Below, one piece after another: positions 1-64,000 of a stretch of DNA of 64,000 bases (its first letter is position 1; the number at the start of each line of letters is the position of its first letter). A model generated the notes under the pieces. It was not told the origin of the DNA and did not search any database. It saw only the letters and a program-made list of their open reading frames with translations. The stretch is from Microbispora sp. ZYX-F-249. Its GTDB lineage: Bacteria > Actinomycetota > Actinomycetes > Streptosporangiales > Streptosporangiaceae. Made by a program: the position numbers and the translations under genes. Where the stretch lies: contig NZ_JBDJAW010000020.1 in NCBI RefSeq assembly GCF_039649665.1, positions 1 to 64,000 on the forward strand, read 5' to 3'.

Positions 1-1896
1 CCTGACCTTGCGGCCCATGTCGAGGACCTGTCCCTCCGCGTTTATGACCAGGCGCACGAGGGTGGAGGTGCGGGCCAGCCGGTGCAGGCTGGAGATGGGC
101 AGCACCTGCCCGGTCGCCAGCAGCAACCCCGGCGCCGTTCCCCACGCGGTCCTCAACGCCGTGCCCAGCAGCGCCCCCACCTGATCTCCCGCCAGCCCTC
201 CGGCCGGCGCTCCCGGTTCTGTTCCCGGTGACGCCTCCGGTTCCGGTCCCGGTGGCGACCCCGGCTCTGGTCCCAGCACGCCGGGCGCCTCCAGCGTTCC
301 CGGCATGGCGGACGAGCACTGCGCCCTATCCCCGCACCCGCGCTCGTCCTGGCCGGAGGAGCACCACGTGCTCCTCCCGCACCCGCACGCACCCTGGCCG
401 TGCCACTGGTGCTGACGGCCGTCGTCTACGCGCGTGGCCTGCGCGTGGCGGCAGTCCCCCGCAGGCCGAGGCCCGGCGTGGGTGCGAGGGGTAGAGGTGT
501 CTCCGGGAGGATCAGGCGACTGCCACTCACCCCACCGTGACTCGCGCGAGTGCGGCTCCTGCCGGTGTGGCGAGCTTCGCTGTGACTCCCACTGCTTCCG
601 TGAGTTTCGCCGTGACTCGCCCTGCTGCGGCCCGCTCGGCTGTGGCGGGCTCTGCTTCGGCGAGCTCTGCTGCGGCTCCTGATGCGGCTCGCTCCGGTGG
701 CTGGTCTCCGCGTGCGCGTCCTCGGTTCGCCGGACGGTCTCGGCGTCTTCGGCGTTTTCGGCGTTTTCGGCGTGCCGGGCGTCTCGGCCGTACTCAGCCG
801 CCTCGGCGCCCTGAGTGTTCCGGACGCCCTCGGTGTGCCGGGTGCCGTGGCTGTCCTGGGTGCCGTGGCTGTCCTGGGGGTCTTCGGGGGTCCCGGAGTG
901 CTGCGGGCTCTCGGGGTGCTCGGTGTCGGGGGCGGGACCGGCCACGGGGTCGGTGGGGAGGGATTCGGCGTTGACCAGCACCAGGAGCTCGGCGGCGATC
1001 TTCTCCTCCAGCAATGCCATGAACGCATCGGCCTGGCGTACCCGCAGCGGTCGGTCATCACCCTCCGCCCGCGGTTTGGCGTAGGCGTCCAGCAGCGCCT
1101 GCAACCGGGCGGCATGCTCACGCGGCAGATAGAACTCCCCTTCCAGCCCGCCGCCCTTGCCGGGGCGGACCCGGAGGAACCGCCGCCCGTAGTCGGCCCG
1201 CTCATCGCGGTCCTCGCCGTCGGGGTCGAGTACCGCCCGCAGATAACGGCCGGCCTTGGCCACCTCCGCCGCGCCCGCCTTGGCCGCCAGCTCCAGCAGG
1301 ATCGGCTCGGCCAGCGCGGCCTGCTCATCCGACAACCCGGAGACGGCCGCGCAGATGGCCTCCACCACCCCCGCCGCCAACTCGCCGGCGGCAAACTTCT
1401 CCCGCACGAGGGGCAGGCGGGCCAGCTCCACCGCCAACGTCAACAGCCGACCCGCACCCGCCACCGTCATCCCGCCCGTGGTACGCAGCCAGCTACGGGT
1501 GGAGGCATGACCATGCCGCCTGGCCTGCCCCGCCCGATGCACCCGACCCACCCGATCCGCAAGAGCACACGTGATCCGATCCCGGGCGAACAACAACTCC
1601 TCGGCCTCGGCCAGGCAAATGTCCGCATCGTCCGGAACCGGCGCCAGCGCCAACGCCTGCGCCGACTCCCGCAACGAGGCCACCAGCACCCATGACGGAC
1701 GAGGCCGGTCGCGACCGGGAGGCTCTGCATCGTGGTCGACGCCGGGACCGTCACAGTGGCTGTCACAGGGGGTATCCGTGCCCTTGTCCGAGGCGGACCC
1801 CCAAAGGGGAGAGCCGGCTGTCAGCCGGTCGCGCCAATCCGGTTCAGACGATTTCGAACCAGGAGGGTGCTCGGTGTCAATCGCAGATGGTTCCAC
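1..1896 (-). CDS. DUF222 (13E12-type) HNH endonuclease-like protein, 3' end outside window
   Basis: The frame is open from a GTG at 1896 (preceded by GGAGGGAGA) to the left edge, at least 632 codons. The segment encoded around 1000-1750 (ARDRITCALADRVGRVHRAG, then the W-L-R-T-T-G-G-M and YLRAVLDPDGEDRDERADYG stretches) is the DUF222 domain usual in 13E12/HNH proteins. The last visible residues (LVRLVINAEGQVLDMGRKVR) are the linker that normally precedes the C-terminal HNH motif, so the nuclease motif should lie just outside. Between them sit about 220 residues of low-complexity Ser/Glu/His/Pro/Gln sequence (about 230-960), which is unusual for the family. Family function is poorly known; many members belong to intervening-element-like repeats. 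Confidence 0.8.
   Translation of the reverse strand, partial: MEPSAIDTEHPPGSKSSEPDWRDRLTAGSPLWGSASDKGTDTPCDSHCDGPGVDHDAEPPGRDRPRPSWVLVASLRESAQALALAPVPDDADICLAEAEELLFARDRITCALADRVGRVHRAGQARRHGHASTRSWLRTTGGMTVAGAGRLLTLAVELARLPLVREKFAAGELAAGVVEAICAAVSGLSDEQAALAEPILLELAAKAGAAEVAKAGRYLRAVLDPDGEDRDERADYGRRFLRVRPGKGGGLEGEFYLPREHAARLQALLDAYAKPRAEGDDRPLRVRQADAFMALLEEKIAAELLVLVNAESLPTDPVAGPAPDTEHPESPQHSGTPEDPQDSHGTQDSHGTRHTEGVRNTQGAEAAEYGRDARHAENAENAEDAETVRRTEDAHAETSHRSEPHQEPQQSSPKQSPPQPSGPQQGESRRNSRKQWESQRSSPHRQEPHSRESRWGEWQSPDPPGDTSTPRTHAGPRPAGDCRHAQATRVDDGRQHQWHGQGACGCGRSTWCSSGQDERGCGDRAQCSSAMPGTLEAPGVLGPEPGSPPGPEPEASPGTEPGAPAGGLAGDQVGALLGTALRTAWGTAPGLLLATGQVLPISSLHRLARTSTLVRLVINAEGQVLDMGRKVR
230..960 (-). 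repeat. Low-complexity, locally tandem-repeated insert within the DUF222 gene
   Basis: This part of the DUF222 gene is built from short degenerate repeats. Two 18-bp copies around 841-882 encode QDSHGT twice. Runs of a 9-bp unit near 746-780 encode AENAENAEDAE. Serine/glutamine-rich repeats follow at 540-680. The frame stays open throughout, although every other frame is also largely open because of the composition. Cys-rich CGCG and C-SS motifs occur around 330-410. It is either a disordered linker or an expanded repeat tract. Confidence 0.6.
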
Positions 1897-2099
1897 CGCG
1901 TCTCCCTCCGCTCAATTCGAAAACCTGTATGAATTCTCCCGTAGCTGCGGACCGTCGAGCAACCCGACGGCACGATTAGCTGGAGTTACAGGTGTGAGGG
2001 AAGGATGCGGTGGTCTCGGCCCCCCGCTCGGGTCCGCGTCGCCAGCCGCAAAGTAACGCTGAGTAGCAGTTGTCGCTTTGCGTGATCACGAGATTGGTC

Positions 2100-2257
2100 A
2101 TCGCAGGGAAGGCTGTCCGCGCCGCGCGGCTGCCGCGGACTGAGCAAACGGCATGGTGGTTCGTTGTCGCGGGGCCGGCGAAGACGTGGAAGGTGAGCCG
2201 GCCACCGGGGGTGGTGTCGAGGTTCTCGTGCAGCGAGGTGAAGCCGATCTCGCGCCG
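2100..2257 (-). pseudogene. Serine recombinase (Tn3-type resolvase) fragment
   Basis: The minus strand from 2257 to about 2168 encodes REIGFTSLHENLDTTPGGRL followed by TFHVFAG. This matches the catalytic-domain segment of Tn3-type resolvases (family pattern GIGFRSLTE-ID-TTPGGRLVFHVFAALAEFER). The family sequence then stops: the ALAEFER-LIRERT helix is not found, and only a weak AAARRGQPS-like stretch follows in another frame near 2105-2140. The N-terminal catalytic serine region is absent. It is a small decayed remnant lying between the DUF222 gene and the TetR gene. Confidence 0.6.
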
Positions 2258-2357
2258 GCCGTTATCTTCAGAAAACGAAGGTTTATTGAAGGCGCCGCTA
2301 CCCACGTAGCCCTGTCGCTCAGGGGAAACTTCGTTCCCTCGTCGTCCAGGAGGACGG

Positions 2358-2388
2358 CCTCACCGATTCGCGGCCGCGGTCGGTGAGG
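2358..2388 (-). terminator. Hairpin downstream of the TetR gene
   Basis: CCTCACCGA at 2358-2366 pairs perfectly with TCGGTGAGG at 2380-2388 around a GC-rich centre that is itself self-complementary (CGCGGCCGCG). It lies about 10 bp beyond the TetR stop codon and is a likely terminator for the minus strand. Confidence 0.5.
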
Positions 2389-2397
2389 AACCGGAGG

Positions 2398-3018
2398 TCA
2401 AGACGTTCCGCTTGCATCGTTTGGCGGGCCGGCCGGGACCGCGACCAGGCCTCGCAGCCCCTCGGCATAGCTGGCTGCATCGAGCTTGAGCAGTGCTCTT
2501 TGGACAATGAACCCGTGGATGGCGCCAAGCAGGACATTGGCCAGGCGCTCCGGTGACACCTGGCCGGAGGTGAGGCCACGATGCTGGTGGGCTTCGACGA
2601 GTTGGGCGAACCATTGTCTGACGGGTGTGATGGCCTCGGCGAAGAGTGAGGCCATCGCCGGGTTTCGCAGGGCCTCCCCCCAGATCTGGATCGCGAGTCG
2701 TGGCGTGCCCTCGTCGTCGTCCAGCCGTTCGATCGCACGCAGGATCTCGGTGAGCGCCTGCAGCAATGAGGGCGGCTCGTCAAGGAGCGTTTGTTCGAAC
2801 GCGGCGGTGACCTCGGCCAAGGTGGCTTCCACGATCGCGAGCACGATGGCGTCCTTGCCGGGGAAATACCGATAGAGGTTGCCGGGCGACATCTGTGCTT
2901 CACGCAAGATGTCCTGCATGGAGGTTGCGTGGAAGCCGTTGGCGAGGAAGCAGCGGCGCGCGGCCGCCAGGACGTGCTGACGGCGCGTGTCCGCGGCTGG
3001 ACTGTGTGAGACGGGCAC
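2398..3018 (-). CDS. TetR/AcrR family transcriptional regulator
   Basis: 206 aa. The N-terminal DNA-binding domain reads RRQHVLAAARRCFLANGFHA, then TSMQDILREAQMSPGNLYRY and FPGKDAIVLAIVEA. This is a typical TetR helix-turn-helix with the LYRYFPGKD signature. The C-terminal ligand-binding part (about 80-206) is not diagnostic. GTG at 3018 is the only in-frame start; GGAGG abuts it directly, so a leaderless or near-leaderless message is likely. It is divergent from the carboxylesterase gene, with an inverted-repeat operator candidate in the shared 91-bp gap. The context says it represses the esterase and itself. Confidence 0.9.
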   Translation of the reverse strand: MPVSHSPAADTRRQHVLAAARRCFLANGFHATSMQDILREAQMSPGNLYRYFPGKDAIVLAIVEATLAEVTAAFEQTLLDEPPSLLQALTEILRAIERLDDDEGTPRLAIQIWGEALRNPAMASLFAEAITPVRQWFAQLVEAHQHRGLTSGQVSPERLANVLLGAIHGFIVQRALLKLDAASYAEGLRGLVAVPAGPPNDASGTS

Positions 3019-3037
3019 CCTCCGAGGGTGGAATGAG

Positions 3038-3090
3038 CGTTCGTTCTTGTCAACCGTGCCCGGGATGTGCTGAAGTCATGAGAACGAACG
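3038..3090. promoter_or_regulatory. Inverted-repeat operator candidate in the TetR/esterase divergent promoter
   Basis: CGTTCGTTCT at 3038-3047 is the exact reverse complement of AGAACGAACG at 3081-3090. Each half also has internal GAAC/GTTC symmetry. The two copies sit next to the two divergent start codons, as expected for a TetR regulator controlling both genes. Confidence 0.5.
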
Positions 3091-3109
3091 TTCCTTCCCA
3101 AGGATGGTC

Positions 3110-4678
3110 ATGAACTATCGCCACCCCGTGGTCACCACCAAGCAGGGCGCTGTTCAGGGAAGCTGGGACGGGCGCGTTGCCTCCTTCCTCGGCGTGCCTT
3201 TCGCGGCCGCCCCCATCGGCAAGCTGCGTTTCGCTGCTCCGCAGCCGCCCGCCCGGTGGCAAGGCGTCCGTCCGGCGACCGCCTTCGGCCCTGCCGCTCC
3301 GCAGCCACCCGCCAACCCGGCCGAACCTGCGGATGCGATGCAACTGCTCACCGGCTCGCCCACGCTGGGCCAGGCCGAGGACAACTGCCTCACCTTGAAC
3401 GTCTGGACCCCTGGCGTCACCGGCAAGCCCCGGGCCGTGCTGGTATGGATCCACGGCTCCGGCTGGCTCAGCGGCTCCAGCGCCTGGCCCGGCTACCACG
3501 GCCACAATCTGGCCGCCGCCGAGGACATCGTTGTCGTCACGCCGAACTACCGGCTCGGTCCGCTGGGCTTCCTGCGTGTCCCGGGCATCGCCGAGGGCAA
3601 CATGGGTTTTCTGGATGCGATCTCGGCGCTGCGCTGGGTGCAGGAGAACATCGCCGACTTCGGCGGCGACCCCGACCGCGTCACCGTGGCCGGTCAGTCC
3701 GGAGGTGCGGTGACCGCCGTGGCGCTGCTGAGCTCCCCCTCAGCCGCAGGCCTCTTCCATCGGGTCTTCGCCCAAAGCGGCCCCGTCGGCATCGCGATGC
3801 CGACCCCGCACGAAGCCGAACAGGCCGGAGAGGAATACCTGCGTCTCCTGGGCCTGAGCATCGCGACAGCCCACCGTTTGCGAGACCTTTCGGCCGAAGA
3901 GCTGATCATCGGATATCAGCGACTCGTCGCCGACGGCGGCCGGCGACGCATCGGCGCCCCGGCCCCGCCGATGCATCCGATTGCCGGCGCCCCAGGGCTG
4001 CCCGGGCCTGTTCTGCCCGCCGTCGCCGCTGGTGCTGCCTCCGGCATCGACGTCCTGATCGGCGCCACGGCCGAGGAGATGAACCCGTTCCTGGCCATCG
4101 ACCCCGCGTCCGCGGCCATCACCCGCGACGCCGTCCTGCAACTCGCTGCACGCCTGGCGCCCGGCGCGGCCCCACAGGTCGTCTATGACCATTACGCGGC
4201 CCGGCGGCCCGGCGCGTCCGCGTCTCAAGTCCTGGCCGACATCACCACCGATCGTCTGGTCAGGCTTCCGGCCCTTCAGGTCGCCGAGGCGCGCGCCCGT
4301 CACGGTCATCCTGGCTTCGTCTACCAGGTGGACTGGCGATCGGCCCTGGGTGCCTGCCACACCGTGGATATTCCGATGCTGTTTGACAATTTTCCAGCCT
4401 GGTCGGCCTCTCCCATGTTCCGCGATGTCGACCCCGCGGGCGTCGAACCGATCGGCCGCGCCTTCCGGCGGGCCGTGGCAGCCTTTGTCCGCACCGGAAA
4501 TCCGAACACCCCGGGCGTCCCGGCGTGGGAGGCGTACACCGAGCTTCGCCGCTGCACGATGCGCTTCGACACGTTCGTCACCGCAGCGAACGATCCCGCC
4601 CACAGCGAGCGCCGCCTGTTGCTTCCGTCCCCTCAGCACTCGCCCGGCGACACCGAGACCAGCAACGACACCTCATGA
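3110..4678 (+). CDS. Type B carboxylesterase (alpha/beta hydrolase)
   Basis: 522 aa from the ATG at 3110 (AAGGA five bases upstream); an in-frame ATG at 3104 is possible but overlaps the ribosome-binding site. The nucleophile elbow GQSGG places the catalytic Ser at about 197. The Glu is in [10 protein letters not shown] (about 323) and the His in GACHTVDIP (about 417). The N-terminal [20 protein letters not shown] and [16 protein letters not shown] stretches are typical of para-nitrobenzyl esterase/acetylcholinesterase-like enzymes. GQSGG replaces the usual GESAG. There is no signal peptide, so it should be cytoplasmic. It probably hydrolyses carboxylic esters; the substrate cannot be told. 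Likely regulated by the divergent TetR. Confidence 0.9.
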
Positions 4679-4898
4679 ACACCTCGCGGCCGACCACCGA
4701 AACCGACGATCTGAGTCCGCGCCCAGCTGATCCCGATCCGACAGCCGGACCCGCCATCTCCCCACAAGGTGGCGGCTGTCTGTCCTCATCACACCGCCGG
4801 CGACGTGGGCGGGCAACTGGCCACCGGACAGCACGGGGCCTTTCGGATACGGCCCTACACCAGCGTCGGCGCAGCCGAACAGGCAGTGCGGAATCGGC

Positions 4899-5176
4899 TT
4901 TGCCGTAGAAGATGTCCTTGTTGGCCGAGTTCCGGTTCTCCACCATGTTCAGGCCCTCGTGCATTTCGCGGCGCAGTTCCTCGTCGGCGAGGTAGTCGCA
5001 GATGAAGACGGTGCGGATCACCCGGCCTTCAGGTCCAGCAGGTCAATCACGCCCCCCAGCGGCGGTGGATCTCCTCGGATCTCCTCCTTCAGCGCCTCCA
5101 GGTTCTCCGGCTCGATCCGCTTGCCCAGGGGCGGCACGCTGATCCACGGCTCACCCTTCCTCCTGGTGATGCTCAC
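4899..5176 (-). pseudogene. Tn3-family transposase fragment with internal deletion and frameshift
   Basis: Minus strand 5176-5070 reads VSITRRKGEPWISVPPLGKR, then IEPENLEALKEEI, the segment of Tn3 transposases before the catalytic core. A repeated GGAGATCC (10-bp spacing) and a one-base shift follow, after which [11 protein letters not shown] resumes. From 5021 to 4899 the frame gives [20 protein letters not shown], then [20 protein letters not shown], which is the near-C-terminal Tn3 segment. Roughly 150 residues that normally separate these parts are missing, as is the end. It is clearly non-functional. Confidence 0.75.
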
Positions 5177-5233
5177 CCCGAGTGGGGGCCGTCTCGGGGG
5201 ATGCGGCGCAGGGTCGCCGCCACGGGGAGGGGA

Positions 5234-5806
5234 TCAGCCCCAGTGGTCGCCCCAGCCCCACAGGTTGGGGCCGAGAGCGGTGGCCGGGTCGTCCTGGTCC
5301 ACTCCGAACCGGCCGCGGAAGAACAGCATCGGGCGCTGCTCGGTGACGACGGGTTCGAGTTCATGGACGTGGCCGATGACCACGTCGTGGTCGCCGGCGA
5401 CGTGCACGTCGCGCACCTCGCCGTGGACGCGCAGCAGCACCCCCCGCAGGGACGGGGTGCCCCACCGCGACAGGTCCCAGTCGAGCCCGGCGAACTTGGC
5501 GCCCTTGCTGGAGCCGAACCGGCCGCAGAGATCGACCTGCTCCTCCCCGAGGACGTTCACGCAGAAGCGGCCCGACCTCCTGATCCGCGGCCAGGCGCGG
5601 CCCCTGTGGTCGGCACAGAACAGGACCATCGGCGGTTCGAGTGACACCGACGCGAACGACTGGCAGGCGAAGCCGACCGGTTCGCCGTCGTCGAGGCCCG
5701 TCACCACGGTCACACCGCTCGCGAACATGCCCAGCGCGCGCCGGAACTCGGCGGGCGTGGGCGGCGCCACCTCGGTGAACTCGGGGTCGGCCGGTGCAGC
5801 GGTCAT
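5234..5806 (-). CDS. hsaB: Flavin reductase, HsaB-type component of 3-HSA hydroxylase
   Basis: 190 aa, flavin-reductase-like (FMN-binding split barrel) domain. Recognisable family segments are FRRALGMFASGVTVVTG near the N-terminus, VGFACQSFASVSLEPPMVLF, and the C-terminal DHDVVIGHVHELE. By family it supplies reduced flavin to an acyl-CoA-dehydrogenase-like monooxygenase (HsaA) that hydroxylates the opened steroid A/B ring product. Two HsaA-type genes occur in this window, at 36406 and 12469. ATG at 5806 follows GAGGTGAG. It is divergent from the hsaD operon and has its own copy of the shared palindrome 75 bp upstream (5882-5896), with TAAGTT as a -10 candidate. The Tn3 relic lies directly downstream. 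Confidence 0.85.
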   Translation of the reverse strand: MTAAPADPEFTEVAPPTPAEFRRALGMFASGVTVVTGLDDGEPVGFACQSFASVSLEPPMVLFCADHRGRAWPRIRRSGRFCVNVLGEEQVDLCGRFGSSKGAKFAGLDWDLSRWGTPSLRGVLLRVHGEVRDVHVAGDHDVVIGHVHELEPVVTEQRPMLFFRGRFGVDQDDPATALGPNLWGWGDHWG

Positions 5807-5881
5807 GGACTCACCTCGCGTGCGTGTCGGTACCTCAGGTAACGAACTTACAAACCCCCTTCGGGACGGATCACAAGGGGA

Positions 5882-5896
5882 TCCCGGTCAATGGAA
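5882..5896. promoter_or_regulatory. Shared 15-bp palindrome, site 1 (hsaB promoter)
   Basis: TCCCGGTCAATGGAA, 12 of 15 to TCCCGGTNACCGGGA with one arm perfect. It starts 32 bp before the -10 candidate TAAGTT (5850-5845, minus) and 75 bp before the hsaB start. Confidence 0.55.
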
Positions 5897-5950
5897 GACG
5901 CGTACGGGCGGGGCGTGGTCGGGGCAGGTCACGGGGCCTGCCCGTCCCGG

Positions 5951-5965
5951 TCTCGCTGATCGGGA
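5951..5965. promoter_or_regulatory. Shared 15-bp palindrome, site 2 (hsaD operon promoter)
   Basis: TCTCGCTGATCGGGA. It ends 31 bp before TAGCGT (5996-6001), the likely -10 of the hsaD operon, and 70 bp before the hsaD start codon. Confidence 0.7.
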
Positions 5966-6034
5966 TGATCGCCCTGTTCGCGCCGTCTGTCCAGTTAGCG
6001 TCACGGGATCCGACACTGCGATTCGGGACGGACA

Positions 6035-6901
6035 ATGACGGAGCTGACCTACGAGTCGACCCTGCGGGAGCTCGTGACCGACCAGGGCGTGTTGCGCTAC
6101 CACGAGGCCGGACAGGGCCCGCCGCTGCTGCTCCTGCACGGTTCGGGCCCCGGGGTGACCGGCTGGCGCAACTACCGCGGCAACCTGGCGACGTTCGCCG
6201 AGCACTTCCGCTGCCTGGTGCTGGAGTTTCCCGGATTCGGGGTTAGCGACCCGACCGACCAGCACCCGATGATGGCCGCGAACGGCGCGGTGATCCGATT
6301 CCTGGACGGGCTCGGACTCCGGCAGGCCGACGTGATCGGCAACTCGATGGGCGGGATCGTGGGCACCCAGGTGGCGCTCGCCCACCCCGACCGGATCCGC
6401 CGCCTCGTGACCATCGGCGGCATCGGCCGCAACATCTTCAGCCCCTCGCCGGGCGAGGGCATCAAGCTCCTGATGGAGTTCACCGAGGAGCCCACCCGCG
6501 AGCGGCTCGTCCAGTGGCTGCACTCCATGGTGTACGACCCGGCCCTCGTCACCGAGGAGCTGATCGAGGAGCGCTGGGCCCTCGCCACCGAGCCGGAGAC
6601 GCTGGCCGCCGCGCGCCGCATGTACGGCAAGGCCGCCTTCGCCGCCGGCCAGAAGGCCGCCGCGAAGTCGGACACCCCGCCGTACTGGGCGATGCTGCAC
6701 AAGCTGAAGGCGAAGACTCTCGTGACCTGGGGCCGCGACGACCGGGTCAGCCCCGTCGACATGGCGCTCCTGCCGATGCGTACGGTCCCCGATGTCGAGG
6801 TCCACGTCTTCCCCAACTGCGGCCACTGGGTGATGATCGAGCAGAAAGCCGCCTGGGAGAGTGTCGTGCTGGCCTTCCTCACCCGGAAGGACGAGCGGTG
6901 A
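6035..6901 (+). CDS. hsaD: Meta-cleavage product hydrolase, HsaD/BphD-type alpha/beta hydrolase
   Basis: 288 aa, the usual length of C-C bond hydrolases. The oxyanion region is HGSGPG (35-40), the nucleophile is Ser104 in GNSMGG, the Asp is in WGRDDRVSP (235/236), and His264 is in NCGHWVMIEQ. HGSGPG and GNSMGG are characteristic of the meta-cleavage product hydrolase subfamily rather than general esterases. By family it cleaves 4,9-DSHA (the HsaC product) to 2-hydroxy-hexa-2,4-dienoate and the C/D-ring acid. It is first in an operon; its stop overlaps the GTG of the next gene. The upstream palindrome at 5951 suggests co-regulation with the other steroid genes. Confidence 0.88.
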   Translation: MTELTYESTLRELVTDQGVLRYHEAGQGPPLLLLHGSGPGVTGWRNYRGNLATFAEHFRCLVLEFPGFGVSDPTDQHPMMAANGAVIRFLDGLGLRQADVIGNSMGGIVGTQVALAHPDRIRRLVTIGGIGRNIFSPSPGEGIKLLMEFTEEPTRERLVQWLHSMVYDPALVTEELIEERWALATEPETLAAARRMYGKAAFAAGQKAAAKSDTPPYWAMLHKLKAKTLVTWGRDDRVSPVDMALLPMRTVPDVEVHVFPNCGHWVMIEQKAAWESVVLAFLTRKDER

Positions 6902-8556
6902 CCACGTGGGATGAGGAGTTCGACCTCGTCATCGTCGGCAGCGGCGGTGGAGGCATGGCCGCCGCGCTGACCGCGCACGACAGCGGGCTGTCCTGCGTGG
7001 TGGTCGAGAAGGGCGGCAAGTTCGGCGGCAGCACCGGCATCTCCGGCGGCGGGATCTGGATCCCCAACAACCCGACCCTGCGGGCCAAGGGGCACGACGA
7101 CAGCCGCGAGTCGATCCGGCGCTACCTCGACCTGCTGACCGAGGGCCGCGTACCGGCCGCCCGGCTCGACGCGTACGTCGACAACGGCCCGGCCGCGATG
7201 GAGCTGCTCGAGAAGAGCAGGTGGATGCGGTTCTTCTGGGTGAAGGGCTACGCCGACTACCACCCCGAGTACGAGGGCGGCAGGCCGCTCGGCCGCTCGA
7301 TCGAGGCGCTGCCCTTCGACACCCGCAAGCTGGGCGAGGACGAGAAGTACCAGCGGCCGAACAACATGAAGGGCCCGCTCGGCCTGTGGATCACCGCCAA
7401 GGACTACCACGACCTGGCCATGGTCAAGCGCACCTGGCGCGGCCGCTGGGCCTCGGTCGTCGCGGCCTGGCGGGTGTCGTCCAACGTGATCCGCCGCAGG
7501 CACATGGCCACCGGCGGGCGCGCCCTGGTCGCCCGGCTGCGCATGGCGCTCAAGGACGCCGGAATCCCGCTGTGGCTGAAGACGCCGATGACCGACCTCG
7601 TCACCGACGCCGGGGGCGCGGTCACCGGCATCGTGGCCCAGCGTGAGGGACGGACGATCCGCGTCCGCGGCCGGTACGGCGTGCTGCTGGCGACCGGCGG
7701 TTTCGACCACAACACGCAGCTGCGGGAGAGGTACCTGCCCGAGGGTGCCCGGCCCGACTTCGGCATGGGCGCCAGGGAGAACACCGGCGACGGCATCCTC
7801 GCCGGCGAGCGCGTCGGCGCCGCCCTCGACCTGATGGACGACGCCTGGTGGATGCCGGCCGTACGGCATCCGGCCGGGGCGACGATCCCGCTGGTGTCCG
7901 AGCGGGCCATCCCGCCGTCGGTCATCGTCGCGCGGGACGGCCGGCGGTTCACCAACGAGTCCGCGCCGTACGTGAACTTCGTGCACGACCAGTTGGCCGG
8001 CGGCCACGTCCCGGCCTGGTTCGTGATGGACGCGAAGGCCCGGGCGCGTTACCCGTTCGCGCAGATCCTGCCGGGCATGCCGATCCCGCAGGAGTTCTAC
8101 GACCAGGGCATCGCGTTCCGGGCGGACACCCTCGCCGAGCTCGCGGACAAGATCGGCGTCCCGGCGGGCGCGCTGACCGAGACCGTGCAGCGCTTCAACG
8201 GGTTCGCCCGGATGGGCAAGGACGAGGACTTCGGCCGCGGCGACAGCGCCTACGACCGCTACTACGGCGACCCGACGTTGCAGAACCCCAACCTCGACGT
8301 GATCGACAAGGCGCCCTACTACGCGTTCCGGCTCGAGGTCGGCGACCTCGGCACCAAGGGCGGTCTGGTGTGCGACGAGCACGGCCGGGTGCTGCGGGCC
8401 GGCGGCGCGCCCATCGAGGGCCTGTACGCCACCGGCAACACCTCGGCGTCGGTGATGGGCAACGAGTACGCCGGGCCGGGGGCCACGATCGGCCCGTCCA
8501 TCGTCTTCGGCTACATCGCCGCGCGGCACGCCGCCGCGACACGGAGGGGGAGATGA
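6898..8556 (+). CDS. kstD: 3-ketosteroid delta-1-dehydrogenase (KstD-family flavoprotein)
   Basis: 552 aa from GTG 6898, overlapping the hsaD stop (GTGA) and so translationally coupled. It has an N-terminal FAD motif (DLVIVGSGGGGMAAAL), then GGKFGGSTGISGGGIWIPNN, typical of KstD/fumarate-reductase-like flavoproteins. The C-terminal NEYAGPGATIGPSIVFGYIA corresponds to the KstD segment carrying the active-site Tyr and a following Gly (Y-x-G-x-G). RRFTNESAPY is the other conserved block. It introduces the C1-C2 double bond that, together with 9-alpha-hydroxylation, opens ring B. It is the middle gene of hsaD-kstD-kshB; two more FAD enzymes of this superfamily lie at 24527 and 38838. Confidence 0.88.
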   Translation: MTTWDEEFDLVIVGSGGGGMAAALTAHDSGLSCVVVEKGGKFGGSTGISGGGIWIPNNPTLRAKGHDDSRESIRRYLDLLTEGRVPAARLDAYVDNGPAAMELLEKSRWMRFFWVKGYADYHPEYEGGRPLGRSIEALPFDTRKLGEDEKYQRPNNMKGPLGLWITAKDYHDLAMVKRTWRGRWASVVAAWRVSSNVIRRRHMATGGRALVARLRMALKDAGIPLWLKTPMTDLVTDAGGAVTGIVAQREGRTIRVRGRYGVLLATGGFDHNTQLRERYLPEGARPDFGMGARENTGDGILAGERVGAALDLMDDAWWMPAVRHPAGATIPLVSERAIPPSVIVARDGRRFTNESAPYVNFVHDQLAGGHVPAWFVMDAKARARYPFAQILPGMPIPQEFYDQGIAFRADTLAELADKIGVPAGALTETVQRFNGFARMGKDEDFGRGDSAYDRYYGDPTLQNPNLDVIDKAPYYAFRLEVGDLGTKGGLVCDEHGRVLRAGGAPIEGLYATGNTSASVMGNEYAGPGATIGPSIVFGYIAARHAAATRRGR

Positions 8557-9587
8557 CGCAGGGGGGAGCGCTCAAGGTCCGGGTGGTCGAGGTGGTCGAG
8601 GAGACCGCCGACGCGCACTCGCTGGTCCTCGAGCCCGCGGAGGGGGACCCGTCCAAGTTCTCGTACAAGCCGGGGCAGTTCCTGACGATCCGGGTGCCGA
8701 CCACCCGGCCGGAGGGCGCCGCACGCTGCTACTCGCTGAGCAGCTCGCCGCTGTGCGACGACAAGCTCAAGGTGACGGTGAAGCGCACCCGGGGCGGCTA
8801 CGGCTCGAACTGGATCTGCGACAACGTCACCGAGGGCGACGTGCTGGAGGTGCTGCGGCCGTCGGGGCTGTTCACCCCCGCGTCGCTGGACGAGGACCTG
8901 CTGCTGCTGGCGGGCGGCAGCGGCGTCACCCCGGTGATGTCGATCCTCAAGTCGTGCCTGCGCGCCGGGACCGGCTCGGTCGTGCTCGTCTACGCCAACC
9001 GGGACGAGAACTCGGTGATCTTCCGGGACGAGCTGGTCGCGCTGGCCGCCGGGTACGGCGAGCGGCTGACGGTGATCCACTGGCTGGAGTCCGTGCAGGG
9101 CCTGCCCACTGCGGCGGGCCTGGCCGCCCTGACCCGGCCGTACGCCGGGCGGGAGGCGTTCGTCTGCGGGCCAGGGCCGTTCATGGATATGGCCGTCGAC
9201 GTGCTGACCCGGCACGGCGCGCCGCCCGAGCGCGTGCACGTGGAGAGGTTCGAGTCGCTGGCCGGCGACCCGTTCGCGGAGACCGAGGTGGTGCTCGACG
9301 CGGCGGGTCCCGTCAGCACCGTCGAGGTCGAGCTCGACGGCGAGACGAGGACCCTCACCTGGCCGCGCGGCAACAAGCTGCTCGACGTGCTGCTCGAGGC
9401 CGGCCTCGACGCGCCGTTCTCCTGCCGTGAGGGCTCGTGCAGCGCGTGCGCGTGCGTGCTGCTGGAGGGCGAGGTCGAGCTGGAGCACAACACCGTGCTC
9501 GACAAGCAGGACCTCGCCGACGGCCTGATCCTGGGCTGCCAGGCGATCCCGCTCAGCGACCGGCTCAAGATCACCTACGACGCCTGA
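8553..9587 (+). CDS. kshB: KshB-type reductase of 3-ketosteroid 9-alpha-hydroxylase
   Basis: 344 aa, three domains: FAD-binding (RCYSLSS, 58-64), NAD-binding (LLLLAGGSGVTPVMS, about 116-130) and a C-terminal plant-type [2Fe-2S] ferredoxin with Cys291, Cys296, Cys299 and Cys329. The order FNR-like then ferredoxin is that of KshB and phenylacetyl-CoA-type reductases. It should pass electrons from NAD(P)H to the Rieske oxygenase KshA (35079), which is encoded far away in this window. The start overlaps the kstD stop (ATGA), giving tight co-expression. Confidence in the role comes from the KstD and Hsa neighbours; sequence alone would also allow another ring-oxygenase reductase. Confidence 0.85.
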   Translation: MTQGGALKVRVVEVVEETADAHSLVLEPAEGDPSKFSYKPGQFLTIRVPTTRPEGAARCYSLSSSPLCDDKLKVTVKRTRGGYGSNWICDNVTEGDVLEVLRPSGLFTPASLDEDLLLLAGGSGVTPVMSILKSCLRAGTGSVVLVYANRDENSVIFRDELVALAAGYGERLTVIHWLESVQGLPTAAGLAALTRPYAGREAFVCGPGPFMDMAVDVLTRHGAPPERVHVERFESLAGDPFAETEVVLDAAGPVSTVEVELDGETRTLTWPRGNKLLDVLLEAGLDAPFSCREGSCSACACVLLEGEVELEHNTVLDKQDLADGLILGCQAIPLSDRLKITYDA

Positions 9588-9608
9588 CCTCGCACGGAGC
9601 GGCTCCGC

Positions 9609-9623
9609 TCCCACTCACCGGGA
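9609..9623. promoter_or_regulatory. Shared 15-bp palindrome, site 3 (hsaE operon promoter)
   Basis: TCCCACTCACCGGGA, right arm perfect. It ends 31 bp before GACCCT (9654-9659, -10 candidate) and 67 bp before the hsaE ATG. It lies in the 103-bp gap after kshB, so the lower half of the cluster probably has its own promoter. Confidence 0.65.
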
Positions 9624-9690
9624 GAGGCGCGGGCGGGGCGGCGGCCGTGACGCGACCCTTTGACCATCAGCAGGACACGAGGAGGACCCG

Positions 9691-10494
9691 ATGCTGGACG
9701 AGGCGCTGCGGGCGGAGGCGGCCGGGCGGCTGCGGGCCGCCGAGCGGGACCGCTCGCCGATCGAGCCGCTGACCGACGCCTACCCCGGCATCGACGTGGT
9801 GGACGCCTACGAGATCCAGCTCGCCAACATCCGGCGGCGCCTGGCGGCCGGGGCCCGGGTGTACGGGCACAAGGTGGGCCTGTCCTCCCCGGTCATGCAG
9901 CGGATGATGGGCGTGGACGAGCCCGACTACGGCCACCTGCTCGACGACATGGTGCTGGCGCAGGACGAGCCGATCGAGGCCGCGCGCTACTGCTACCCCC
10001 GGATCGAGGTCGAGATCGGGTACGTGCTCGGGGCGAGCCTGCCCGGCGAGGGCTGCACCGAGGAGGACGTGCTCGCCGCGACCGAGTACGTCGTGCCGAG
10101 CATCGAGCTCATCGACAGCCGCATCACGGACTGGCGGATCCGCCTGGCCGACACGATCGCCGACAACGCGTCCTCGGCCGGGGTGATCCTCGGCGACGCC
10201 AGGGTGAGCCCGAAGGGCCTCGATCTGGCCGACATCGAGGCCGTGCTCTACAACGGAACCGGCCCCTTTGACGACACCACCGAGGTCACCCGGGGCAACA
10301 CGAGCGCGGTGCTGGGGAACCCCACCACCGCCGTGGCCTGGCTGGCCAGGAAGGTCGCCTCGTTCGGGGTCAAGCTCGAGGCCGGGCACGTCATCCTCCC
10401 CGGGTCCTGCACCAAAGCCGTCGACGTACGCCCCGGCGGCGTCTTCCGCGCCGAGTTCGCCGGGCTCGGCTCCGTCACCGCTCGATTCGAATAA
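9691..10494 (+). CDS. hsaE: 2-hydroxypenta/hexadienoate hydratase (HsaE/MhpD family)
   Basis: 267 aa, the family's usual length. Family blocks are [37 protein letters not shown], the acidic metal-site region [13 protein letters not shown] (about 107-119), and the C-terminal [19 protein letters not shown]. It hydrates the dienoate released by HsaD to a 4-hydroxy-2-oxoacid. ATG at 9691 has AGGAGG 8-13 bases upstream. It is the first of four tightly spaced genes (hsaE-hsaG-hsaF-hsaA-like). A 14-bp direct repeat spans its 3' end. Confidence 0.9.
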
Positions 10495-10509
10495 GACCGC
10501 TCGATTCGA
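10477..10509 (+). repeat. 14-bp direct repeat across the hsaE stop codon
   Basis: ACCGCTCGATTCGA occurs at 10477-10490 and again at 10496-10509, separated by ATAAG. The hsaE TAA stop lies between the copies. It looks like a small tandem duplication rather than a site. Confidence 0.6.
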
Positions 10510-10531
10510 CAATCCGGATAAGAGGACTTCC

Positions 10532-11425
10532 ATGAGTAAGGCGACCGCCGCGATCGTCGGCTCGGGCAACATCGGGACCGACCTGATGTACAAGCTGCTG
10601 CGCTCGGCGCACATCGAGCCGCGCTGGATGATCGGTGTGGACCCCGGCAGCCCGGGCCTCAAGCGGGCCGCCGACCATGGCCTGATCACCTCGGCCGACG
10701 GCGTGGACTGGCTCCTCGGCCGGGACGAGCGGCCCGACATCGTCTTCGAGGCGACCTCGGCGTACGTGCACAGGGAGAACGCGCCCAAGTACCGCGAGCT
10801 GGGCATCCAGGCCGTCGACCTGACGCCGGCCGCGCTCGGCCCGGCGGTGGTGCCCGCGGTCAACCTCGGCGCTCACCTCGACGCCCCCAACGTCAGCCTG
10901 ATCACCTGCGGCGGCCAGGCGACGATCCCGATCGTGCACGCGGTCTCGCGGGTCACCGAGGTGGCGTACGCGGAGATCGTGGCCAGCGTGGCCTCTCCGT
11001 CGGCGGGTCCCGGCACCCGCGCCAACATCGACGAGTTCACCAAGACGACCGCGCGCGGCATCGAGACGATCGGCGGCGCCAGGCGGGGCAAGGCCATCAT
11101 CATCCTCAACCCTGCCGAGCCGCCGATGCTCATGCAGGACACGATCTTCTGCTCGATCCCCGTCGACGCCGACCGGGACGCGATCGCGGCCTCGATCGAA
11201 GAGGTCGCCGCCGACGTCGCCTCCTATGTGCCCGGTTACCGGCTGCGGACCGAGCCCCAGTTCGACGACCCGACGGCGGTCAGCGGCGGGCTCGCCCGCG
11301 TCGCCGTGTTCGTCGAGGTCGAGGGCGCGGGCGACTTCCTGCCGCCCTACTCCGGCAACCTCGACATCATGACGGCCGCCGCCACCAAGGTCGGCGAGGG
11401 CTTCGCGCAGCGCATCCACCCGTAA
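10532..11425 (+). CDS. hsaG: Acylating aldehyde dehydrogenase (HsaG/MhpF family)
   Basis: 297 aa. NAD-binding N-terminus ([20 protein letters not shown]), catalytic Cys126 in [15 protein letters not shown], and the C-terminal [16 protein letters not shown] end typical of the acetaldehyde dehydrogenase that pairs with the DmpG/HsaF aldolase. It converts the aldehyde channelled from HsaF (propanal in steroid catabolism, acetaldehyde in aromatic pathways) to acyl-CoA. It lies 37 bp after hsaE and 12 bp before hsaF, matching the family's complex. The steroid rather than aromatic assignment rests on the neighbouring kstD and kshB. Confidence 0.92.
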
Positions 11426-11437
11426 GGAGACCGACCC

Positions 11438-12460
11438 ATGCCCTACAGCGCCGACCTCGACATCAGGGTCACCGACTCGTGCCTGCGGGACGGCTCGCAC
11501 GCCAAGCAGCACCAGTTCACCGTCGAGCACGTACGGTCCATCGTCGCCGCGCTGGACGAGGCGGGCGTGCCGGTCATCGAGGTGACGCACGGCGACGGCC
11601 TCGGCGGCTCGTCGTTCAACTACGGGTTCAGCCACACGCCCGAGCAGGAGCTCATCAAGGCCGCGGTCGCCACGGCCAGGCGCGCGAAGATCGCGTTCCT
11701 GATGCTGCCCGGCGTCGGCGTCAAGGACGACATCCGCGAAGCCGCCGACAACGGCGCGAGCATCTGCAGGATCGCCACCCACTGCACCGAGGCCGACGTC
11801 TCGATCCAGCACTTCGGGCTGGCCAGGGAGCTCGGCCTGGAGACGGTCGGGTTCCTGATGATGTCGCACAGCCAGCCGCCGGAGGTCCTGGCCGAGCAGG
11901 CCCGGATCATGGCCGACGCCGGCTGCCAGTGCGTCTACGTCGTCGACTCGGCCGGGGCACTGATCATGGAGCAGACGAGCGACCGGATCGCCGCGCTCGT
12001 GGCCGAGCTGGGGGACGACGCCCAGGTCGGCTTCCACGGCCACGAGAACCTCGGGCTCGGGGTGGCCAACTCGATCCTCGCCGTACGGGCCGGGGCCAAG
12101 CAGATCGACGGCTCGGTGCGGCGGTTCGGCGCCGGCGCGGGCAACACGCCGCTGGAGGCCTTCGCCGCCGTCACCGACAAGCTCGGCATCCGCACCGGCA
12201 TCGACACCCTCAAGATCATCGACGCAGCCGAGGACGTGGTCCGCCCGATCATGGACGGCGAGTGCCTGCTCGACCGGCTGACCCTGACCATGGGCTACGC
12301 CGGGGTGTACTCCAGCTTCCTCAAGCACGCCGACCGTCAGGCGAGGAAGTACGGCGTGTCCGGCGCCGAGATCCTCATGGAGGCCGGGCGCCGCAAGCTC
12401 ATCGGCGGTCAGGAAGACCAGCTCATCGAAATCGCAGTCGCCCTCGCGGCGAAGAAGTGA
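11438..12460 (+). CDS. hsaF: 4-hydroxy-2-oxoacid aldolase (HsaF/DmpG family)
   Basis: 340 aa TIM-barrel aldolase. [15 protein letters not shown] carries the catalytic Arg17, metal Asp18 and His21. GFHGHENLG carries the metal ligands His200 and His202. A C-terminal DmpG communication domain follows (about 270-340). It cleaves the HsaE product to pyruvate plus an aldehyde that is passed through a tunnel to HsaG, encoded immediately upstream. It is followed after 8 bp by an HsaA-like monooxygenase gene. Confidence 0.92.
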
Positions 12461-12468
12461 GAACAGCC

Positions 12469-13653
12469 ATGGCCAACCCGGTACTCGAAGCGATCACCCA
12501 GCGCGCCGAGGAGATCAGCGCCCTCGGCCCCTCCAACGAGACCCTGTGCCGGCTGGACGACCAGGCCGCCAAGGTATTGCGCGAAGCGGGCGTCATCCGC
12601 ATGCTCCAGCCGAAGATCCACGGCGGATTCGAGTTCCACCCGCGCGACTACGCCGAGACGATCATGAAGCTGGCGAGCCTCGACGGCTCGACCGGCTGGG
12701 TCGCGGGCGTCGTGGGCGTGCACCCGTGGGAGATGGCCTTCGCCGACCCGCGCGTCCAGCAGGAGATCTGGGGCGAGAACCAGGACACCTGGATCGCCTC
12801 GCCGTACGCGCCGATGGGCATCGCCCGGCCGGTCGACGGCGGCTACGTCTTCAACGGCCGCTGGCAGTTCTCCTCGGGCACCGACCACTGCGACTGGATC
12901 TTCCTGGGCGGCATGCTCGGCGACGCCGAGGGCAAGATGGCCCAGCCGCCGGCCTCGCTGCACCTCATCCTGCCGCGGTCGGACTACGAGATCGTCGAGG
13001 ACTCCTGGAACGTCGTCGGCCTGCGCGGCACCGGCAGCAAGGACATCATCGTCAAGGACGCGTTCGTCCCCGACTACCGGACGATCCCGTACAACAAGGT
13101 CGTGGACGGCAGCCAGGCCAAGGAGGCCGGCCTGACCAACCCGCTCTACCACATGCCGTTCTCCGCGGCGTTCCCGCTCGGGATCACCGCCGCGGTCGTC
13201 GGCATCGCCGAGGGCGCGCTCGCGCACCACATGGCGTACCAGAGGAGCCGCGTGCAGATCACCGGCACCAGGATCAAGGACGACCCGTACGTCCTGTACG
13301 CGATCAGCGAGGCGGCCGCCGAGATCGCGGCGTCGCGCTCGGCGCTGCTCGACAACGCCTCGCGGATGTACGACATCGTGGCCTCCGGCCGCGAGGTGAC
13401 CTTCGACGAGCGGGCCGTGGGCCGCCGCACCCAGGTCCAGGCGGCCTGGCGCGCGGTGCGGGCGATGGACGAGATCGTGGCGCGGTCGGGCGGCAACGCG
13501 ATGCGCGTGGACAACCCGATCCAGCGTTTCTGGCGGGACGCGCACGTCGGGCTGGCCCACGCGATCCACGTGCCCGGCTCGGTCTTCCACGTCTCCGCGC
13601 TGACGCAGCTCGGCATCGAGCCGCCGCACGGCCCGATGCGCTCGATGATCTGA
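12469..13653 (+). CDS. HsaA-like flavin-dependent monooxygenase (acyl-CoA dehydrogenase fold), divergent paralogue
   Basis: 394 aa. It has the group D flavin monooxygenase pattern of HsaA: IRMLQPKIHGGFEFHPRDYA, DGSTGWVAGVVGVHPWEMAF, FSSGTDHCDWIFLGG, VGLRGTGSKDIIVKDAFVP and RFWRDAHVGLAHA. The equivalent gene at 36406 is closer to known HsaA (DHASW-like segment and matching C-terminus). This copy has DHCDW and ends LTQLGIEPPHGPMRSMI. It is last in the hsaE-G-F operon, 8 bp from hsaF. It probably hydroxylates a phenolic or related ring intermediate with flavin from HsaB; whether it acts on 3-HSA or another substrate is open. Confidence 0.8.
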   Translation: MANPVLEAITQRAEEISALGPSNETLCRLDDQAAKVLREAGVIRMLQPKIHGGFEFHPRDYAETIMKLASLDGSTGWVAGVVGVHPWEMAFADPRVQQEIWGENQDTWIASPYAPMGIARPVDGGYVFNGRWQFSSGTDHCDWIFLGGMLGDAEGKMAQPPASLHLILPRSDYEIVEDSWNVVGLRGTGSKDIIVKDAFVPDYRTIPYNKVVDGSQAKEAGLTNPLYHMPFSAAFPLGITAAVVGIAEGALAHHMAYQRSRVQITGTRIKDDPYVLYAISEAAAEIAASRSALLDNASRMYDIVASGREVTFDERAVGRRTQVQAAWRAVRAMDEIVARSGGNAMRVDNPIQRFWRDAHVGLAHAIHVPGSVFHVSALTQLGIEPPHGPMRSMI

Positions 13654-13688
13654 GAGTGCCGTTTCCCCGGCGAGGGCGCCGGAGGCCG

Positions 13689-15134
13689 TCAGGACTGGGC
13701 GAACATCTGGTCGTAGACGCCGGAGTGGCGGCGGCCGGCCATGAAGTCCAGGAACCGGCGGACGAACTCGCCACGGGTCAGCCGCTCGCCGGCGTCGCCG
13801 CCGCCCGGGTCCTGGTCGAAGGCCGTCCGGAAGAGAGCCCGGCACTCCCGGGCGTCGATGACCTGGTCGTCGTCCGTGTCGGTGACGTCGAACAGGACCT
13901 CGGCGATCCGGATGAGGGCGGAGCCGGCCATGGCGGCCGCCGCGGCGGCGTACTCGTCGCGGGTGATGCGTCCGTCGCCGTCGGTGTCCAGCTCTTTCTG
14001 CAGCTCGCGCCACCAGTCGGCGAAGGCGGCGAACAGGCGTTCCTCGTCCTGGGTGTCCAGGTCGAGCCGGGTGGCGATCTCCCGCGCCATCGCGGCGAGG
14101 TCGGGCCAGCCGAGGCGGCCGTCGCCGGTCTGGTCGAGCACCTCGGAGAAGAACCGCGAGGCGGAGCGCACCGCCGAGTCGCCGGCGGCCGCCGTCTCCT
14201 GACCGGGCGTGAGCAGGCGCAGCAGCGCCCCGGCTTTCGCCACGCCACGGCGTAGCCCCGCCAGCGCCTCGCCGCCGCGTTGGGGCGCGTAGCCCGGGTC
14301 GAGCATGGTCATGACCGTGTCCAGCCGTGTCCACGACTCGGGGAGCAGCCGGGTCGCGAGACTCGTGGACAGGCAGGTGGCCTGCATCAGCGTGCGCGTG
14401 CCCGGCACCTCGGCGACCCCCAGCCGTGCGCGGAGCGACTCGGGCAGCGACGCCACGATGATCGCGCTGGCCGTGGGCCCGGCGATCGCCCTGCCCGCCG
14501 CCCACACGGCCGGCTGATCGCGGAGCAGAGGGGGCGCGGGTACCTGCGCGAACAGGCGGTCGAGGATGACGTGGACCGCTTCGGTGTTCTCCAGTCGCTC
14601 CTCCACGACGGACGTGTAGTAGCGCCAGAACTCCCGCAATGTGGGCGGAAGCTTGCCGCCGTAGGGGTCCATCAGTGCGAGGAACGCCTGGAACTCGGCG
14701 TACAGCCGGTCCAGGGCGGGGCCGTCGAGGGACTCGCCGCTGAGCCGGCACATCGTGACCGAGGACTCGAACAGCGTCGCCACCACCCAGGCGCGTGCCT
14801 CGGGATCCGCGGCGTTGAACGGGCGGTTCTCGGCGTCGGCGCCGGTGATGCGGGCGTGCAGGCGGTTGAGCCGGGCCGCCTCCCGCTGCCGCACCCGGGG
14901 GTCGGGGTCGACCATCCGCTGCGCGCTGAGCACGGTGTTGCGCAGGCGCCGCCACGGGTGTGCGACGAAGGTCGAGTTGGTGATCAGCGCGGCGCCGATC
15001 TGCGGGTACGCGGCCTCCAGGACGATGGCCCGGCTCGCCACCAGCCCCCAGCGTGCCTGGTGGGTCAACCGGTGAAGCATCGATCCCGGGCCGAGCGGAT
15101 CGGCGTCGGTTCCGGCGGGTTCGGCGTGGCTCAT
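13689..15134 (-). CDS. DUF2236 (MpaB/latex-clearing-like) oxygenase fused to EF-hand calcium-binding domain
   Basis: 481 aa from ATG 15134, which overlaps the stop of the upstream prenyltransferase gene (ATGA); an ATG two codons earlier is possible. Residues about 15-270 match the DUF2236/MpaB-like oxygenase family: FVAHPWRRLRNTVLSAQRM, RLNRLHARITGADAENRPFN, DPEARAWVVATLFESSV. The C-terminal part holds calerythrin-like EF-hands: DQTGDGRLGWPDL, DTDGDGRITRDEY, DTDDDQVIDARE and a degenerate fourth loop ending RLTRGEFVRRF. The reaction is unknown. Coupling to a cis-prenyltransferase suggests an isoprenoid substrate (inference). Confidence 0.78.
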   Translation of the reverse strand: MSHAEPAGTDADPLGPGSMLHRLTHQARWGLVASRAIVLEAAYPQIGAALITNSTFVAHPWRRLRNTVLSAQRMVDPDPRVRQREAARLNRLHARITGADAENRPFNAADPEARAWVVATLFESSVTMCRLSGESLDGPALDRLYAEFQAFLALMDPYGGKLPPTLREFWRYYTSVVEERLENTEAVHVILDRLFAQVPAPPLLRDQPAVWAAGRAIAGPTASAIIVASLPESLRARLGVAEVPGTRTLMQATCLSTSLATRLLPESWTRLDTVMTMLDPGYAPQRGGEALAGLRRGVAKAGALLRLLTPGQETAAAGDSAVRSASRFFSEVLDQTGDGRLGWPDLAAMAREIATRLDLDTQDEERLFAAFADWWRELQKELDTDGDGRITRDEYAAAAAAMAGSALIRIAEVLFDVTDTDDDQVIDARECRALFRTAFDQDPGGGDAGERLTRGEFVRRFLDFMAGRRHSGVYDQMFAQS

Positions 15135-15967
15135 CGACATTCCTTTCCTGTCAGGGCCGGTGCCCGCACCCCGCCGAACCGGCGGTCGCGCCGCCGGTAG
15201 GTCTCCAGGCATTCCCAGAAGTGCCCGGCGCGGAAGTCCGGCCACAGCACCCGGGGGAAGACCCATTCGGCGTAGGCCACCTGCCACAGCATGAAGTTGG
15301 AGATCCGCTGCTCTCCGGAGGTGCGGATGACCAGGTCCACCTCCGGCATGTCCGGGTGGGGCAGACGCCGGGCGAAGCTCTCCTCGGTGACCTGCTCGGG
15401 CGGCACACCGTCGCGGATCAGCGACCGGGCGGCCTCCACGATGTCGCGGCGGCCCCCGTGGTCGAACGCCACGGTCAACGTCATCCGCCGGTTGTCGCGG
15501 GTCAGCGCCGTCAGATCGGCGATGTCACGGGCCAGCGCGGGCGGGATCCGCGGGTCGGTGACACCGAGGAACCGGCAGCGGATCCCGCGCATGTGCAGGG
15601 ACAAGGCGTGTTTGCGGATGGCGCGGCGAATCAGCCGGAGCAGGTCGTCGACCTCGGCGGCCGGGCGCCGCCAGTTCTCGGTGGAAAAGGCGTACAGGCT
15701 CAACCACCCGACGCCGGCCGTGTGGGCCGCCTCGATGACATCGATCACGGCGGCCTCCGCCGCCCGATGCCCCTCGACGCGGGACAGCGACCGCTGCGCG
15801 GCCCATCGGCCGTTCCCATCCATGACGCAGGCCACGTGATGAGGCACGCCTCTCACATCGCCCGCCGCGGGGAGGAGTACATGGTCACTTCCGTCGGTCG
15901 CCGACATCCCGGCCCTGCTTTCGGGGGAGGGGAGGAGAGTGATCTCTCCGGAGACGGACTCTTTCAC
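15131..15967 (-). CDS. cis-Prenyltransferase (UppS/Z-isoprenyl diphosphate synthase family)
   Basis: 278 aa from GTG 15967 (an ATG at 15907 is an alternative). The signatures are VACVMDGNGRWAAQR with the catalytic Asp (about residue 50), LYAFSTENWRRP, LTVAFDHGGRRDIV, and RTSGEQRISNFMLWQVAYAE. The enzyme condenses IPP onto an allylic diphosphate in cis configuration. The housekeeping copy normally sits elsewhere, and the exclusive pairing with a DUF2236-EF-hand gene suggests a specialised isoprenoid role rather than cell-wall undecaprenyl supply. A strong palindrome precedes it at 15981-16005. Confidence 0.85.
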   Translation of the reverse strand: MKESVSGEITLLPSPESRAGMSATDGSDHVLLPAAGDVRGVPHHVACVMDGNGRWAAQRSLSRVEGHRAAEAAVIDVIEAAHTAGVGWLSLYAFSTENWRRPAAEVDDLLRLIRRAIRKHALSLHMRGIRCRFLGVTDPRIPPALARDIADLTALTRDNRRMTLTVAFDHGGRRDIVEAARSLIRDGVPPEQVTEESFARRLPHPDMPEVDLVIRTSGEQRISNFMLWQVAYAEWVFPRVLWPDFRAGHFWECLETYRRRDRRFGGVRAPALTGKECR

Positions 15968-15980
15968 GGATCGTGATCCG

Positions 15981-16005
15981 ATGACTACTTACCGTCGGTA
16001 GTCAT
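15981..16005. promoter_or_regulatory. 25-bp palindrome upstream of the prenyltransferase operon
   Basis: ATGACTAC at 15981-15988 pairs with GTAGTCAT at 15998-16005, and an inner ACCGT adds symmetry; 10 of 12 base pairs match. It lies 14-38 bp upstream of the GTG at 15967, a repressor-like position. No regulator gene is adjacent. Confidence 0.5.
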
Positions 16006-16099
16006 GATCCTTACCCTGCTCGGCCGGGTCGGGGGGCCTCCGGCCCCCGTCTCCATGGGCGGGTCCGGGTTGTCGCAGGTAAAGACGTGTTTTGTCCCG

Positions 16100-16129
16100 T
16101 TTACACCATTCTGGTGGTGTGTGTACCTT
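16100..16129 (+). promoter_or_regulatory. Candidate promoter for the riboswitch/muramidase transcript
   Basis: TTTACA (16100-16105) and TACCTT (16124-16129) are separated by 18 bp, about 90 bp upstream of the riboswitch. No experimental support. Confidence 0.35.
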
Positions 16130-16217
16130 TAGGGCACACGGTTCGGGGTACCCACCGGCTTCCGGTTCCGGATCCCTTGCCGTGTCGTTGCCCGGTCCGC
16201 GCGGTCCCATGACCGTG

Positions 16218-16354
16218 CGGCCGCCGAATCCGCGATCAGCGGAGCCGGGGACCCACTTCTCTCCGGGGTGAATCGGGAGCAGCCCCCAGATGCGCCCGTA
16301 GGGCACTTCCTGCCCGAACCCGTCAGCTAACCCGGTAGGCGGCATGGAAGCAAG
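16218..16354 (+). ncRNA. Cyclic di-AMP (ydaO-yuaA) riboswitch
   Basis: The leader holds the conserved blocks of the actinobacterial ydaO-yuaA aptamer in order: CCGAATCCGC, GGAGCCGGGGACCCA, CGGGGTGAATCGGG, and the hallmark 3' block GAACCCGTCAGCTAACCCGG followed by TAGGCGG and ATGGAAGCAAGGAGT. It ends just before the start codon of a muramidase gene. Cell-wall hydrolases are the classical targets of this riboswitch in actinobacteria; ligand binding normally turns expression off. Confidence 0.88.
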
Positions 16355-16368
16355 GAGTCAGCCCCGAC

Positions 16369-17091
16369 ATGTCCACCCATCGCCCCTCCCTCGGCCGCCG
16401 GCCCTCCGGCCGGCGCCTGCGCTCCGCCCTCGCGGCGGCGGCCCTCGCGGTCTCGGCCGCCACGGCCGGCGTCACGGCGGCCGTGGCGCTGCCCGCCCCG
16501 GCCTACGCCAACCCGCACACGTACGGCCAGGACGTCTCCGGCTACGAGGCCGACCACGACTGGATGAACAGCCGTGCGCAGTTCGGCTTCATCAAGGCGA
16601 CCGAGGGCACGTCCTGGGTCGACTCGTCCTTCCCCCGGCACTGGCGTGAGCTGGACAAGAAGGGCATCGTCCGCGGCGTCTACCACTACGGTCATCCCTC
16701 GAACGACCCCATCGCCGAGGCCGACCACTTCCTCGACGTGGTGGGCTCGCAGCCGGGCAAGCCCGGCGACATCCTCGTGCTCGACCTGGAGACCAGCGAC
16801 GGCCAGTCGGTCGAGCACGTCAACGAGTGGGCCAGGGCCTGGCTGGAGTACGTGACGGCCAAGACCGGGACGAAGCCGATGTTCTACAGCGGCTGGAACT
16901 TCGCCGACAAGTACGGCCGCGGCCTCGGCGACTACCCGCTCTGGGTGGCCCACTACAGCAAGGCGCCGGGCGACATCACGCCGCCCGCCGACTGGAAGTC
17001 CTGGGCGATCCACCAGTACACCGACTCGCCAATCGACCAGAACGTCTCCGCGCTGACGCCCGCCCAGCTGCGCGCGCTCGGCCGTCCGTAG
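16369..17091 (+). CDS. GH25 muramidase (secreted lysozyme-like)
   Basis: 240 aa. A long Arg-rich n-region is followed by an Ala/Val-rich signal segment (about 18-40) with likely cleavage after PAPAYA. The GH25 domain starts at HTYGQDVSGYE (Asp55) and carries the DxE catalytic pair in LVLDLETSDG (Asp139, Glu141). FIKATEGTSWVDSSF and AIHQYTDSPIDQNVS are conserved family ends. It hydrolyses beta-1,4 bonds of peptidoglycan outside the membrane. It is preceded by a c-di-AMP riboswitch, so it is probably tuned to cell-wall or turgor state, and is followed by a strong hairpin. Confidence 0.92.
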   Translation: MSTHRPSLGRRPSGRRLRSALAAAALAVSAATAGVTAAVALPAPAYANPHTYGQDVSGYEADHDWMNSRAQFGFIKATEGTSWVDSSFPRHWRELDKKGIVRGVYHYGHPSNDPIAEADHFLDVVGSQPGKPGDILVLDLETSDGQSVEHVNEWARAWLEYVTAKTGTKPMFYSGWNFADKYGRGLGDYPLWVAHYSKAPGDITPPADWKSWAIHQYTDSPIDQNVSALTPAQLRALGRP

Positions 17092-17097
17092 CCGCAC

Positions 17098-17130
17098 GGT
17101 CCCCGGGACGGGCGTCCCGTCCCGGGGACC
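17098..17130. terminator. Bidirectional hairpin between muramidase and secDF
   Basis: GGTCCCCGGGACGGG and CCCGTCCCGGGGACC form a perfect 15-bp stem around a 3-base loop, between two convergent genes. Confidence 0.75.
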
Positions 17131-17139
17131 GCGCCGGCC

Positions 17140-19386
17140 TCAGACCACCGCGCCGGAGCCGTCGCGCCGCGCGGGCTTGACCCGCGGTGCGGCGGGAGCC
17201 GGCGGCGGCTGGCTGGAGCGCCGCTCCAGCGCGATCGCCACCGGCCCGGCCACGAAGGACGACGACAGCGTGCCCACCACGATGCCGATCAGCAGGGCGA
17301 CGGCGAAGTCCCGCAGCGAGTCGCCGCCGAACACGGCCAGCGCCGCCAGGATGAACAGCGCCCCGAGCCCGGTGTTCACCGTGCGCGGCGCGGTCTGCAG
17401 GATGGCGGCGTTCACCACGCGGCCGAACGGCTCGCCGCGCCGTATCGGCCACAGCTCGCGCACCCGGTCGAACAGCACGACCTTGTCGTTGACCGAGTAA
17501 CCGATGATCGTGAGCATCGCCGCCAGGAACACCCCGTCGATCGGCTTGCCCAGCCAGGCGAACGTGCCGATGACGACGGCCGCGTCCACGAACAGCGCCG
17601 CCACGGCCGCGGTGCCGAACGTCCACCGGAACCGGAACGCCAGGTAGGCGAGCTGCGCGGCGAGCGCGACGGCGAGCGCGATGATCGCGTTGCGGCGCAG
17701 CTCCTCGCCCAGGCTCGGCCCGATGAGCTCGTCGCGCTGCTTGGTGACCTCGCCCACGCTGCGGTCGAGCGCCTCCTCCACACGGACCACGTCGTCGGCG
17801 CTGATCTGCCCGGTGCGCACCGAGATCGCGTCGTCCGACCGCTGCACGACGGCCGAGGGGAACCCGGCGTCCGCGACCGCCTGCCTGGCCGCCCCGACGT
17901 CGACGGGCCTGCTCGTGCCGAACTCCACGATGCGGCCGCCGGTGAACTCGACGCCGTAGTTCAGGCCGCGGGTGACCAGCCCCGCCCCCGCGAGCACGAG
18001 CAGCCCGGCCGCGACGGCGAGCCACAGCCGCCTGCCCCGCATCAGATCCGGGTCGCGCCGGGTCAGCCAGGTCCTGACCCGGCCGATCGAGCCGATGCCG
18101 GACGCCCGCGGGCCGATCCTGCGGATCAGGGCGTCGGCGAGCACCCGGGTGATCAGCATGGCCGAGATCAGCGAGGCCAGCACGCCGATGGCCAGTGTCA
18201 CGCCGAAGCCCTTCACCGGCCCCGAGGCCAGCCAGAACAGCAGCCCGGCGGCGAGCAGGGTGGTGATGTTGGAGTCGGCGATCGCGCTCCAGGCGTTCTT
18301 GAAGCCGCGTTCGAGGGCCGCCTTGAGACCCCGGCGGGGCGCCTCGCCGTACTCCTCCCTGGCCCGTTCGAAGACCAGCACGTTGGCGTCCACCGCCATG
18401 CCGATCGCCAGGACGAACCCGGCCAGGCCGGGCAGCGTGAGCGTGGCCCCCATGGCCACGAGGCCGGCGTACGAGATCAGGCCGTAGCAGGCGAGCGCGA
18501 CCGCGGCCAGCACGCCCACCAGCCGGTAGACGATGCCGATGAACACCGCGGTCAGGATCACCCCGACGACGCCGGCCTTGGCGCTCGCGGCGATGGCGTC
18601 GGCGCCGAGGGTCGGGCCGACCGTGCGCTGCTCGACCAGTTCCAGCGGCACGGGGAGCGAGCCGCCCTTGACCAGCACCGCGAGGTTCTGCGCCTCCTCG
18701 GCGGTGAACGACCCGGTGATCCGCGTGGTGCCGCCGGGGATCCCCGCCTCGCAGGCGGTCGACTCGTCCACCTGCGGCGAGGAGATGATCTCGTTGTCGA
18801 GGACGATGGCGACCCGGCGCTTGTGGTCGCCGACCGGCGCGCAGGCCGCCTTGCCGGTCAGCTCCCGCCAGGGTCCGGGCTCCTTGAAGTCGATCGTGAC
18901 GAACCAGCCGGGCCCCATCTGAGGGTCGGTGCGCGCGGCGGCGTCGGTGACGCCGGCCCCGCTGAGCGCGACCGGCCCGAGCTTCAGCTTCTGGCCGGTC
19001 TCGTCGGCGATCGCGTCCTTGTCGCCGGCCTCGGCGGGGCCGAGCACGGGATGGAAGTTGAGCTGGGCGGTCTTGCCGATGACCGAGGCGGCCTCGCGCG
19101 GGTCGAGAACGCCGGGCAGTTCGACGATGATCCGCTTCTCGCCGGAGCGGACCAGGGTCGGATCGACGACTCCGAGGGCGTCCGCCCGGCGCCGGAGCAC
19201 GTCGAGGGCACGGTCGGTGGCGTCGGCGTCCGCCTTGACCGTGGGAGAGTCCTTCGTCTCGAAGACGAGCTGGGTGCCGCCGCGCAGGTCGAGGCCGAGG
19301 CGCGGGGCCATGGTGAGGGCGAGCAGCAGTGAGGTCGCGATGACGGCGAGCGCCGCCACCGCGCGCCACATGGGCGCACGGGACAT
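17140..19386 (-). CDS. secDF: Single-chain SecDF protein-export membrane protein
   Basis: 748 aa. The SecD half (about 1-440) has LDLRGGTQLVFET, the first periplasmic domain, and GFVLAIGMAVDANVLVFERAREE. The SecF half (about 465-720) has LNYGVEFTGGRIVEF and AMLTIIGYSVNDKVVLFDRVRE. Twelve membrane segments are expected, driven by proton motive force to assist Sec translocation. Separate secD and secF genes are usual in actinobacteria, so a fused stand-alone copy may be a second set. A small secreted-protein gene lies 33 bp upstream on the same strand. ATG follows GGAGG. Confidence 0.9.
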   Translation of the reverse strand: MSRAPMWRAVAALAVIATSLLLALTMAPRLGLDLRGGTQLVFETKDSPTVKADADATDRALDVLRRRADALGVVDPTLVRSGEKRIIVELPGVLDPREAASVIGKTAQLNFHPVLGPAEAGDKDAIADETGQKLKLGPVALSGAGVTDAAARTDPQMGPGWFVTIDFKEPGPWRELTGKAACAPVGDHKRRVAIVLDNEIISSPQVDESTACEAGIPGGTTRITGSFTAEEAQNLAVLVKGGSLPVPLELVEQRTVGPTLGADAIAASAKAGVVGVILTAVFIGIVYRLVGVLAAVALACYGLISYAGLVAMGATLTLPGLAGFVLAIGMAVDANVLVFERAREEYGEAPRRGLKAALERGFKNAWSAIADSNITTLLAAGLLFWLASGPVKGFGVTLAIGVLASLISAMLITRVLADALIRRIGPRASGIGSIGRVRTWLTRRDPDLMRGRRLWLAVAAGLLVLAGAGLVTRGLNYGVEFTGGRIVEFGTSRPVDVGAARQAVADAGFPSAVVQRSDDAISVRTGQISADDVVRVEEALDRSVGEVTKQRDELIGPSLGEELRRNAIIALAVALAAQLAYLAFRFRWTFGTAAVAALFVDAAVVIGTFAWLGKPIDGVFLAAMLTIIGYSVNDKVVLFDRVRELWPIRRGEPFGRVVNAAILQTAPRTVNTGLGALFILAALAVFGGDSLRDFAVALLIGIVVGTLSSSFVAGPVAIALERRSSQPPPAPAAPRVKPARRDGSGAVV

Positions 19387-19419
19387 GAAGCCTCCACAGG
19401 CGTACGAGTGGGAAAGGTC

Positions 19420-19878
19420 TCAGTACGCGGTGGAGGGAGGAGCGCGGGCCGAGGCGGCCCGGCGCGGGCACTGGGCGGGCGCGCCGTCGTGGTGCGGCCC
19501 GGCCCGGGTGACCCGGGTGCCGCCGCGCGGCGCCGCGGGGTTGGGCAGCACGACCGGCCCGCCGGACACGCCGGGGCCGCCCGGGCCCGCCTGGACGCGG
19601 GGCGGGTCGTTCCGGGCAGGACCTGTCGCGTGGGCCGGGGGCCAGATGCGCGTGTCCGTGAGCCGTGCGCCGTCCCGCGCCGGGGCCCGGCGGAGGGCCA
19701 TCTGGTGAACGCCGCTCGCCGTGACCGCCACCCGATCCGGGGTGTGCGGGCCCGAGACGTGGAGACCGGCGGCGCGATGCGGCGTCTCCCACGCGGACGC
19801 GGACGCGGGCACGCCGCCGGCGGTCAGGACGATCGCGTGCAGCAGGAGCAGCAGCGCGGCGGTCAGCCTGCGTCGCAC
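19420..19878 (-). CDS. Small secreted protein of unknown function
   Basis: 152 aa from GTG 19878, preceded by GGGAGGCGAC. N-terminal RRRLTAALLLLLHAIVLTAGG then VPASASA is a signal peptide with a plausible Ala-x-Ala site. The mature part is Pro/Arg/Gly-rich without a recognisable domain (GVHQMALRRAPARDGARLTD, RAGPHHDGAPAQCPRRAA). Because it directly precedes secDF, it may be exported with its help; this is inference. The coding call is moderate since the composition leaves several frames open. Confidence 0.55.
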   Translation of the reverse strand: MRRRLTAALLLLLHAIVLTAGGVPASASAWETPHRAAGLHVSGPHTPDRVAVTASGVHQMALRRAPARDGARLTDTRIWPPAHATGPARNDPPRVQAGPGGPGVSGGPVVLPNPAAPRGGTRVTRAGPHHDGAPAQCPRRAASARAPPSTAY

Positions 19879-20101
19879 GATCGTCGCCTCCCTTCCGCTT
19901 CGCCCGGTCCTGCGGCCACCGTAGCGAGTTCCGCGCGTGAGTGCCGCATGCCGAACCGGCGGGAACGGGAAACGCACCCGTGGGGGAGGGGACCGCCCCG
20001 TGAGAAACGGGTACGCAGAACGAATGGCGGGAACCGGGCAGGCACCGATCGGGAGAAACGGGCGGCGGAAAACGCGGATGACCGTTTCGCGAAGGTGGGT
20101 T

Positions 20102-20479
20102 ATGGTCGGTCTCATGGCGACCTCACGACGTGGCACGTGCGGGTCCACCGCCTTCGCGTTGGTGGTGGGCCTGCTCATGCTCGCCCTCGCGCTGGTCGCC
20201 TCCACCCCCGCCTGGTACGGCGGGGATCCCGCTCAGCGCACGCCGCAGGCCGCCGCCGAGCTGTGGACACCGGGGGCGTGGACGCCGCAGTCGGCGACCC
20301 TGCCCGCGGGCCCGGCCGGTCCCGAGCACCTGCCGTTCCCGTTCCGGTCGCGCGTCGCCGTGGCCGCGGCTCCCGTCGCCGTAGCGGTGCCCGCCCGGAG
20401 CCACGAGGACATCGTCCTCAGCCCGCAGCAGACCGGGCACCGCACCGCCGGCTCGCGCAGTCCACCACAGGCCGGGTGA
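20102..20479 (+). CDS. Small membrane-anchored or secreted protein of unknown function
   Basis: 125 aa from ATG 20102 (AAGGTGGG upstream). One hydrophobic segment at about 15-32 (STAFALVVGLLMLALALVAS) serves as signal or anchor. The rest is low-complexity Ala/Pro, ending HEDIVLSPQQTGHR. No family is recognised. It is divergent from the small secreted protein/secDF pair, with a 223-bp gap between them. Confidence 0.5.
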   Translation: MVGLMATSRRGTCGSTAFALVVGLLMLALALVASTPAWYGGDPAQRTPQAAAELWTPGAWTPQSATLPAGPAGPEHLPFPFRSRVAVAAAPVAVAVPARSHEDIVLSPQQTGHRTAGSRSPPQAG

Positions 20480-20787
20480 CACAAGCTCGCTCGGAGCACG
20501 CCGCGGCACCATCCCGGTCCTCGTCGTCGCGCGCCTGACCCGTACCCGGCCACACCGGCCCGGCAGGTCGGGCGATCGGCGACGCGACCGGTGAGGGGTG
20601 CCGGCTTTCGCGCATCCGCACCCCGCCGTGCCGCCGTTTCCCCCCGGAGGTCGTCGCGGCGCGCCGTCCTGAGCCGAGCCTCCTGACCGCCGTCCCGCGG
20701 GCCCGCCCGCGTACTCGTCTCGCGTACCGGCCACCGGTGCGCCGAAGGCGCGCACTCGCGCGCCGACATCATCCTTCACCTGGAGTG
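20480..20787. other. Intergenic region without a recognised gene
   Basis: About 308 bp of GC-rich sequence. Open frames on both strands here look like compositional shadows. I see no clear palindrome or strong -35/-10 pair; a promoter for the DksA-like/MreB-like operon presumably lies here. Confidence 0.4.
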
Positions 20788-21120
20788 ATGCCGCTTATGG
20801 CAGAGATCAGGTCGCCGCGCCTCCTCTTCGAGGAATGCCGGCGGTACACCGCGCAGCTGTCCGAACTGCGCATGCTGCTCGAGGAGCGGCTCCACGCGGC
20901 CCGGGCCGAGCTGGCCCGGGTGCGCGACCCGTACGACACGCGCGTACGGCAGGCACGGCGCGACGTCGCCGCCATCGAGGCGGCGCTGGAGCGGATGGAT
21001 CGGGGCCTCTACGGCACCTGCACCCGATGCGAGGCGTTCCTGCCGCTCGACCGGCTCCGGCTCGCGCCGCACGTGCAGCAGTGCGCGGCCTGCGCCGGCG
21101 AGGCCCGGATGTCGGCATGA
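20788..21120 (+). CDS. DksA/TraR-type C4 zinc-finger protein
   Basis: 110 aa from ATG 20788 (an ATG at 20797 has better spacing from GGAG). The coiled-coil N-terminal part (YTAQLSELRMLLEERLHAARA ... AIEAALERMDRGLYG) is followed by the zinc finger CTRC-x20-CAAC. The order matches small DksA/TraR proteins that enter the RNA polymerase secondary channel. Its stop overlaps the start of an MreB/DnaK-like ATPase gene (ATGA), and a second DksA-like gene follows that, an unusual trio. Confidence 0.85.
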   Translation: MPLMAEIRSPRLLFEECRRYTAQLSELRMLLEERLHAARAELARVRDPYDTRVRQARRDVAAIEAALERMDRGLYGTCTRCEAFLPLDRLRLAPHVQQCAACAGEARMSA

Positions 21121-21947
21121 CGGTCATGACCGGCATGACCGGTGTCAACGGGAGGAGAGGCGGGGGAGCGGCCCTCGCCATCGACCTCGGCACCGCGCGG
21201 ACCCGGCTGCTGCTGTCCGGCAGCACGGCGATCAAGGAGCGGCCTTCGGCGTGCGGCGATCCGGGGGCGCGCCGGTGGCCGGTGCGGCACGGCATGGTCG
21301 CCGACATGCCCGGATGCGCGCGGCTGGTCCGCACCGCGCTGCGGGACGCCGTGACCGAGCGGCACCCGCCCCTCGAACGCGTCCTGCTCGGCGTGCCCGT
21401 CGCGGCCTCGCGGCTGGACCGGCGCGCCGCGTTCGCGGCCGTCAGCAGCGCCGCCGGCTGCCGGGTGACGATCGTCGAGGAGCCGCTGGCCGCGGCGGTC
21501 GGCTGCGGCGTGGACATCGCCGACCCGAGGCCCCGGCTCCTGCTCGACGCCGGGGCGGGGATCGCCGAGGCCGTCGTCATCCGGGCCGGCGAGATCGCCG
21601 ACGCGGGCGCCGTACAGGTCGCCGTGGGCGGCCCGGCGGAGGGCGCCGGCTGCCCGCCGTACGCGCGGGAACGCGTCGTCGCGATGGTCGCCGACCTGAT
21701 CGCGCGCGTTCCCGCCGCCCTGCGGGCAATCGTCAGGCAGCAGGGCCTGCTGATCACGGGCGGCGGCGCCCTCGACCCGGAGCTGGCCCGCAAGCTCTGC
21801 GCGGAGCTGCGGATCACCGTCAGCCCCGCGGCCGATCCCGCCAACGCGACCGTCAGAGGGCTGGCCTGCCTGCTGTCCACGGTCGAGCACCGCACTTCCG
21901 GCATGTCTGCCATCGGACGAGAGGACGTCGACGATGACCACCAGTGA
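21117..21947 (+). CDS. MreB-like actin-fold ATPase (short)
   Basis: 276 aa, shorter than MreB (about 340). The actin-fold nucleotide motifs are visible: phosphate 1 ALAIDLGTARTRLLLSG, the connecting EEPLAAAVGCGVDI, phosphate 2 RLLLDAGAGIAEAVVI, and the adenosine motif GLLITGGGALDPELA. Segments forming part of subdomain IB appear reduced. It is translated with the preceding DksA-like protein (ATGA) and overlaps the next DksA-like gene by 14 bp. Function is unknown; a polymerising cell-shape role is not assured for so short a form. Confidence 0.78.
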   Translation: MTVMTGMTGVNGRRGGGAALAIDLGTARTRLLLSGSTAIKERPSACGDPGARRWPVRHGMVADMPGCARLVRTALRDAVTERHPPLERVLLGVPVAASRLDRRAAFAAVSSAAGCRVTIVEEPLAAAVGCGVDIADPRPRLLLDAGAGIAEAVVIRAGEIADAGAVQVAVGGPAEGAGCPPYARERVVAMVADLIARVPAALRAIVRQQGLLITGGGALDPELARKLCAELRITVSPAADPANATVRGLACLLSTVEHRTSGMSAIGREDVDDDHQ

Positions 21948-22272
21948 CGAGTTCACCGCCATCAGCAGGCCGCAGATGCAGGCCATGCGCGCGGACCTGG
22001 AGGAGCAGCTCCAGTGGCGTGAGGTGCAGCTGCGCGATCTGCGGGCCGCCGTCGACGGCGGCAACGACGGCGCGGCCAGGCTCGCCCTGCTCGCCGACGT
22101 CGCCGCCACCGAGCGGGCGGTCGCCGAGCTGCGCAAGGCGCTGGAGCGGATCGAGGAGGGCAGCTACGGCCACTGCGCCGACTGCGCCGCGGCCATCCCG
22201 TTCGGCCGGCTGAAGATCCGGCCCATGGCCCGCTACTGCATCACCTGCCAGCGGCGCCACGAAGCCCGCTGA
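21934..22272 (+). CDS. DksA/TraR-type C4 zinc-finger protein, second copy
   Basis: 112 aa. Coiled-coil region MRADLEEQLQWREVQLRDLR ... ERAVAELRKALERIEEGSYG, then zinc finger CADC-x20-CITC (about 83-108). It is a clear paralogue of the protein at 20788 with the same GxYG-x-C spacing. It starts inside the end of the MreB-like gene, so the three are one translational unit. A perfect 14-bp hairpin follows. Confidence 0.88.
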   Translation: MTTSDEFTAISRPQMQAMRADLEEQLQWREVQLRDLRAAVDGGNDGAARLALLADVAATERAVAELRKALERIEEGSYGHCADCAAAIPFGRLKIRPMARYCITCQRRHEAR

Positions 22273-22283
22273 CGCGGGCGCGC

Positions 22284-22316
22284 CCGCTCCGCCCCCGCAC
22301 GCCGGGGGCGGAGCGG
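22284..22316. terminator. Strong bidirectional hairpin
   Basis: CCGCTCCGCCCCCG (22284-22297) and CGGGGGCGGAGCGG (22303-22316) form a perfect 14-bp stem between convergent genes. Confidence 0.75.
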
Positions 22317-22326
22317 CCCGGCCGGG

Positions 22327-23130
22327 TCAGGATGCGTCGAGGTCGGGCGCCCACACGACGCCGTTGATGTGCGCGCCGCCGTCCACGAACAGCGTGTTCC
22401 CGGTCAGATAGCGCGCGTCCTCACCGCACAGGAACAGCACGACGGGCGCGATGTCCTGCTCGGGGTCGCCCATCCGGCCCATCGGGTTGGCGCGGCCGGC
22501 CGCCGCCTCCAGCTCGGGATTTCCCGCCATCCTGCGGGCGAAGGCGGCGCTCTTGGCGCCCGGGCAGACCGCGTTCACCACCACGCCGGTCGGCGCCCAC
22601 TCCCGGGCCGCCGTACGGGTGAGGGTGCGCAGCGCCTCCTTGGCCGAGTTGTACTCCAGCGTGCCCATATGGGCGTTGACGCCGTTGAGCGAGCACATGT
22701 TGACCACACGGCCCCAGCCCTGGCGCTTCATGTGCGGGAACGCGGCCCGCATCGCCCAGAACGGGCCGTAATAGCCCATCGCGAAGCCCCGGCCGAGCTG
22801 TTCGTCGCTCTTGTTCTCCACCCGGCCGATCGGGCCGGCACTGCCCCAGGCGTTGTTGACCAGGATGTCGACGCGGCCCCACGCCTCGGCGGCGGCCTCG
22901 ACCATCGCCTCCACCTGGGCCCGGTCGGTGACGTCGGTGCGGAGGAACCTGGCGTCCGCCCCGAACTCGCCGGCCAGCTCGCGCGCGGTCCGCGCCCCGG
23001 TCTCCTCGTCGATCTCCGCCACCAGCACCCGGGCGCCCTCGGCGGCGAACCGCCGCGCCACGCCCCTGCCGATCCCGTCGCCGGCCCCCGTGATGATCGC
23101 CGTACGCCCGGCCAGCCGCCCGTCGCCCAT
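22327..23130 (-). CDS. Short-chain dehydrogenase/reductase in the steroid regulon
   Basis: 267 aa from ATG 23130 (GGAAGGCGGG upstream). Rossmann TGAGDGIGRG (cofactor), DILVNNAWG, and catalytic S/Y/K in CSLNGVNAHMGTLEYNSAK. It ends YLTGNTLFVDGGAHINGV. It resembles the SDR at 58409 more than those at 26011 and 41212. The substrate is unknown; a hydroxysteroid or 3-hydroxyacyl-CoA role is suggested only by the shared palindrome 70 bp upstream (23200-23214) with a TAACCT -10 candidate. Confidence 0.88.
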   Translation of the reverse strand: MGDGRLAGRTAIITGAGDGIGRGVARRFAAEGARVLVAEIDEETGARTARELAGEFGADARFLRTDVTDRAQVEAMVEAAAEAWGRVDILVNNAWGSAGPIGRVENKSDEQLGRGFAMGYYGPFWAMRAAFPHMKRQGWGRVVNMCSLNGVNAHMGTLEYNSAKEALRTLTRTAAREWAPTGVVVNAVCPGAKSAAFARRMAGNPELEAAAGRANPMGRMGDPEQDIAPVVLFLCGEDARYLTGNTLFVDGGAHINGVVWAPDLDAS

Positions 23131-23199
23131 TCGCCCGCCTTCCACTCGCGCTCGAAGTGGGCAGAGGTTAGCCATCCGAGGCGCCGGGGGCCTGTCGCC

Positions 23200-23214
23200 T
23201 TCCGATCAGCGGGA
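23200..23214. promoter_or_regulatory. Shared 15-bp palindrome, site 4 (SDR promoter)
   Basis: TTCCGATCAGCGGGA. It starts 30 bp before TAACCT (23170-23165, minus strand), the -10 candidate for the SDR ending at 22327. Confidence 0.55.
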
Positions 23215-23219
23215 CCGCC

Positions 23220-23446
23220 CGGGGAGCGGCACTCGGCGTTCACCGCGCCGGCCAGGCGGCCGAACGCCGCCTTGGACGCGGAGTAGGCCACGCCCCAGCC
23301 GCCCTCGCCCGGCGATGCGGGCGGCCCCTCCTCGCGGTGCGGGCGGTGAACGCCACGTCGTACCCGGCCCGCGCGAGCGCCGGCGCCGTCGCGCGGCCGA
23401 TGCCCCGGCTCACTCCCGTCACCAGGGCGGCCCGCCTGCGTTCCAC
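23220..23446 (-). pseudogene. Decayed short-chain dehydrogenase
   Basis: From GTG 23446 (AAGGTGGGT upstream) the frame reads ERRRAALVTGVSRGIGRATA, then PALARAGYDVAFTART, an SDR cofactor-binding start. The sequence then shifts frame and jumps to EGGWGVAYSASKAAFGRLAG (about 23310-23240), the SDR catalytic YxxxK segment. About 110 residues between are missing, and so is the C-terminal third. It is clearly an internally deleted, frameshifted gene. Confidence 0.7.
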
Positions 23447-23515
23447 GTACCCACCTTCCTGCCGGCCTTCCTGCCGCCATGGCCGGCCGTACGGGCGGGA
23501 CGGCACGGCGGGGAC

Positions 23516-23530
23516 TCTCACTGAGCGGGA
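23516..23530. promoter_or_regulatory. Shared 15-bp palindrome, site 5 (hsaC promoter)
   Basis: TCTCACTGAGCGGGA. It ends 31 bp before CACGGT (23561-23566) and 86 bp before the hsaC GTG. Confidence 0.65.
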
Positions 23531-23615
23531 GGGCCGGGGCGGCCGGACGCGGGGGTCTGTCACGGTGGGGATCGGCGATCGGTTCCCCCCGACCGGCAGA
23601 TTGGATTGAGCACAA

Positions 23616-24530
23616 GTGACGCAGATCCGAGGACTCGGCTACCTCAAGGTCCAGACGCGTGACATCGGGCGCTGGCGCGACCTCCTCATCGACGGACTCG
23701 GCTTCGCCGAGGGGTCCGGGCCGGACCCGGACGGGCTGTACCTGCGCATGGACGAGCGCCGTGCGCGGCTCGCGGTGCTGCCCGGCGACACCGACCGGGT
23801 GCTCGCGGTCGGCTGGGAGGTGCGCGACCAGTTCGCGCTCGCCGCCGTCGGCCGCGCCGTCGAGGCGTCCGGGACACCGGTCAAGGTGCTGTCCGACGAG
23901 GAGTCCGCCGAGCGCGACGCCGAGGCGGTCATCGCCTTCACCGATCCCGCGGGTGTGCCCGTGGAGGTCTTCTTCGGGCCCGTGCTCGACCACAGCCCGG
24001 TCGTGACCGGCCTGGGCCAGCGGTTCGTGACCGGCGCGCAGGGGATGGGCCACGTCGTGGTGCCCACCACCGCGATGGACGAGACGGTCTCCTTCTACAC
24101 CGAGGTGCTCGGCTTCCTGCCCCGGGGCGCCATCAAGATGGGCGGCGGGAAGCCGCCGTACCGCCGGGTGCGCTTCATGGGCGTCAACGAGCGCCACCAC
24201 AGCCTCGCGATCTGCCCCGCCGGGTACGCCGGCGACCCCGGCCTGGTGCACCTGATGGTCGAGGTGGACAGCCTCGACGCGGTGGGCATGGCGCTCGACC
24301 GGGTGCGCAAGGCGGGCTTCTCGATCTCCTCCACCCTCGGCCGGCACACCAACGACAAGATGGTGTCCTTCTACGTCCGCGCCCCCGGAGGCTGGGACAT
24401 CGAGTACGGCACCGAGGGCATGCGCGTCGACGAGACGTACTACACGGCCGAGGAGATCACGGCTGACAGCTACTGGGGCCACGACTGGTCCGGCTCCGAG
24501 CCGCTGGCCACCTTCGTTCCCAAGAAGTGA
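23616..24530 (+). CDS. hsaC: Extradiol ring-cleavage dioxygenase (HsaC/BphC family)
   Basis: 304 aa, a two-domain type I extradiol dioxygenase. The iron ligands are visible at the family's positions: His146 (GMGHVVVP), His212 (LVHLMVEV) and Glu263 (DIEYGTEG). His195 (ERHHSLAI) and Tyr253 are the expected second-sphere residues. By family it cleaves the catechol 3,4-DHSA from ring A to the substrate of HsaD. GTG at 23616 has only a weak ribosome-binding site (GGATTGAG). Its stop overlaps the next gene's GTG (GTGA). Confidence 0.9.
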   Translation: MTQIRGLGYLKVQTRDIGRWRDLLIDGLGFAEGSGPDPDGLYLRMDERRARLAVLPGDTDRVLAVGWEVRDQFALAAVGRAVEASGTPVKVLSDEESAERDAEAVIAFTDPAGVPVEVFFGPVLDHSPVVTGLGQRFVTGAQGMGHVVVPTTAMDETVSFYTEVLGFLPRGAIKMGGGKPPYRRVRFMGVNERHHSLAICPAGYAGDPGLVHLMVEVDSLDAVGMALDRVRKAGFSISSTLGRHTNDKMVSFYVRAPGGWDIEYGTEGMRVDETYYTAEEITADSYWGHDWSGSEPLATFVPKK

Positions 24531-26011
24531 GCCGGCCGATGCGTTCGGTGGAACCGGTGGCGACCGGGTCCGTCGCGGCGTTCCACCACGAGTGCGACGT
24601 GCTCGTCGTCGGCTTCGGCTGCGCCGGGGCGGCCGCCGCGTACGAGGCCGCGACGGCGGGCGCGGACGTGCTCGTGCTGGAGCGTGCGGGCGGCCCCGGC
24701 GGCTCGTCCGCGATGTCCGGCGGCGAGCTGTACCTCGGCGGCGGCACGGCCGTCCAGCGGGCCTGCGGGTTCGAGGACGACCCGGACAACATGTTCGCCT
24801 ACCTCGCGGCGGCGCTCGGCCCGCACGCCGACGCGGAGAAACTTCGGCTGTACTGCGACGGCAGCGTCGAGCACTTCGAGTGGTTCCGGGCCAGGGGCGT
24901 GCCGTTCAACGAGTCGTTCTACGACGCGCCGAGCTGGATGCCGCCGACGACCGACGGCCTCATGTGGCTGGGGGAGAACGCCTGGCCGTACACCACCCTC
25001 GCGCGGCCGGTGCCGCGCGGCCACCGCCCGGCCGTCGAGAGCTGGGGCGGGCGGCTGCTCATGGAGAAGCTGGTGGAGGCGGCGCGGGCGGCCGGAGCCG
25101 CGTGTCACACCGACACCCGCGCCACCAACCTCGTCCTCGGCGCCGACGGCCGGGTCGCCGGGGTCGTGGCCCGCCGGTACGGCGAGCGGGTGACCTACCG
25201 CGCCCGCAGGGGAGTGGTGCTGACCACCGGCGGGTTCGTCGACAACGAGGAGATGCTCGCCGACCACGCCCCGGTGCTGATCGGGCACGGCAAGGTCAGC
25301 GACGGCCTGGACGACGGCGGCGGCATCCGGATGGCCACCGCCATCGGGGCGGCCACCCGCCGCATGGGCGAGGTCGAGATCGCGATGACGGCGCTGCCCG
25401 CGATGCTGGTGCGCGGCATGCTCGTCAACGGGCTCGGCCGCCGCTTCATCAACGAGGACGTCTACCCAGGCCTGTTCAGCGTCGCCGCCGTACGGCACCA
25501 GCCGGGGCCGTACTGGGCGATCATCGACGAGGAGGGCTACGAGGACATCCCGGCACGGGACCTGTGGGGCGTGCGCCCGGTCTTCGTGGCCGAGACCCTC
25601 GCCGAGCTGGAGGAGTCGCTCGGCATGCCGCCCGGCGCGCTGGAGGACACCGTCACGGTGTACAACCGGCACGCCGAGCGGGGTGAGGACCCCTACTTCC
25701 ACAAGGACCCGAAGTGGCTGCGCCCGTTGAAGGGACCGTTCGCCGCCGCCGATCCGCGCCTGGGGTTCGGCATGGGCGACCGCGACAGCGCGGGCAAGGG
25801 GACCGGAGCCGCCGGCTTCACGCTCGGTGGCCTGCGCACGACCGTGGACGGCGAGGTGCTGAACCAGTCCGGGCGGCCCATCCCGGGCCTGTACGCGGCG
25901 GGCCGCGCCTCCTCCGGCATGCACGGCGAGGGTTACATCAGCGGCACGTCACTCGGTGACGGCACGTTCTTCGGCCGCCGCGCCGGCCGCGCAGTCGCCA
26001 GGGAGGCGTGA
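24527..26011 (+). CDS. FAD-dependent dehydrogenase of the KstD/fumarate-reductase family
   Basis: 494 aa from GTG 24527, overlapping the hsaC stop. FAD motif DVLVVGFGCAGAAAAYEAAT, then RAGGPGGSSAMSGGELYLGG. C-terminal IPGLYAAGRASSGMHGEGYI with SGTSLGDGTFFGRRAGR. It is shorter than typical KstD (about 510-560 aa) and lacks the Y-x-G-x-G block seen at 6898 and 38838. A delta-4-(5-alpha or 5-beta)-3-ketosteroid dehydrogenase is therefore a reasonable guess, but the specificity is not determined. It is co-translated with hsaC and the following SDR. Confidence 0.8.
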   Translation: MSRPMRSVEPVATGSVAAFHHECDVLVVGFGCAGAAAAYEAATAGADVLVLERAGGPGGSSAMSGGELYLGGGTAVQRACGFEDDPDNMFAYLAAALGPHADAEKLRLYCDGSVEHFEWFRARGVPFNESFYDAPSWMPPTTDGLMWLGENAWPYTTLARPVPRGHRPAVESWGGRLLMEKLVEAARAAGAACHTDTRATNLVLGADGRVAGVVARRYGERVTYRARRGVVLTTGGFVDNEEMLADHAPVLIGHGKVSDGLDDGGGIRMATAIGAATRRMGEVEIAMTALPAMLVRGMLVNGLGRRFINEDVYPGLFSVAAVRHQPGPYWAIIDEEGYEDIPARDLWGVRPVFVAETLAELEESLGMPPGALEDTVTVYNRHAERGEDPYFHKDPKWLRPLKGPFAAADPRLGFGMGDRDSAGKGTGAAGFTLGGLRTTVDGEVLNQSGRPIPGLYAAGRASSGMHGEGYISGTSLGDGTFFGRRAGRAVAREA

Positions 26012-26760
26012 TGAACCGGTTCGACGGTAGGAACGTGCTGCTCACCGGGGCCGCGTCGGGCATCGGCAGGGCGGCCGCCGTACGGCTGCTGAACGAGGGC
26101 GCCACGGTGTTCGCCGTGGACCGGGACGAGGACGGGCTCGCGGAGACCGGCAAGCTCGCGGGCGGGACCGATCGGTTCGTCCCCTGGCAGGCGGACCTGG
26201 CGGACGAGTCTGCGGTGGTGTCGGCCGCGGCCGAGGCCGTCGCCCGCCTCGGCCGGGTGGACGTGCTGGCCAACGTCGCCGGCGTGCTGCGGGTGACCCC
26301 GATGGAGTCGCTGCGGCTCGACGACTACCGGCAGATCTTCGCGATCAACGTGTTCGCCCCGGTCGCGTTCTGCCGGGAGGTGCTGCCGCACATCCCGGAC
26401 CGCACCGGGGTCATCGTGAACGTCACCTCGACGGCGGCGACGAAGGCGCATCCCTGGATGACCGGCTACGCGGCGTCCAAGGGCGCGCTGCTGTCGTTCT
26501 CGATCAGCCTCGCCGCCGAGCTGGCGCCGCGCCGCATCCGCGTCGTCCCGATCTCGCCCGGCGGCGTCGCCACGCCGCTGACCGCCAACCGGGAGACCTT
26601 CGCCGGCATCGACACCTCCTGGTACGCGCGCACCTATCCCCTCTGGGGGAGACCGGGCCGCCCGGAGGACATCGCCGGGACCATCGCGTACGCCGCCTCG
26701 GCGGACGGCGCCTACCTCAACGGGGTGGAGGTCCGCGTGGACGGCGGCTCGCACAGCTGA
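26011..26760 (+). CDS. Short-chain dehydrogenase/reductase (paralogue of 41212)
   Basis: 249 aa from ATG 26011, which overlaps the previous TGA; GGGAGG lies upstream. TGAASGIGRAAAVRL cofactor motif, DVLANVAGVLRV, then active-site Ser in NVTSTAATKAHPWMTGYAAS with Tyr-x3-Lys. C-terminal YLNGVEVRVDGGSHS. About the whole length can be aligned by eye with the protein at 41212 (both start MNRFDG). It is third in hsaC-FAD-SDR, probably an oxidoreductase for a ring hydroxyl; which position is unknown. Confidence 0.87.
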   Translation: MNRFDGRNVLLTGAASGIGRAAAVRLLNEGATVFAVDRDEDGLAETGKLAGGTDRFVPWQADLADESAVVSAAAEAVARLGRVDVLANVAGVLRVTPMESLRLDDYRQIFAINVFAPVAFCREVLPHIPDRTGVIVNVTSTAATKAHPWMTGYAASKGALLSFSISLAAELAPRRIRVVPISPGGVATPLTANRETFAGIDTSWYARTYPLWGRPGRPEDIAGTIAYAASADGAYLNGVEVRVDGGSHS

Positions 26761-26828
26761 CCGCTCCGCCCCCCGCGCAGCCGGATGTCCCCGCCCTCCT
26801 TCCGCCACGGTGTCTGTGATGAGCTGTC

Positions 26829-27941
26829 GTGGTGATCGCGACGCGAGGGCAGAGGTTGGTGACGTTCAGGACCGTGGGGGCGCCCGTGGTCCGGGCGGTC
26901 GATCCGTTCATCGCCGGGTTGGAGATCGTCGGGCATCTGCTGTGTGAGGGGCAGGAGGCACAGGCGGTGGCCCGGGACCCCGATTCGGGCCGGGTCTTCG
27001 CGCTGGAGGTGTACCGGCCCGACCTGGTCGCCCTGGACGCGTTGGCGCCGTCGGTGGAGGCGCTGCGCCGGATGGTGGCGGCCGTGGCCGAGCTCGAAGG
27101 GCTCCGTGGGCGCTTCGCCGATCTGGCGGGGCACACGGGCGTCGAGCCGGTGAAGGAAGCGCTCCGGCGGCTGGTGGCCGTCTTCCGCGCGGAGGAGTGG
27201 GGGCCGGACGGCTGGGGTCCGGCGGGCGGCCCCGAGCGGTGGCCGCACGAGCTGCCGACCCTGTGGCGCATCATGGCCGTCATCAAGCCGATGGCGCTGA
27301 TCGCGTCCCCCGGGCGGGGGCTGCGACTCGATCTGCCCGCGAGGGTGCTGGAGAACGTCTTCCGCGTGCGGGGCCTTGTCCGCGTCGCGCCCGAGAACCT
27401 GCCGGCCGCGCTGACGCACGAGCCGACCCGGCGCTTCCTGAGCGAGGTCGGGCTGCCCGCGGACGCCCGGCTGTTCTCCGCCGACGGCGCCGGAGAACCG
27501 CTGCGGACGGTCCTCGAGCACCGCGAGGAGTTCCTACGGGACCCCGGCCTCGCTCACCTGCACGATGCCATCGGGCGCACCCCGCCCCCGCCCGGCGCCG
27601 ATCACCTGTTCGTGATCGGCGGGATGGGCGGCTACGATCTCGAGGCGCTACTCGACGGACGCACGGGTGCGATCTATCACGCCCCCTACACGTGCGAGGA
27701 GCTGACGCCGCTCAACGCCGATGTCTCCACGTTGGCGTTCACGCTGTGGATGTACGCCATGGAGCAGGGGCTCAGAGATCCCTACGACCTCACGGGCGGC
27801 GACTTCTACCACCAACTCGCCGACACCATGGTCGCGACACTCGCCGCCGTCGACCCCGTGGCCTGCCTGCCGTCGACGGGCGCGGACGATTTCCGCTTCT
27901 GGCCGGAGGTCTTCCACGACGCGGCGGGCGGAGTGCTGTAG
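26829..27941 (+). CDS. SUKH-4 family protein (immunity-protein-like)
   Basis: 370 aa. The C-terminal half holds SUKH-4 features: RFLSEVGLPADARLFSADGA, HLFVIGGMGGYDLEALLDGR, TGAIYHAPYTCEELTPLNADV and TLAFTLWMYAMEQGLRDPYD. The N-terminal 150 residues (GQEAQAVARDPDSGRVFALE etc.) are Streptomyces-like additions of unknown role. SUKH proteins often neutralise toxins or act in polymorphic toxin systems, but no toxin gene is adjacent. The start is uncertain (GTG 26829 or 26832, no good ribosome-binding site). Confidence 0.7.
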   Translation: MVIATRGQRLVTFRTVGAPVVRAVDPFIAGLEIVGHLLCEGQEAQAVARDPDSGRVFALEVYRPDLVALDALAPSVEALRRMVAAVAELEGLRGRFADLAGHTGVEPVKEALRRLVAVFRAEEWGPDGWGPAGGPERWPHELPTLWRIMAVIKPMALIASPGRGLRLDLPARVLENVFRVRGLVRVAPENLPAALTHEPTRRFLSEVGLPADARLFSADGAGEPLRTVLEHREEFLRDPGLAHLHDAIGRTPPPPGADHLFVIGGMGGYDLEALLDGRTGAIYHAPYTCEELTPLNADVSTLAFTLWMYAMEQGLRDPYDLTGGDFYHQLADTMVATLAAVDPVACLPSTGADDFRFWPEVFHDAAGGVL

Positions 27942-27980
27942 CGGGACCGGCCGCTCACGTCCACTGCTGCCCCGGGACGG

Positions 27981-29807
27981 TCAGGACGGGGCCGCCGAAC
28001 CGGCCCGAGTGCCGGAGAGCTGCGCCCCGGGGAATTGGGCCCCGGGGAGTTGGGCCCCGGAGGATTGCGCACGGTAGAGCCGGGCGTAGGCGCCGCCCGC
28101 CGCCAGCAGCTCGTCGTGCGTGCCCTGCTCCACGATCCGCCCGTCGTCCAGCACGAGGATCAGGCCGGCGTTCCTGATGGTCGACAGCCGGTGGGCGATG
28201 ACGAATCCCGTGCGCCCGGCCCGCAGCGAGGTCATGGCCCGCTGCACCAGCACCTCGGTGCGGGTGTCGAGCGCGCTGGTGGCCTCGTCGAGCACCAGGA
28301 TCGGGGGATCGGCGAGGAACGCGCGGGCGATGGTGACGAGTTGCCGCTCGCCCGCGCTGAGCCCATCGCCGTCGTCGTCGACCACCGTGTCGTACCCGTC
28401 GGGCAGCGTGCGCACGAGGTGGTCGACGCCGGTGGCCCTGGCCACCTGGACGATCCGCTCGCGCGGCACGTCTCCCGCGCCGTACGCGATGTTGTCGGCG
28501 ATCGTGCCGTGCCGCAGCCAGGTGTCCTGCAGTACCATGCCGATCCTGGCGCGCAGCTCCTGCCGGGGCACCCGCGCGATGTCCACCCCGTCCACCGTGA
28601 TCCGCCCGCCGGTGACGTCGTAGAAGCGCATCAGCAGGTTGATCAAGGTGGTTTTGCCCGCGCCGGTCGGGCCGACGATGGCGACGGTCTGCCCCGGCTC
28701 CGCGACCAGGGACAGGTCCTCGATGAGGGGACGGCCGGGCGTGTAGCGGAACGAGACGTTCTCGAAGACCACCCGGCCTCTGGTCACGGCCGGAAGGTGG
28801 ACGGGGTCGCGCACCGGCTCCTCCTCGTCCTCGTCGAGCAGTTCGAAGATCCGCCCGGCCGAGGCGAGCACCGACTGCAGGAGCGTGGACATCGACGTGA
28901 CCTGGTTGACCGGCTGCCCGAACTGCAGGCAGTACTGGATGAACGCCTGCACGTCGCCGACCGACAGCGCGCCGGCCGCAACCCGCAGGCCGCCGATCAC
29001 CGCGACGAGCACGTAGTTGAGGTTCATGACGAGCGACATCGACGGGCCGATCAGGCTGGACAGCAGCTGCGCGCGGAACCCCGCGCGGAACACCGCGTCG
29101 TTGCGCTCGCCGAACTCGCCCACGGCCTGGCGCCGCCGGCCGAAGACCTTGACCAGGGCGTGCCCGGTGTAGGTCTCCTCGATGTGGGCGCCCAGCCGGC
29201 CGGTGGCCGCGAACTGCTCGGCGAATCTCGGCTGCGCCCGCCTGCCGACCACCCTGGCGGCCACGACGGAAAGCGGCACCATGACGACCGAGACCAGGGC
29301 GAGCAGCGGCGAGGTCCACACCATCATCACGAGCACGCCGACGAGCGTGAGCAGCGCGGTGACCGCCACGCCGAGCACCTGCTGCAGCGTCTGGCCGACG
29401 TTGTCGACGTCGTTGCCGGCGCGCGAGAGCACCTCGCCCCGCTGCCTCCCGTCGAAGTAGGCCAGCGGCAGCCGCGCGAGCTTGGCCTGCGTCCGCTCCC
29501 GCAGCCGGAAGACCAGCCGCTGCACGACGGTCGCGGTCGTCCGCTGCTGGACGAAGGAGAGGCCGAACGCGGTCAGGTAGCAGGCGAGGGCGGCCAGCAG
29601 GATCCGGCCGGTCGTGGCGAGGTCCACCCCGTGGCGCCCGGTCACGGCCGACAGCACCACGTCGGTGGCCGCGCCGAGCAGCCGGGGGACCGCCACGGTC
29701 AGGGTCACGGCCCCGGCCGCGCAGGCCAGGGCGGTCACGGCGAGCGGGAGTTCCGGGCGGGCGTCCGAAAGCAGGCGCCGGACGACGCCTCGTTCCCGGG
29801 CTGTCAT
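27981..29807 (-). CDS. ABC exporter half-transporter (permease-ATPase), second of a pair
   Basis: 608 aa. Six-helix membrane domain (about 1-320), then ATPase with Walker A GPTGAGKTT, signature DGLSAGERQL (LSAGE in place of LSGGQ), Walker B ILVLDEATS and H-loop IAHRLST. The last 25 residues carry a pentapeptide-like repeat (GAQLP, GAQFP, GAQLS) from a 15-bp triplication. ATG 29807 overlaps the stop of the partner gene (ATGA). With its partner it should form a heterodimeric exporter. Substrate is unknown; the divergent TetR and FMN reductase hint at xenobiotic or redox stress. Confidence 0.9.
   Translation of the reverse strand: MTARERGVVRRLLSDARPELPLAVTALACAAGAVTLTVAVPRLLGAATDVVLSAVTGRHGVDLATTGRILLAALACYLTAFGLSFVQQRTTATVVQRLVFRLRERTQAKLARLPLAYFDGRQRGEVLSRAGNDVDNVGQTLQQVLGVAVTALLTLVGVLVMMVWTSPLLALVSVVMVPLSVVAARVVGRRAQPRFAEQFAATGRLGAHIEETYTGHALVKVFGRRRQAVGEFGERNDAVFRAGFRAQLLSSLIGPSMSLVMNLNYVLVAVIGGLRVAAGALSVGDVQAFIQYCLQFGQPVNQVTSMSTLLQSVLASAGRIFELLDEDEEEPVRDPVHLPAVTRGRVVFENVSFRYTPGRPLIEDLSLVAEPGQTVAIVGPTGAGKTTLINLLMRFYDVTGGRITVDGVDIARVPRQELRARIGMVLQDTWLRHGTIADNIAYGAGDVPRERIVQVARATGVDHLVRTLPDGYDTVVDDDGDGLSAGERQLVTIARAFLADPPILVLDEATSALDTRTEVLVQRAMTSLRAGRTGFVIAHRLSTIRNAGLILVLDDGRIVEQGTHDELLAAGGAYARLYRAQSSGAQLPGAQFPGAQLSGTRAGSAAPS
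28021..28065 (-). repeat. Three 15-bp tandem repeats at the 3' end of the exporter gene
   Basis: Units of the type TGGGCCCCGGGGAAT, three copies with few differences, encode the repeating GAQ(L/F)P tail. Confidence 0.7.
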
Positions 29808-31531
29808 GCGGCCACCTCCAGGCCTGTCTGGGAGGACACGATGTCGCGGTAGGCGGGGCAGGAGGCCAGCAGCTCCTCGTGGGTGCCGGTCCCGGCGACC
29901 CGGCCCTCGTCGAGCACCACCACCCGGTCGGCGTGCCGTGCCGAGGAGATCCGCTGGGCGACCAGGAGGACGGCGACGTCGCGGGTCTGCCGCGCCAGCG
30001 CGTCGGTGAGCGCCCGCTCGGTGACCGGGTCGAGCGCGGAGAACGGGTCGTCGAGCAGCAGGACCCGGGGCCGGGCGACCAGGGCCCGCGCCACCGTCAG
30101 GCGCTGGCGCTGGCCGCCGGACAGCGAGGTGCCCCCCTGCCCGAGCGGCGTCTCCAGGCCCTCGGGCAGCGAATCGACGAAGTCGCGCGCCTGCGCGACC
30201 TCCAGCGCGTGCCACAGCTCCGCGTCCGTCGCCTCGGGCCTGCCGTACCTGAGATTGGCGGCGATGGTGCCGGAGAACAGGTACGGCCGCTGCGGCACCA
30301 GCCCGACGACGCCGGCCGGTTCCTCCGGCGGCAGCGACGCGAGGTCGGTCCCGTCCAGGAGCACCTGCCCGCCGGCCGGGCCGAGCAGCCGGGCGACCAG
30401 GTTCAGCAGGGTGGTCTTGCCCGAGCCGGTGGAGCCGACGATCGCGACGGTCTCGCCGGGCCGGACGACGAGGTTCACGCCGCGCAGCACCGGTTCCTCG
30501 GCGCCCGGATAGCGCACGTGCGCGTCGCGGACCTCCACCTCGCCCCGCCAGATCCGGTCGGCGCGGGCCGGTGACGCGAGCGGCTCCGTGCCGGTCTCCA
30601 GCACCTCGCGCACCCGCAGGGCGGAGACCCGGGCACGCGGCGCGGCCAGGACCGTGAAGGTCGCGAGCAGGGCGGACCCCAGGATCACGGCCAGGTAGTT
30701 GAGGAACGCGACCAGCGAGCCCACCTGGGTGACGCCGTCGTCGACGAGGTGCCCGCCGTACCACACGACCGCCACGCCGCAGAGGTTGCCGATCAGCATT
30801 CCGGCGGGGTACATCACGGCCGCCAGCCGCGCCGCGCGTACGGACGCGTCCAGCAGCGTGCCGTTGGCCTCGGCGAACCTGGCGCGTTCGCGCTCCTCGG
30901 CGGCGAACGCCCGGACGACCCGGACGCCGGCGATCTGCTCGCGGACGAGCCTGTTGGCCTGGTCCACGCCGCGCTGCGTCGCCTGCGACAGCGGGGTGAG
31001 CCGGCGCAGGATCGCCCACAGGACGGCCGACAGCGCGGGCAGCGCGACCAGCAGCAGCGTGGACAGGCGCAGATCCTGCCGCAGCGCCATGACCACCCCG
31101 CCGAGGAAGATCATCGGTGTCGCGGCCAGGCCGGTCAGGCCCATGAAGACCAGCGTCTGCACCTGCTGCACGTCGCCGACGCTGCGGGTGATCAGGGACG
31201 GCACGCCGAAGCGGCCCACCTCCCGGGAGGAGAACGACAGGACCTTCGCGTAGACGGCCGCGCGCAGGTCCCGGCCGACGGCGGCGGCGGTTCCGGCGGC
31301 GAGGACTCCCACCACGGCCGAGCACAGGACCTGTGCGAGCGTCCCGGCCGCCATGAGGCCGCCCAGACGCACGATCAGCCCGGTGTCGCCGCGCAGCACG
31401 CCGTCGTCGATGAGCGTGGCGTTGATCGTGGGCAGCAGGAGGGCGGCGAGCGCCTGCGCGATCTGGAGCACGCCGATCAGGGCGACCGCGCCTCGGCGGG
31501 GTCGCAGAGCGGAGCGGAGCAGGGATCTCAC
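29804..31531 (-). CDS. ABC exporter half-transporter (permease-ATPase), first of a pair
   Basis: 575 aa. Membrane domain about 1-300; ATPase with Walker A GSTGSGKTT, signature SLSGGQRQR, Walker B VLLLDDPFS and H-loop VAQRISS. The Walker B ends in LLDDP rather than LLDEP, so the catalytic Glu is Asp. Here the Gln-containing AQRIS replaces AHRLS, so the H-loop His is missing. These are degenerate catalytic residues, common in one half of heterodimeric exporters; the partner keeps DEATS and AHRLS. GTG at 31531 is one base from the FMN reductase stop. Confidence 0.9.
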   Translation of the reverse strand: MRSLLRSALRPRRGAVALIGVLQIAQALAALLLPTINATLIDDGVLRGDTGLIVRLGGLMAAGTLAQVLCSAVVGVLAAGTAAAVGRDLRAAVYAKVLSFSSREVGRFGVPSLITRSVGDVQQVQTLVFMGLTGLAATPMIFLGGVVMALRQDLRLSTLLLVALPALSAVLWAILRRLTPLSQATQRGVDQANRLVREQIAGVRVVRAFAAEERERARFAEANGTLLDASVRAARLAAVMYPAGMLIGNLCGVAVVWYGGHLVDDGVTQVGSLVAFLNYLAVILGSALLATFTVLAAPRARVSALRVREVLETGTEPLASPARADRIWRGEVEVRDAHVRYPGAEEPVLRGVNLVVRPGETVAIVGSTGSGKTTLLNLVARLLGPAGGQVLLDGTDLASLPPEEPAGVVGLVPQRPYLFSGTIAANLRYGRPEATDAELWHALEVAQARDFVDSLPEGLETPLGQGGTSLSGGQRQRLTVARALVARPRVLLLDDPFSALDPVTERALTDALARQTRDVAVLLVAQRISSARHADRVVVLDEGRVAGTGTHEELLASCPAYRDIVSSQTGLEVAA

Positions 31532-31532
31532 C

Positions 31533-32123
31533 TCAGCCTCCGTACGGCCGGGCCGACCGCGCCTCGCGCAGGGCCCGCCCGAACCAGACCAGCTCGTCGA
31601 GCATGACCTTGGCGGCGCCCTCGGGGCCCGCGGGGTCCTTCGGCCAGTTCCCTTCCGGGTCGAACAGCGTCCAGGGGCTCCGGAAGGCGACGGAGTCGCG
31701 GATCGTCACCGCGTGCAGCTCGGCGAAGACGAGCCTGAGCTGCTCGACGGCCCGCAGGCCGCTGGACATGCCGCCGTAGCAGACGAACCCGACGGGCTTG
31801 GCCGCCCACTCCCGGTGGTAGCTGTCGATCATCAGCTTGAGCGCCGCGGGGAAGCTGCGGTTGTACTCCGGGGTCACCACGACGAAGGCGTCCGCGGCCT
31901 CCACCCGGGGCCGGAGCCCGGTGACCTCCGCAGGCTTCTCGCCGCCGAAGTGCCCGCGCAGCCCGTCGGGGAGCCGGGTCTCGGCCAGATCGATCACGTC
32001 GAGCGCGACGTCGTCGCGTCGCTCCGCCTGACCGGCGAACCAGTTGGCGACGAGGGGCGCCACCCTCCCGTCCCGGACGCTTCCGATGATCATCGCCACG
32101 TTGAGCCGGTCGTCTCCGGACAT
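31533..32123 (-). CDS. NADPH-dependent FMN reductase family protein
   Basis: 196 aa, flavodoxin-like fold. VAMIIGSVRDGRVAPLVANW binds flavin phosphate, and VVTPEYNRSFPAALKLMIDS and GFVCYGGMSSGLRAVEQLR are family blocks. ATG at 32123 follows GGAGG. It is first in an operon with the two exporter genes (1-bp gap) and divergent from a TetR gene, with a large palindrome between. It probably reduces quinones, azo compounds or flavin; not linked to the steroid palindrome. Confidence 0.88.
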   Translation of the reverse strand: MSGDDRLNVAMIIGSVRDGRVAPLVANWFAGQAERRDDVALDVIDLAETRLPDGLRGHFGGEKPAEVTGLRPRVEAADAFVVVTPEYNRSFPAALKLMIDSYHREWAAKPVGFVCYGGMSSGLRAVEQLRLVFAELHAVTIRDSVAFRSPWTLFDPEGNWPKDPAGPEGAAKVMLDELVWFGRALREARSARPYGG

Positions 32124-32139
32124 GGTTCCTCCACGAGGT

Positions 32140-32212
32140 GTGTACGTCGTACGCAACGAGTACACCGTACGCGCTAGCGCGTACGGTGTACAAGTCCAAG
32201 TACGATGTACAC
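32140..32212. promoter_or_regulatory. Concentric palindromes in the FMN reductase/TetR divergent promoter
   Basis: A 32-bp perfect palindrome spans 32160-32191 (half-site GTACACCGTACGCGCT). Around it, GTGTACGTCGTAC (32140-32152) and GTACGATGTACAC (32200-32212) form a second inverted repeat with one mismatch. Both share the same centre within half a base pair. It is a strong operator candidate for the adjacent TetR. Confidence 0.75.
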
Positions 32213-32235
32213 ATCGAAGCGGGAGGAGCACGACG

Positions 32236-32988
32236 ATGGCCGGGAAGAGAGCGGACGACACCGGGGGTGACACGGGGGATGGCGTTCACGAGTCCATCTG
32301 GGAGCGGATGGAGCGGCCCGCCCGGCCGCCCCGCGCGGCGCTGACCCATGCGCAGATCGCCGCGGCGGCCGTGGAGATCGCGGACGCCGAGGGGCTCGAC
32401 GCGGTCTCGATGCGCCGGCTGGCCGAGCGGCTCGGCGTCGCGACCATGGGCCTGTACCGCTACGTGCGCGGCAAGGACGACGTGATCGAGCTGATGGTGG
32501 ACGCGGTCTACGCCGGGGAGGGGCCGCCGGCGGAGGGCCGCGACTGGCGGGAGGTGCTGCACGGGTCCGCCCTGCGGCTGCGCGCCCTCATGCTGCGCCA
32601 TCCCTGGCTGGTGGAGACCACCGCGCAGGCCGCGCCGCTGACCCCGAACTTCGTCGCGCGCGCCGACCGGCTGCTCGCGTCGCTGTACGGCCTCGGCCTC
32701 GACGCCGACACGGCGATGACGGTCCTCGACACGGTCGACGCGTTCGTCAGCGGGGCGACCACCGCCCGGATCAGGATGGCCCGGCTGATGCGCAAGGAGG
32801 GCGCGGAGAAGATGGACGACCTGCGCGACCGCTACTCGTCGCGGATGAAGTGGCTGCTGGAGTCGGGCCGCTATCCCGCGTTCGAGCGCTACATCCGCGA
32901 GGGCGTCAGGAAGGACGACGACGACTGGCAGTTCGAGCTGGGCCTGGAGTCCGTGCTCGACGGCGTCGCCGCCCGGCTGGGAATCTGA
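32236..32988 (+). CDS. TetR family regulator with TetR_C-type C-terminal domain
   Basis: 250 aa from ATG 32236 (GGGAGGAGC upstream). HTH domain about 35-85: LTHAQIAAAAVEIADAEGLD, then AVSMRRLAERLGVATMGLYR and YVRGKDDVIELMVDAVYAG. The pattern is that of TetR/AcrR proteins with the tetracycline-repressor-like C-terminal domain. It should control the divergent FMN reductase/ABC exporter operon through the palindromes at 32140-32212. The ligand is unknown. Confidence 0.9.
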   Translation: MAGKRADDTGGDTGDGVHESIWERMERPARPPRAALTHAQIAAAAVEIADAEGLDAVSMRRLAERLGVATMGLYRYVRGKDDVIELMVDAVYAGEGPPAEGRDWREVLHGSALRLRALMLRHPWLVETTAQAAPLTPNFVARADRLLASLYGLGLDADTAMTVLDTVDAFVSGATTARIRMARLMRKEGAEKMDDLRDRYSSRMKWLLESGRYPAFERYIREGVRKDDDDWQFELGLESVLDGVAARLGI

Positions 32989-33001
32989 CGATCCCCGCGG
33001 G

Positions 33002-33030
33002 TTGACCTTGAGTCCGCTCCAGGTACCACA
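33002..33030 (+). promoter_or_regulatory. MerR-type promoter candidate of the aldo/keto reductase gene
   Basis: TTGACC (33002-33007) is followed by an imperfect palindrome ACCTTGAGTCCGCTCCAGGT (33005-33024, 7 of 10 pairs) filling an overlong spacer up to TACCAC (33024-33029). This is the layout of MerR-activated promoters. No merR gene is in the window next to it. Confidence 0.4.
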
Positions 33031-33073
33031 CTCGGGAGCCGTTCCCCGATCCACAACGCTCATGGAGGACGGC

Positions 33074-34021
33074 ATGACACAGGTGCAACTCGCGCTGGGC
33101 GCCATGCACTTCGGGACCCGGCTCGACGAGCGGGCCTCGTTCGATCTGCTGGACCGGTTCGTCGCGGCGGGCGGCACCGTGATCGACACCGCCGACTGCT
33201 ACGCGTTCTGGGCCGATCCGAGCGGCCACGGCGGGCACAGCGAGCGGGTCGTCGGCGAGTGGCTGGCACGGCGGCCCGGTATGCGCGACCGCGTTCTCCT
33301 CAGCACGAAGGCGGGGGCGGAGCCGGTCGGCGACGGCGAGTGGCCGGCCAACCGGGAGGGCCTGTCGGCGACCGCGATCAAGGCGGCGGCCGAGGGCAGC
33401 CTGCGCCGGCTGGGCACCGACCGCGTCGACCTCTACTGGCTGCACATGGAGGACAGGTCGGTGCCGCTCGAGGAGACGGCCCAGGCGCTCTCCCAGCTGG
33501 TCGAGTCCGGTACGGTCGCCCGCGTCGGGGCCTCCAACCACGCCCTGTGGCGCGTGGAGCGCGCCCGCCGGCTCGCCGGGGCGAACGGATGGGCCGACTG
33601 GACGGCGCTGCAGCTGCGCCACTCGTACGTCAAGCCGCGGCCGGACGCGCGGGTGGCCGACCAGGGCCACCGGTTCGGCTGGGTGACCGACGAGGTGCTC
33701 GACTACGTGGCGTCCGATCCCACGGTGGACCTGTGGGCCTACACGGCGCTGCTGAACGGCGGATACGTGCGCGAGGACCGGCCGCTGCCGGAGCCCTACG
33801 ACCACCCGGGCACGGCGCGGCGGCTGGCCGTCCTCGACGAGGTGGCGGCCGAGCTGGGCGTCGGCCGCAACCAGGTGGTGCTGGCGTGGCTGACCGGCGG
33901 CGCCCCGCCGGTCACGCCGGTCGTGGGCGTCAGCACGGCCGGGCAACTGGAGGAGGCGCTGGCCGGGGTGGCGCTGGAGCTGCCCGGCGAGCTGCGCCGC
34001 CGCCTCGACGAGGCCGCCTGA
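33074..34021 (+). CDS. Aldo/keto reductase
   Basis: 315 aa from ATG 33074 (GGAGG upstream). The TIM-barrel AKR catalytic residues are visible: Asp38 and Tyr43 in VIDTADCYAF, Lys79 in VLLSTKAG, His124 in LYWLHMED. C-terminal VVGVSTAGQLEEALAG is the NADP(H) region. It has no steroid-regulon palindrome, and the promoter looks MerR-type. Detoxification of a carbonyl is the likely role; ketosteroid reduction cannot be excluded. Confidence 0.9.
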   Translation: MTQVQLALGAMHFGTRLDERASFDLLDRFVAAGGTVIDTADCYAFWADPSGHGGHSERVVGEWLARRPGMRDRVLLSTKAGAEPVGDGEWPANREGLSATAIKAAAEGSLRRLGTDRVDLYWLHMEDRSVPLEETAQALSQLVESGTVARVGASNHALWRVERARRLAGANGWADWTALQLRHSYVKPRPDARVADQGHRFGWVTDEVLDYVASDPTVDLWAYTALLNGGYVREDRPLPEPYDHPGTARRLAVLDEVAAELGVGRNQVVLAWLTGGAPPVTPVVGVSTAGQLEEALAGVALELPGELRRRLDEAA

Positions 34022-34033
34022 CCCCCGCACGCC

Positions 34034-34831
34034 TCAGGAGCTGGGCGGGGGGATCATTCGCCTGGTCGCCTCGTGCGCCCTGCGGACCATCTCGGCCCGG
34101 GGGAAGCCGCTCCGCTTGCGGGCCGTCTCCTCGTTGCCGCCGGCGATCCGGACCGGGCCGTCGGCGAGGTGCTCCAGGCCCTCGCGGGCCACGTCGCCGG
34201 GCTCGGCCACGTTGAGCCCGGGCAGGTCCATCCGCAGCCCCGCCCGCTCCATCGCCGGGGTGCGGGTCACGCCGAGGACGAGTTCGAGCACGTGCACGCC
34301 GTGCTCGCCCAGCTCCAGCCACAGCCCTTCGGCGAAGACGCGGCTGAACGCCTTGACCGCGGAGTAGACGCTGATCTGCGCCTGGCCCATGTACCCGGCG
34401 AGCGAGCCGACCAGGATGATCCCGCCGCGGCGGCGCTCGCGCATCAGCGCGCCGAAGTGGTGGGTGAGCGCGAGCTGGGCGGTGATGTTGAGGTCGATGA
34501 CCCCCTGCACCCGGTCGAGGTCGCCGGTCACGAACTCGTGGCCGTAGCTGTTGGCGCCCGCGTTGAAGATCAGCAGGCCCACCTCGACGTCGTCGGTCAC
34601 CGCGCGGACGGCCTTGAGCGCGCCCGGGTCGGTCAGGTCGAGCTCCAGCGTGCGCACCTCGGCGCCCTTCGCCCTGACCTGCTCGGCCGTCTCGGCCAGC
34701 GGCCCGGGCTTGCGGGCGACGAGCACGAGGTTGAGCCCGGCGTCGGCGAGCTGGTGGGCGAACGCGGCGCCCACTCCCTCGGAGCCGCCCGCGACGACGG
34801 CCCAGGGGCCGTACACGTCCTTGTCGATCAC
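34034..34831 (-). CDS. Short-chain dehydrogenase in the kshA operon
   Basis: 265 aa from GTG 34831 (GGAGGAAT upstream). VVAGGSEGVGAAFAHQLADA is the cofactor motif, LIFNAGANSYGHEF the NAG block, and GSLAGYMGQAQISVYSAVKA the active site Ser/Tyr/Lys. C-terminal part (after 200) has the NEETARKRSGFPRAEMVRRA tail typical of the DltE-like SDR group. It overlaps the stop of the upstream small zinc-ribbon gene (GTGA), which in turn overlaps kshA, so the three are one unit. A role on a steroid side chain or ring keto group is inferred from this context. Confidence 0.85.
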   Translation of the reverse strand: MIDKDVYGPWAVVAGGSEGVGAAFAHQLADAGLNLVLVARKPGPLAETAEQVRAKGAEVRTLELDLTDPGALKAVRAVTDDVEVGLLIFNAGANSYGHEFVTGDLDRVQGVIDLNITAQLALTHHFGALMRERRRGGIILVGSLAGYMGQAQISVYSAVKAFSRVFAEGLWLELGEHGVHVLELVLGVTRTPAMERAGLRMDLPGLNVAEPGDVAREGLEHLADGPVRIAGGNEETARKRSGFPRAEMVRRAHEATRRMIPPPSS

Positions 34832-35082
34832 GATTCCTCCGGTACGGCGATCTCGCCGTCGAGCGCGGCCTGGACGATGGACTCCCGCAGCGCCGCGCAG
34901 CCGGGGAAGACTCCCGCGCCGGCGGTGCGGCGCTCCTGGCAGGTCCCGGCCGCCTCGGCGTTCCACTGGACGCTGGTCTGGTGCCAGCTCGCCTTGCGCA
35001 CCTCGACCCCGGCGCCGCACCGGCGGCAGGTCAGCGGCTGCATGGGCGCGTCGAGCAGCCGGTCGTCCGGGCGGATCGTCAT
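34828..35082 (-). CDS. Small CxxC (zinc-ribbon-like) protein coupled to kshA
   Basis: 84 aa. PLTCRRCGAGVEVRKASWHQ, then a second Cys pair-like set (GTCQERR, FPGCAALRE). It has four or more Cys with one clear CxxC, so it probably binds zinc or a cluster. It overlaps kshA at ATGA (35079-35082) and the downstream SDR at GTGA (34828-34831). Translational coupling to the Rieske oxygenase suggests a helper for KshA or the next SDR. I do not recognise the family. Confidence 0.75.
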   Translation of the reverse strand: MTIRPDDRLLDAPMQPLTCRRCGAGVEVRKASWHQTSVQWNAEAAGTCQERRTAGAGVFPGCAALRESIVQAALDGEIAVPEES

Positions 35083-36233
35083 GCCGGCCGGCCTTCCGCC
35101 GCCTTGCGGGCGAGGTTCTCCTCGACCTCCCTCTTCCACGCCTCGACCGGGCGGGTGGTGTCGAGCTCGAACTCGAAGCGCTCCACCATCTCCGGCCTGA
35201 CGTCGGCGACGTCCACGTAGAACTGCTCGTACCAGCGGCGCAGCTGGTAGACCGGGCCGTCCTCCTCGCACAGCAGCGGGTTGTCGATGCGGGCCTTGTT
35301 CTTCCAGATCTGCACGTCCTGGTCGAAGCCCTTGAGGATGAAGGTGCTCATCTTCCTGGCCATCTCGTCGGCCGCGGGCCCGGGGAGCTTGTCGGTGCGC
35401 TGCACGATGATCCCCGAGTGCAGCACGAACGAGTTCGCGTCGATCGGGTAGTGGGCGTTGATCAGGACCGAGTTGATGTCCATGGTGTCGTAGTGGTAGG
35501 TCAACTCGTCGATCATGAACGACGGCCCGTGGTACGACGCGACCGAGTCGTTGCCGAGCAGCTTGGGCTCGCCGTCCTTGGCGGGCGGGCGGGTGTCCTG
35601 CCGGCCGGTGCCCTTCATGATCTGCGTGGCGACGTGGCCCTCGAAGATGTTCTTGAAGTACGTCGGGAACGAGTAGTGGACGTAGAAGAAGTGCGCCATG
35701 TCGACGACGTTGTCCACGACCTCGCGGCAGTTGGTGTTCACGACGGTCTCGGTCCAGACCCAGTCGGTCCAGTCGTCGCGGGTCGCGCCCTCCATCCGGG
35801 GGATCGTGACCTCCGGCGGCGGCGGGTTGCCCTCCGGGTCGTTCCACACGAACAGCAGGCCGTCCTGGTCCATCGTGGTCCAGGCGGCGGTGCGGGCGCG
35901 CAGCGGGACGCGGCGCGAGTAGGGGATCTTCTTGCAGCGGCCGTCGCCGCCCCAGCGCCAGTCATGGAACGGGCAGGCGATCTCGTCGCCCTTGATCGTG
36001 CCCTGCGACAGGTCCCCGCCCATGTGCCGGCAGTAGGCGTCGAGCACGTTGAGTCTGCCGTCGCCGCTCCGGAAGACCACGAGCTTCTGGCCGAAGGCCC
36101 TCACCGTGTGCGGCCTGCCGTCCTTGAACTTCTCCGACAGGCCCAGGCAGTGCCAGCCCCGGGCGAACCGGGTGGGGACCGCCTCCGCCTCGATTCTGCG
36201 GATGTCGTCGTTCCCGGCTTCTACTGCAGTCAC
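35079..36233 (-). CDS. kshA: Rieske oxygenase, KshA-type (3-ketosteroid 9-alpha-hydroxylase)
   Basis: 384 aa from GTG 36233 (AAGGGTCGG upstream); a longer frame to 36353 would run across the promoter palindrome. The Rieske ligands are Cys68, His70, Cys87 and His90 (YCRHMGG ... CPFHDW). The non-haem iron site is DNVVDMAHFFYVH, His181 and His186, matching the spacing in KshA. C-terminal RRWYEQFYVDVADVRPEMVE is typical of KshA. It hydroxylates C9 of 3-ketosteroids with electrons from KshB (8553), triggering ring-B opening. It is divergent from the hsaA gene and shares palindrome site 6 with it. Confidence 0.9.
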   Translation of the reverse strand: MTAVEAGNDDIRRIEAEAVPTRFARGWHCLGLSEKFKDGRPHTVRAFGQKLVVFRSGDGRLNVLDAYCRHMGGDLSQGTIKGDEIACPFHDWRWGGDGRCKKIPYSRRVPLRARTAAWTTMDQDGLLFVWNDPEGNPPPPEVTIPRMEGATRDDWTDWVWTETVVNTNCREVVDNVVDMAHFFYVHYSFPTYFKNIFEGHVATQIMKGTGRQDTRPPAKDGEPKLLGNDSVASYHGPSFMIDELTYHYDTMDINSVLINAHYPIDANSFVLHSGIIVQRTDKLPGPAADEMARKMSTFILKGFDQDVQIWKNKARIDNPLLCEEDGPVYQLRRWYEQFYVDVADVRPEMVERFEFELDTTRPVEAWKREVEENLARKAAEGRPA

Positions 36234-36309
36234 GTTGATCCGACCCTTCAGGACGCACGTACTCTCAGTCCGCCAAGGTAGGAGCCGCGGCGGCCCGCCG
36301 GACGTCGAG

Positions 36310-36324
36310 TCCCATTGGCCGGGA
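36310..36324. promoter_or_regulatory. Shared 15-bp palindrome, site 6 (kshA/hsaA divergent promoter)
   Basis: TCCCATTGGCCGGGA. On the right it ends 31 bp before CACCAT (36355-36360); on the left it starts 30 bp before TACCTT (36280-36275, minus). One site thus fits both promoters with the same spacing. Confidence 0.7.
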
Positions 36325-36405
36325 GTGCCCTGACATGCGGTCATCGGCTCCACGCACCATCATGGACGGCATCTGACCGACGAGCGCGACACGGAGAGCC
36401 CCCAC

Positions 36406-37572
36406 ATGAGCAACGAGGTCCTGGACGCGGTTCGCACGCTGCTGCCGAAGATCGCCGAACGGGCCCGGTCCACCGACGAGGACCGCCGGGTCCCCGCCGA
36501 GTCGATCAGGGAGCTCGTCCAGGCCGGGGTCTTCCGCATGCTGCAGCCCAAGAGGTACGGCGGCGCGGAGAGCGACCCGGTGAGCTTCTACGAGGTGGTC
36601 AGGGAGATCTCCGCGGTGTGCGGGTCCACCGGCTGGACCGTCTCCGTCCTCGGCGTGCACCCCTGGCAGCTCGCCCTGTTCGACGAGGCCGCCCAGGACG
36701 AGGTGTGGGGGAGCGACCAGGACGCGCTGATCTCCTCGTCGTACGCGCCGGTCGGACGGCTCGTCCCCGCCGAGGGCGGCTACCGGCTGTCCGGCCGGTG
36801 GCGGTTCTCCTCCGGCTGCGAGCACGCCTCGTGGGCGATGGTGGGCGGCCTGGTCCTCGGGGACCAGGGCAAGCCGGTGGACTTCATGACCGTGCTGGTG
36901 CCCCGCTCCGACTATCTGATCGCGGACGTGTGGGACGTCATCGGGCTGCGCGGCACGGGCAGCAACGACATCGTCGTCGAGGACGCGTTCGTGCCCGCGC
37001 ACCGCGTGATGCGCAACTACGAGATGGCGCAGCTGCGCGGCCCGGGCCAGAAGGTGAACCCCGGCCCGCTCTACCGCATCCCGTTCGGCACCGTGTTCAC
37101 CACCACGATCACCGCCCCGGTCATCGGGATGGCGGCCGGGTGCTACCGGTCGTACGTGACCGCCATGCGCGACCGCGTACGGCTCAGCCTGGGCGGCGGC
37201 CGGTTCGCCGAGGACCAGTTCGCGCAGGTCGCGGTCGCCAGGGCGGCGTCGGAGATCGACGCGGCGATCCTGCAGACCGACCGCAACGTGCGGGAGGTGT
37301 ACGAGCACGCGGTGCGGGGCGAGACGATCCCGGCCGAGCTGCGGCTGCGGGTGCGCCGGGACCAGGTGCGCGCCACCGAACGGGCGCTGGAGGCGATCGA
37401 CATCCTGTTCAAGACCGCCGGGGGCAACTCGCTCAGCCGGGGCAACCCGATCGAGCGGGCCTGGCGTGACGCCCACGCGGGCAGCGTCCACGTGGCCAAC
37501 GACGTCGAGCGGGCCCTCGCGATGTACGGCAAGGGCGAGTTCGGCCTGGCCGTCGAGGACAACCTCATCTGA
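36406..37572 (+). CDS. hsaA: HsaA, 3-HSA hydroxylase oxygenase component
   Basis: 388 aa. The acyl-CoA-dehydrogenase-like group D monooxygenase runs at full length against HsaA: LLPKIAERARSTDEDRRVP, VCGSTGWTVSVLGVHPWQLA, ISSSYAPVGRLVPAEGGYRL, FSSGCEHASWAMVGG, VIGLRGTGSNDIVVEDAFVP, RRDQVRATERALEAIDILFK, RAWRDAHAGSVHVANDVERA and an EFGL C-terminus. It hydroxylates the phenolic ring-A product to the catechol cleaved by HsaC, using FMNH2 from HsaB (5234). It is closer to known HsaA than the paralogue at 12469. It is divergent from kshA and followed by a perfect hairpin. Confidence 0.9.
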   Translation: MSNEVLDAVRTLLPKIAERARSTDEDRRVPAESIRELVQAGVFRMLQPKRYGGAESDPVSFYEVVREISAVCGSTGWTVSVLGVHPWQLALFDEAAQDEVWGSDQDALISSSYAPVGRLVPAEGGYRLSGRWRFSSGCEHASWAMVGGLVLGDQGKPVDFMTVLVPRSDYLIADVWDVIGLRGTGSNDIVVEDAFVPAHRVMRNYEMAQLRGPGQKVNPGPLYRIPFGTVFTTTITAPVIGMAAGCYRSYVTAMRDRVRLSLGGGRFAEDQFAQVAVARAASEIDAAILQTDRNVREVYEHAVRGETIPAELRLRVRRDQVRATERALEAIDILFKTAGGNSLSRGNPIERAWRDAHAGSVHVANDVERALAMYGKGEFGLAVEDNLI

Positions 37573-37582
37573 CGGCGGGAGG

Positions 37583-37613
37583 AAGGGCCCGGACGCGCCG
37601 CGTCCGGGCCCTT
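37583..37613. terminator. Bidirectional hairpin between hsaA and the lipase gene
   Basis: AAGGGCCCGGACG (37583-37595) and CGTCCGGGCCCTT (37601-37613) form a 13-bp perfect stem between convergent genes. Confidence 0.75.
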
Positions 37614-37623
37614 GCCATTCCTG

Positions 37624-38826
37624 TCAGCAGGTGGGCGCGGGCGTTCCCCCGGCGAGGATCGTCCGCGCGAACGCCAGCGCGTCGTCGAACGAGGCCGCGA
37701 CCGAGGCCCGGTGGTCGGCGCCGGCGTAGGTCCGGTAGGTGACCTTCGCCGCGCCCGCGCACAGGTCGGCGACCATGAGGTCGGTCGTCTGCTTCGGCAC
37801 CAGGACGTCGGCCGTGCCCTGGGCGACCAGGGTGGGCACCCGGACCTTCAGCCCGGCCGGCTCCTGCGCCCGCAGGTAACCGGTCAGGGTCCCGGTGTCG
37901 GCGCCGGGCCGGAACACGCTGCTCACGTTCGTGTCCGCCGCGACCGCCCGCACCTGGTCCATGCACCCCGTGCGCGCCGCGTCGAGCAGCGGCCGCACCT
38001 CGTCGGTGACCAGCTCCTCCGGCCTGATCGCGGGGTCGGCCGCCGCCGCGCCGAGCAGGATCGTGGGCAGGAAGGCCAGCGCGTCCTTCGCGCCCGGCAT
38101 GGCCCTCAGGTAGGCCACGGTCTGGGAGTAGCCCCAGCCGCCGGGGGCGACGGCGATCGCGCCGCGCAGCCGCACGTCGCCGCGCTCACCGGTGGCGGCG
38201 GCCGTGAACAGCGCGGCGTGCCCGCCCTGGCTGTGCCCGGCGGCGAACCAGTCGCGGCCGATGCGCGGGTCCACGCGGCGGGCCGCGCGCACCATGTCGA
38301 TCACGCTGGCCGCCGCGCTCCGCCCGTTCATGTACGGATGCCCGCCCGGGGTGCCGAGGCCCTCGTAGTCGGTGCGCACGACGGCGAAGCCGTGTGCCAC
38401 CCAGGCATCGAGTGTGGGGTTCACCGAGGCCAGGTAGCCGTGGGCGGGCCCGTCGGCGGTGTCGGCCGAGGGGGCGCAGACGTCCGCCGTGCCCGTGGTG
38501 CCGTGCGCCCAGCTGATCACCGGCCAGCCGCCGGGCGGCGGCGGCGTCGCCGGCACGGACACCACACCCGACACGGTGACGCGCTCACCCGAGGCGCCCT
38601 CGGAGACGTAGGTGACGTACCAGTCGCGGGCCGCGCTCGGCAGCGCCGCCGCGCCGGTCAGCGGACGGGCGGACAGCGGCGTGCCGCGCAGCCCCGGAGG
38701 GACGGTGCCCGCGACCGCGCCGGCATCGGCCGCCTGGACGGGGGCGGCCGCGGCGGGCGCCGCGATCGCCACGGCGGTCAGGGCGGCCAGGGACAGCGCC
38801 CTGAGACGGGACCGGGGGAATGACAT
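37624..38826 (-). CDS. Secreted LIP-family lipase/esterase
   Basis: 400 aa. Signal peptide: RSRLRALSLAALTAVAIAAP, cleavage near AAA-PVQA. Alpha/beta hydrolase with Ser199 in WFAAGHSQGGHAAL, and late Asp/His in GTADVLVPKQT and GADHRASV. FAVVRTDYEGLGTPGGHPY is typical of the Candida antarctica lipase A-like LIP family. ATG 38826 is 12 bp after the stop of the KstD-like gene, so they are probably co-transcribed from palindrome site 7. Extracellular release of steroid esters would fit, but the substrate is inferred. Confidence 0.88.
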   Translation of the reverse strand: MSFPRSRLRALSLAALTAVAIAAPAAAAPVQAADAGAVAGTVPPGLRGTPLSARPLTGAAALPSAARDWYVTYVSEGASGERVTVSGVVSVPATPPPPGGWPVISWAHGTTGTADVCAPSADTADGPAHGYLASVNPTLDAWVAHGFAVVRTDYEGLGTPGGHPYMNGRSAAASVIDMVRAARRVDPRIGRDWFAAGHSQGGHAALFTAAATGERGDVRLRGAIAVAPGGWGYSQTVAYLRAMPGAKDALAFLPTILLGAAAADPAIRPEELVTDEVRPLLDAARTGCMDQVRAVAADTNVSSVFRPGADTGTLTGYLRAQEPAGLKVRVPTLVAQGTADVLVPKQTTDLMVADLCAGAAKVTYRTYAGADHRASVAASFDDALAFARTILAGGTPAPTC

Positions 38827-38837
38827 CGGTGATCCTT

Positions 38838-40376
38838 TCAACGTGCCATGTCCTTGACGGCCCGGTAGGCGAAGACCATGGCCGAACCGATCGGGACACC
38901 GGGGCCGGGGTAGCGGCGCCCGGAGAACGAGGCGCTGGTGTTGCCCGCGGCGTACAGGCCGGGGATCGGCCGTCCGTCCCCGGTGAGCACCCGTCCGTCG
39001 GGGTCGGTGCGCAGGCCGCCCTTGGTGCCGAGGTCGCTGAGCACCACCCGGGCGGCGTAGTAGGGCGGGGTGTCCAGCGGGACCAGGCAGGGGTTCGGCG
39101 CCTCGGACTGCCCGGCGAAGAACCGGTCGTAGGGGTCCTCGCCGCGGTGGAAGTCCTCGTCCACGCCGGTCGCGGCGAAGCCGTTGAACCGCTCGACGGT
39201 GTGCCGCAGCGCCTCGCGCGGCACGCCGATGAGCTCCGCCAGCTCCTCCAGGGTGCCGGCGCGCACCCAGGTGCCGGCCTCCAGGTGCTCCTCGGCGCGG
39301 CGTCCCGGCAGTGAGATCGCCGGGAGCCGCCCGCCGAACCGGGAGTCGAAGATCAGGTGGGCGGGCATGCGGCCGGGCTCGGCGATCATCTCGCGGCCCA
39401 TCCGGTCGTACGGCAGCGACTCGTTGGCGAAGCGGCGGCCGGACGCGTCGACCATGAGCCCGCCGTGGAAGCCCAGCGTGAAGGCGGCCCGGCCGTCCGG
39501 CAGCGCCACGCCCGGGCACCACCACGCCTCGCCCATCAGGCCGGTGGCCGCGCCGATCGCGGCGGCGGCCCGGATCGGGTCACCGGTGTTCGCGCCCGCC
39601 GGGGCCATCGACCACTCGGCCGTTCCGGGGACGCCGTGGGCCGCCCGCATCTTCGCGTCGCCCTCGAACCCGCCGGCCGCGAGCAGCACGCCTTCGCGGG
39701 CGCGCAGCCGTACGGCGCCCGTGGCGGTCGCGGCCTCCACGCCGGTCACCCGGCCGTCCTCCACGACGAGCCGGGTGAGGGCGGCGCCGGTGCGCACGGC
39801 GCCGTTGCCGGTGTTCACGAAGGCCAGCAGCAGCCGCCCGATCAACGCCCGCCCGGCCGACAGCGGGCCCTCGCCGTGGCCGCGGCCGTCGCGGTCGCGG
39901 TCCACCGGAGGCCGCACCAGCGCGGCGAGATCGCCGAGCCGCTCGGCCGGCAGGTCCAGCGGCACGAACGACCGCCCCGCGTCGAGCCGTCCGGGGGCGG
40001 GGAAGTAGTCGGGGAAGGCGCGCGACTCGAACTCGATCGCCGGGTCGCGCTCCAGGAACTCGGCCACCTCGGGCGCGGTCGCGAGGAACGCCTCCCGCCG
40101 GTCGGCCTCCGCCTCGCCCAGCAGGGCGGTGAGGTAGACGCGGGCCGACTCCGTCGAGTCGCCGATCCCGGCGCGGCGCTGCACCTGCGTGCCGGGCAGC
40201 CAGACGGCCGCGCCCGAGTACGCGGACGTGCCGCCGAGCAGCGCCGTCTTCTCCAGCACCACGGTGCGCAGCCCGCCCGCCGCCGCCGTCAGGGCGCCGG
40301 TCAGGGCTCCCGCACCGGAACCGGCCACCACCACGTCGTACTCGTCGTCCCAGGCTGGTGTGGGTGCGCCCGGCAT
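38838..40376 (-). CDS. KstD-family 3-ketosteroid dehydrogenase, third copy
   Basis: 512 aa from ATG 40376 (AGGAGG upstream). FAD motif DVVVAGSGAGALTGALTAAA, LLGGTSAYSGAAVWLPG, and C-terminal SGRRYPGPGVPIGSAMVFAY with the Y-P-G-P-G block of KstD. It differs from the enzyme at 6898 through much of the middle. It should dehydrogenate ring A of 3-ketosteroids; the exact substrate (delta-1 versus delta-4) is open. It is divergent from a KstR-like TetR gene, sharing palindrome site 7, and upstream of a secreted lipase. Confidence 0.85.
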   Translation of the reverse strand: MPGAPTPAWDDEYDVVVAGSGAGALTGALTAAAGGLRTVVLEKTALLGGTSAYSGAAVWLPGTQVQRRAGIGDSTESARVYLTALLGEAEADRREAFLATAPEVAEFLERDPAIEFESRAFPDYFPAPGRLDAGRSFVPLDLPAERLGDLAALVRPPVDRDRDGRGHGEGPLSAGRALIGRLLLAFVNTGNGAVRTGAALTRLVVEDGRVTGVEAATATGAVRLRAREGVLLAAGGFEGDAKMRAAHGVPGTAEWSMAPAGANTGDPIRAAAAIGAATGLMGEAWWCPGVALPDGRAAFTLGFHGGLMVDASGRRFANESLPYDRMGREMIAEPGRMPAHLIFDSRFGGRLPAISLPGRRAEEHLEAGTWVRAGTLEELAELIGVPREALRHTVERFNGFAATGVDEDFHRGEDPYDRFFAGQSEAPNPCLVPLDTPPYYAARVVLSDLGTKGGLRTDPDGRVLTGDGRPIPGLYAAGNTSASFSGRRYPGPGVPIGSAMVFAYRAVKDMAR

Positions 40377-40447
40377 GCCGATCCTCCTGTCGTCGCCGAT
40401 CGTGGTGGGTAAAGGCAAGCGCAGCGGCCGCGTGACCGGCCCGTTCG

Positions 40448-40462
40448 TCCCACTGAGTGGTA
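40448..40462. promoter_or_regulatory. Shared 15-bp palindrome, site 7 (KstD-like/TetR divergent promoter)
   Basis: TCCCACTGAGTGGTA; its core CCACTGAGTGG is a perfect palindrome. It lies 72 bp from the KstD-like start and 71 bp from the tetR start. -10 candidates are at 34 bp (TATCGT, right) and 34-36 bp (left). Confidence 0.65.
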
Positions 40463-40532
40463 TGGACCAGTGGCGGGGATGCGAGCAGCGCTGTGTATCG
40501 TCGTTGCGACACACGAACGGTCAGGGGGAGAC

Positions 40533-41162
40533 GTGCCGAGGATCGCCGAGGTCAGGGCGCCGGCCGAGCCGAGCTCGCCCGAGCAGCGCGCCCGTCATCT
40601 GCGCATCCTGCGCGCCGCCGCCCGGATGGGCGCCGAGAAGGGACTCGAACGGGTCCAGATGCACGAGGTGGCCAAGGAGGCCGGGGTCGCGATCGCCACG
40701 CTGTACCGGTACTTCCCCTCGAAGACCCACCTGTTCACCGCGGTGATGGCCGAGCAGGTCGACAGGTTCGGCGAGAGCGTCCAGCAGCCCAAGCCCGGGA
40801 TGACGCCGGAGGACGCCGTCGGCGAGGTGCTCGTGCTCGCCAGCAGGCAGCTGCTGCGCCGCCCCGCGCTCGCCACCGCGATGCTGCAGTCGGCGAACTC
40901 CGCCAACGCCGCCGCGGTGGCCGACGCGGGCCGGATCGACCTGACGTTCCGGCAGATCGTCCTGCGGACGCTCGGCATCGCCGAGCCCACCGTCATGGAC
41001 GTCACGCTGATCCGGCTGCTGATGCAGTGCTGGTACGGCGTGCTCCAATCGAGCCTGAACGGCCGGGCGTCGATCCCCGACACCGAAAGCGACATCCGGA
41101 TCGCCTGCCGGCTGCTGCTCGCGCCCCGGTCGAACGCGCCCTCCGGTCCCGTCTCCCGCTGA
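40533..41162 (+). CDS. TetR family regulator resembling KstR
   Basis: 209 aa from GTG 40533. HTH: RILRAAARMGAEKGLERVQM, HEVAKEAGVAIATLYRYFPS, then KTHLFTAVMAEQVDRF. The VQM-x-EVA and TLYRYFPSKTHL segments are strikingly like KstR, the steroid repressor of mycolic-acid bacteria. The C-terminal domain (80-209) is less clear. It is divergent from a kstD-like gene and lies inside the steroid island, with palindrome site 7 in its promoter. It is the best in-window candidate regulator, but the palindrome is not a KstR box and sits upstream of the promoters. Confidence 0.85.
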   Translation: MPRIAEVRAPAEPSSPEQRARHLRILRAAARMGAEKGLERVQMHEVAKEAGVAIATLYRYFPSKTHLFTAVMAEQVDRFGESVQQPKPGMTPEDAVGEVLVLASRQLLRRPALATAMLQSANSANAAAVADAGRIDLTFRQIVLRTLGIAEPTVMDVTLIRLLMQCWYGVLQSSLNGRASIPDTESDIRIACRLLLAPRSNAPSGPVSR

Positions 41163-41168
41163 CCGGGA
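41154..41168. promoter_or_regulatory. Shared 15-bp palindrome, site 8 (SDR promoter, leaderless)
   Basis: TCCCGCTGACCGGGA, 14 of 15 to a perfect palindrome, overlapping the TetR stop. It ends 32 bp before TAGCGT (41200-41205), which itself ends 6 bp before the ATG at 41212, implying a leaderless mRNA. Confidence 0.75.
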
Positions 41169-41211
41169 CGCGGCCCGGGCCGCTCCCGCCGAGCGCCGTT
41201 AGCGTGCGCGT

Positions 41212-41958
41212 ATGAACCGCTTCGACGGGGTGAAGGTCCTGCTCACGGGCGCCGGCTCGGGGATCGGGCGGGCCACCGCGATCAGGCTCGCCGCCGAGGG
41301 AGCCGACCTTTTCGCGGTGGACCGCGCGGCCGCGGGGCTGGCGGAGACCGGCTCGCTGATCGAAGGTTCCGGCCGGTACGTCCCGCACGTGGCCGACGTG
41401 ACCGAGGAGGCCGCCGTGGTGACGGCCGTGGACGCGGCGGCGGCCGGGCTCGGCGGCATCGACGTGCTCGTCAACGTCGCGGGGATCCAGCGGACGACGC
41501 CGATCGAGTCGCTGACCGTGGCCGACCTGAACCTGCTGTTCTCGGTCAACCTCGTCGGCACCGCGCTGTTCTGCCGGGAGGCGCTGCGTCACCTGCCCGA
41601 CCGGACCGGCGTCATCGTGAACGTCGCGTCGATCGCGGCCACCCAGGGCAACCCGTACATGACGGCGTACGCCGCGTCGAAGGGCGCCGTGCTGGCCTTC
41701 TCGCTGAGCCTGGCCGCCGAGGTCGTGGGGCGCGGCATCCGCGTGGTGCCGATCTCCCCGGGCACGGTGGCGACCCCGCTGACGCGCGACATCGAGTTTC
41801 CCGAGGGCGCGGACCTGCGGTACTTCGGGCGGATCCGCTCGCTGCTCGGCAGCGCCGCCCCCGAGCAGATCGCGGCCGCGATCGCGTTCGCGGCCTCCTC
41901 GGACGGCGGATACCTCACGGGCGCGAACCTCCGGGTCGACGGCGGCTCCGGAACCTGA
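41212..41958 (+). CDS. Short-chain dehydrogenase/reductase (paralogue of 26011)
   Basis: 248 aa. TGAGSGIGRATAIRLAAEG, DVLVNVAGIQRTTPIESL, catalytic Ser in NVASIAATQGNPYMTAYAAS, YAASK Tyr/Lys. C-terminal YLTGANLRVDGGSGT. It starts MNRFDG like the 26011 protein. No Shine-Dalgarno sequence is present; the -10 candidate lies 6 bp from ATG, so translation is probably leaderless. The neighbours (TetR, 3-alpha-HSDH-like SDR) suggest a hydroxysteroid dehydrogenase; the hydroxyl position is unknown. Confidence 0.87.
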   Translation: MNRFDGVKVLLTGAGSGIGRATAIRLAAEGADLFAVDRAAAGLAETGSLIEGSGRYVPHVADVTEEAAVVTAVDAAAAGLGGIDVLVNVAGIQRTTPIESLTVADLNLLFSVNLVGTALFCREALRHLPDRTGVIVNVASIAATQGNPYMTAYAASKGAVLAFSLSLAAEVVGRGIRVVPISPGTVATPLTRDIEFPEGADLRYFGRIRSLLGSAAPEQIAAAIAFAASSDGGYLTGANLRVDGGSGT

Positions 41959-41986
41959 CGCGCCCCCTTCGACAAGGAGTGACGAC

Positions 41987-42763
41987 GTGACACGGACGAT
42001 CGCGGTGACCGGGTCGGCCTCGGGCATCGGCAGGGCGCTGGCCGCGTCGCTGCGGGAGCGGGGCGACGAGGTGATCGGCGTCGACTTGCAGGACGCCGAG
42101 GTGTGCGCCGACCTGTCCGCCCCCGAAGGCCGCGCCCGCGCGGTGCGGGAGGTGCTGGATCGGGCGGGCGGCGCGCTGGACGCCGTCGTGGCCTGCGCCG
42201 GTCTCTCGGGAGTCGCCGTGGGCACGGTCACCGTCAACTTCTTCGGCGTGACCGCGATCCTGGAGGGCCTGCGCCCGGCGCTCGCCCGCGCGGAGCGGCC
42301 CCGCGCCGCCGCGGTGGCCTCGATCTCCGCCACCCAGCCCGCCGATCCCGAGGTGGTCCGCGCCTGCCTCGACGGCGACGAACCGCGGGCGGTCGCGCTG
42401 GCGGAGCGGGCGGTCGAGCGCGGCCAGGGGCGGCTGCTCTACCCGTCCTCGAAGTCGGCCCTGGCCCGCTGGCTGCGCGCCCGGGCGGTGTCGCCCGAGT
42501 GGGCCGGCTGCGGCATCCCCCTCAACGCGGTGGCGCCGGGCGTCGTGCTGACCCCGATGTCGGCTCCGCTGTTCGAGGACGAGACGATGCGCGAGGTCAT
42601 GGACCGGGCGGTGCCGATGCCGCTGAACGGCTACGCCGAGCCCGAGGTCGTCGCCGGCGCCCTGCGCTGGCTGGTGAGCCCGGACAACTCCCACATGGCC
42701 GGGCAGATCGTCTTCGTGGACGGCGGCGCCGAGGCCACCCTGCGCGGCCCCGACGTGTACTGA
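41987..42763 (+). CDS. 3-alpha-hydroxysteroid dehydrogenase/carbonyl reductase-like SDR
   Basis: 258 aa from GTG 41987 (AAGGAG upstream). It follows the pattern of the Comamonas testosteroni 3-alpha-HSDH/CR: TGSASGIGRALAASLRERGD, EVIGVDLQDAEVCADLSAPE, GTVTVNFFGVTAILEGLRPA, catalytic YPSSKSALARW, and SHMAGQIVFVDGGAEATLRG. The NVN-N-F/Y-FG segment and the acidic -DAE-ADLS stretch are distinctive of this subgroup. It would oxidise a 3-alpha-hydroxyl, as found in bile acids, to a 3-ketone. It is 28 bp after the SDR at 41212, in the same operon. Confidence 0.82.
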   Translation: MTRTIAVTGSASGIGRALAASLRERGDEVIGVDLQDAEVCADLSAPEGRARAVREVLDRAGGALDAVVACAGLSGVAVGTVTVNFFGVTAILEGLRPALARAERPRAAAVASISATQPADPEVVRACLDGDEPRAVALAERAVERGQGRLLYPSSKSALARWLRARAVSPEWAGCGIPLNAVAPGVVLTPMSAPLFEDETMREVMDRAVPMPLNGYAEPEVVAGALRWLVSPDNSHMAGQIVFVDGGAEATLRGPDVY

Positions 42764-43051
42764 CGGCGCACGCGCGGCTCCCCGGTCGTCGCCGCCTGGT
42801 CCACGCACGAGGACGTGCACTACGACGGCTTCGGCTCGGCCATGACCCTGCTGGTGGCCATCACGGGCGGCGCCCTGCTCCTCCTCGGCCTCGGACCCTT
42901 CCTCGCCTTGCTGCCGGGGCGCCGCCCTGGTCACCGGTCTGCCCGTTCTCGCCGCGGCCGTGGCCGCTTCAGCGCGTACGGTCGTGCGGCCGGCCCGGCC
43001 GCGCACGCCGGCTCCCGTCTGAGCGGGCGACGGCGCGCGGCCCCGCGTTCC
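42764..43051. other. Gap with a possible membrane-protein remnant
   Basis: The plus strand near 42815-42930 encodes MHYDGFGSAMTLLVAITGGA followed by LLLLGLGPFLALLPGR, one hydrophobic helix, with no convincing start or family and no clear end. It may be a decayed small membrane protein or chance. TCCCGTCTGAGCGGGC at 43013-43028 resembles the shared palindrome but has one extra base and no gene to serve. Confidence 0.3.
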
Positions 43052-43984
43052 TCACTTCGCGCGCGCGACGTTCTGCACGCCGGTGGTGTCGAGCTGCGCG
43101 ACCGAGTAGGCCGCGTAGGTCCGGTACGGGTCGCGCCCGCTGAAGTGCGGGCCGACCTGCGCGTCCAGCTCCTCGACGGAGAACACGCCGTCGGCTGCGG
43201 TGAACTTGCGCTCCACGGTCGGGGCCGCCATGAGGGCCACCATGTCGCCGTACACGACGAACACCTGGCCGTTGATCTCCTCGGAGGCGGGGGAGGCGAG
43301 GTAGCTGACGAACGTGGCCACCCGCTCGGGAGCGAGCACGTCCAGCCCGCCGGCCTCACCGCCGTCGCCGAACACGCCGGCCGTCATGCCCGTACGGGCC
43401 CGGGGGCAGATCGCGTTGGCCCGCACGCCGTACCGGGACAGGCCCTGGGCGGTCGACAGGGTGAGCGCGACGATGCCGGCCTTGGCGGCGGAGTAGTTCG
43501 GCTGGCCGGCCGACCCGAACAGGAACGCCTCGGACGAGGTGTTGATCACGCGGGCGTAGACCGGGCCGCCCGCGGCCTTGCTCGCCGCCCGCCAGTGGAC
43601 GGCCGCGGCCCGCGACAGCCCGGCGTGCCCCTTGAGGTGGACGCGGATGACGTCGTCCCAGTCGGACTCGGTCAGGTTGAACAGCATCTTGTCGCGCAGC
43701 ACGCCGGCGTTGTTCACCACGATGTCGAGGCCGCCGAAGGACTCCACGGCGGCCTCGACGAGGCGATCGCCCATGGACCAGTCGCCGATGTCGCCGGTCA
43801 CCGCGACGGCCTCGCGGCCGAGCGCCCTGATCTCGGCGGCGACGTCCCCGGCCGCCGGGCCGACGTCGTTGACGACGACGTTCGCGCCGCGTTCCGCGAG
43901 GGCGAGGGCCTCGCTGCGGCCCAGGCCCGCCCCGGCGCCGGTGACGACGGCGGTCTTGCCCTCCAGGCTCGTGTTCGAGCTCAT
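43052..43984 (-). CDS. Hsd4A/MFE-2-like (3R)-hydroxyacyl-CoA dehydrogenase SDR
   Basis: 310 aa from ATG 43984 (AGGAG upstream). KTAVVTGAGAGLGRSEALAL, NVVVNDVGPAAGDVAAEIRA, DIVVNNAGVLRDKMLFNLTE and the catalytic NYSAAKAGIVALTLSTAQGL. The NDVG and NAGVLRDKM-F blocks are those of the dehydrogenase domain of multifunctional enzyme type 2 and of Hsd4A, which works in steroid side-chain beta-oxidation. A 60-residue C-terminal extension follows the SDR core. It is divergent from the CoA ligase/thiolase operon. Its -10 candidate TAGAAT lies inside an AT-rich palindrome. Confidence 0.83.
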   Translation of the reverse strand: MSSNTSLEGKTAVVTGAGAGLGRSEALALAERGANVVVNDVGPAAGDVAAEIRALGREAVAVTGDIGDWSMGDRLVEAAVESFGGLDIVVNNAGVLRDKMLFNLTESDWDDVIRVHLKGHAGLSRAAAVHWRAASKAAGGPVYARVINTSSEAFLFGSAGQPNYSAAKAGIVALTLSTAQGLSRYGVRANAICPRARTGMTAGVFGDGGEAGGLDVLAPERVATFVSYLASPASEEINGQVFVVYGDMVALMAAPTVERKFTAADGVFSVEELDAQVGPHFSGRDPYRTYAAYSVAQLDTTGVQNVARAK

Positions 43985-44017
43985 CTGCGCACTCCTGCCC
44001 GTTTGATGATCACAGTC

Positions 44018-44041
44018 AAAACTAGTATGTATTCTAGTTTT
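44018..44041. promoter_or_regulatory. AT-rich inverted repeat over the -10 of the Hsd4A-like gene
   Basis: AAAACTAG (44018-44025) and CTAGTTTT (44034-44041) are perfect inverted repeats 8 bp apart. The -10 candidate TAGAAT (44036-44031, minus strand) is inside, so a bound repressor would block the promoter. It is a rare AT-rich patch in this sequence. Confidence 0.6.
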
Positions 44042-44068
44042 TCCCGCTGGCTCTCCCAGCCACGGGTG

Positions 44069-44083
44069 TCCCACTCGGTGACA
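44069..44083. promoter_or_regulatory. Shared palindrome, site 9 (weak; Hsd4A-like promoter)
   Basis: TCCCACTCGGTGACA; one arm is perfect, the other poor. It starts 33 bp before TAGAAT (44036-44031), so the spacing agrees with the other sites even though the match is weak. Confidence 0.35.
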
Positions 44084-44121
44084 CAAGGATGGGTCCGTGC
44101 GGTGTGGCGAGCGATCGGCGG

Positions 44122-44136
44122 CACCACTGAGCGGGA
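44122..44136. promoter_or_regulatory. Shared 15-bp palindrome, site 10 (CoA ligase/thiolase operon promoter)
   Basis: CACCACTGAGCGGGA. It ends 32 bp before TAGCCT (44168-44173). TTGCCC (44145-44150) sits 17 bp before that -10, and the ATG at 44180 begins 6 bp after it: a leaderless promoter with the palindrome just upstream of -35. Confidence 0.7.
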
Positions 44137-44179
44137 CTGAGCCGTTGCCCGAAACAGAAATGATTTCTAGCCTCACCCC

Positions 44180-46958
<2,779 letters not shown>

Positions 46959-46963
46959 ATCAC

Positions 46964-49162
46964 ATGTCGATCGGACTGACCGACGAGCAGCGCGACCTGC
47001 GCGACGCCGTACGCGCCTTCGCGTCCCGGCACGTGACGCCGGCCGTGGTGCGGCAGGCGGTGGACGCCGAGCACGAGGAGCTGCCGAAGTTCTGGCCGCT
47101 GCTGGCCGAGCAGGGCCTCCTCGGGCTGCACCTGCCCGAGGAGGCGGGCGGCGCGGGCTCCGGGCTGCTCGAACTCGCCGTCGTGCTGGAGGAGCTGGGC
47201 CGGGCGATGGTCCCGGGACCGTTCCTGCCCACGGCTCTCGCCGGCGCGGTGCTGCACCGCGCCGGGCACGGCGCCGTGCTGGAAGGTCTGGCGAACGGCA
47301 CGACGGTCGGCGCGGTCGGCCTGCGGCCGGGCGGGCTCACGCTCACCCGCGGCGCGGACGGAAGCGCCACGGTCTCCGGCGTGTCCGAGCCGGTCCTCGG
47401 CGGCCACGTCGCCGACGTGTTCGTGCTGCCCGCGGCCGACGGGACCGGCACGGCCTGGGTCGTGCTGCCGCGCGCGGCCGTGACGACCGAGGACCTGCCC
47501 GGCCACGACCTGACCCGCCGCCCGTCGCGGGTCCGGGCGGACGGAGTCGCCGTTCCCGCCGCCGACGTGCTGGACGGCCTCGCCGACGGCGTGGTGCTCG
47601 ACCTGGCCGCCGCGCTGTTCGCGGCCGAGGCGTCCGGCCTGGCCGACTGGGCGACCGCCACCGCCGCCGAGTACGCCAAGGTGCGCCACCAGTTCGGCCG
47701 TCCGATCGGCCAGTTCCAGGGCGTCAAGCACCGCTGTGCCCGCATGCTGACCCGGGCCGAGCAGGCCAGGGTGTGCGCCTGGGACGCGGCGCGGGCCCTC
47801 GACGAGGCCGGCGCTCACGGCGAGGCGGCGCTCGCGGCGGCGGTGGCCGGGGCGACCAGCCCGGAGGCGGCCTTCTCCGTCACCAAGGACTGCATCCAGA
47901 CACTGGGCGGCATCGGCTTCACCTGGGAGCACGACGCCGGCCTGTACCTGCGCCGGGCGCAGACGCTCCGCATCACTTTGGGCTCCACCTCGTGGTGGCG
48001 CCGCAGGGTGGCCCGGCTCACCCTCGAAGGCGTGCGCCGCGAGCTCGGCGTCGAGCTGCCGCCGGAGGCCGGGCGGATCCGCGCGGAGGTGCGCGCGGAG
48101 CTGCGGCCCGCGCTCGACCTCGACGGCCGGGACCGGCTGCGGTACCTGGCCGAGTACGGCTACACCGCGCCGCACCTGCCCGCACCCTGGGGCAAGGGCG
48201 CCGACGCGGTCACGCAGCTCGTCATCGCCGAGGAGATGCGAGCCGGCGGGCTCCGCGCCGCCGACATGGTGATCGGCGCCTGGGTGGTGCCGACCCTGAT
48301 CGCGCACGGCGGCCCCGAGCAGCAGGGCCGGTTCCTGCCCCAGACGCTGCGCGGCGACCTGGTGTGGTGCCAGCTGTTCAGCGAGCCCGGCGCGGGCTCC
48401 GACCTCGCCGCGCTGAGCACCCGGGCCGAGAAGGTCGAGGGCGGCTGGAAGATCAGCGGCCAGAAGGTCTGGACGTCGATGGCCCGCGAGGCGCAGTGGG
48501 GCATCCTGCTCGCCCGCACCGACCCGGACGCCCCCAAGCACAAGGGCCTGTCGTACTTCCTGCTCGACATGTCCAGTCCCGGCATCGACATCCGGCCGCT
48601 GCGCGAGCTGACCGGCGAGGCGCTGTTCAACGAGGTCTTCCTCGACGACGTGTTCGTCCCCGACGAGATGCTCGTCGCCCGGCCCGGGGACGGCTGGAAG
48701 CTGGCCCGTACGACGCTGGCCAACGAGCGGGTGTCGCTGTCGCACGACTCCTCGCTCGGCAGCGGCGGCGAGGCGCTGCTCGACCTCGCCGCGGCACGCC
48801 CGGGTGAGATGGACGACGAGCGGCTGACCCGGCTCGGCGGCATCCTCTGCGACGCCCAGTCCGGCGCACTGTTCGCGCTGCGGACCACGCTGCGGTCGCT
48901 GACGGGGCAGCAGCCCGGCGCGGAGTCCAGCGTCGCCAAGCTGATCGGGGTCGAGCACGTCCAGGAGGTCTGGGAGACCGCGATGGACTGGGTCGGCCCG
49001 GAGTCGCTGACCGGCGAGGGCATGGACCGGTGGTCCGACCCCACGCTGCGCTTCCTCAGCTCCCGCTGCATGTCCATCGCCGGAGGCACCACCGACGTGC
49101 AGCTCAACATCATCGGGGAGCGCCTGCTCGGCCTGCCCCGCGACCCGGAGGTGCGGGCATGA
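46964..49162 (+). CDS. fadE34: Double-domain acyl-CoA dehydrogenase (FadE34-like)
   Basis: 732 aa, two acyl-CoA dehydrogenase domains in one chain (about 1-365 and 375-732), as in FadE34/ChsE3. The first ends with TKDCIQTLGGIGFTWEHDAG. The second has WCQLFSEPGAGSDLAALSTR, GQKVWTSMAREAQWGILLAR and SIAGGTTDVQLNIIGERLLG. This fused form replaces the alpha2-beta2 pair used on other steroid chain lengths. In mycobacteria FadE34 acts on the five-carbon (C24) side chain. Five bases follow the thiolase stop. It fits the acid side-chain reading of the cluster. Confidence 0.87.
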   Translation: MSIGLTDEQRDLRDAVRAFASRHVTPAVVRQAVDAEHEELPKFWPLLAEQGLLGLHLPEEAGGAGSGLLELAVVLEELGRAMVPGPFLPTALAGAVLHRAGHGAVLEGLANGTTVGAVGLRPGGLTLTRGADGSATVSGVSEPVLGGHVADVFVLPAADGTGTAWVVLPRAAVTTEDLPGHDLTRRPSRVRADGVAVPAADVLDGLADGVVLDLAAALFAAEASGLADWATATAAEYAKVRHQFGRPIGQFQGVKHRCARMLTRAEQARVCAWDAARALDEAGAHGEAALAAAVAGATSPEAAFSVTKDCIQTLGGIGFTWEHDAGLYLRRAQTLRITLGSTSWWRRRVARLTLEGVRRELGVELPPEAGRIRAEVRAELRPALDLDGRDRLRYLAEYGYTAPHLPAPWGKGADAVTQLVIAEEMRAGGLRAADMVIGAWVVPTLIAHGGPEQQGRFLPQTLRGDLVWCQLFSEPGAGSDLAALSTRAEKVEGGWKISGQKVWTSMAREAQWGILLARTDPDAPKHKGLSYFLLDMSSPGIDIRPLRELTGEALFNEVFLDDVFVPDEMLVARPGDGWKLARTTLANERVSLSHDSSLGSGGEALLDLAAARPGEMDDERLTRLGGILCDAQSGALFALRTTLRSLTGQQPGAESSVAKLIGVEHVQEVWETAMDWVGPESLTGEGMDRWSDPTLRFLSSRCMSIAGGTTDVQLNIIGERLLGLPRDPEVRA

Positions 49163-49239
49163 GCAGGGCGTTCGCCGCGGGCGCCGGCATATGCGCACGC
49201 GGCCCTGCCGAAGGCCGCCGAGACGACGAGGAGGACTGA
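49159..49239 (+). CDS. 26-residue open frame overlapping the fadE34 stop (doubtful)
   Basis: ATG at 49159 overlaps the fadE34 TGA (ATGA). The product is SRAFAAGAGICARGPAEGRR ending DDEED. It fills the gap before the hydratase gene. No family; it may be a coupling frame that carries ribosomes to the next start, or chance. Confidence 0.2.
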   Translation: MSRAFAAGAGICARGPAEGRRDDEED

Positions 49240-49242
49240 GCC

Positions 49243-50112
49243 ATGCCGATCGACGTCGACAAGGCGCTGGGGGCGCCGCCGGCGACCCGGGAGATCGCCT
49301 GGACCGGCAGGGACGTGCTGCTCTACCACCTCAGCCTGGGCGCGGGGGCGGACGCCGCCTCCGACCCCGAGCTGTCCTACACCTACGAGCGCGGGCTGCG
49401 CGTGCTGCCCACCTTCGCCATGGTCGCCGGGCAGGGCGTCTCCTCCGGCGACCGGCCGCCGACGGCGATGAGCATGCCCGGCATCGACATCGACCTGCGC
49501 CGGATCCTGCACGCGGGGCAGGCGCTCACCGTGCACCGGCCGCTGCCCGCCGCCGGGCGGGCCGTCGTGTCCTCCCGCGTCGCGAACGTCTGGGACAAGG
49601 GCAAGGCCGCGGTGATCGAGATGGAGCAGTCCGCGACGGACGGCGAGGGCGTCCCGCTGTGGACCACGACCATGCGGATCTGGGCGCGTGGCGAGGGCGG
49701 CTTCGGCGGCGAGCCGGGGCCGGAGACCCCCTGGTCGGAGCCGGACCGCGCGCCCGACTTCGTGCTCGACTCGCCGACCACCCCCGGGCAGGCGCTGCTG
49801 TACCGGCTCAACGGCGACCTCAACCCGCTGCACGCCGATCCCGGGTTCGCGCGGGCGGCCGGCTTCGACCGACCGATCCTGCACGGCCTCGCGTCGTACG
49901 GCGTCGTGGCCAAGGCGATCGTGGACGGCGTACTCGGGGGCGAGGTGACCGGGCTGACCGGGCTGTCGGTACGCTTCGCCGGGGTGCTGTTCCCCGGTGA
50001 GACGATCAGGACCAGCGTGTGGCGTGAGGGCGACCGGCTGGTGTTCCGGTCCACCTGCCCGGAGCGCGGCGACGCGGCCGTGCTCACCCACGCGACAGCG
50101 GAGACTTCATGA
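49243..50112 (+). CDS. MaoC/hydratase-2 family enoyl-CoA hydratase (ChsH3-like)
   Basis: 289 aa, double hot-dog protein of the eukaryote-like hydratase 2 type. C-terminal hydratase-2 motif YRLNGDLNPLHADPGFARAA with Asp192 and His197. The N-terminal hot-dog (about 10-150) lacks this motif, as usual. It hydrates 2-enoyl-CoA to (R)-3-hydroxyacyl-CoA, the substrate type for the MFE-2-like SDR at 43052. It lies between FadE34 and a thioesterase in the side-chain operon, overlapping the latter (ATGA). Confidence 0.87.
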   Translation: MPIDVDKALGAPPATREIAWTGRDVLLYHLSLGAGADAASDPELSYTYERGLRVLPTFAMVAGQGVSSGDRPPTAMSMPGIDIDLRRILHAGQALTVHRPLPAAGRAVVSSRVANVWDKGKAAVIEMEQSATDGEGVPLWTTTMRIWARGEGGFGGEPGPETPWSEPDRAPDFVLDSPTTPGQALLYRLNGDLNPLHADPGFARAAGFDRPILHGLASYGVVAKAIVDGVLGGEVTGLTGLSVRFAGVLFPGETIRTSVWREGDRLVFRSTCPERGDAAVLTHATAETS

Positions 50113-50738
50113 CGGAGACGCGGATCGACCGGACCGAGCTGACGGCGACCCCGAACAACGAGGGCGTGGACGCGGCGGTCGCCGCGGCCCGCCGCGTGAT
50201 CGACGCGCTGCTGCACTCCGGTGACATGTCGGCGGTCGAGATGACCCAGGTCGCCGAGCAGCTGAACGCCGTGGCCGACCACCTGCAGGCGCACGCCCCC
50301 ACGGTGGGCGAGCGCATGGTCGACATGTGGCGGGGGGAGGGCGTGACCCGGCACGACCCGGTGACGGGACCGGAGAACGCGATCGCCCCGCCGCTGCGCC
50401 TGTACGGCAAGGACGACGGCTCCATCGAGGGCACGGTCGTGCTGGGCATGGCGTACCAGGGACCTCCCGGCTGCGTGCACGGCGGCGTGTCGGCGCTGCT
50501 GCTCGACCACACGCTGGGCGTCGCGAACGCCTGGGCGGGGACCTCGGGGATGACGGGCACGCTGACGCTGCGCTACCACCGGGTCACCCCGCTGTTCGAG
50601 CCGCTGACCGTGACCGGACGGCAGACCTCCGTGGACGGGCGCAAGATCCACACCACGGGGTCGATCAGCGCGGGCGGGCAGGTGTGCGTCAGCGCCGAGG
50701 GCCTGTTCATCGACAAGCAGCTCGACCGGCCCCGCTGA
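50109..50738 (+). CDS. Hotdog-fold (PaaI-type) thioesterase
   Basis: 209 aa. C-terminal hotdog domain: YQGPPGCVHGGVSALLLDHT, LGVANAWAGTSGMTGTLTLR, with the HGG motif of the PaaI/4HBT family. The N-terminal 90 residues are helical and not assigned. It is last of the side-chain operon and overlaps the hydratase stop. It may hydrolyse stalled or inhibitory CoA esters during steroid breakdown; substrate is inferred. Confidence 0.85.
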   Translation: MTETRIDRTELTATPNNEGVDAAVAAARRVIDALLHSGDMSAVEMTQVAEQLNAVADHLQAHAPTVGERMVDMWRGEGVTRHDPVTGPENAIAPPLRLYGKDDGSIEGTVVLGMAYQGPPGCVHGGVSALLLDHTLGVANAWAGTSGMTGTLTLRYHRVTPLFEPLTVTGRQTSVDGRKIHTTGSISAGGQVCVSAEGLFIDKQLDRPR

Positions 50739-50846
50739 CCGCCCCTCGTCGGGAAACGCTCTCTCGCACGGCTTCGGCTCCTCCTGGCGTCAGATAGGCG
50801 TCAGAAAGTATTGACGAGCGGTCAGTTAACAGTAAAGTTACTTTCC

Positions 50847-50860
50847 TGAGAGCGCTCTCA
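50847..50860. promoter_or_regulatory. LacI-type operator upstream of the GH64 gene
   Basis: TGAGAGCGCTCTCA is a perfect 14-bp palindrome with the central CG and flanks usual for LacI-family sugar repressors of actinomycetes. It lies 36 bp before the GH64 start, just after the AT-rich TTAACAGTAAAGTTACTTTC, probably the promoter. Confidence 0.7.
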
Positions 50861-50895
50861 AGGCTTGTCTCCGAACCCCCCAGAGGAGCCGAGAG

Positions 50896-52530
50896 ATGCA
50901 CATGTCCTTACGGCGATGGCGGCGGGCTCTGCTCGCCGTCGTCCTGCTGACCCAGGCGGTGGTCCTCGCCGCCGGGCAGCGGGCGGCGGACGCCGCCGTC
51001 ACGCGGTTGCCATTCACGATCACCAACAACTCCGGCCGGAGCGACGCGACGTACGTCTACGTCGTCGCCCGCAACTCGGTCACCGGCCAGCAGGGATACG
51101 TGGACGCCTCGGGCACGTGGCGCGCGTACTCCTTCCCCTCGTCGATCCCCAACGGGCCGGTCCCCGCGCCGGACATCTCGATCCCCGGGCCTGGCAACGG
51201 CGCCGGCACGACCATCACGCTGCCGCCGAACCTGTCGGGCGGCCGCGTCTATGTGGCCATGGGCGCGAAGCTGCGGTTCTTCCTCACCACGAACGGACTG
51301 GTCGAGCCCGCGCCCTGGGTCGACAGCGACCCGAACGCCGGCATCCTCTACGACTGGACGGAGTTCGCCCGGACGAGCAACGGCGGCACGGGCATCTTCA
51401 TCAACTCGACCACGGTCGACATGTTCAGCATCCCGGTGACGGTCAGCGTCACCGACGCCTCGGGCGCCACCCAGACGCAGGGCATCGCCGGCAACCGCGC
51501 CGGCATACTCGGCGCGTTCGCCGGTCTGGGGTCGCCGTGGTCGGCCCTGACGACGACGAGGTCGTCCGACGGCCTTCCGCTGCGCGTGCTCGCGCCCGTG
51601 CACGCCATCGCCAAGGGCCTGTTCCCCTCGACGTACCTCGACTCCTACGTGAACGGCGTGTGGTCGTACTACGCCACGCACCCGCTGACCGTGCAGACGT
51701 CGCTGGGCACCTTCACCGGCACGACCAGCGGCACGAACTGGACGTTCAGGAACGCGTCCGGCGCCGTCATCGGCACGCTCACCAGACCGGCCACGAGCGA
51801 CGTCTTCGCGTGCTCCGGCGGCATGCAACCGCCGAACCAGCCCGACCAGGCGGCCATCCTGGCGGTCGGCGCGCGGGTGTGCGCCGCGCTCAACCGCGCG
51901 ACGCTCTCGACGGCCGGCCGGGTCATGTACGACACCCAGCCGACGACGGACGCGACGAGGTTCTACGGGCAGTCCGCGTCGAACCTGTTCAGCAAGACGA
52001 TCCACGCCAACTCGCTGAACGGCCTGGCCTACGGCTTCTCCTACGACGACGTCGGCGGGTTCGCCCCGACGATCGACCAGCCGAACCCGTCGTCGGCCGG
52101 CATGACGATCGGGAGCTTCGGCACCGGCGGGGGCACGGGCGGCCCGGGCGGCGCGAACATCATCGGCCCCGGCGGCAAGTGCGTCGACGTGGCGGGCGAC
52201 GACACGGGCGGCAACGGCACGGCGGTGCAGCTGTGGGACTGCCAGTCCTACGCCAAGGACCAGTTCTGGACCTGGAGCGGGCAGACGCTGCGCACCCTCG
52301 GCCGCTGCCTCGACGTGCAGTCCGGCGGCACCGCCAACGGCACCCCGTTGCAGCTCTACGACTGCAACAACACCGGCGCGCAGAACTGGGTGCGGCAGTC
52401 CGACGGGTCGATCCGCAATCCCCAGTCGGGCCGGTGCGTCGACTCGCCCGGCGGCGCGACCGGCAACGGCACCCGCCTGCAGATCTACGACTGCAACGGC
52501 ACCGCCGCCCAGCGCTTCGTCATGCGGTGA
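50896..52530 (+). CDS. Secreted GH64 endo-beta-1,3-glucanase with CBM13 lectin domain
   Basis: 544 aa. Signal peptide: RWRRALLAVVLLTQAVVLAA, cleavage near ADA. The GH64 domain (about 35-410) has LPFTITNNSGRSDATYVYVV, GILYDWTEFARTSNGGTGIF and the C-terminal ANSLNGLAYGFSYDDVGGFA. A GGGTGGPGG linker leads to a ricin-type beta-trefoil CBM13 (about 425-544) with QLWDCQ, QLYDCN and QIYDCN repeats. It hydrolyses beta-1,3-glucan (fungal cell walls, laminarin) outside the cell. The LacI operator implies sugar induction; it is unrelated to the steroid genes. Confidence 0.93.
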   Translation: MHMSLRRWRRALLAVVLLTQAVVLAAGQRAADAAVTRLPFTITNNSGRSDATYVYVVARNSVTGQQGYVDASGTWRAYSFPSSIPNGPVPAPDISIPGPGNGAGTTITLPPNLSGGRVYVAMGAKLRFFLTTNGLVEPAPWVDSDPNAGILYDWTEFARTSNGGTGIFINSTTVDMFSIPVTVSVTDASGATQTQGIAGNRAGILGAFAGLGSPWSALTTTRSSDGLPLRVLAPVHAIAKGLFPSTYLDSYVNGVWSYYATHPLTVQTSLGTFTGTTSGTNWTFRNASGAVIGTLTRPATSDVFACSGGMQPPNQPDQAAILAVGARVCAALNRATLSTAGRVMYDTQPTTDATRFYGQSASNLFSKTIHANSLNGLAYGFSYDDVGGFAPTIDQPNPSSAGMTIGSFGTGGGTGGPGGANIIGPGGKCVDVAGDDTGGNGTAVQLWDCQSYAKDQFWTWSGQTLRTLGRCLDVQSGGTANGTPLQLYDCNNTGAQNWVRQSDGSIRNPQSGRCVDSPGGATGNGTRLQIYDCNGTAAQRFVMR

Positions 52531-52548
52531 CCCCGCTGAGGTGACAGC

Positions 52549-52580
52549 CCGGCCCGGTGGCGCGTCCGCCGCCGGGCCGG
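52549..52580. terminator. Bidirectional hairpin between GH64 and the CoA ligase
   Basis: CCGGCCCGGTGGCG (52549-52562) and CGCCGCCGGGCCGG (52567-52580) pair with a single G-T wobble around a 4-base loop, between convergent genes. Confidence 0.7.
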
Positions 52581-52599
52581 AGCGCGCCCGCCTCACGGC

Positions 52600-54255
52600 T
52601 CAGGTGTCGGCGATGCCGAGCTCGCGCTTGACCGCCTGGCGGAGCACCTTGCCGGTGGCGTTGCGGGGCAGCGCCTCGGTCGTGATCCGCCACCGCGACG
52701 GCACCTTGAAGTAGGCGAGCCGGTCCCGCAGATACGCCCGCAGGTCGTCCTCGCCCACGTCCTGCCCGGCCGCCGTGACGACCACGGCCACGACCTCCTG
52801 GCCGAGGTCGAGGTGCGGGGCGCCGAGCACGACGCACTCCACCACCGCCGGGTGCTCGGCCAGCGCGTTCTCGATCTCGGCGGGGTAGACGTTCTCCCCG
52901 CCCCGGATGATCAGATCGGAGCGGCGGGTGCTCAGGCGCAGCCGCCCGTCCTCGATCACGCCGATGTCGCCGGTGTGCAGCCACCGGTCCTCCCGGATGG
53001 CCTGCGCGGTCGCCTCGGGATCACGCCAGTAGCCGAGCATGTTGAACGGGCTGCGGACGCAGACCTCGCCCTCCTCGCCCTCCGGCAGCGCCTTGCCCTC
53101 GGGGTCGCGGATCTCCAGCCGCACGGTCGCGATCGGCCGGCCCAGCGTGCCGGGCGCCTCCCGCAGGTCCATCGGGGTGGCGACCGCGATCGCGGTGGAC
53201 GACTCGGTCAGGCCGTAGCTGTCCACCAGGGACTGCCGGGCGACCGGGAACGCCTGGCGCAGCCGCTCCTTGAACGCGGGGGAGGACGGCGCCGAGGCCA
53301 GCGCGAAGGCGGTCAGCGACGACAGGTCGTAGCCCGACAGGTCGCCGTGCTCGATCAGCCGGTTGGCCATCGTCGGCACCGCGCCCCAGTTGGTGACACG
53401 CTCCCGCTCGATGAGCCGCAGCACCCGGTCGACGTCGAACGAACCCAGGTGCATCACGACGGCGCTGCCGGTCGCGAGGCGGGGCACCGCGAGGTTGTGC
53501 AGGCTCGCGATGTGGAACAACGGCAGCGCCAGCAGGTAGCGCCGGTCCGCGGGGTCCGTGGGGTCGCCGAACGCCTGGCCGAGCGCGTCGTTCATCCGGT
53601 GGTACTCGACGACCGACGTGAGGTTGCGGTGCGTGTGGACCGCGCCCTTGGGACGGCCCGAGGTGCCGCTCGTGTAGATGATGACCGCGGGGTCGTCCTC
53701 GGCGGCGGCGTGCGGGGACAGCGGAGCGCCCGCGTACCGCTCGACCAGCCGTGGGAGGTCCTCCTCCATGGTCAGGACCGTCGTCCCCGCCGGGGCGAGC
53801 GCGGCCCGCTTGGCATCGGCGATCAGCACCTTCGGCTCGGTGTGGCCGAGGGCGTACTCGACCTCCCCGCGTGACCACCAGGCGTTGTACGCGACCGCGA
53901 TCGCTCCGGCGGCCACCGCCGCCCAGAACGAGACGATCCAGCCCGGGTGGTTGGCGGCGTTGATCGCGACCCGGTCGCCGGGGCGCACGCCGTGCTCCTC
54001 GCGCAGCGCGGCGGCGAGCGCGGCCACCCGGCGCGCGTGCCCGGCGAAGCTCAGCCGCTCGTCCGCCGTCACGATGTAGTCGCGGTCGCCGTACGCGGCG
54101 GAGGCGGTGAGCACCTCGCCGAGGTTGCGGCACCGGTTCTTGAAGACCGTCATGCGCGTGCCGAGGACCTCCTCCTCCGCGAGCTCGAACGCCCCTCCGG
54201 GGCCGGTGAGCCCGGCCGGCACCGCCGCCGCCGCGAGCCTCGGATCTGTCGACAT
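52600..54255 (-). CDS. Acyl-CoA synthetase (AMP-binding), steroid-regulon member
   Basis: 551 aa from ATG 54255 (GGGGAG upstream). P-loop [75 protein letters not shown] and [16 protein letters not shown] with the catalytic Lys. A full ANL fatty-acid-type CoA ligase, distinct from the FadD19-like protein at 44180. A perfect copy of the shared palindrome sits 99 bp upstream. It could activate the C/D-ring acid (HIP-type) or a side-chain acid; not determinable from sequence alone. Confidence 0.87.
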
Positions 54256-54353
54256 GCCTATCAGCTCCCCTTCACAGGCCGGGATGCACCGCGAGCCGGC
54301 ATCAGTCCGTGGCGGAAATTGTGAGTAAAGGCCGGGCGCGGCACGCCGGGACT

Positions 54354-54368
54354 CCCGGTCACCGGGAC
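54354..54368. promoter_or_regulatory. Shared 15-bp palindrome, site 11 (CoA ligase promoter)
   Basis: TCCCGGTCACCGGGA, a perfect palindrome. It starts 30 bp before CACAAT (54324-54319, minus strand). Confidence 0.7.
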
Positions 54369-54430
54369 GCGCGACCGTCGTTCTGCGGCGCGGGGCGACC
54401 CTCCGCCGCCGTCGCCCCCGGCGGCACCCG

Positions 54431-55834
54431 TCATCCGAGCAGCTCGACCGCCTGCGCGAACTGGTCCACCGGCCGCCAGAACGGCAGCCGGAGCCGGGAA
54501 CGCTGCGCGTTCGCCGGGGAGAAGGCCGGGCCTGCGGTGACCAGCACGCCTTTTTCGCGGGCGCGTCCGGCCAGGGCGACGGCGTCGGTTCCGGTGTCGA
54601 CCCACAGCGCCGTGCCGCCGTGCGGCGGCGTCCACCGCCACTCCGGGCGGAGTCCGGCCAGGACCGCCGCCGCGTCGGCGAGATGGGCCCGCAGCCGCCG
54701 GGTGCGCTCCCGCCGGGCCAGGTCCGCCCGCGTCAGGAGCTCGGCGGTCACCATCTGGTCGATCACCGGAGCGGCCAGGTCCAGCGCCGCCTTGGCCTGC
54801 GTCAACCGCGTGATCACCGGACGTTCCGCGCGGATCCACCCGACCCGCAACCCGCCCCAGAGCAGTTTGGAGGCGGTGCCGATCCGGATCACCAGGCCGG
54901 GGTTCGCGGGTTCGGGCAGCGGCGGCCGCACCCCGCGGTCGTCCAGGACGAGGTCGGCGCAGGACCGGTCCTCGATCGTCAGCACGCCGTGCCTGCCGGC
55001 GATCCCGCTGAGCCGTTCCCGCCCGGCCGCCGGCAGGCTGATCCCCGTGGGGTTGTGCGCCGCGGGCTGGCAGTAGAGCAGGGCGGCCCGATGGGCGACC
55101 CGGTCGAGGTGATCGAGGTCGAGGCCGTCCTCCCGTACGGGCACCCCCGTCAGCCGCGCCCCGGCCGTACGGAACGCCTCGATCGCACCCCGGTATCCCG
55201 GCTCCTCGACCAGGACCTCGTCTCCCGGCGCGACCAGGGACGACGCGCACAGCCAGACGGCCTGCTGGGAGCCGGATGTGACGAGGATCTGATCCGGCTC
55301 CGTCGGCAGCCCCTGCGTGGAGTACTGCTCGGCCACGACCGTGCGGAGACGGGGCAGCCCCGCGGCGTAGTAGCCGTCATCGGCGAGATAGACGTCGAGC
55401 TCGCGCAGGTCGACCGCCGACACGGCGTCCCGCACCAGCGACAGGGCGGGCAGGGCACCGCTGGACAGGTCCAGCTCGACGAGGCGGCGGGCGCGGCCGA
55501 AGGACGCCAGCCGTCCCTCGACCACATGATCCCCTCCCGCACTCGCACGCGCACCCCGGCCGCGCCGCACGCGCGACCCGGACCCCTGCCGGGACGTCAG
55601 CCGCCCCCGCGCGGCCAGCTCCGCGTACGCCTCGGCGACGGTCGAGCGGGACACTCCGAGCGCGGCGGCCAGCGCGCGTTGCGGCGGCAGCGCGGCGCCC
55701 TCGACCAGCACGTTCCCGGCGATCAGCTCGTGCAGCGCGTCGGCGAGCGCGTGCGGCAGCGGCACGTCCTCCGCCCGCCACCCGCCGATCAGGCGGGCCA
55801 GCGCGGCGCTGTCGACGTGTTCCGCGCGTGCCAT
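54431..55834 (-). CDS. MocR/PdxR-type transcriptional regulator (GntR-aminotransferase fusion)
   Basis: 467 aa from ATG 55834 (GGGGGTGGG upstream). N-terminal GntR winged helix about 25-90 ([40 protein letters not shown]), then a fold-type I aminotransferase domain with [19 protein letters not shown] and the PLP Lys323 in [18 protein letters not shown]. It is divergent from the Tm-1-like/PEP-hydrolase-like pair, which is its likely target. An inverted CCAAT repeat lies between. No copy of the shared palindrome on this promoter; site 11 is beyond the other end. Confidence 0.9.
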
Positions 55835-55864
55835 CCCACCCACCCCCGACTGTGTACGAGTAGA

Positions 55865-55882
55865 CCAATTCTGCGTGATTGG
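55865..55882. promoter_or_regulatory. Inverted repeat in the MocR/Tm-1-like divergent promoter
   Basis: CCAAT (55865-55869) and ATTGG (55878-55882) face each other 8 bp apart, 31 bp upstream of the MocR start. Candidate MocR operator; a GGCCGATCCGGCC near-palindrome follows. Confidence 0.4.
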
Positions 55883-55951
55883 CCTGGCCGATCCGGCCAC
55901 GGCCGGACATCGTCGACCGTACGCGCAGGTCGACGACGACAGGAGGTCGCG

Positions 55952-57235
55952 GTGGCGACGGTAGTGCTGCTGGGAACACTGGACACCAAGGCCGAGGAGT
56001 ACCGCTGGGTCCGCGACCGGCTGCGCGAGGCGGGCTGCGACGTGATCCTGGTCAACGTCGGCACCTTCGCCCACGGGGCGGAACTCGCCGACATCGGCGC
56101 GGACGAGGTGGCCCGGGCGGCGGGCGCCGAGCTCGACCGGCTCCGTGACGCCCGCGACCGCGGCGCCGCGATGGACGCGATGGGGACCGGCGCCGCCGTG
56201 ATCGTCCGGCGGCTGTTCGACGAGGGACGCCTCGACGGCCTGCTCGCGATCGGCGGCTCCGGCGGCTCGTCCGTCGCCGCCCGCGCGCTTCAGTCCCTTC
56301 CCGTCGGCGTGCCCAAGCTGCTGGTCTCGACCATGGCCTCGGGCGATGTCCGCCCCTACGTCGGGGACGCCGACGTCACCCTCATGTACTCCGTCGTGGA
56401 CATCTCCGGCATCAACCGGCTCTCGCGGGCGGTTCTCGGCAACGCCGCCGCCGCAGTGGCCGGCATGGCCCTGCGGCACGCGAGGGCCCGCGAGGAGACC
56501 GGCACGAAGAGCGGCACGAAGAGCGGCACGGAGAGCGGCACGGAGAGCGGCGACGAGCGGAAGCTGATCGGGGCCACGATGTTCGGGCTCACCACGCCCG
56601 CCGTCGACGAGGCCCGCGACCACCTGACCGGCCTCGGCTACGAGGTGCTGGTCTTCCACGCCACGGGGTCCGGCGGGCGGGCCATGGAGGCCCTCGCCGC
56701 CTCCGGCATGCTCGACGGCGTCCTCGACCTGACCACCACCGAGCTGGCCGACGACCTCGTCGGCGGGGTCCTCACCGCCGGCCCCGACCGGCTGGAGGCG
56801 GCCGGGCGGGCCGGCATCCCGCAGGTGGTCAGCGTCGGTGCGCTCGACATGGTCAACTTCGGGCCCCGGGACACGGTCCCGGACAGGTTCGCGGACCGGA
56901 AGTTCCTGGTGCACAACCCCACGGTCACCCTCATGCGGACGACCCGCGAGGAGATGGCGGCGCTGGGGGCCAGGATCGGCGGCAAGCTCAGCCGCGCCAC
57001 CGGGCCCGTGGAGGTCTACCTGCCGACGAAGGGCGTCTCCGGGATCGACGTCGAAGGCGGGCCCTTCGCCGACCCCGACGCCGACGCCGCCTGCTTCAGC
57101 GCGCTGCGGGACGCCCTGAAGGACACCGGCGTCCCCGTCCACGACGTGGACGCCGCGATCAACGATCCCGGCTTCGGCCGTGCCGCGGCCGAAGCCCTGC
57201 ACCGTCTCATCAGCGCACGCCGGACTGGAGATTGA
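55952..57235 (+). CDS. Tm-1-like (UPF0261) ATP-binding-domain protein
   Basis: 427 aa from GTG 55952 (AGGAGG, 5-bp spacer). It begins [20 protein letters not shown], the hallmark of Tm-1-like/UPF0261 proteins. N-domain about 1-178 ([20 protein letters not shown]), a Gly/Thr/Ser/Lys/Glu linker at 183-200, and a C-domain 203-427 ([39 protein letters not shown]). The molecular activity is unknown. It pairs with the TIM-barrel PEP-hydrolase-like gene just downstream (1-bp gap), as in many genomes and some fungal/plant fusions. Likely regulated by the divergent MocR. Confidence 0.88.
56501..56548 (+). repeat. Four 12-bp tandem repeats in the Tm-1-like linker
   Basis: GGCACGAAGAGC twice, then GGCACGGAGAGC twice, encoding [16 protein letters not shown] between the two domains. 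The unit keeps the frame, so copy number could vary freely. Confidence 0.8.
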
Positions 57236-57236
57236 C

Positions 57237-58064
57237 ATGAACCGCGAGACAGCTCTCGAACGCCTGCGCGCCGCCGCCGAGGCCGGCCGGCCCATCATCG
57301 GAGCGGGCGCCGGCACCGGCCTTTCGGCCAAGGCCGCCGAGGCCGGCGGCGTCGACCTGCTGATCATCTACAACTCGGGCCGCTACCGCATGGCCGGCCG
57401 GGGGTCGCTCGCCGGATTGCTCCCGTACGGCGACGCCAACGCGATCGTCGTCGACATGGCCAGGGAAGTCCTCCCGGTCGTGCGCGACACCCCCGTGCTG
57501 GCCGGGGTCTGCGGCACCGACCCCTTCCGCCTCATGGGTCCCTTCCTCGACGAGCTGAAGGCGATGGGCTTCGCCGGCGTGCAGAACTTCCCCACCGTGG
57601 GCCTGTACGACGGCAAGTTCCGGCAGAACCTCGAGGAGACCGGGATGGGATACGGGCTCGAGGTGGACATGATCCGCGAAGCGCGCCGCCGCGATCTGCT
57701 CACCGCCCCCTACGTCTTCGACGCCGGCCAGGCCGCGGCGATGGCCGAAGCCGGAGCCGACGTCCTCGTGCCCCACGTCGGGCTGACCACGAGCGGCAGC
57801 ATCGGCGCGGAGACCGCCCTCACGCTCGACGAGGCCGCCGCCGCCGTGCAGGAGATGCGCGACGCCGCCGTCGCGGTGAACCCGGGCATCATCGTCCTGT
57901 GCCACGGCGGCCCCATCGCCGAACCGGACGACGCGCAGTTCGTCCTCGACCACACGGACGGGATCGCCGGCTTCTTCGGGGCCTCGTCCATGGAACGTCT
58001 CCCCACGGAGAAGGCGATCGCCGCCCAGGCGACCCGGTTCAAGAGCCTCCGCCTCGGCAGGTGA
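57237..58064 (+). CDS. TIM-barrel phosphoenolpyruvate-hydrolase-like protein (Tm-1 partner)
   Basis: 275 aa from ATG 57237 (GGAG upstream). [94 protein letters not shown] and [19 protein letters not shown] mark the family annotated as PEP hydrolase-like or TIM-barrel signal transduction protein. In many bacteria it is next to, or fused with, Tm-1-like proteins; the reaction is not established. It is followed by a strong terminator, so the pair is one MocR-controlled operon. Confidence 0.88.
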
Positions 58065-58076
58065 GACCAGCCACGA

Positions 58077-58124
58077 GAAGGGCCGTACGCGGCCGGGTGT
58101 CATGCCCGGTCCGTACGGCCTTCT
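58077..58124 (+). terminator. Terminator of the Tm-1-like operon
   Basis: GAAGGGCCGTACG and CGTACGGCCTTC pair (one bulged G) around an inner stem CCGGGTGTCATGCCCGG, followed by TTCTTCGG. Confidence 0.7.
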
Positions 58125-58273
58125 TCGGTTCGGGGCCCGGCAGCCCCGCTTGACGCATACATGATCTCCCGTGCGGGCCGCCACCCGGAAGCGGTCGCAG
58201 TAGCGCACCACGCCGACACGTGGACACTCGGCTGTCCCACATAATCCGGCGCCGGCCTGCGCGGTGGCGCGCT

Positions 58274-58288
58274 TCCCGGTGACCGGGA
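58274..58288. promoter_or_regulatory. Shared 15-bp palindrome, site 12 (importer operon, distal)
   Basis: TCCCGGTGACCGGGA, a perfect palindrome, 53 bp upstream of site 13. It has no -10 candidate at the usual distance and may assist site 13. Confidence 0.65.
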
Positions 58289-58326
58289 TCGGCGCACGCC
58301 GGAGCCGCGCGGCGGTGAAGCCTGGT

Positions 58327-58341
58327 TCCCGGTGAGCGGGA
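58327..58341. promoter_or_regulatory. Shared 15-bp palindrome, site 13 (importer operon promoter)
   Basis: TCCCGGTGAGCGGGA, one mismatch from perfect. It ends 30 bp before CACTAT (58371-58376) and 68 bp before the SDR start at 58409. Confidence 0.7.
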
Positions 58342-58408
58342 CTGCCCACTTTCGGTGTGCCGCGTCACAGCACTATTTCGGCCCAACACACGGCGGAACG
58401 GAAGACGC

Positions 58409-59170
58409 ATGGGAAGCCTGGACGGAAAAGTCGCGATTGTTACGGGAGCCGGTCAGGGCGTCGGCCAGGGCATCGCGCTGGCCCTCGCCACCGAAGGCGC
58501 GTCCGTGGCGGTGCTCGGCCGCACGGTGGCGAAGCTGGAAACCACCTGCGAGCTGATCCGGGAGCGCGGCGGGACGGCGGAGCCGTTCGCGTGCGACGTG
58601 ACCGAGACCGAGACGATCCCCGCGGTGGTCGAGGCCGTCGTGACCCGGTTCGGCGGCGTGGACATCCTCGTCAACAACGCCTACACCGGCGCGTACGGCA
58701 CGCTCCTGTCGATGAGCGACGCGGCCTTCCAGAAGGGCTTCCGCAGCGGCCCGTTCGCCGCCTTCGCGTTCATGAAGGCCTGTCACCCCCACATGAAGGC
58801 GCGCGGGGGCGGCAGCATCGTCAACCTCGTCACCTCGGCCATGGTCCGCTGGGACCCCTCCACGTACGGCGCGTACGCCGCGGCCAAGCAGGCGCTGCGC
58901 TCGCTGACCCGCACGGCGGCGGCCGAGTGGGGGCCCGACGGCATCCGCGCCAACAACATCGCCCCGCACGCCCTGTCCCCGGGCCTGAAGCGGTGGACGG
59001 AGGCGTTCCCCGAGGAGGCGGAGGAGTTCCGCACGACCATTCCCCTCGGCTACATCGGCGACTGCGAGCAGGACATCGGGCGCGCCGTCGTCGCACTCGT
59101 GGGCCCGGACATGCGCTACCTGACCGGCGCGACCGTGCCCCTCGACGGCGGGCAGGCCTACTTCGGCTGA
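58409..59170 (+). CDS. Short-chain dehydrogenase heading the ABC-importer operon
   Basis: 253 aa from ATG 58409 (GGAAG upstream). TGAGQGVGQGIALALATEGA, DILVNNAYTG, catalytic Ser in NLVTSAMVRWDPSTYGAYAA, YAAAK Tyr/Lys. Ends RYLTGATVPLDGGQAYFG. It is paralogous with the SDR at 22327. It is 61 bp before the binding-protein gene and under sites 12/13. The combination suggests it acts on the imported compound or an early product. Confidence 0.87.
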   Translation: MGSLDGKVAIVTGAGQGVGQGIALALATEGASVAVLGRTVAKLETTCELIRERGGTAEPFACDVTETETIPAVVEAVVTRFGGVDILVNNAYTGAYGTLLSMSDAAFQKGFRSGPFAAFAFMKACHPHMKARGGGSIVNLVTSAMVRWDPSTYGAYAAAKQALRSLTRTAAAEWGPDGIRANNIAPHALSPGLKRWTEAFPEEAEEFRTTIPLGYIGDCEQDIGRAVVALVGPDMRYLTGATVPLDGGQAYFG

Positions 59171-59231
59171 GCCGCCGCACCCCCCGCACCACCTGCCGCC
59201 GTCTGGCGGTCAGCGAAAGGAGAACCACCGG

Positions 59232-60650
59232 ATGAACGGCAAGGCGATCGGCCGCGTGGCGGCCGGTGCCCTGGCCCTCGCGATGCTGGCGGGCTGCGCC
59301 GGCGAGCGCGGCGGCTCGGCGGCGGTGCCGGCGAGCGGCGGCGACGCGCAGTCGCCGGCCGCCGCGGGCGGTCAGGGTCAGGAGACGTTCGGCACCCTGG
59401 CCTCGCCCTGCGGGCCCGGTGACGCCAAGGGCGCCACCGACCAGGGCGTCACCGACACCACCATCGCCATCGGCTACGGCGACGACCGCGGCTTCACCAA
59501 GGCGCCGGGCCTGTCCAAGGAGATGGGCGACGCGGTGAGCGCCATGATCAAGTGGTGCAACGCGCAGGGCGGCGTCAACGGCCGCCAGATCGTGGGCCAC
59601 CAGTACGACGCGGCCTACATGCAGGCGGCCACCGTCATGCAGAAGGCGTGCACGCAGGACTTCATGCTCGTCGGTGAGGGCTTCGCGATGGACGAGTCCG
59701 CCGAGCAGTACCGCGTCGCGTGCAAGCTGCCGGTGGTCGCCGGCTACACCGTCGGCCCGAACGCCGCGATGGGCCCGATGAAGTTCGAGGCCGTGCCGTA
59801 CCCGGTGGACTACTACAACGCCGCGCCGCTGAAGCTGGCCGCCAAGACCTTCCCCGAGTTCGCCTCGGCCGTGGACCTGGTCACCTCCACCTCCCCGGCG
59901 GTGATGGCGGGCAGCAACAAGATCGCGGCCGCCATGAAGGACATCGGCATCGCGCCGAAGAAGTGCGGCGTGCAGCTCAACGCCGAGGGCGACCCGAGCT
60001 ACGTGCCGTTCGCGGAGAAGTTCAAGTCGTGCGGCGTCAAGGCGCTGTGGACGTCCAAGTCGCCGGACCCGGCGATGTTCAGCCTGCTCGAGTCGCTGGA
60101 CCGGGTGGACGCCCATCCGACGCTGGTGTTCGAGGCCACCTGGTACAGCCAGGCCGTCGCGAAGTGGAACACGAGCGGCCAGGGCGACAACATCCACGCC
60201 GGCCTGATCTTCCAGCCGTTCGAGAACGCCGACAAGGTGCCGGCCGTCAAGAAGTACCTCGACCTGGTCAACGCCGAGGGCGGCAAGACCGCGCTGCTCG
60301 GCATGCAGGCGACCTCCGCCTTCCTGCTGTGGGCCACCGCGGCCAAGGACTGCGGCTCCGAACTCACCCGCCAGTGCATGGTCGACAAGCTGTCGCAGGT
60401 CCATGAGTGGACCGGCGGCGGCCTGCACGCCCCGACCGACCCCGGCGCCAACATGCCGTCCGACTGCACCCTCATGGTGAAGCTCACCGGGTCGACCTAC
60501 AAGCAGGTCGCTCCGGCCACCGTCGGCGAGTTCGAGTGCGACAAGAGCAACCTGCTCAAGACGGACCCGGGAACCTGGGGCACCAAGCTCGACGAGGACC
60601 GGGTCGCGACCACCTTCCTCACCTCCGACGTGATCAAGCCGCAGGCCTGA
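59232..60650 (+). CDS. Substrate-binding lipoprotein of a branched-chain-type ABC importer
   Basis: 472 aa. Lipobox LAGC with Cys22 after a short signal segment (GRVAAGALALAMLAGC), then a Ser/Gly/Ala-rich linker to about 60. The Periplas_BP type I domain includes ITDTTIAIGYGDDRGFTK-like start, GGVNGRQIVGHQYDAAYMQA and LLGMQATSAFLLWATAAKDC. AGGAG precedes ATG. It should capture the transported compound outside the membrane. The neighbours and regulon suggest a steroid or breakdown product rather than an amino acid, which is inference. Confidence 0.87.
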   Translation: MNGKAIGRVAAGALALAMLAGCAGERGGSAAVPASGGDAQSPAAAGGQGQETFGTLASPCGPGDAKGATDQGVTDTTIAIGYGDDRGFTKAPGLSKEMGDAVSAMIKWCNAQGGVNGRQIVGHQYDAAYMQAATVMQKACTQDFMLVGEGFAMDESAEQYRVACKLPVVAGYTVGPNAAMGPMKFEAVPYPVDYYNAAPLKLAAKTFPEFASAVDLVTSTSPAVMAGSNKIAAAMKDIGIAPKKCGVQLNAEGDPSYVPFAEKFKSCGVKALWTSKSPDPAMFSLLESLDRVDAHPTLVFEATWYSQAVAKWNTSGQGDNIHAGLIFQPFENADKVPAVKKYLDLVNAEGGKTALLGMQATSAFLLWATAAKDCGSELTRQCMVDKLSQVHEWTGGGLHAPTDPGANMPSDCTLMVKLTGSTYKQVAPATVGEFECDKSNLLKTDPGTWGTKLDEDRVATTFLTSDVIKPQA

Positions 60651-60716
60651 TCGCTCCGGCGGCGGGCCGGTCCGCCGGCTCGCCGCCGTCCTCGCCGTCC
60701 AGAGCAAGGGCCTCGC

Positions 60717-62951
60717 ATGACGTCGTTCCTGACCTTCACGATCCTCGGGCTGGTCCTCGGCGCGGTCTACGCCGTCGCCGCGTCCGGGCTGGTCCTCACC
60801 TACACCACCTCGGGAATCTTCAACTTCGCGCACGGCGCCCAGGCCATGCTGGGCACGTTCCTCTACTGGCAGCTCACCTACGGCTGGGGCTGGCCGGCCT
60901 GGCTGTCACTGGTCGTCGTGGTGGGCCTGGCGGGGCCCGCGATGGGGGCCCTGCTCCACACGCTGATCATGAGGGGGCTGCGTGAGACGGCGGACGTGAC
61001 CAAGATCGTCGTGACCGTCGCCATCCTGCTCGGGATGGTCTACCTCTCCCAATGGGTCTGGCATCCCGAAGAGGCCCGGATCATGGAGATGTTCTTCGGG
61101 GCGAACGCGAAGATCGAGTTCGGCGGCGTGGTCGTCCGCGTCCACGAGATCATCTGCCTCGTGGTCGCCGTGGCGGTCGCGATCGGGCTGCGGCTGCTGT
61201 TCACCCGCACGCGCGCCGGAGTGGTCATGCGGGGCGCCGTGGACGACCCGGACCTGCTCCGCCTGAACGGCCACGACCCCGACAGGATCGCCATGCTGTC
61301 GTGGGCGACGGGCTCGACCCTCGCCGTGCTGGCCGGCATCCTGGTCACCCCGATCGGCGGCGGCGCGCTGGAGGCCAACCAGCTGACGCTGCTGGTCATC
61401 GACGCGTTCGCGGCCGCGATGTTCGGCCGGCTGCGCAGCATCCCGCGGACCTTCGCCGGCGCGATGGTGCTCGGCATGACGGCGACGTACGTCATGGCGT
61501 ACTTCCCCACCGACTGGACGTGGGCCGGCAACTTCCGCGTATCGCTGCCGATGATCATCCTGTTCGTGGTGCTCATCGTGCTGCCCCAGGACCGGCTCCG
61601 GGTGGCGGCGGTGCGCACCCGGGAGCGGTACCGGCCACCCACGCCGCGCTCGGCGGCCGTATGGGGTGTCGCGCTCGTGGCCGCGGTCTTCCTGCTCGCG
61701 CTGCTCCTGGACGACGCGTCGATCACGACGTTCGCGCTCGGGATGACGTTCGCGATCGTCGCGCTCTCGCTCACCCTGCTCACCGGCTACGCCGGGGAGA
61801 TCAACCTCGCCCCGCTGTCGTTCGGCGCGGTGGCCACGATCATCGGGTTCCACTTCGGTGTCACCGGCAGCGGATCGGCCTCCCGGCTGACGCTGTGGGG
61901 GGTGCTGCTCGCCGTCCTCGTCACCGCCGTGGCCGGCGGTCTGGTCGCGCTGCCGGCGCTGCGGCTGCGCGGACTCTACCTGGCACTCGCCACGATGGCG
62001 TTCGGCGTGTTCCTGTCGAACATGGTGCTGCGTGACACCACCGAGCACACGGTCCTCGGCGTGACGTTCTCGATCTTCCCCAACGGCACGCTGATCGTGC
62101 CGCCGCTCCGGGTGGGCCCGCTCGACCTGCGCGACCCGCGCACGTCCCTGATGACCGCGACCGTGCTGTTCGCGCTGATCGGGGTCGGCCTGGCCGCGCT
62201 GCGCGCCGGCGGGTACGGCCGGCGCCTGGCGGCCATGAAGGACAGCCCGGCGGCGGCCGCCATGCTCGGCCAGAACCTGGTGAAGCTGAAGTTCGGCGTG
62301 TTCATGCTGTCGGCGGCCATCGCGGGCCTCGGCGGACTGCTGATGGCGAGCGCCGCCGGCTCGGTCTCGGGCGACAACTTCGCCATCATGGCGAGCCTCG
62401 CGCTGGTCATGCTCACGGTCGTCGGCGGAATCGGCTACATCAGCGGCGCGCTGTTCGGCGGCCTGATGTCCGGCGTCGGATTCACGATCATGGTGGGCAC
62501 GTTCAACGACCTCGCCACCGCACACCCCTCGATGGAGACGATCTACAAGGCGATCGGCCAGCTCCTCGTGGTCGCCACCGCGCTCATCGGCATGGGCGTC
62601 GGCAAGAACCCCAGCGGCACCGTCCACGACATCGTGGAGGGCTACCGCGCGCTGCGCGGCGCCAAGGGCCTGCTGGCCGGGGCCGCCGCCGTCGAGACCG
62701 CGCTGTACGTCCTGGCGCTGACCGGTGTCGTCGGCAACTGGTGGTTCGCCATCCTGACCGCGTGCCTGGTCATGGCGCTGCCCGTCGCGGGCCGGATGCG
62801 GGCGGCCGCGCCCGTCAGGCGGACCCCGCCGGAGCTGGCCGGCGTGGACGAGCCGTACACCGACGAGCTGCGCGAGCGGCTCGACCGTGAGCTGGGGCTG
62901 CCCGTCCGCGAGCGCACGGCGAAGGAGGCGAGCGTCCATGCCGTTGCTTGA
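60717..62951 (+). CDS. Fused LivH-LivM-type ABC permease
   Basis: 744 aa. The LivH-like half (about 1-285) has LVLGAVYAVAASGLVLTYTT, SGIFNFAHGAQAMLGTFLYW and RAGVVMRGAVDDPDLLRLNG. The LivM-like half (about 300-655) has LTLLTGYAGEINLAPLSFGA, LRLRGLYLALATMAFGVFLS and AAMKDSPAAAAMLGQNLVKL. A charged C-terminal tail follows. Both permease subunits in one chain are less usual than separate genes. Its end overlaps the first ATPase gene by 14 bp, and it follows the binding protein by 66 bp. Confidence 0.9.
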   Translation: MTSFLTFTILGLVLGAVYAVAASGLVLTYTTSGIFNFAHGAQAMLGTFLYWQLTYGWGWPAWLSLVVVVGLAGPAMGALLHTLIMRGLRETADVTKIVVTVAILLGMVYLSQWVWHPEEARIMEMFFGANAKIEFGGVVVRVHEIICLVVAVAVAIGLRLLFTRTRAGVVMRGAVDDPDLLRLNGHDPDRIAMLSWATGSTLAVLAGILVTPIGGGALEANQLTLLVIDAFAAAMFGRLRSIPRTFAGAMVLGMTATYVMAYFPTDWTWAGNFRVSLPMIILFVVLIVLPQDRLRVAAVRTRERYRPPTPRSAAVWGVALVAAVFLLALLLDDASITTFALGMTFAIVALSLTLLTGYAGEINLAPLSFGAVATIIGFHFGVTGSGSASRLTLWGVLLAVLVTAVAGGLVALPALRLRGLYLALATMAFGVFLSNMVLRDTTEHTVLGVTFSIFPNGTLIVPPLRVGPLDLRDPRTSLMTATVLFALIGVGLAALRAGGYGRRLAAMKDSPAAAAMLGQNLVKLKFGVFMLSAAIAGLGGLLMASAAGSVSGDNFAIMASLALVMLTVVGGIGYISGALFGGLMSGVGFTIMVGTFNDLATAHPSMETIYKAIGQLLVVATALIGMGVGKNPSGTVHDIVEGYRALRGAKGLLAGAAAVETALYVLALTGVVGNWWFAILTACLVMALPVAGRMRAAAPVRRTPPELAGVDEPYTDELRERLDRELGLPVRERTAKEASVHAVA

Positions 62952-63681
62952 GACACGCGGCGTCACCGTGCGCTTCGGCGGCAACACCGCGGTCGACGGG
63001 GTGAGCATCGGCGTCGAGGCCGGGTGCGTCACCGGTCTGATCGGCCCGAACGGCGCCGGGAAGACCACGCTGTTCAACACGGTCACCGGCCTGCAGCGGC
63101 CGGCCGCCGGGCAGGTGCTGCTCCACGGCGCCGACGTCACCCGCCTCGTCCCGGCGAGGCGGGCCCGCCTGGGCCTGGCCCGCACCTTCCAGCGGCTGGA
63201 GCTGTTCCTGTCGCTGTCGGTGCGCGACAACGTCAGGGTGGCCGGGGACGTCCTGCGCGCCACCGGGCGCGAGGTCGACGTCGAGAAGGAGACCGACCGC
63301 ATCCTGGCGCGCACCGGGCTGGAGGACATCGCCCACCTGGAGGTCTCGGCCATCCCGACCGGCCGGGCCCGGGTGGTGGAGGTCGCCAGGGCACTGATGA
63401 CCGCGCCGCGCGTGCTCCTGCTCGACGAGCCCGCCTCGGGCCAGACCGAGCGGGAGACCGAGGCGTTCGCCGCGCTGCTGACCGGCCTCGCCGCCGAGGG
63501 ACTGGCGATCTGCCTGGTCGAGCACGACCTGCCGCTGGTCATGCGGCTGTGCACGACGATCCACGTGCTCGACTACGGCAGGCTCATCGCCTCCGGCACC
63601 CCGAAGGAGATCCGGGAGTCGCCCGAGGTCGTCGCGGCCTACATCGGCACCGAAGAGGTCAATACCGGGGAGGTCGCGTGA
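62938..63681 (+). CDS. ABC importer ATPase (LivG-type)
   Basis: 247 aa. Walker A GPNGAGKTTLFN, signature region SAIPTGRARVVEVARAL (PTGRA instead of LSGGQ-like), Walker B VLLLDEPASG and H-loop LVEHDLPLV. LARTFQRLELFLSLSVRDNV is typical of LivG. ATG 62938 lies within the permease end. Its stop overlaps the second ATPase start (GTGA). Confidence 0.9.
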   Translation: MPLLETRGVTVRFGGNTAVDGVSIGVEAGCVTGLIGPNGAGKTTLFNTVTGLQRPAAGQVLLHGADVTRLVPARRARLGLARTFQRLELFLSLSVRDNVRVAGDVLRATGREVDVEKETDRILARTGLEDIAHLEVSAIPTGRARVVEVARALMTAPRVLLLDEPASGQTERETEAFAALLTGLAAEGLAICLVEHDLPLVMRLCTTIHVLDYGRLIASGTPKEIRESPEVVAAYIGTEEVNTGEVA

Positions 63682-64000
63682 GCGGACAGGAGCCGCTGCT
63701 GGAGCTGGCCGGCGCCCGGGCGGCGTACGGGCCGATCCAGGTGCTGCACGGGGTGGACCTGCGGGTCCATCCGGGGTCGGTGGTCGCCCTGCTCGGCCCG
63801 AACGGCGGCGGCAAGTCGACCACGATGAAGGTCTGCGCCGGGCTGCTGCCGCTGACCGGCGGCGAGCTGCGGCTGGCCGGGCGGCGGGTCAACGGCATCA
63901 CCGCCCAGGACGCCGCACGGCTCGGCATCTGCTCGATCCCGGAGGGCAGGGGAGTGTTCGCCAACCTGACCGTGCGGGAGAACCTGTGGGCCGCGACCGG
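63678..64000 (+). CDS. ABC importer ATPase (LivF-type), 3' end outside window
   Basis: The first 107 residues are visible from GTG 63678. LELAGARAAYGPIQVLHGVD, Walker A GPNGGGKSTTMK, and ICSIPEGRGVFANLTVRENL, the LivF Q-loop region. The signature and Walker B lie outside. It is translationally coupled to the LivG-type gene. Confidence 0.88.
   Translation, partial: MSGQEPLLELAGARAAYGPIQVLHGVDLRVHPGSVVALLGPNGGGKSTTMKVCAGLLPLTGGELRLAGRRVNGITAQDAARLGICSIPEGRGVFANLTVRENLWAAT

Follow-up and report, generated by a model that had tools for sequence, protein, structure and literature searches.

The window analysed here, the whole stretch of 64,000 nucleotides from Microbispora sp. ZYX-F-249, carries a cis-prenyltransferase gene that runs directly into a gene joining an oxygenase domain to an EF-hand module, which raises the question of whether the second enzyme acts on the isoprenoid made by the first and what calcium would do there. 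An earlier note on this DNA had suggested that the fusion may be a calcium-sensing enzyme acting on the cis-isoprenoid of its partner. Pfam profiles and reading frames agree with the gene coordinates and domain calls of that note, both genes being on the minus strand, and the ATGA overlap that it had claimed is present. The features of the locus are as follows:

15131..15967, minus strand: cis-prenyltransferase gene (278 aa, intact), a Z-prenyl diphosphate synthase of PF01255
13689..15134, minus strand: gene of an MpaB/Lcp-type oxygenase fused to an EF-hand module (481 aa)
15131..15134, minus strand: ATGA, the 4-bp overlap of stop and start codons, with the prenyltransferase directly upstream of the fusion
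15142..15148, minus strand: GGAAAGG, resembling a ribosome-binding site, within the prenyltransferase gene and 7 nt 5' of the fusion ATG
14379..15068, minus strand: aa 23-252 of the fusion, PF09995 MPAB_Lcp_cat catalytic domain, formerly DUF2236 (137.5 bits against a cut-off of 23)
14934..14948, minus strand: R63-x3-T67, invariant, counterpart of Lcp Arg164 and Thr168 on the distal haem side
14856..14858, minus strand: H93, invariant, counterpart of the Lcp proximal haem ligand His198
13725..14177, minus strand: aa 320-470, EF-hand module with an SCP/calerythrin-like fold, from the fold match of the model
14100..14135, minus strand: EF loop 1, DQTGDGRLGWPD, aa 334-345 (D334, T336 and D345 in 36/36 members; D or N at 338)
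13953..13988, minus strand: EF loop 2, DTDGDGRITRDE, aa 383-394, canonical (D383, D387 and E394 in 36/36; D385 in 35/36)
13845..13880, minus strand: EF loop 3, DTDDDQVIDARE, aa 419-430, with canonical ligands (D419 and E430 in 36/36; D or N at 421 and 423)

The longest prenyltransferase reading frame starts with GTG at 15967, an ATG at 15907 (codon 21) is also possible, and the conserved core of the protein extends from about codon 41 (15847). The ATGA overlap is likely to couple translation of the prenyltransferase to that of the fusion.

The full fusion was searched for in 297 genomes of the order, and was found in 49 of them, plus one decayed copy. Both genes were present in these 49 genomes, neither in 247, and both in decayed form in one Microbispora, and the prenyltransferase was never found alone. 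At a threshold of E <= 1e-85, the cognate prenyltransferase was confined to exactly the 49 fusion-bearing genomes, which represent 13 genera; the other matches of the fusion search (31-36% identity) were ordinary DUF2236 proteins. Fisher's exact test of this co-occurrence gave p = 1.4e-55, a statistic that ignores phylogeny and is blind to shared ancestry, so that the tight adjacency of the two genes is the better argument. A class-wide draw of 345 genomes, overlapping the sample of 297, held prenyltransferase and fusion in the same 13 genomes, and a fourteenth held a sister fusion only (~30% identity).

Scanning GTDB genomes gave 256 stretches encoding relatives, the best 80 of which were used for locus counts. 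The prenyltransferase lies immediately upstream of the fusion in all 80 named loci of this best-scoring part, where the 4-bp overlap is possible in 66, and the same adjacency was seen in 43/43 loci of a first set, which places the arrangement far beyond chance. The hosts include Microbispora, Microtetraspora, Nonomuraea, Actinomadura, Actinoallomurus, Sphaerisporangium, Streptosporangium, Actinacidiphila, and many Streptomyces, and the cassette also occurs on Streptomyces plasmids amid unrelated surroundings. Conservation of the pair, on which the earlier note had made its idea depend, was therefore borne out. Among 70 non-redundant loci, the protein distances of the two partners correlate (r = 0.88, Mantel p = 0.001), as expected from co-inheritance but equally from shared ancestry. 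The dN/dS values of the catalytic domain, the EF module, and the prenyltransferase are similar (~0.14-0.38), indicating that every part is under purifying selection.

The two genes are also lost together. At the syntenic place in another Microbispora genome (G070; L160:5502-7040), both cassette genes are broken: the prenyltransferase lacks approximately residues 76-168, including the FSTENW motif, and carries a frameshift; in the fusion, an internal stretch between approximately residues 164 and 293 is deleted, and a frameshift follows further on. This wreck is a natural example of joint loss. No third conserved partner emerged when flanking reading frames were clustered, the commonest flanking family occurring in 9/80 loci; the cassette is thus a two-gene unit in changing surroundings, and a larger biosynthetic cluster was rejected because no further gene family recurs around the pair. 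A defence system was rejected as well, as the PADLOC library gave no match. Since the overlap is conserved, the co-occurrence complete, and the decay joint, and since no other neighbour is conserved, functional coupling of the two genes is almost certain.

In the window, positions 10268-13653 of the plus strand hold genes resembling HsaG (acetaldehyde dehydrogenase), HsaF (4-hydroxy-2-oxovalerate aldolase, DmpG_comm), and HsaA, the last scoring 382.7 bits against a cut-off of 450. They belong to a set of steroid-degradation genes on the strand opposite to the cassette. The stretch corresponding to 8250-13686 is absent beside the cassette in G070.

The prenyltransferase belongs to the cis-prenyltransferases (PF01255, UppS fold) by profile score (241.7 bits against a cut-off of 27), fold, and catalytic residues. 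Its best structural match is the dodecaprenyl diphosphate synthase of T. fusca (7cpn; Z 29.7, 50% identity), the family-conserved residues D50, N52, R54, H67, N98, W99, R101, R215, R221, S223, and E234 are present, and PRENYLTRANSFERASE carries the complete set of chain-elongation residues. Paired enzymes are marked by an invariant DHGGR, which replaces the NYGGR of housekeeping UppS, and by a four-residue deletion. In the tree they group together as a single clade (support 98/90), distinct from the two housekeeping ones, and the enzyme of the window falls below the PRK14829 equivalog cut-off (268 versus 372 bits). Being in a separate clade and found only with the oxygenase, the enzyme is not a housekeeping UppS/decaprenyl diphosphate synthase; Microbispora genomes hold three prenyltransferase copies with the cassette and two without, and the paired enzyme is a dedicated one, extra to the two housekeeping copies. 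The chain-length site, YAFSTENW, keeps its small Ala. A small residue at this site argues against a short-chain enzyme, and the product is probably of medium to long chain, with no particular length claimed.

The catalytic domain of the fusion belongs to the PF09995 haem oxygenases by profile score and by the Arg/Thr/His residues of the haem site. According to a previous study of LcpK30, haem is ligated on the proximal side by His198, and on the distal side Arg164 and Thr168 are required for activity, their mutants retaining 0 and 2% (PMC5522427). R63, T67, and H93 of the fusion, whose equivalence to Lcp R164, T168, and H198 follows from order, spacing, and fold and not from direct residue alignment, do not vary among 36/36 aligned members, and are shared by the one further DUF2236 protein that the genome encodes. 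The haem His and Arg whose absence would have spoken against the earlier note are therefore in place. The second DUF2236 protein of the genome (G000:C23:39950-40642, L001) scores 227.8 bits against PF09995.

In the AlphaFold2 model of the fusion (mean pLDDT 77), aa 11-361 match trans-anethole oxygenase (8s1j) with Z 18.2, and aa 8-358 match Lcp (5o1l) with Z 15.4; the Lcp structure 5o1m gives Z 14.6. Neither protein was reached by sequence-profile searches of the PDB; fold comparison alone did so. Members of the PF09995 family cleave alkene bonds, including isoprenoid ones, as reported for Lcp (PMC5522427) and for MpaB and Nro1 (PMC12724181), and the PF09995 domain of the fusion is very probably a haem oxygenase. 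The 'MpaB' of daptide RiPPs is a different protein of the same name (PMC10036551).

Identity as an Lcp was rejected. The N-terminus of the fusion (MSHAEPAGTDADPLGPGS...) is without a hydrophobic signal segment, the top hydropathy windows being at aa 397 and 210; as far as hydropathy tells, the secretion signal of Lcp is absent, and the enzyme is probably cytosolic, unlike Lcp. Lys167, the distal haem ligand of Lcp in the closed state, is 59% conserved among Lcps (PMC5522427) and is replaced by Asn66 in 36/36 members of the fusion family. The link to rubber cleavage drawn by the earlier note is weakened by both of these points and by trans-anethole oxygenase, not Lcp, being the closest solved structure.

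EF-hand families match the fusion at aa 332-398 (PF13499, 36.1 bits against a cut-off of 30), with weaker matches beyond. Position 12 of the loop is identical in 36/36 members for all three EF loops listed above, and the fourth loop is degenerate across the family (36 aligned members). The description in the earlier note of a four-EF-hand module therefore holds for the fold but not for the predicted calcium sites, since three loops keep their ligands. The modelled module resembles several proteins equally well (3akb, Z 13.4; JHDK-L2, 13.2; calexcitin, 12.8; calerythrin 1nya, 12.7, all tied), and its membership in the SCP/calerythrin-like EF-hand proteins follows from the PF13499 score, the fold, and the three ligand-bearing loops. 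Weak NCBIfam matches to XopAW and lanmodulin were discarded, being far below cut-off and confined to the EF-hands. The module also scores nearly equally against SCP relatives with hydrophobic ligands (juvenile hormone diol kinase, obelin, okadaic acid binding protein) and against calcium buffers. Since several SCP-like proteins, such as photoproteins and juvenile hormone diol kinase, bind hydrophobic ligands, a role in lipid handling is possible, and by analogy the EF-hand module might hold an isoprenoid.

Joint gain and loss of the two genes suggests that they probably serve a two-enzyme, calcium-linked isoprenoid pathway of soil actinomycetes. The pair would be a self-contained, co-translated cassette, in which the dedicated cis-prenyltransferase would convert isopentenyl diphosphate and an allylic starter into a Z-prenyl diphosphate; the haem b domain would then oxidatively cleave, or otherwise oxygenate, a C=C bond in this chain or in a simple derivative of it, leaving a shorter isoprenoid with a carbonyl end; and the C-terminal module would bind Ca2+ at up to three sites and adjust how active or stable the oxygenase is, or how it docks to membranes. 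Confidence in the parts of this scheme is a matter of judgement, not of computation. The substrate of the oxygenase rather probably derives from the product of the partner; set against this, PF09995-type enzymes also accept non-isoprenoid alkenes (trans-anethole, nitrile rubber), and the distal Lys of Lcp is replaced. Calcium is, by a modest preference, taken to regulate the enzyme rather than only to stabilise it, although a purely structural Ca2+ would be compatible with the same loops. The complete pathway of Z-prenyl diphosphate synthesis, oxidative C=C cleavage, and calcium tuning, the most likely of the readings considered, we regard as evenly balanced between right and wrong. Since the cassette has neither a phosphatase nor a terpene cyclase or transporter linked to it, the pathway would need unlinked genes or use the diphosphate directly.

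Sister MpaB/EF-hand fusions with 30-40% identity show that the fusion architecture alone does not imply a Z-isoprenoid substrate, since they lack a nearby prenyltransferase (L036:9998-11407, L203:7001-8182, L204:6971-8371, and L202, the flank of which was covered for only ~1.5 kb). They are located on plasmids of Streptomyces and Embleya and in one genome of the class, and the L204 copy lies near a ketosynthase gene.

Two rival explanations are serious, one concerning the acceptor of the prenyl group and the other a regulatory subunit. The prenyltransferase could prenylate an acceptor other than isopentenyl diphosphate (a small molecule, a lipid, or a protein), with the oxygenase trimming or oxidising the attached chain, as fungal MpaB cleaves the farnesyl side chain of an aromatic acceptor, a phthalide (PMC12724181). 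Both C- and O-prenylation have been described for one cis-prenyltransferase (PMC8131916), and the changed D-H-G-G-R motif and the deletion, by which the paired enzymes differ from UppS, would suit such a shift. However, the ordinary elongation residues are all kept, the closest solved relative makes a C60 chain, and no acceptor-making gene is linked to the cassette, so that we consider this reading unlikely.

Somewhat less likely still, the fusion could be a haem- and calcium-responsive regulator, a partner subunit that tunes the chain length or activity of the prenyltransferase instead of acting on its product. Strict pairing and overlap fit a two-protein complex, and eukaryotic cis-prenyltransferases use a regulatory partner subunit. 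The globin fold of Lcp, moreover, resembles that of globin-coupled sensors (PMC5522427). The invariant distal Arg and Thr, needed for catalysis in Lcp (PMC5522427), nevertheless exceed what a mere haem holder would need.

A further reading, which we consider improbable, is a Ca2+-triggered oxygenase that breaks lipids of the polyprenyl carrier pool (undecaprenyl-type), in growth arrest or competition, with the additional prenyltransferase replacing or sparing these lipids. In its favour, the cassette is patchily distributed and carried on plasmids, much like accessory fitness or conflict genes, and an oxygenase that is apparently cytosolic would encounter polyprenyl carriers, but the defence library gave no match and both genes decay together, with neither retained. 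That the oxygenase is part of the nearby steroid-degradation set, with the prenyltransferase adjacent by accident, has practically no chance of being right, since the HsaA-, HsaF-, and HsaG-like genes, which prompt the idea, lie on the other strand, are missing at the syntenic place in G070, and are no conserved partner, no flanking family recurs outside close relatives, and 80/80 conserved pairs in unrelated surroundings refute it as a general explanation.

The two-step pathway, if true, would let calcium directly control an output of bacterial isoprenoid metabolism. Each domain is already known, but no relevant description of the pair, or of DUF2236 joined to EF-hands, was found in the literature searched, outside which most subscription journals lie, and the joined architecture and the obligate pair are thus new with respect to the papers searched. 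The genes are at present annotated merely as 'uppS' and 'oxygenase MpaB family protein', and suggest that many Streptomyces and Streptosporangiaceae make an isoprenoid that has gone unrecognised. We tentatively extend this to a widespread pathway in filamentous actinomycetes, which could yield Z-prenyl metabolites of a new class, apo-polyprenoids formed by oxidative cleavage, through a Ca2+-switched haem oxygenase. Bacterial EF-hand proteins are common, yet few have a known output; an EF-hand module fused to a predicted enzyme and tied to a biosynthetic partner makes the role of calcium in an actinomycete testable with two genes. The cassette may also yield soluble alkene-cleaving haem enzymes under calcium control.

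Compared with known systems, the fusion shares its catalytic fold with the trans-anethole oxygenase of Stenotrophomonas maltophilia (8s1j; 256 residues, Z 18.2, rmsd 3.6), whose name indicates an alkene-oxidising enzyme, but the identity is 9% and the solved 8s1j chain is without an EF-hand module. We know of no prenyltransferase partner of trans-anethole oxygenase. LcpK30 (5o1l/5o1m) shares the PF09995 family, the fold, and the counterparts of Arg164, Thr168, and His198 with the fusion, from which it differs in being extracellular, lacking an EF-hand module, and acting on polymeric rubber (PMC5522427). MpaB and the bacterial oxygenases of its family, Nro1 among them, use haem b and cleave C=C bonds, MpaB doing so on a prenyl chain, and neither an EF-hand fusion nor a prenyltransferase operon is described for them in PMC12724181. 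The EF-hand module is alike in fold to the calcium-binding protein of S. coelicolor (3aka/3akb) and to calerythrin (1nya) at ~20% identity; these are free-standing proteins, whereas here the module is fused to an oxygenase and its fourth loop is degenerate. Finally, the prenyltransferase resembles the long-chain cis-prenyl diphosphate synthases of T. fusca (7cpn) and M. tuberculosis (Rv2361c) in fold and active site (46-50% identity), but differs from both in its separate clade, in DHGGR in place of NYGGR, and in being an accessory third copy linked to an oxygenase.
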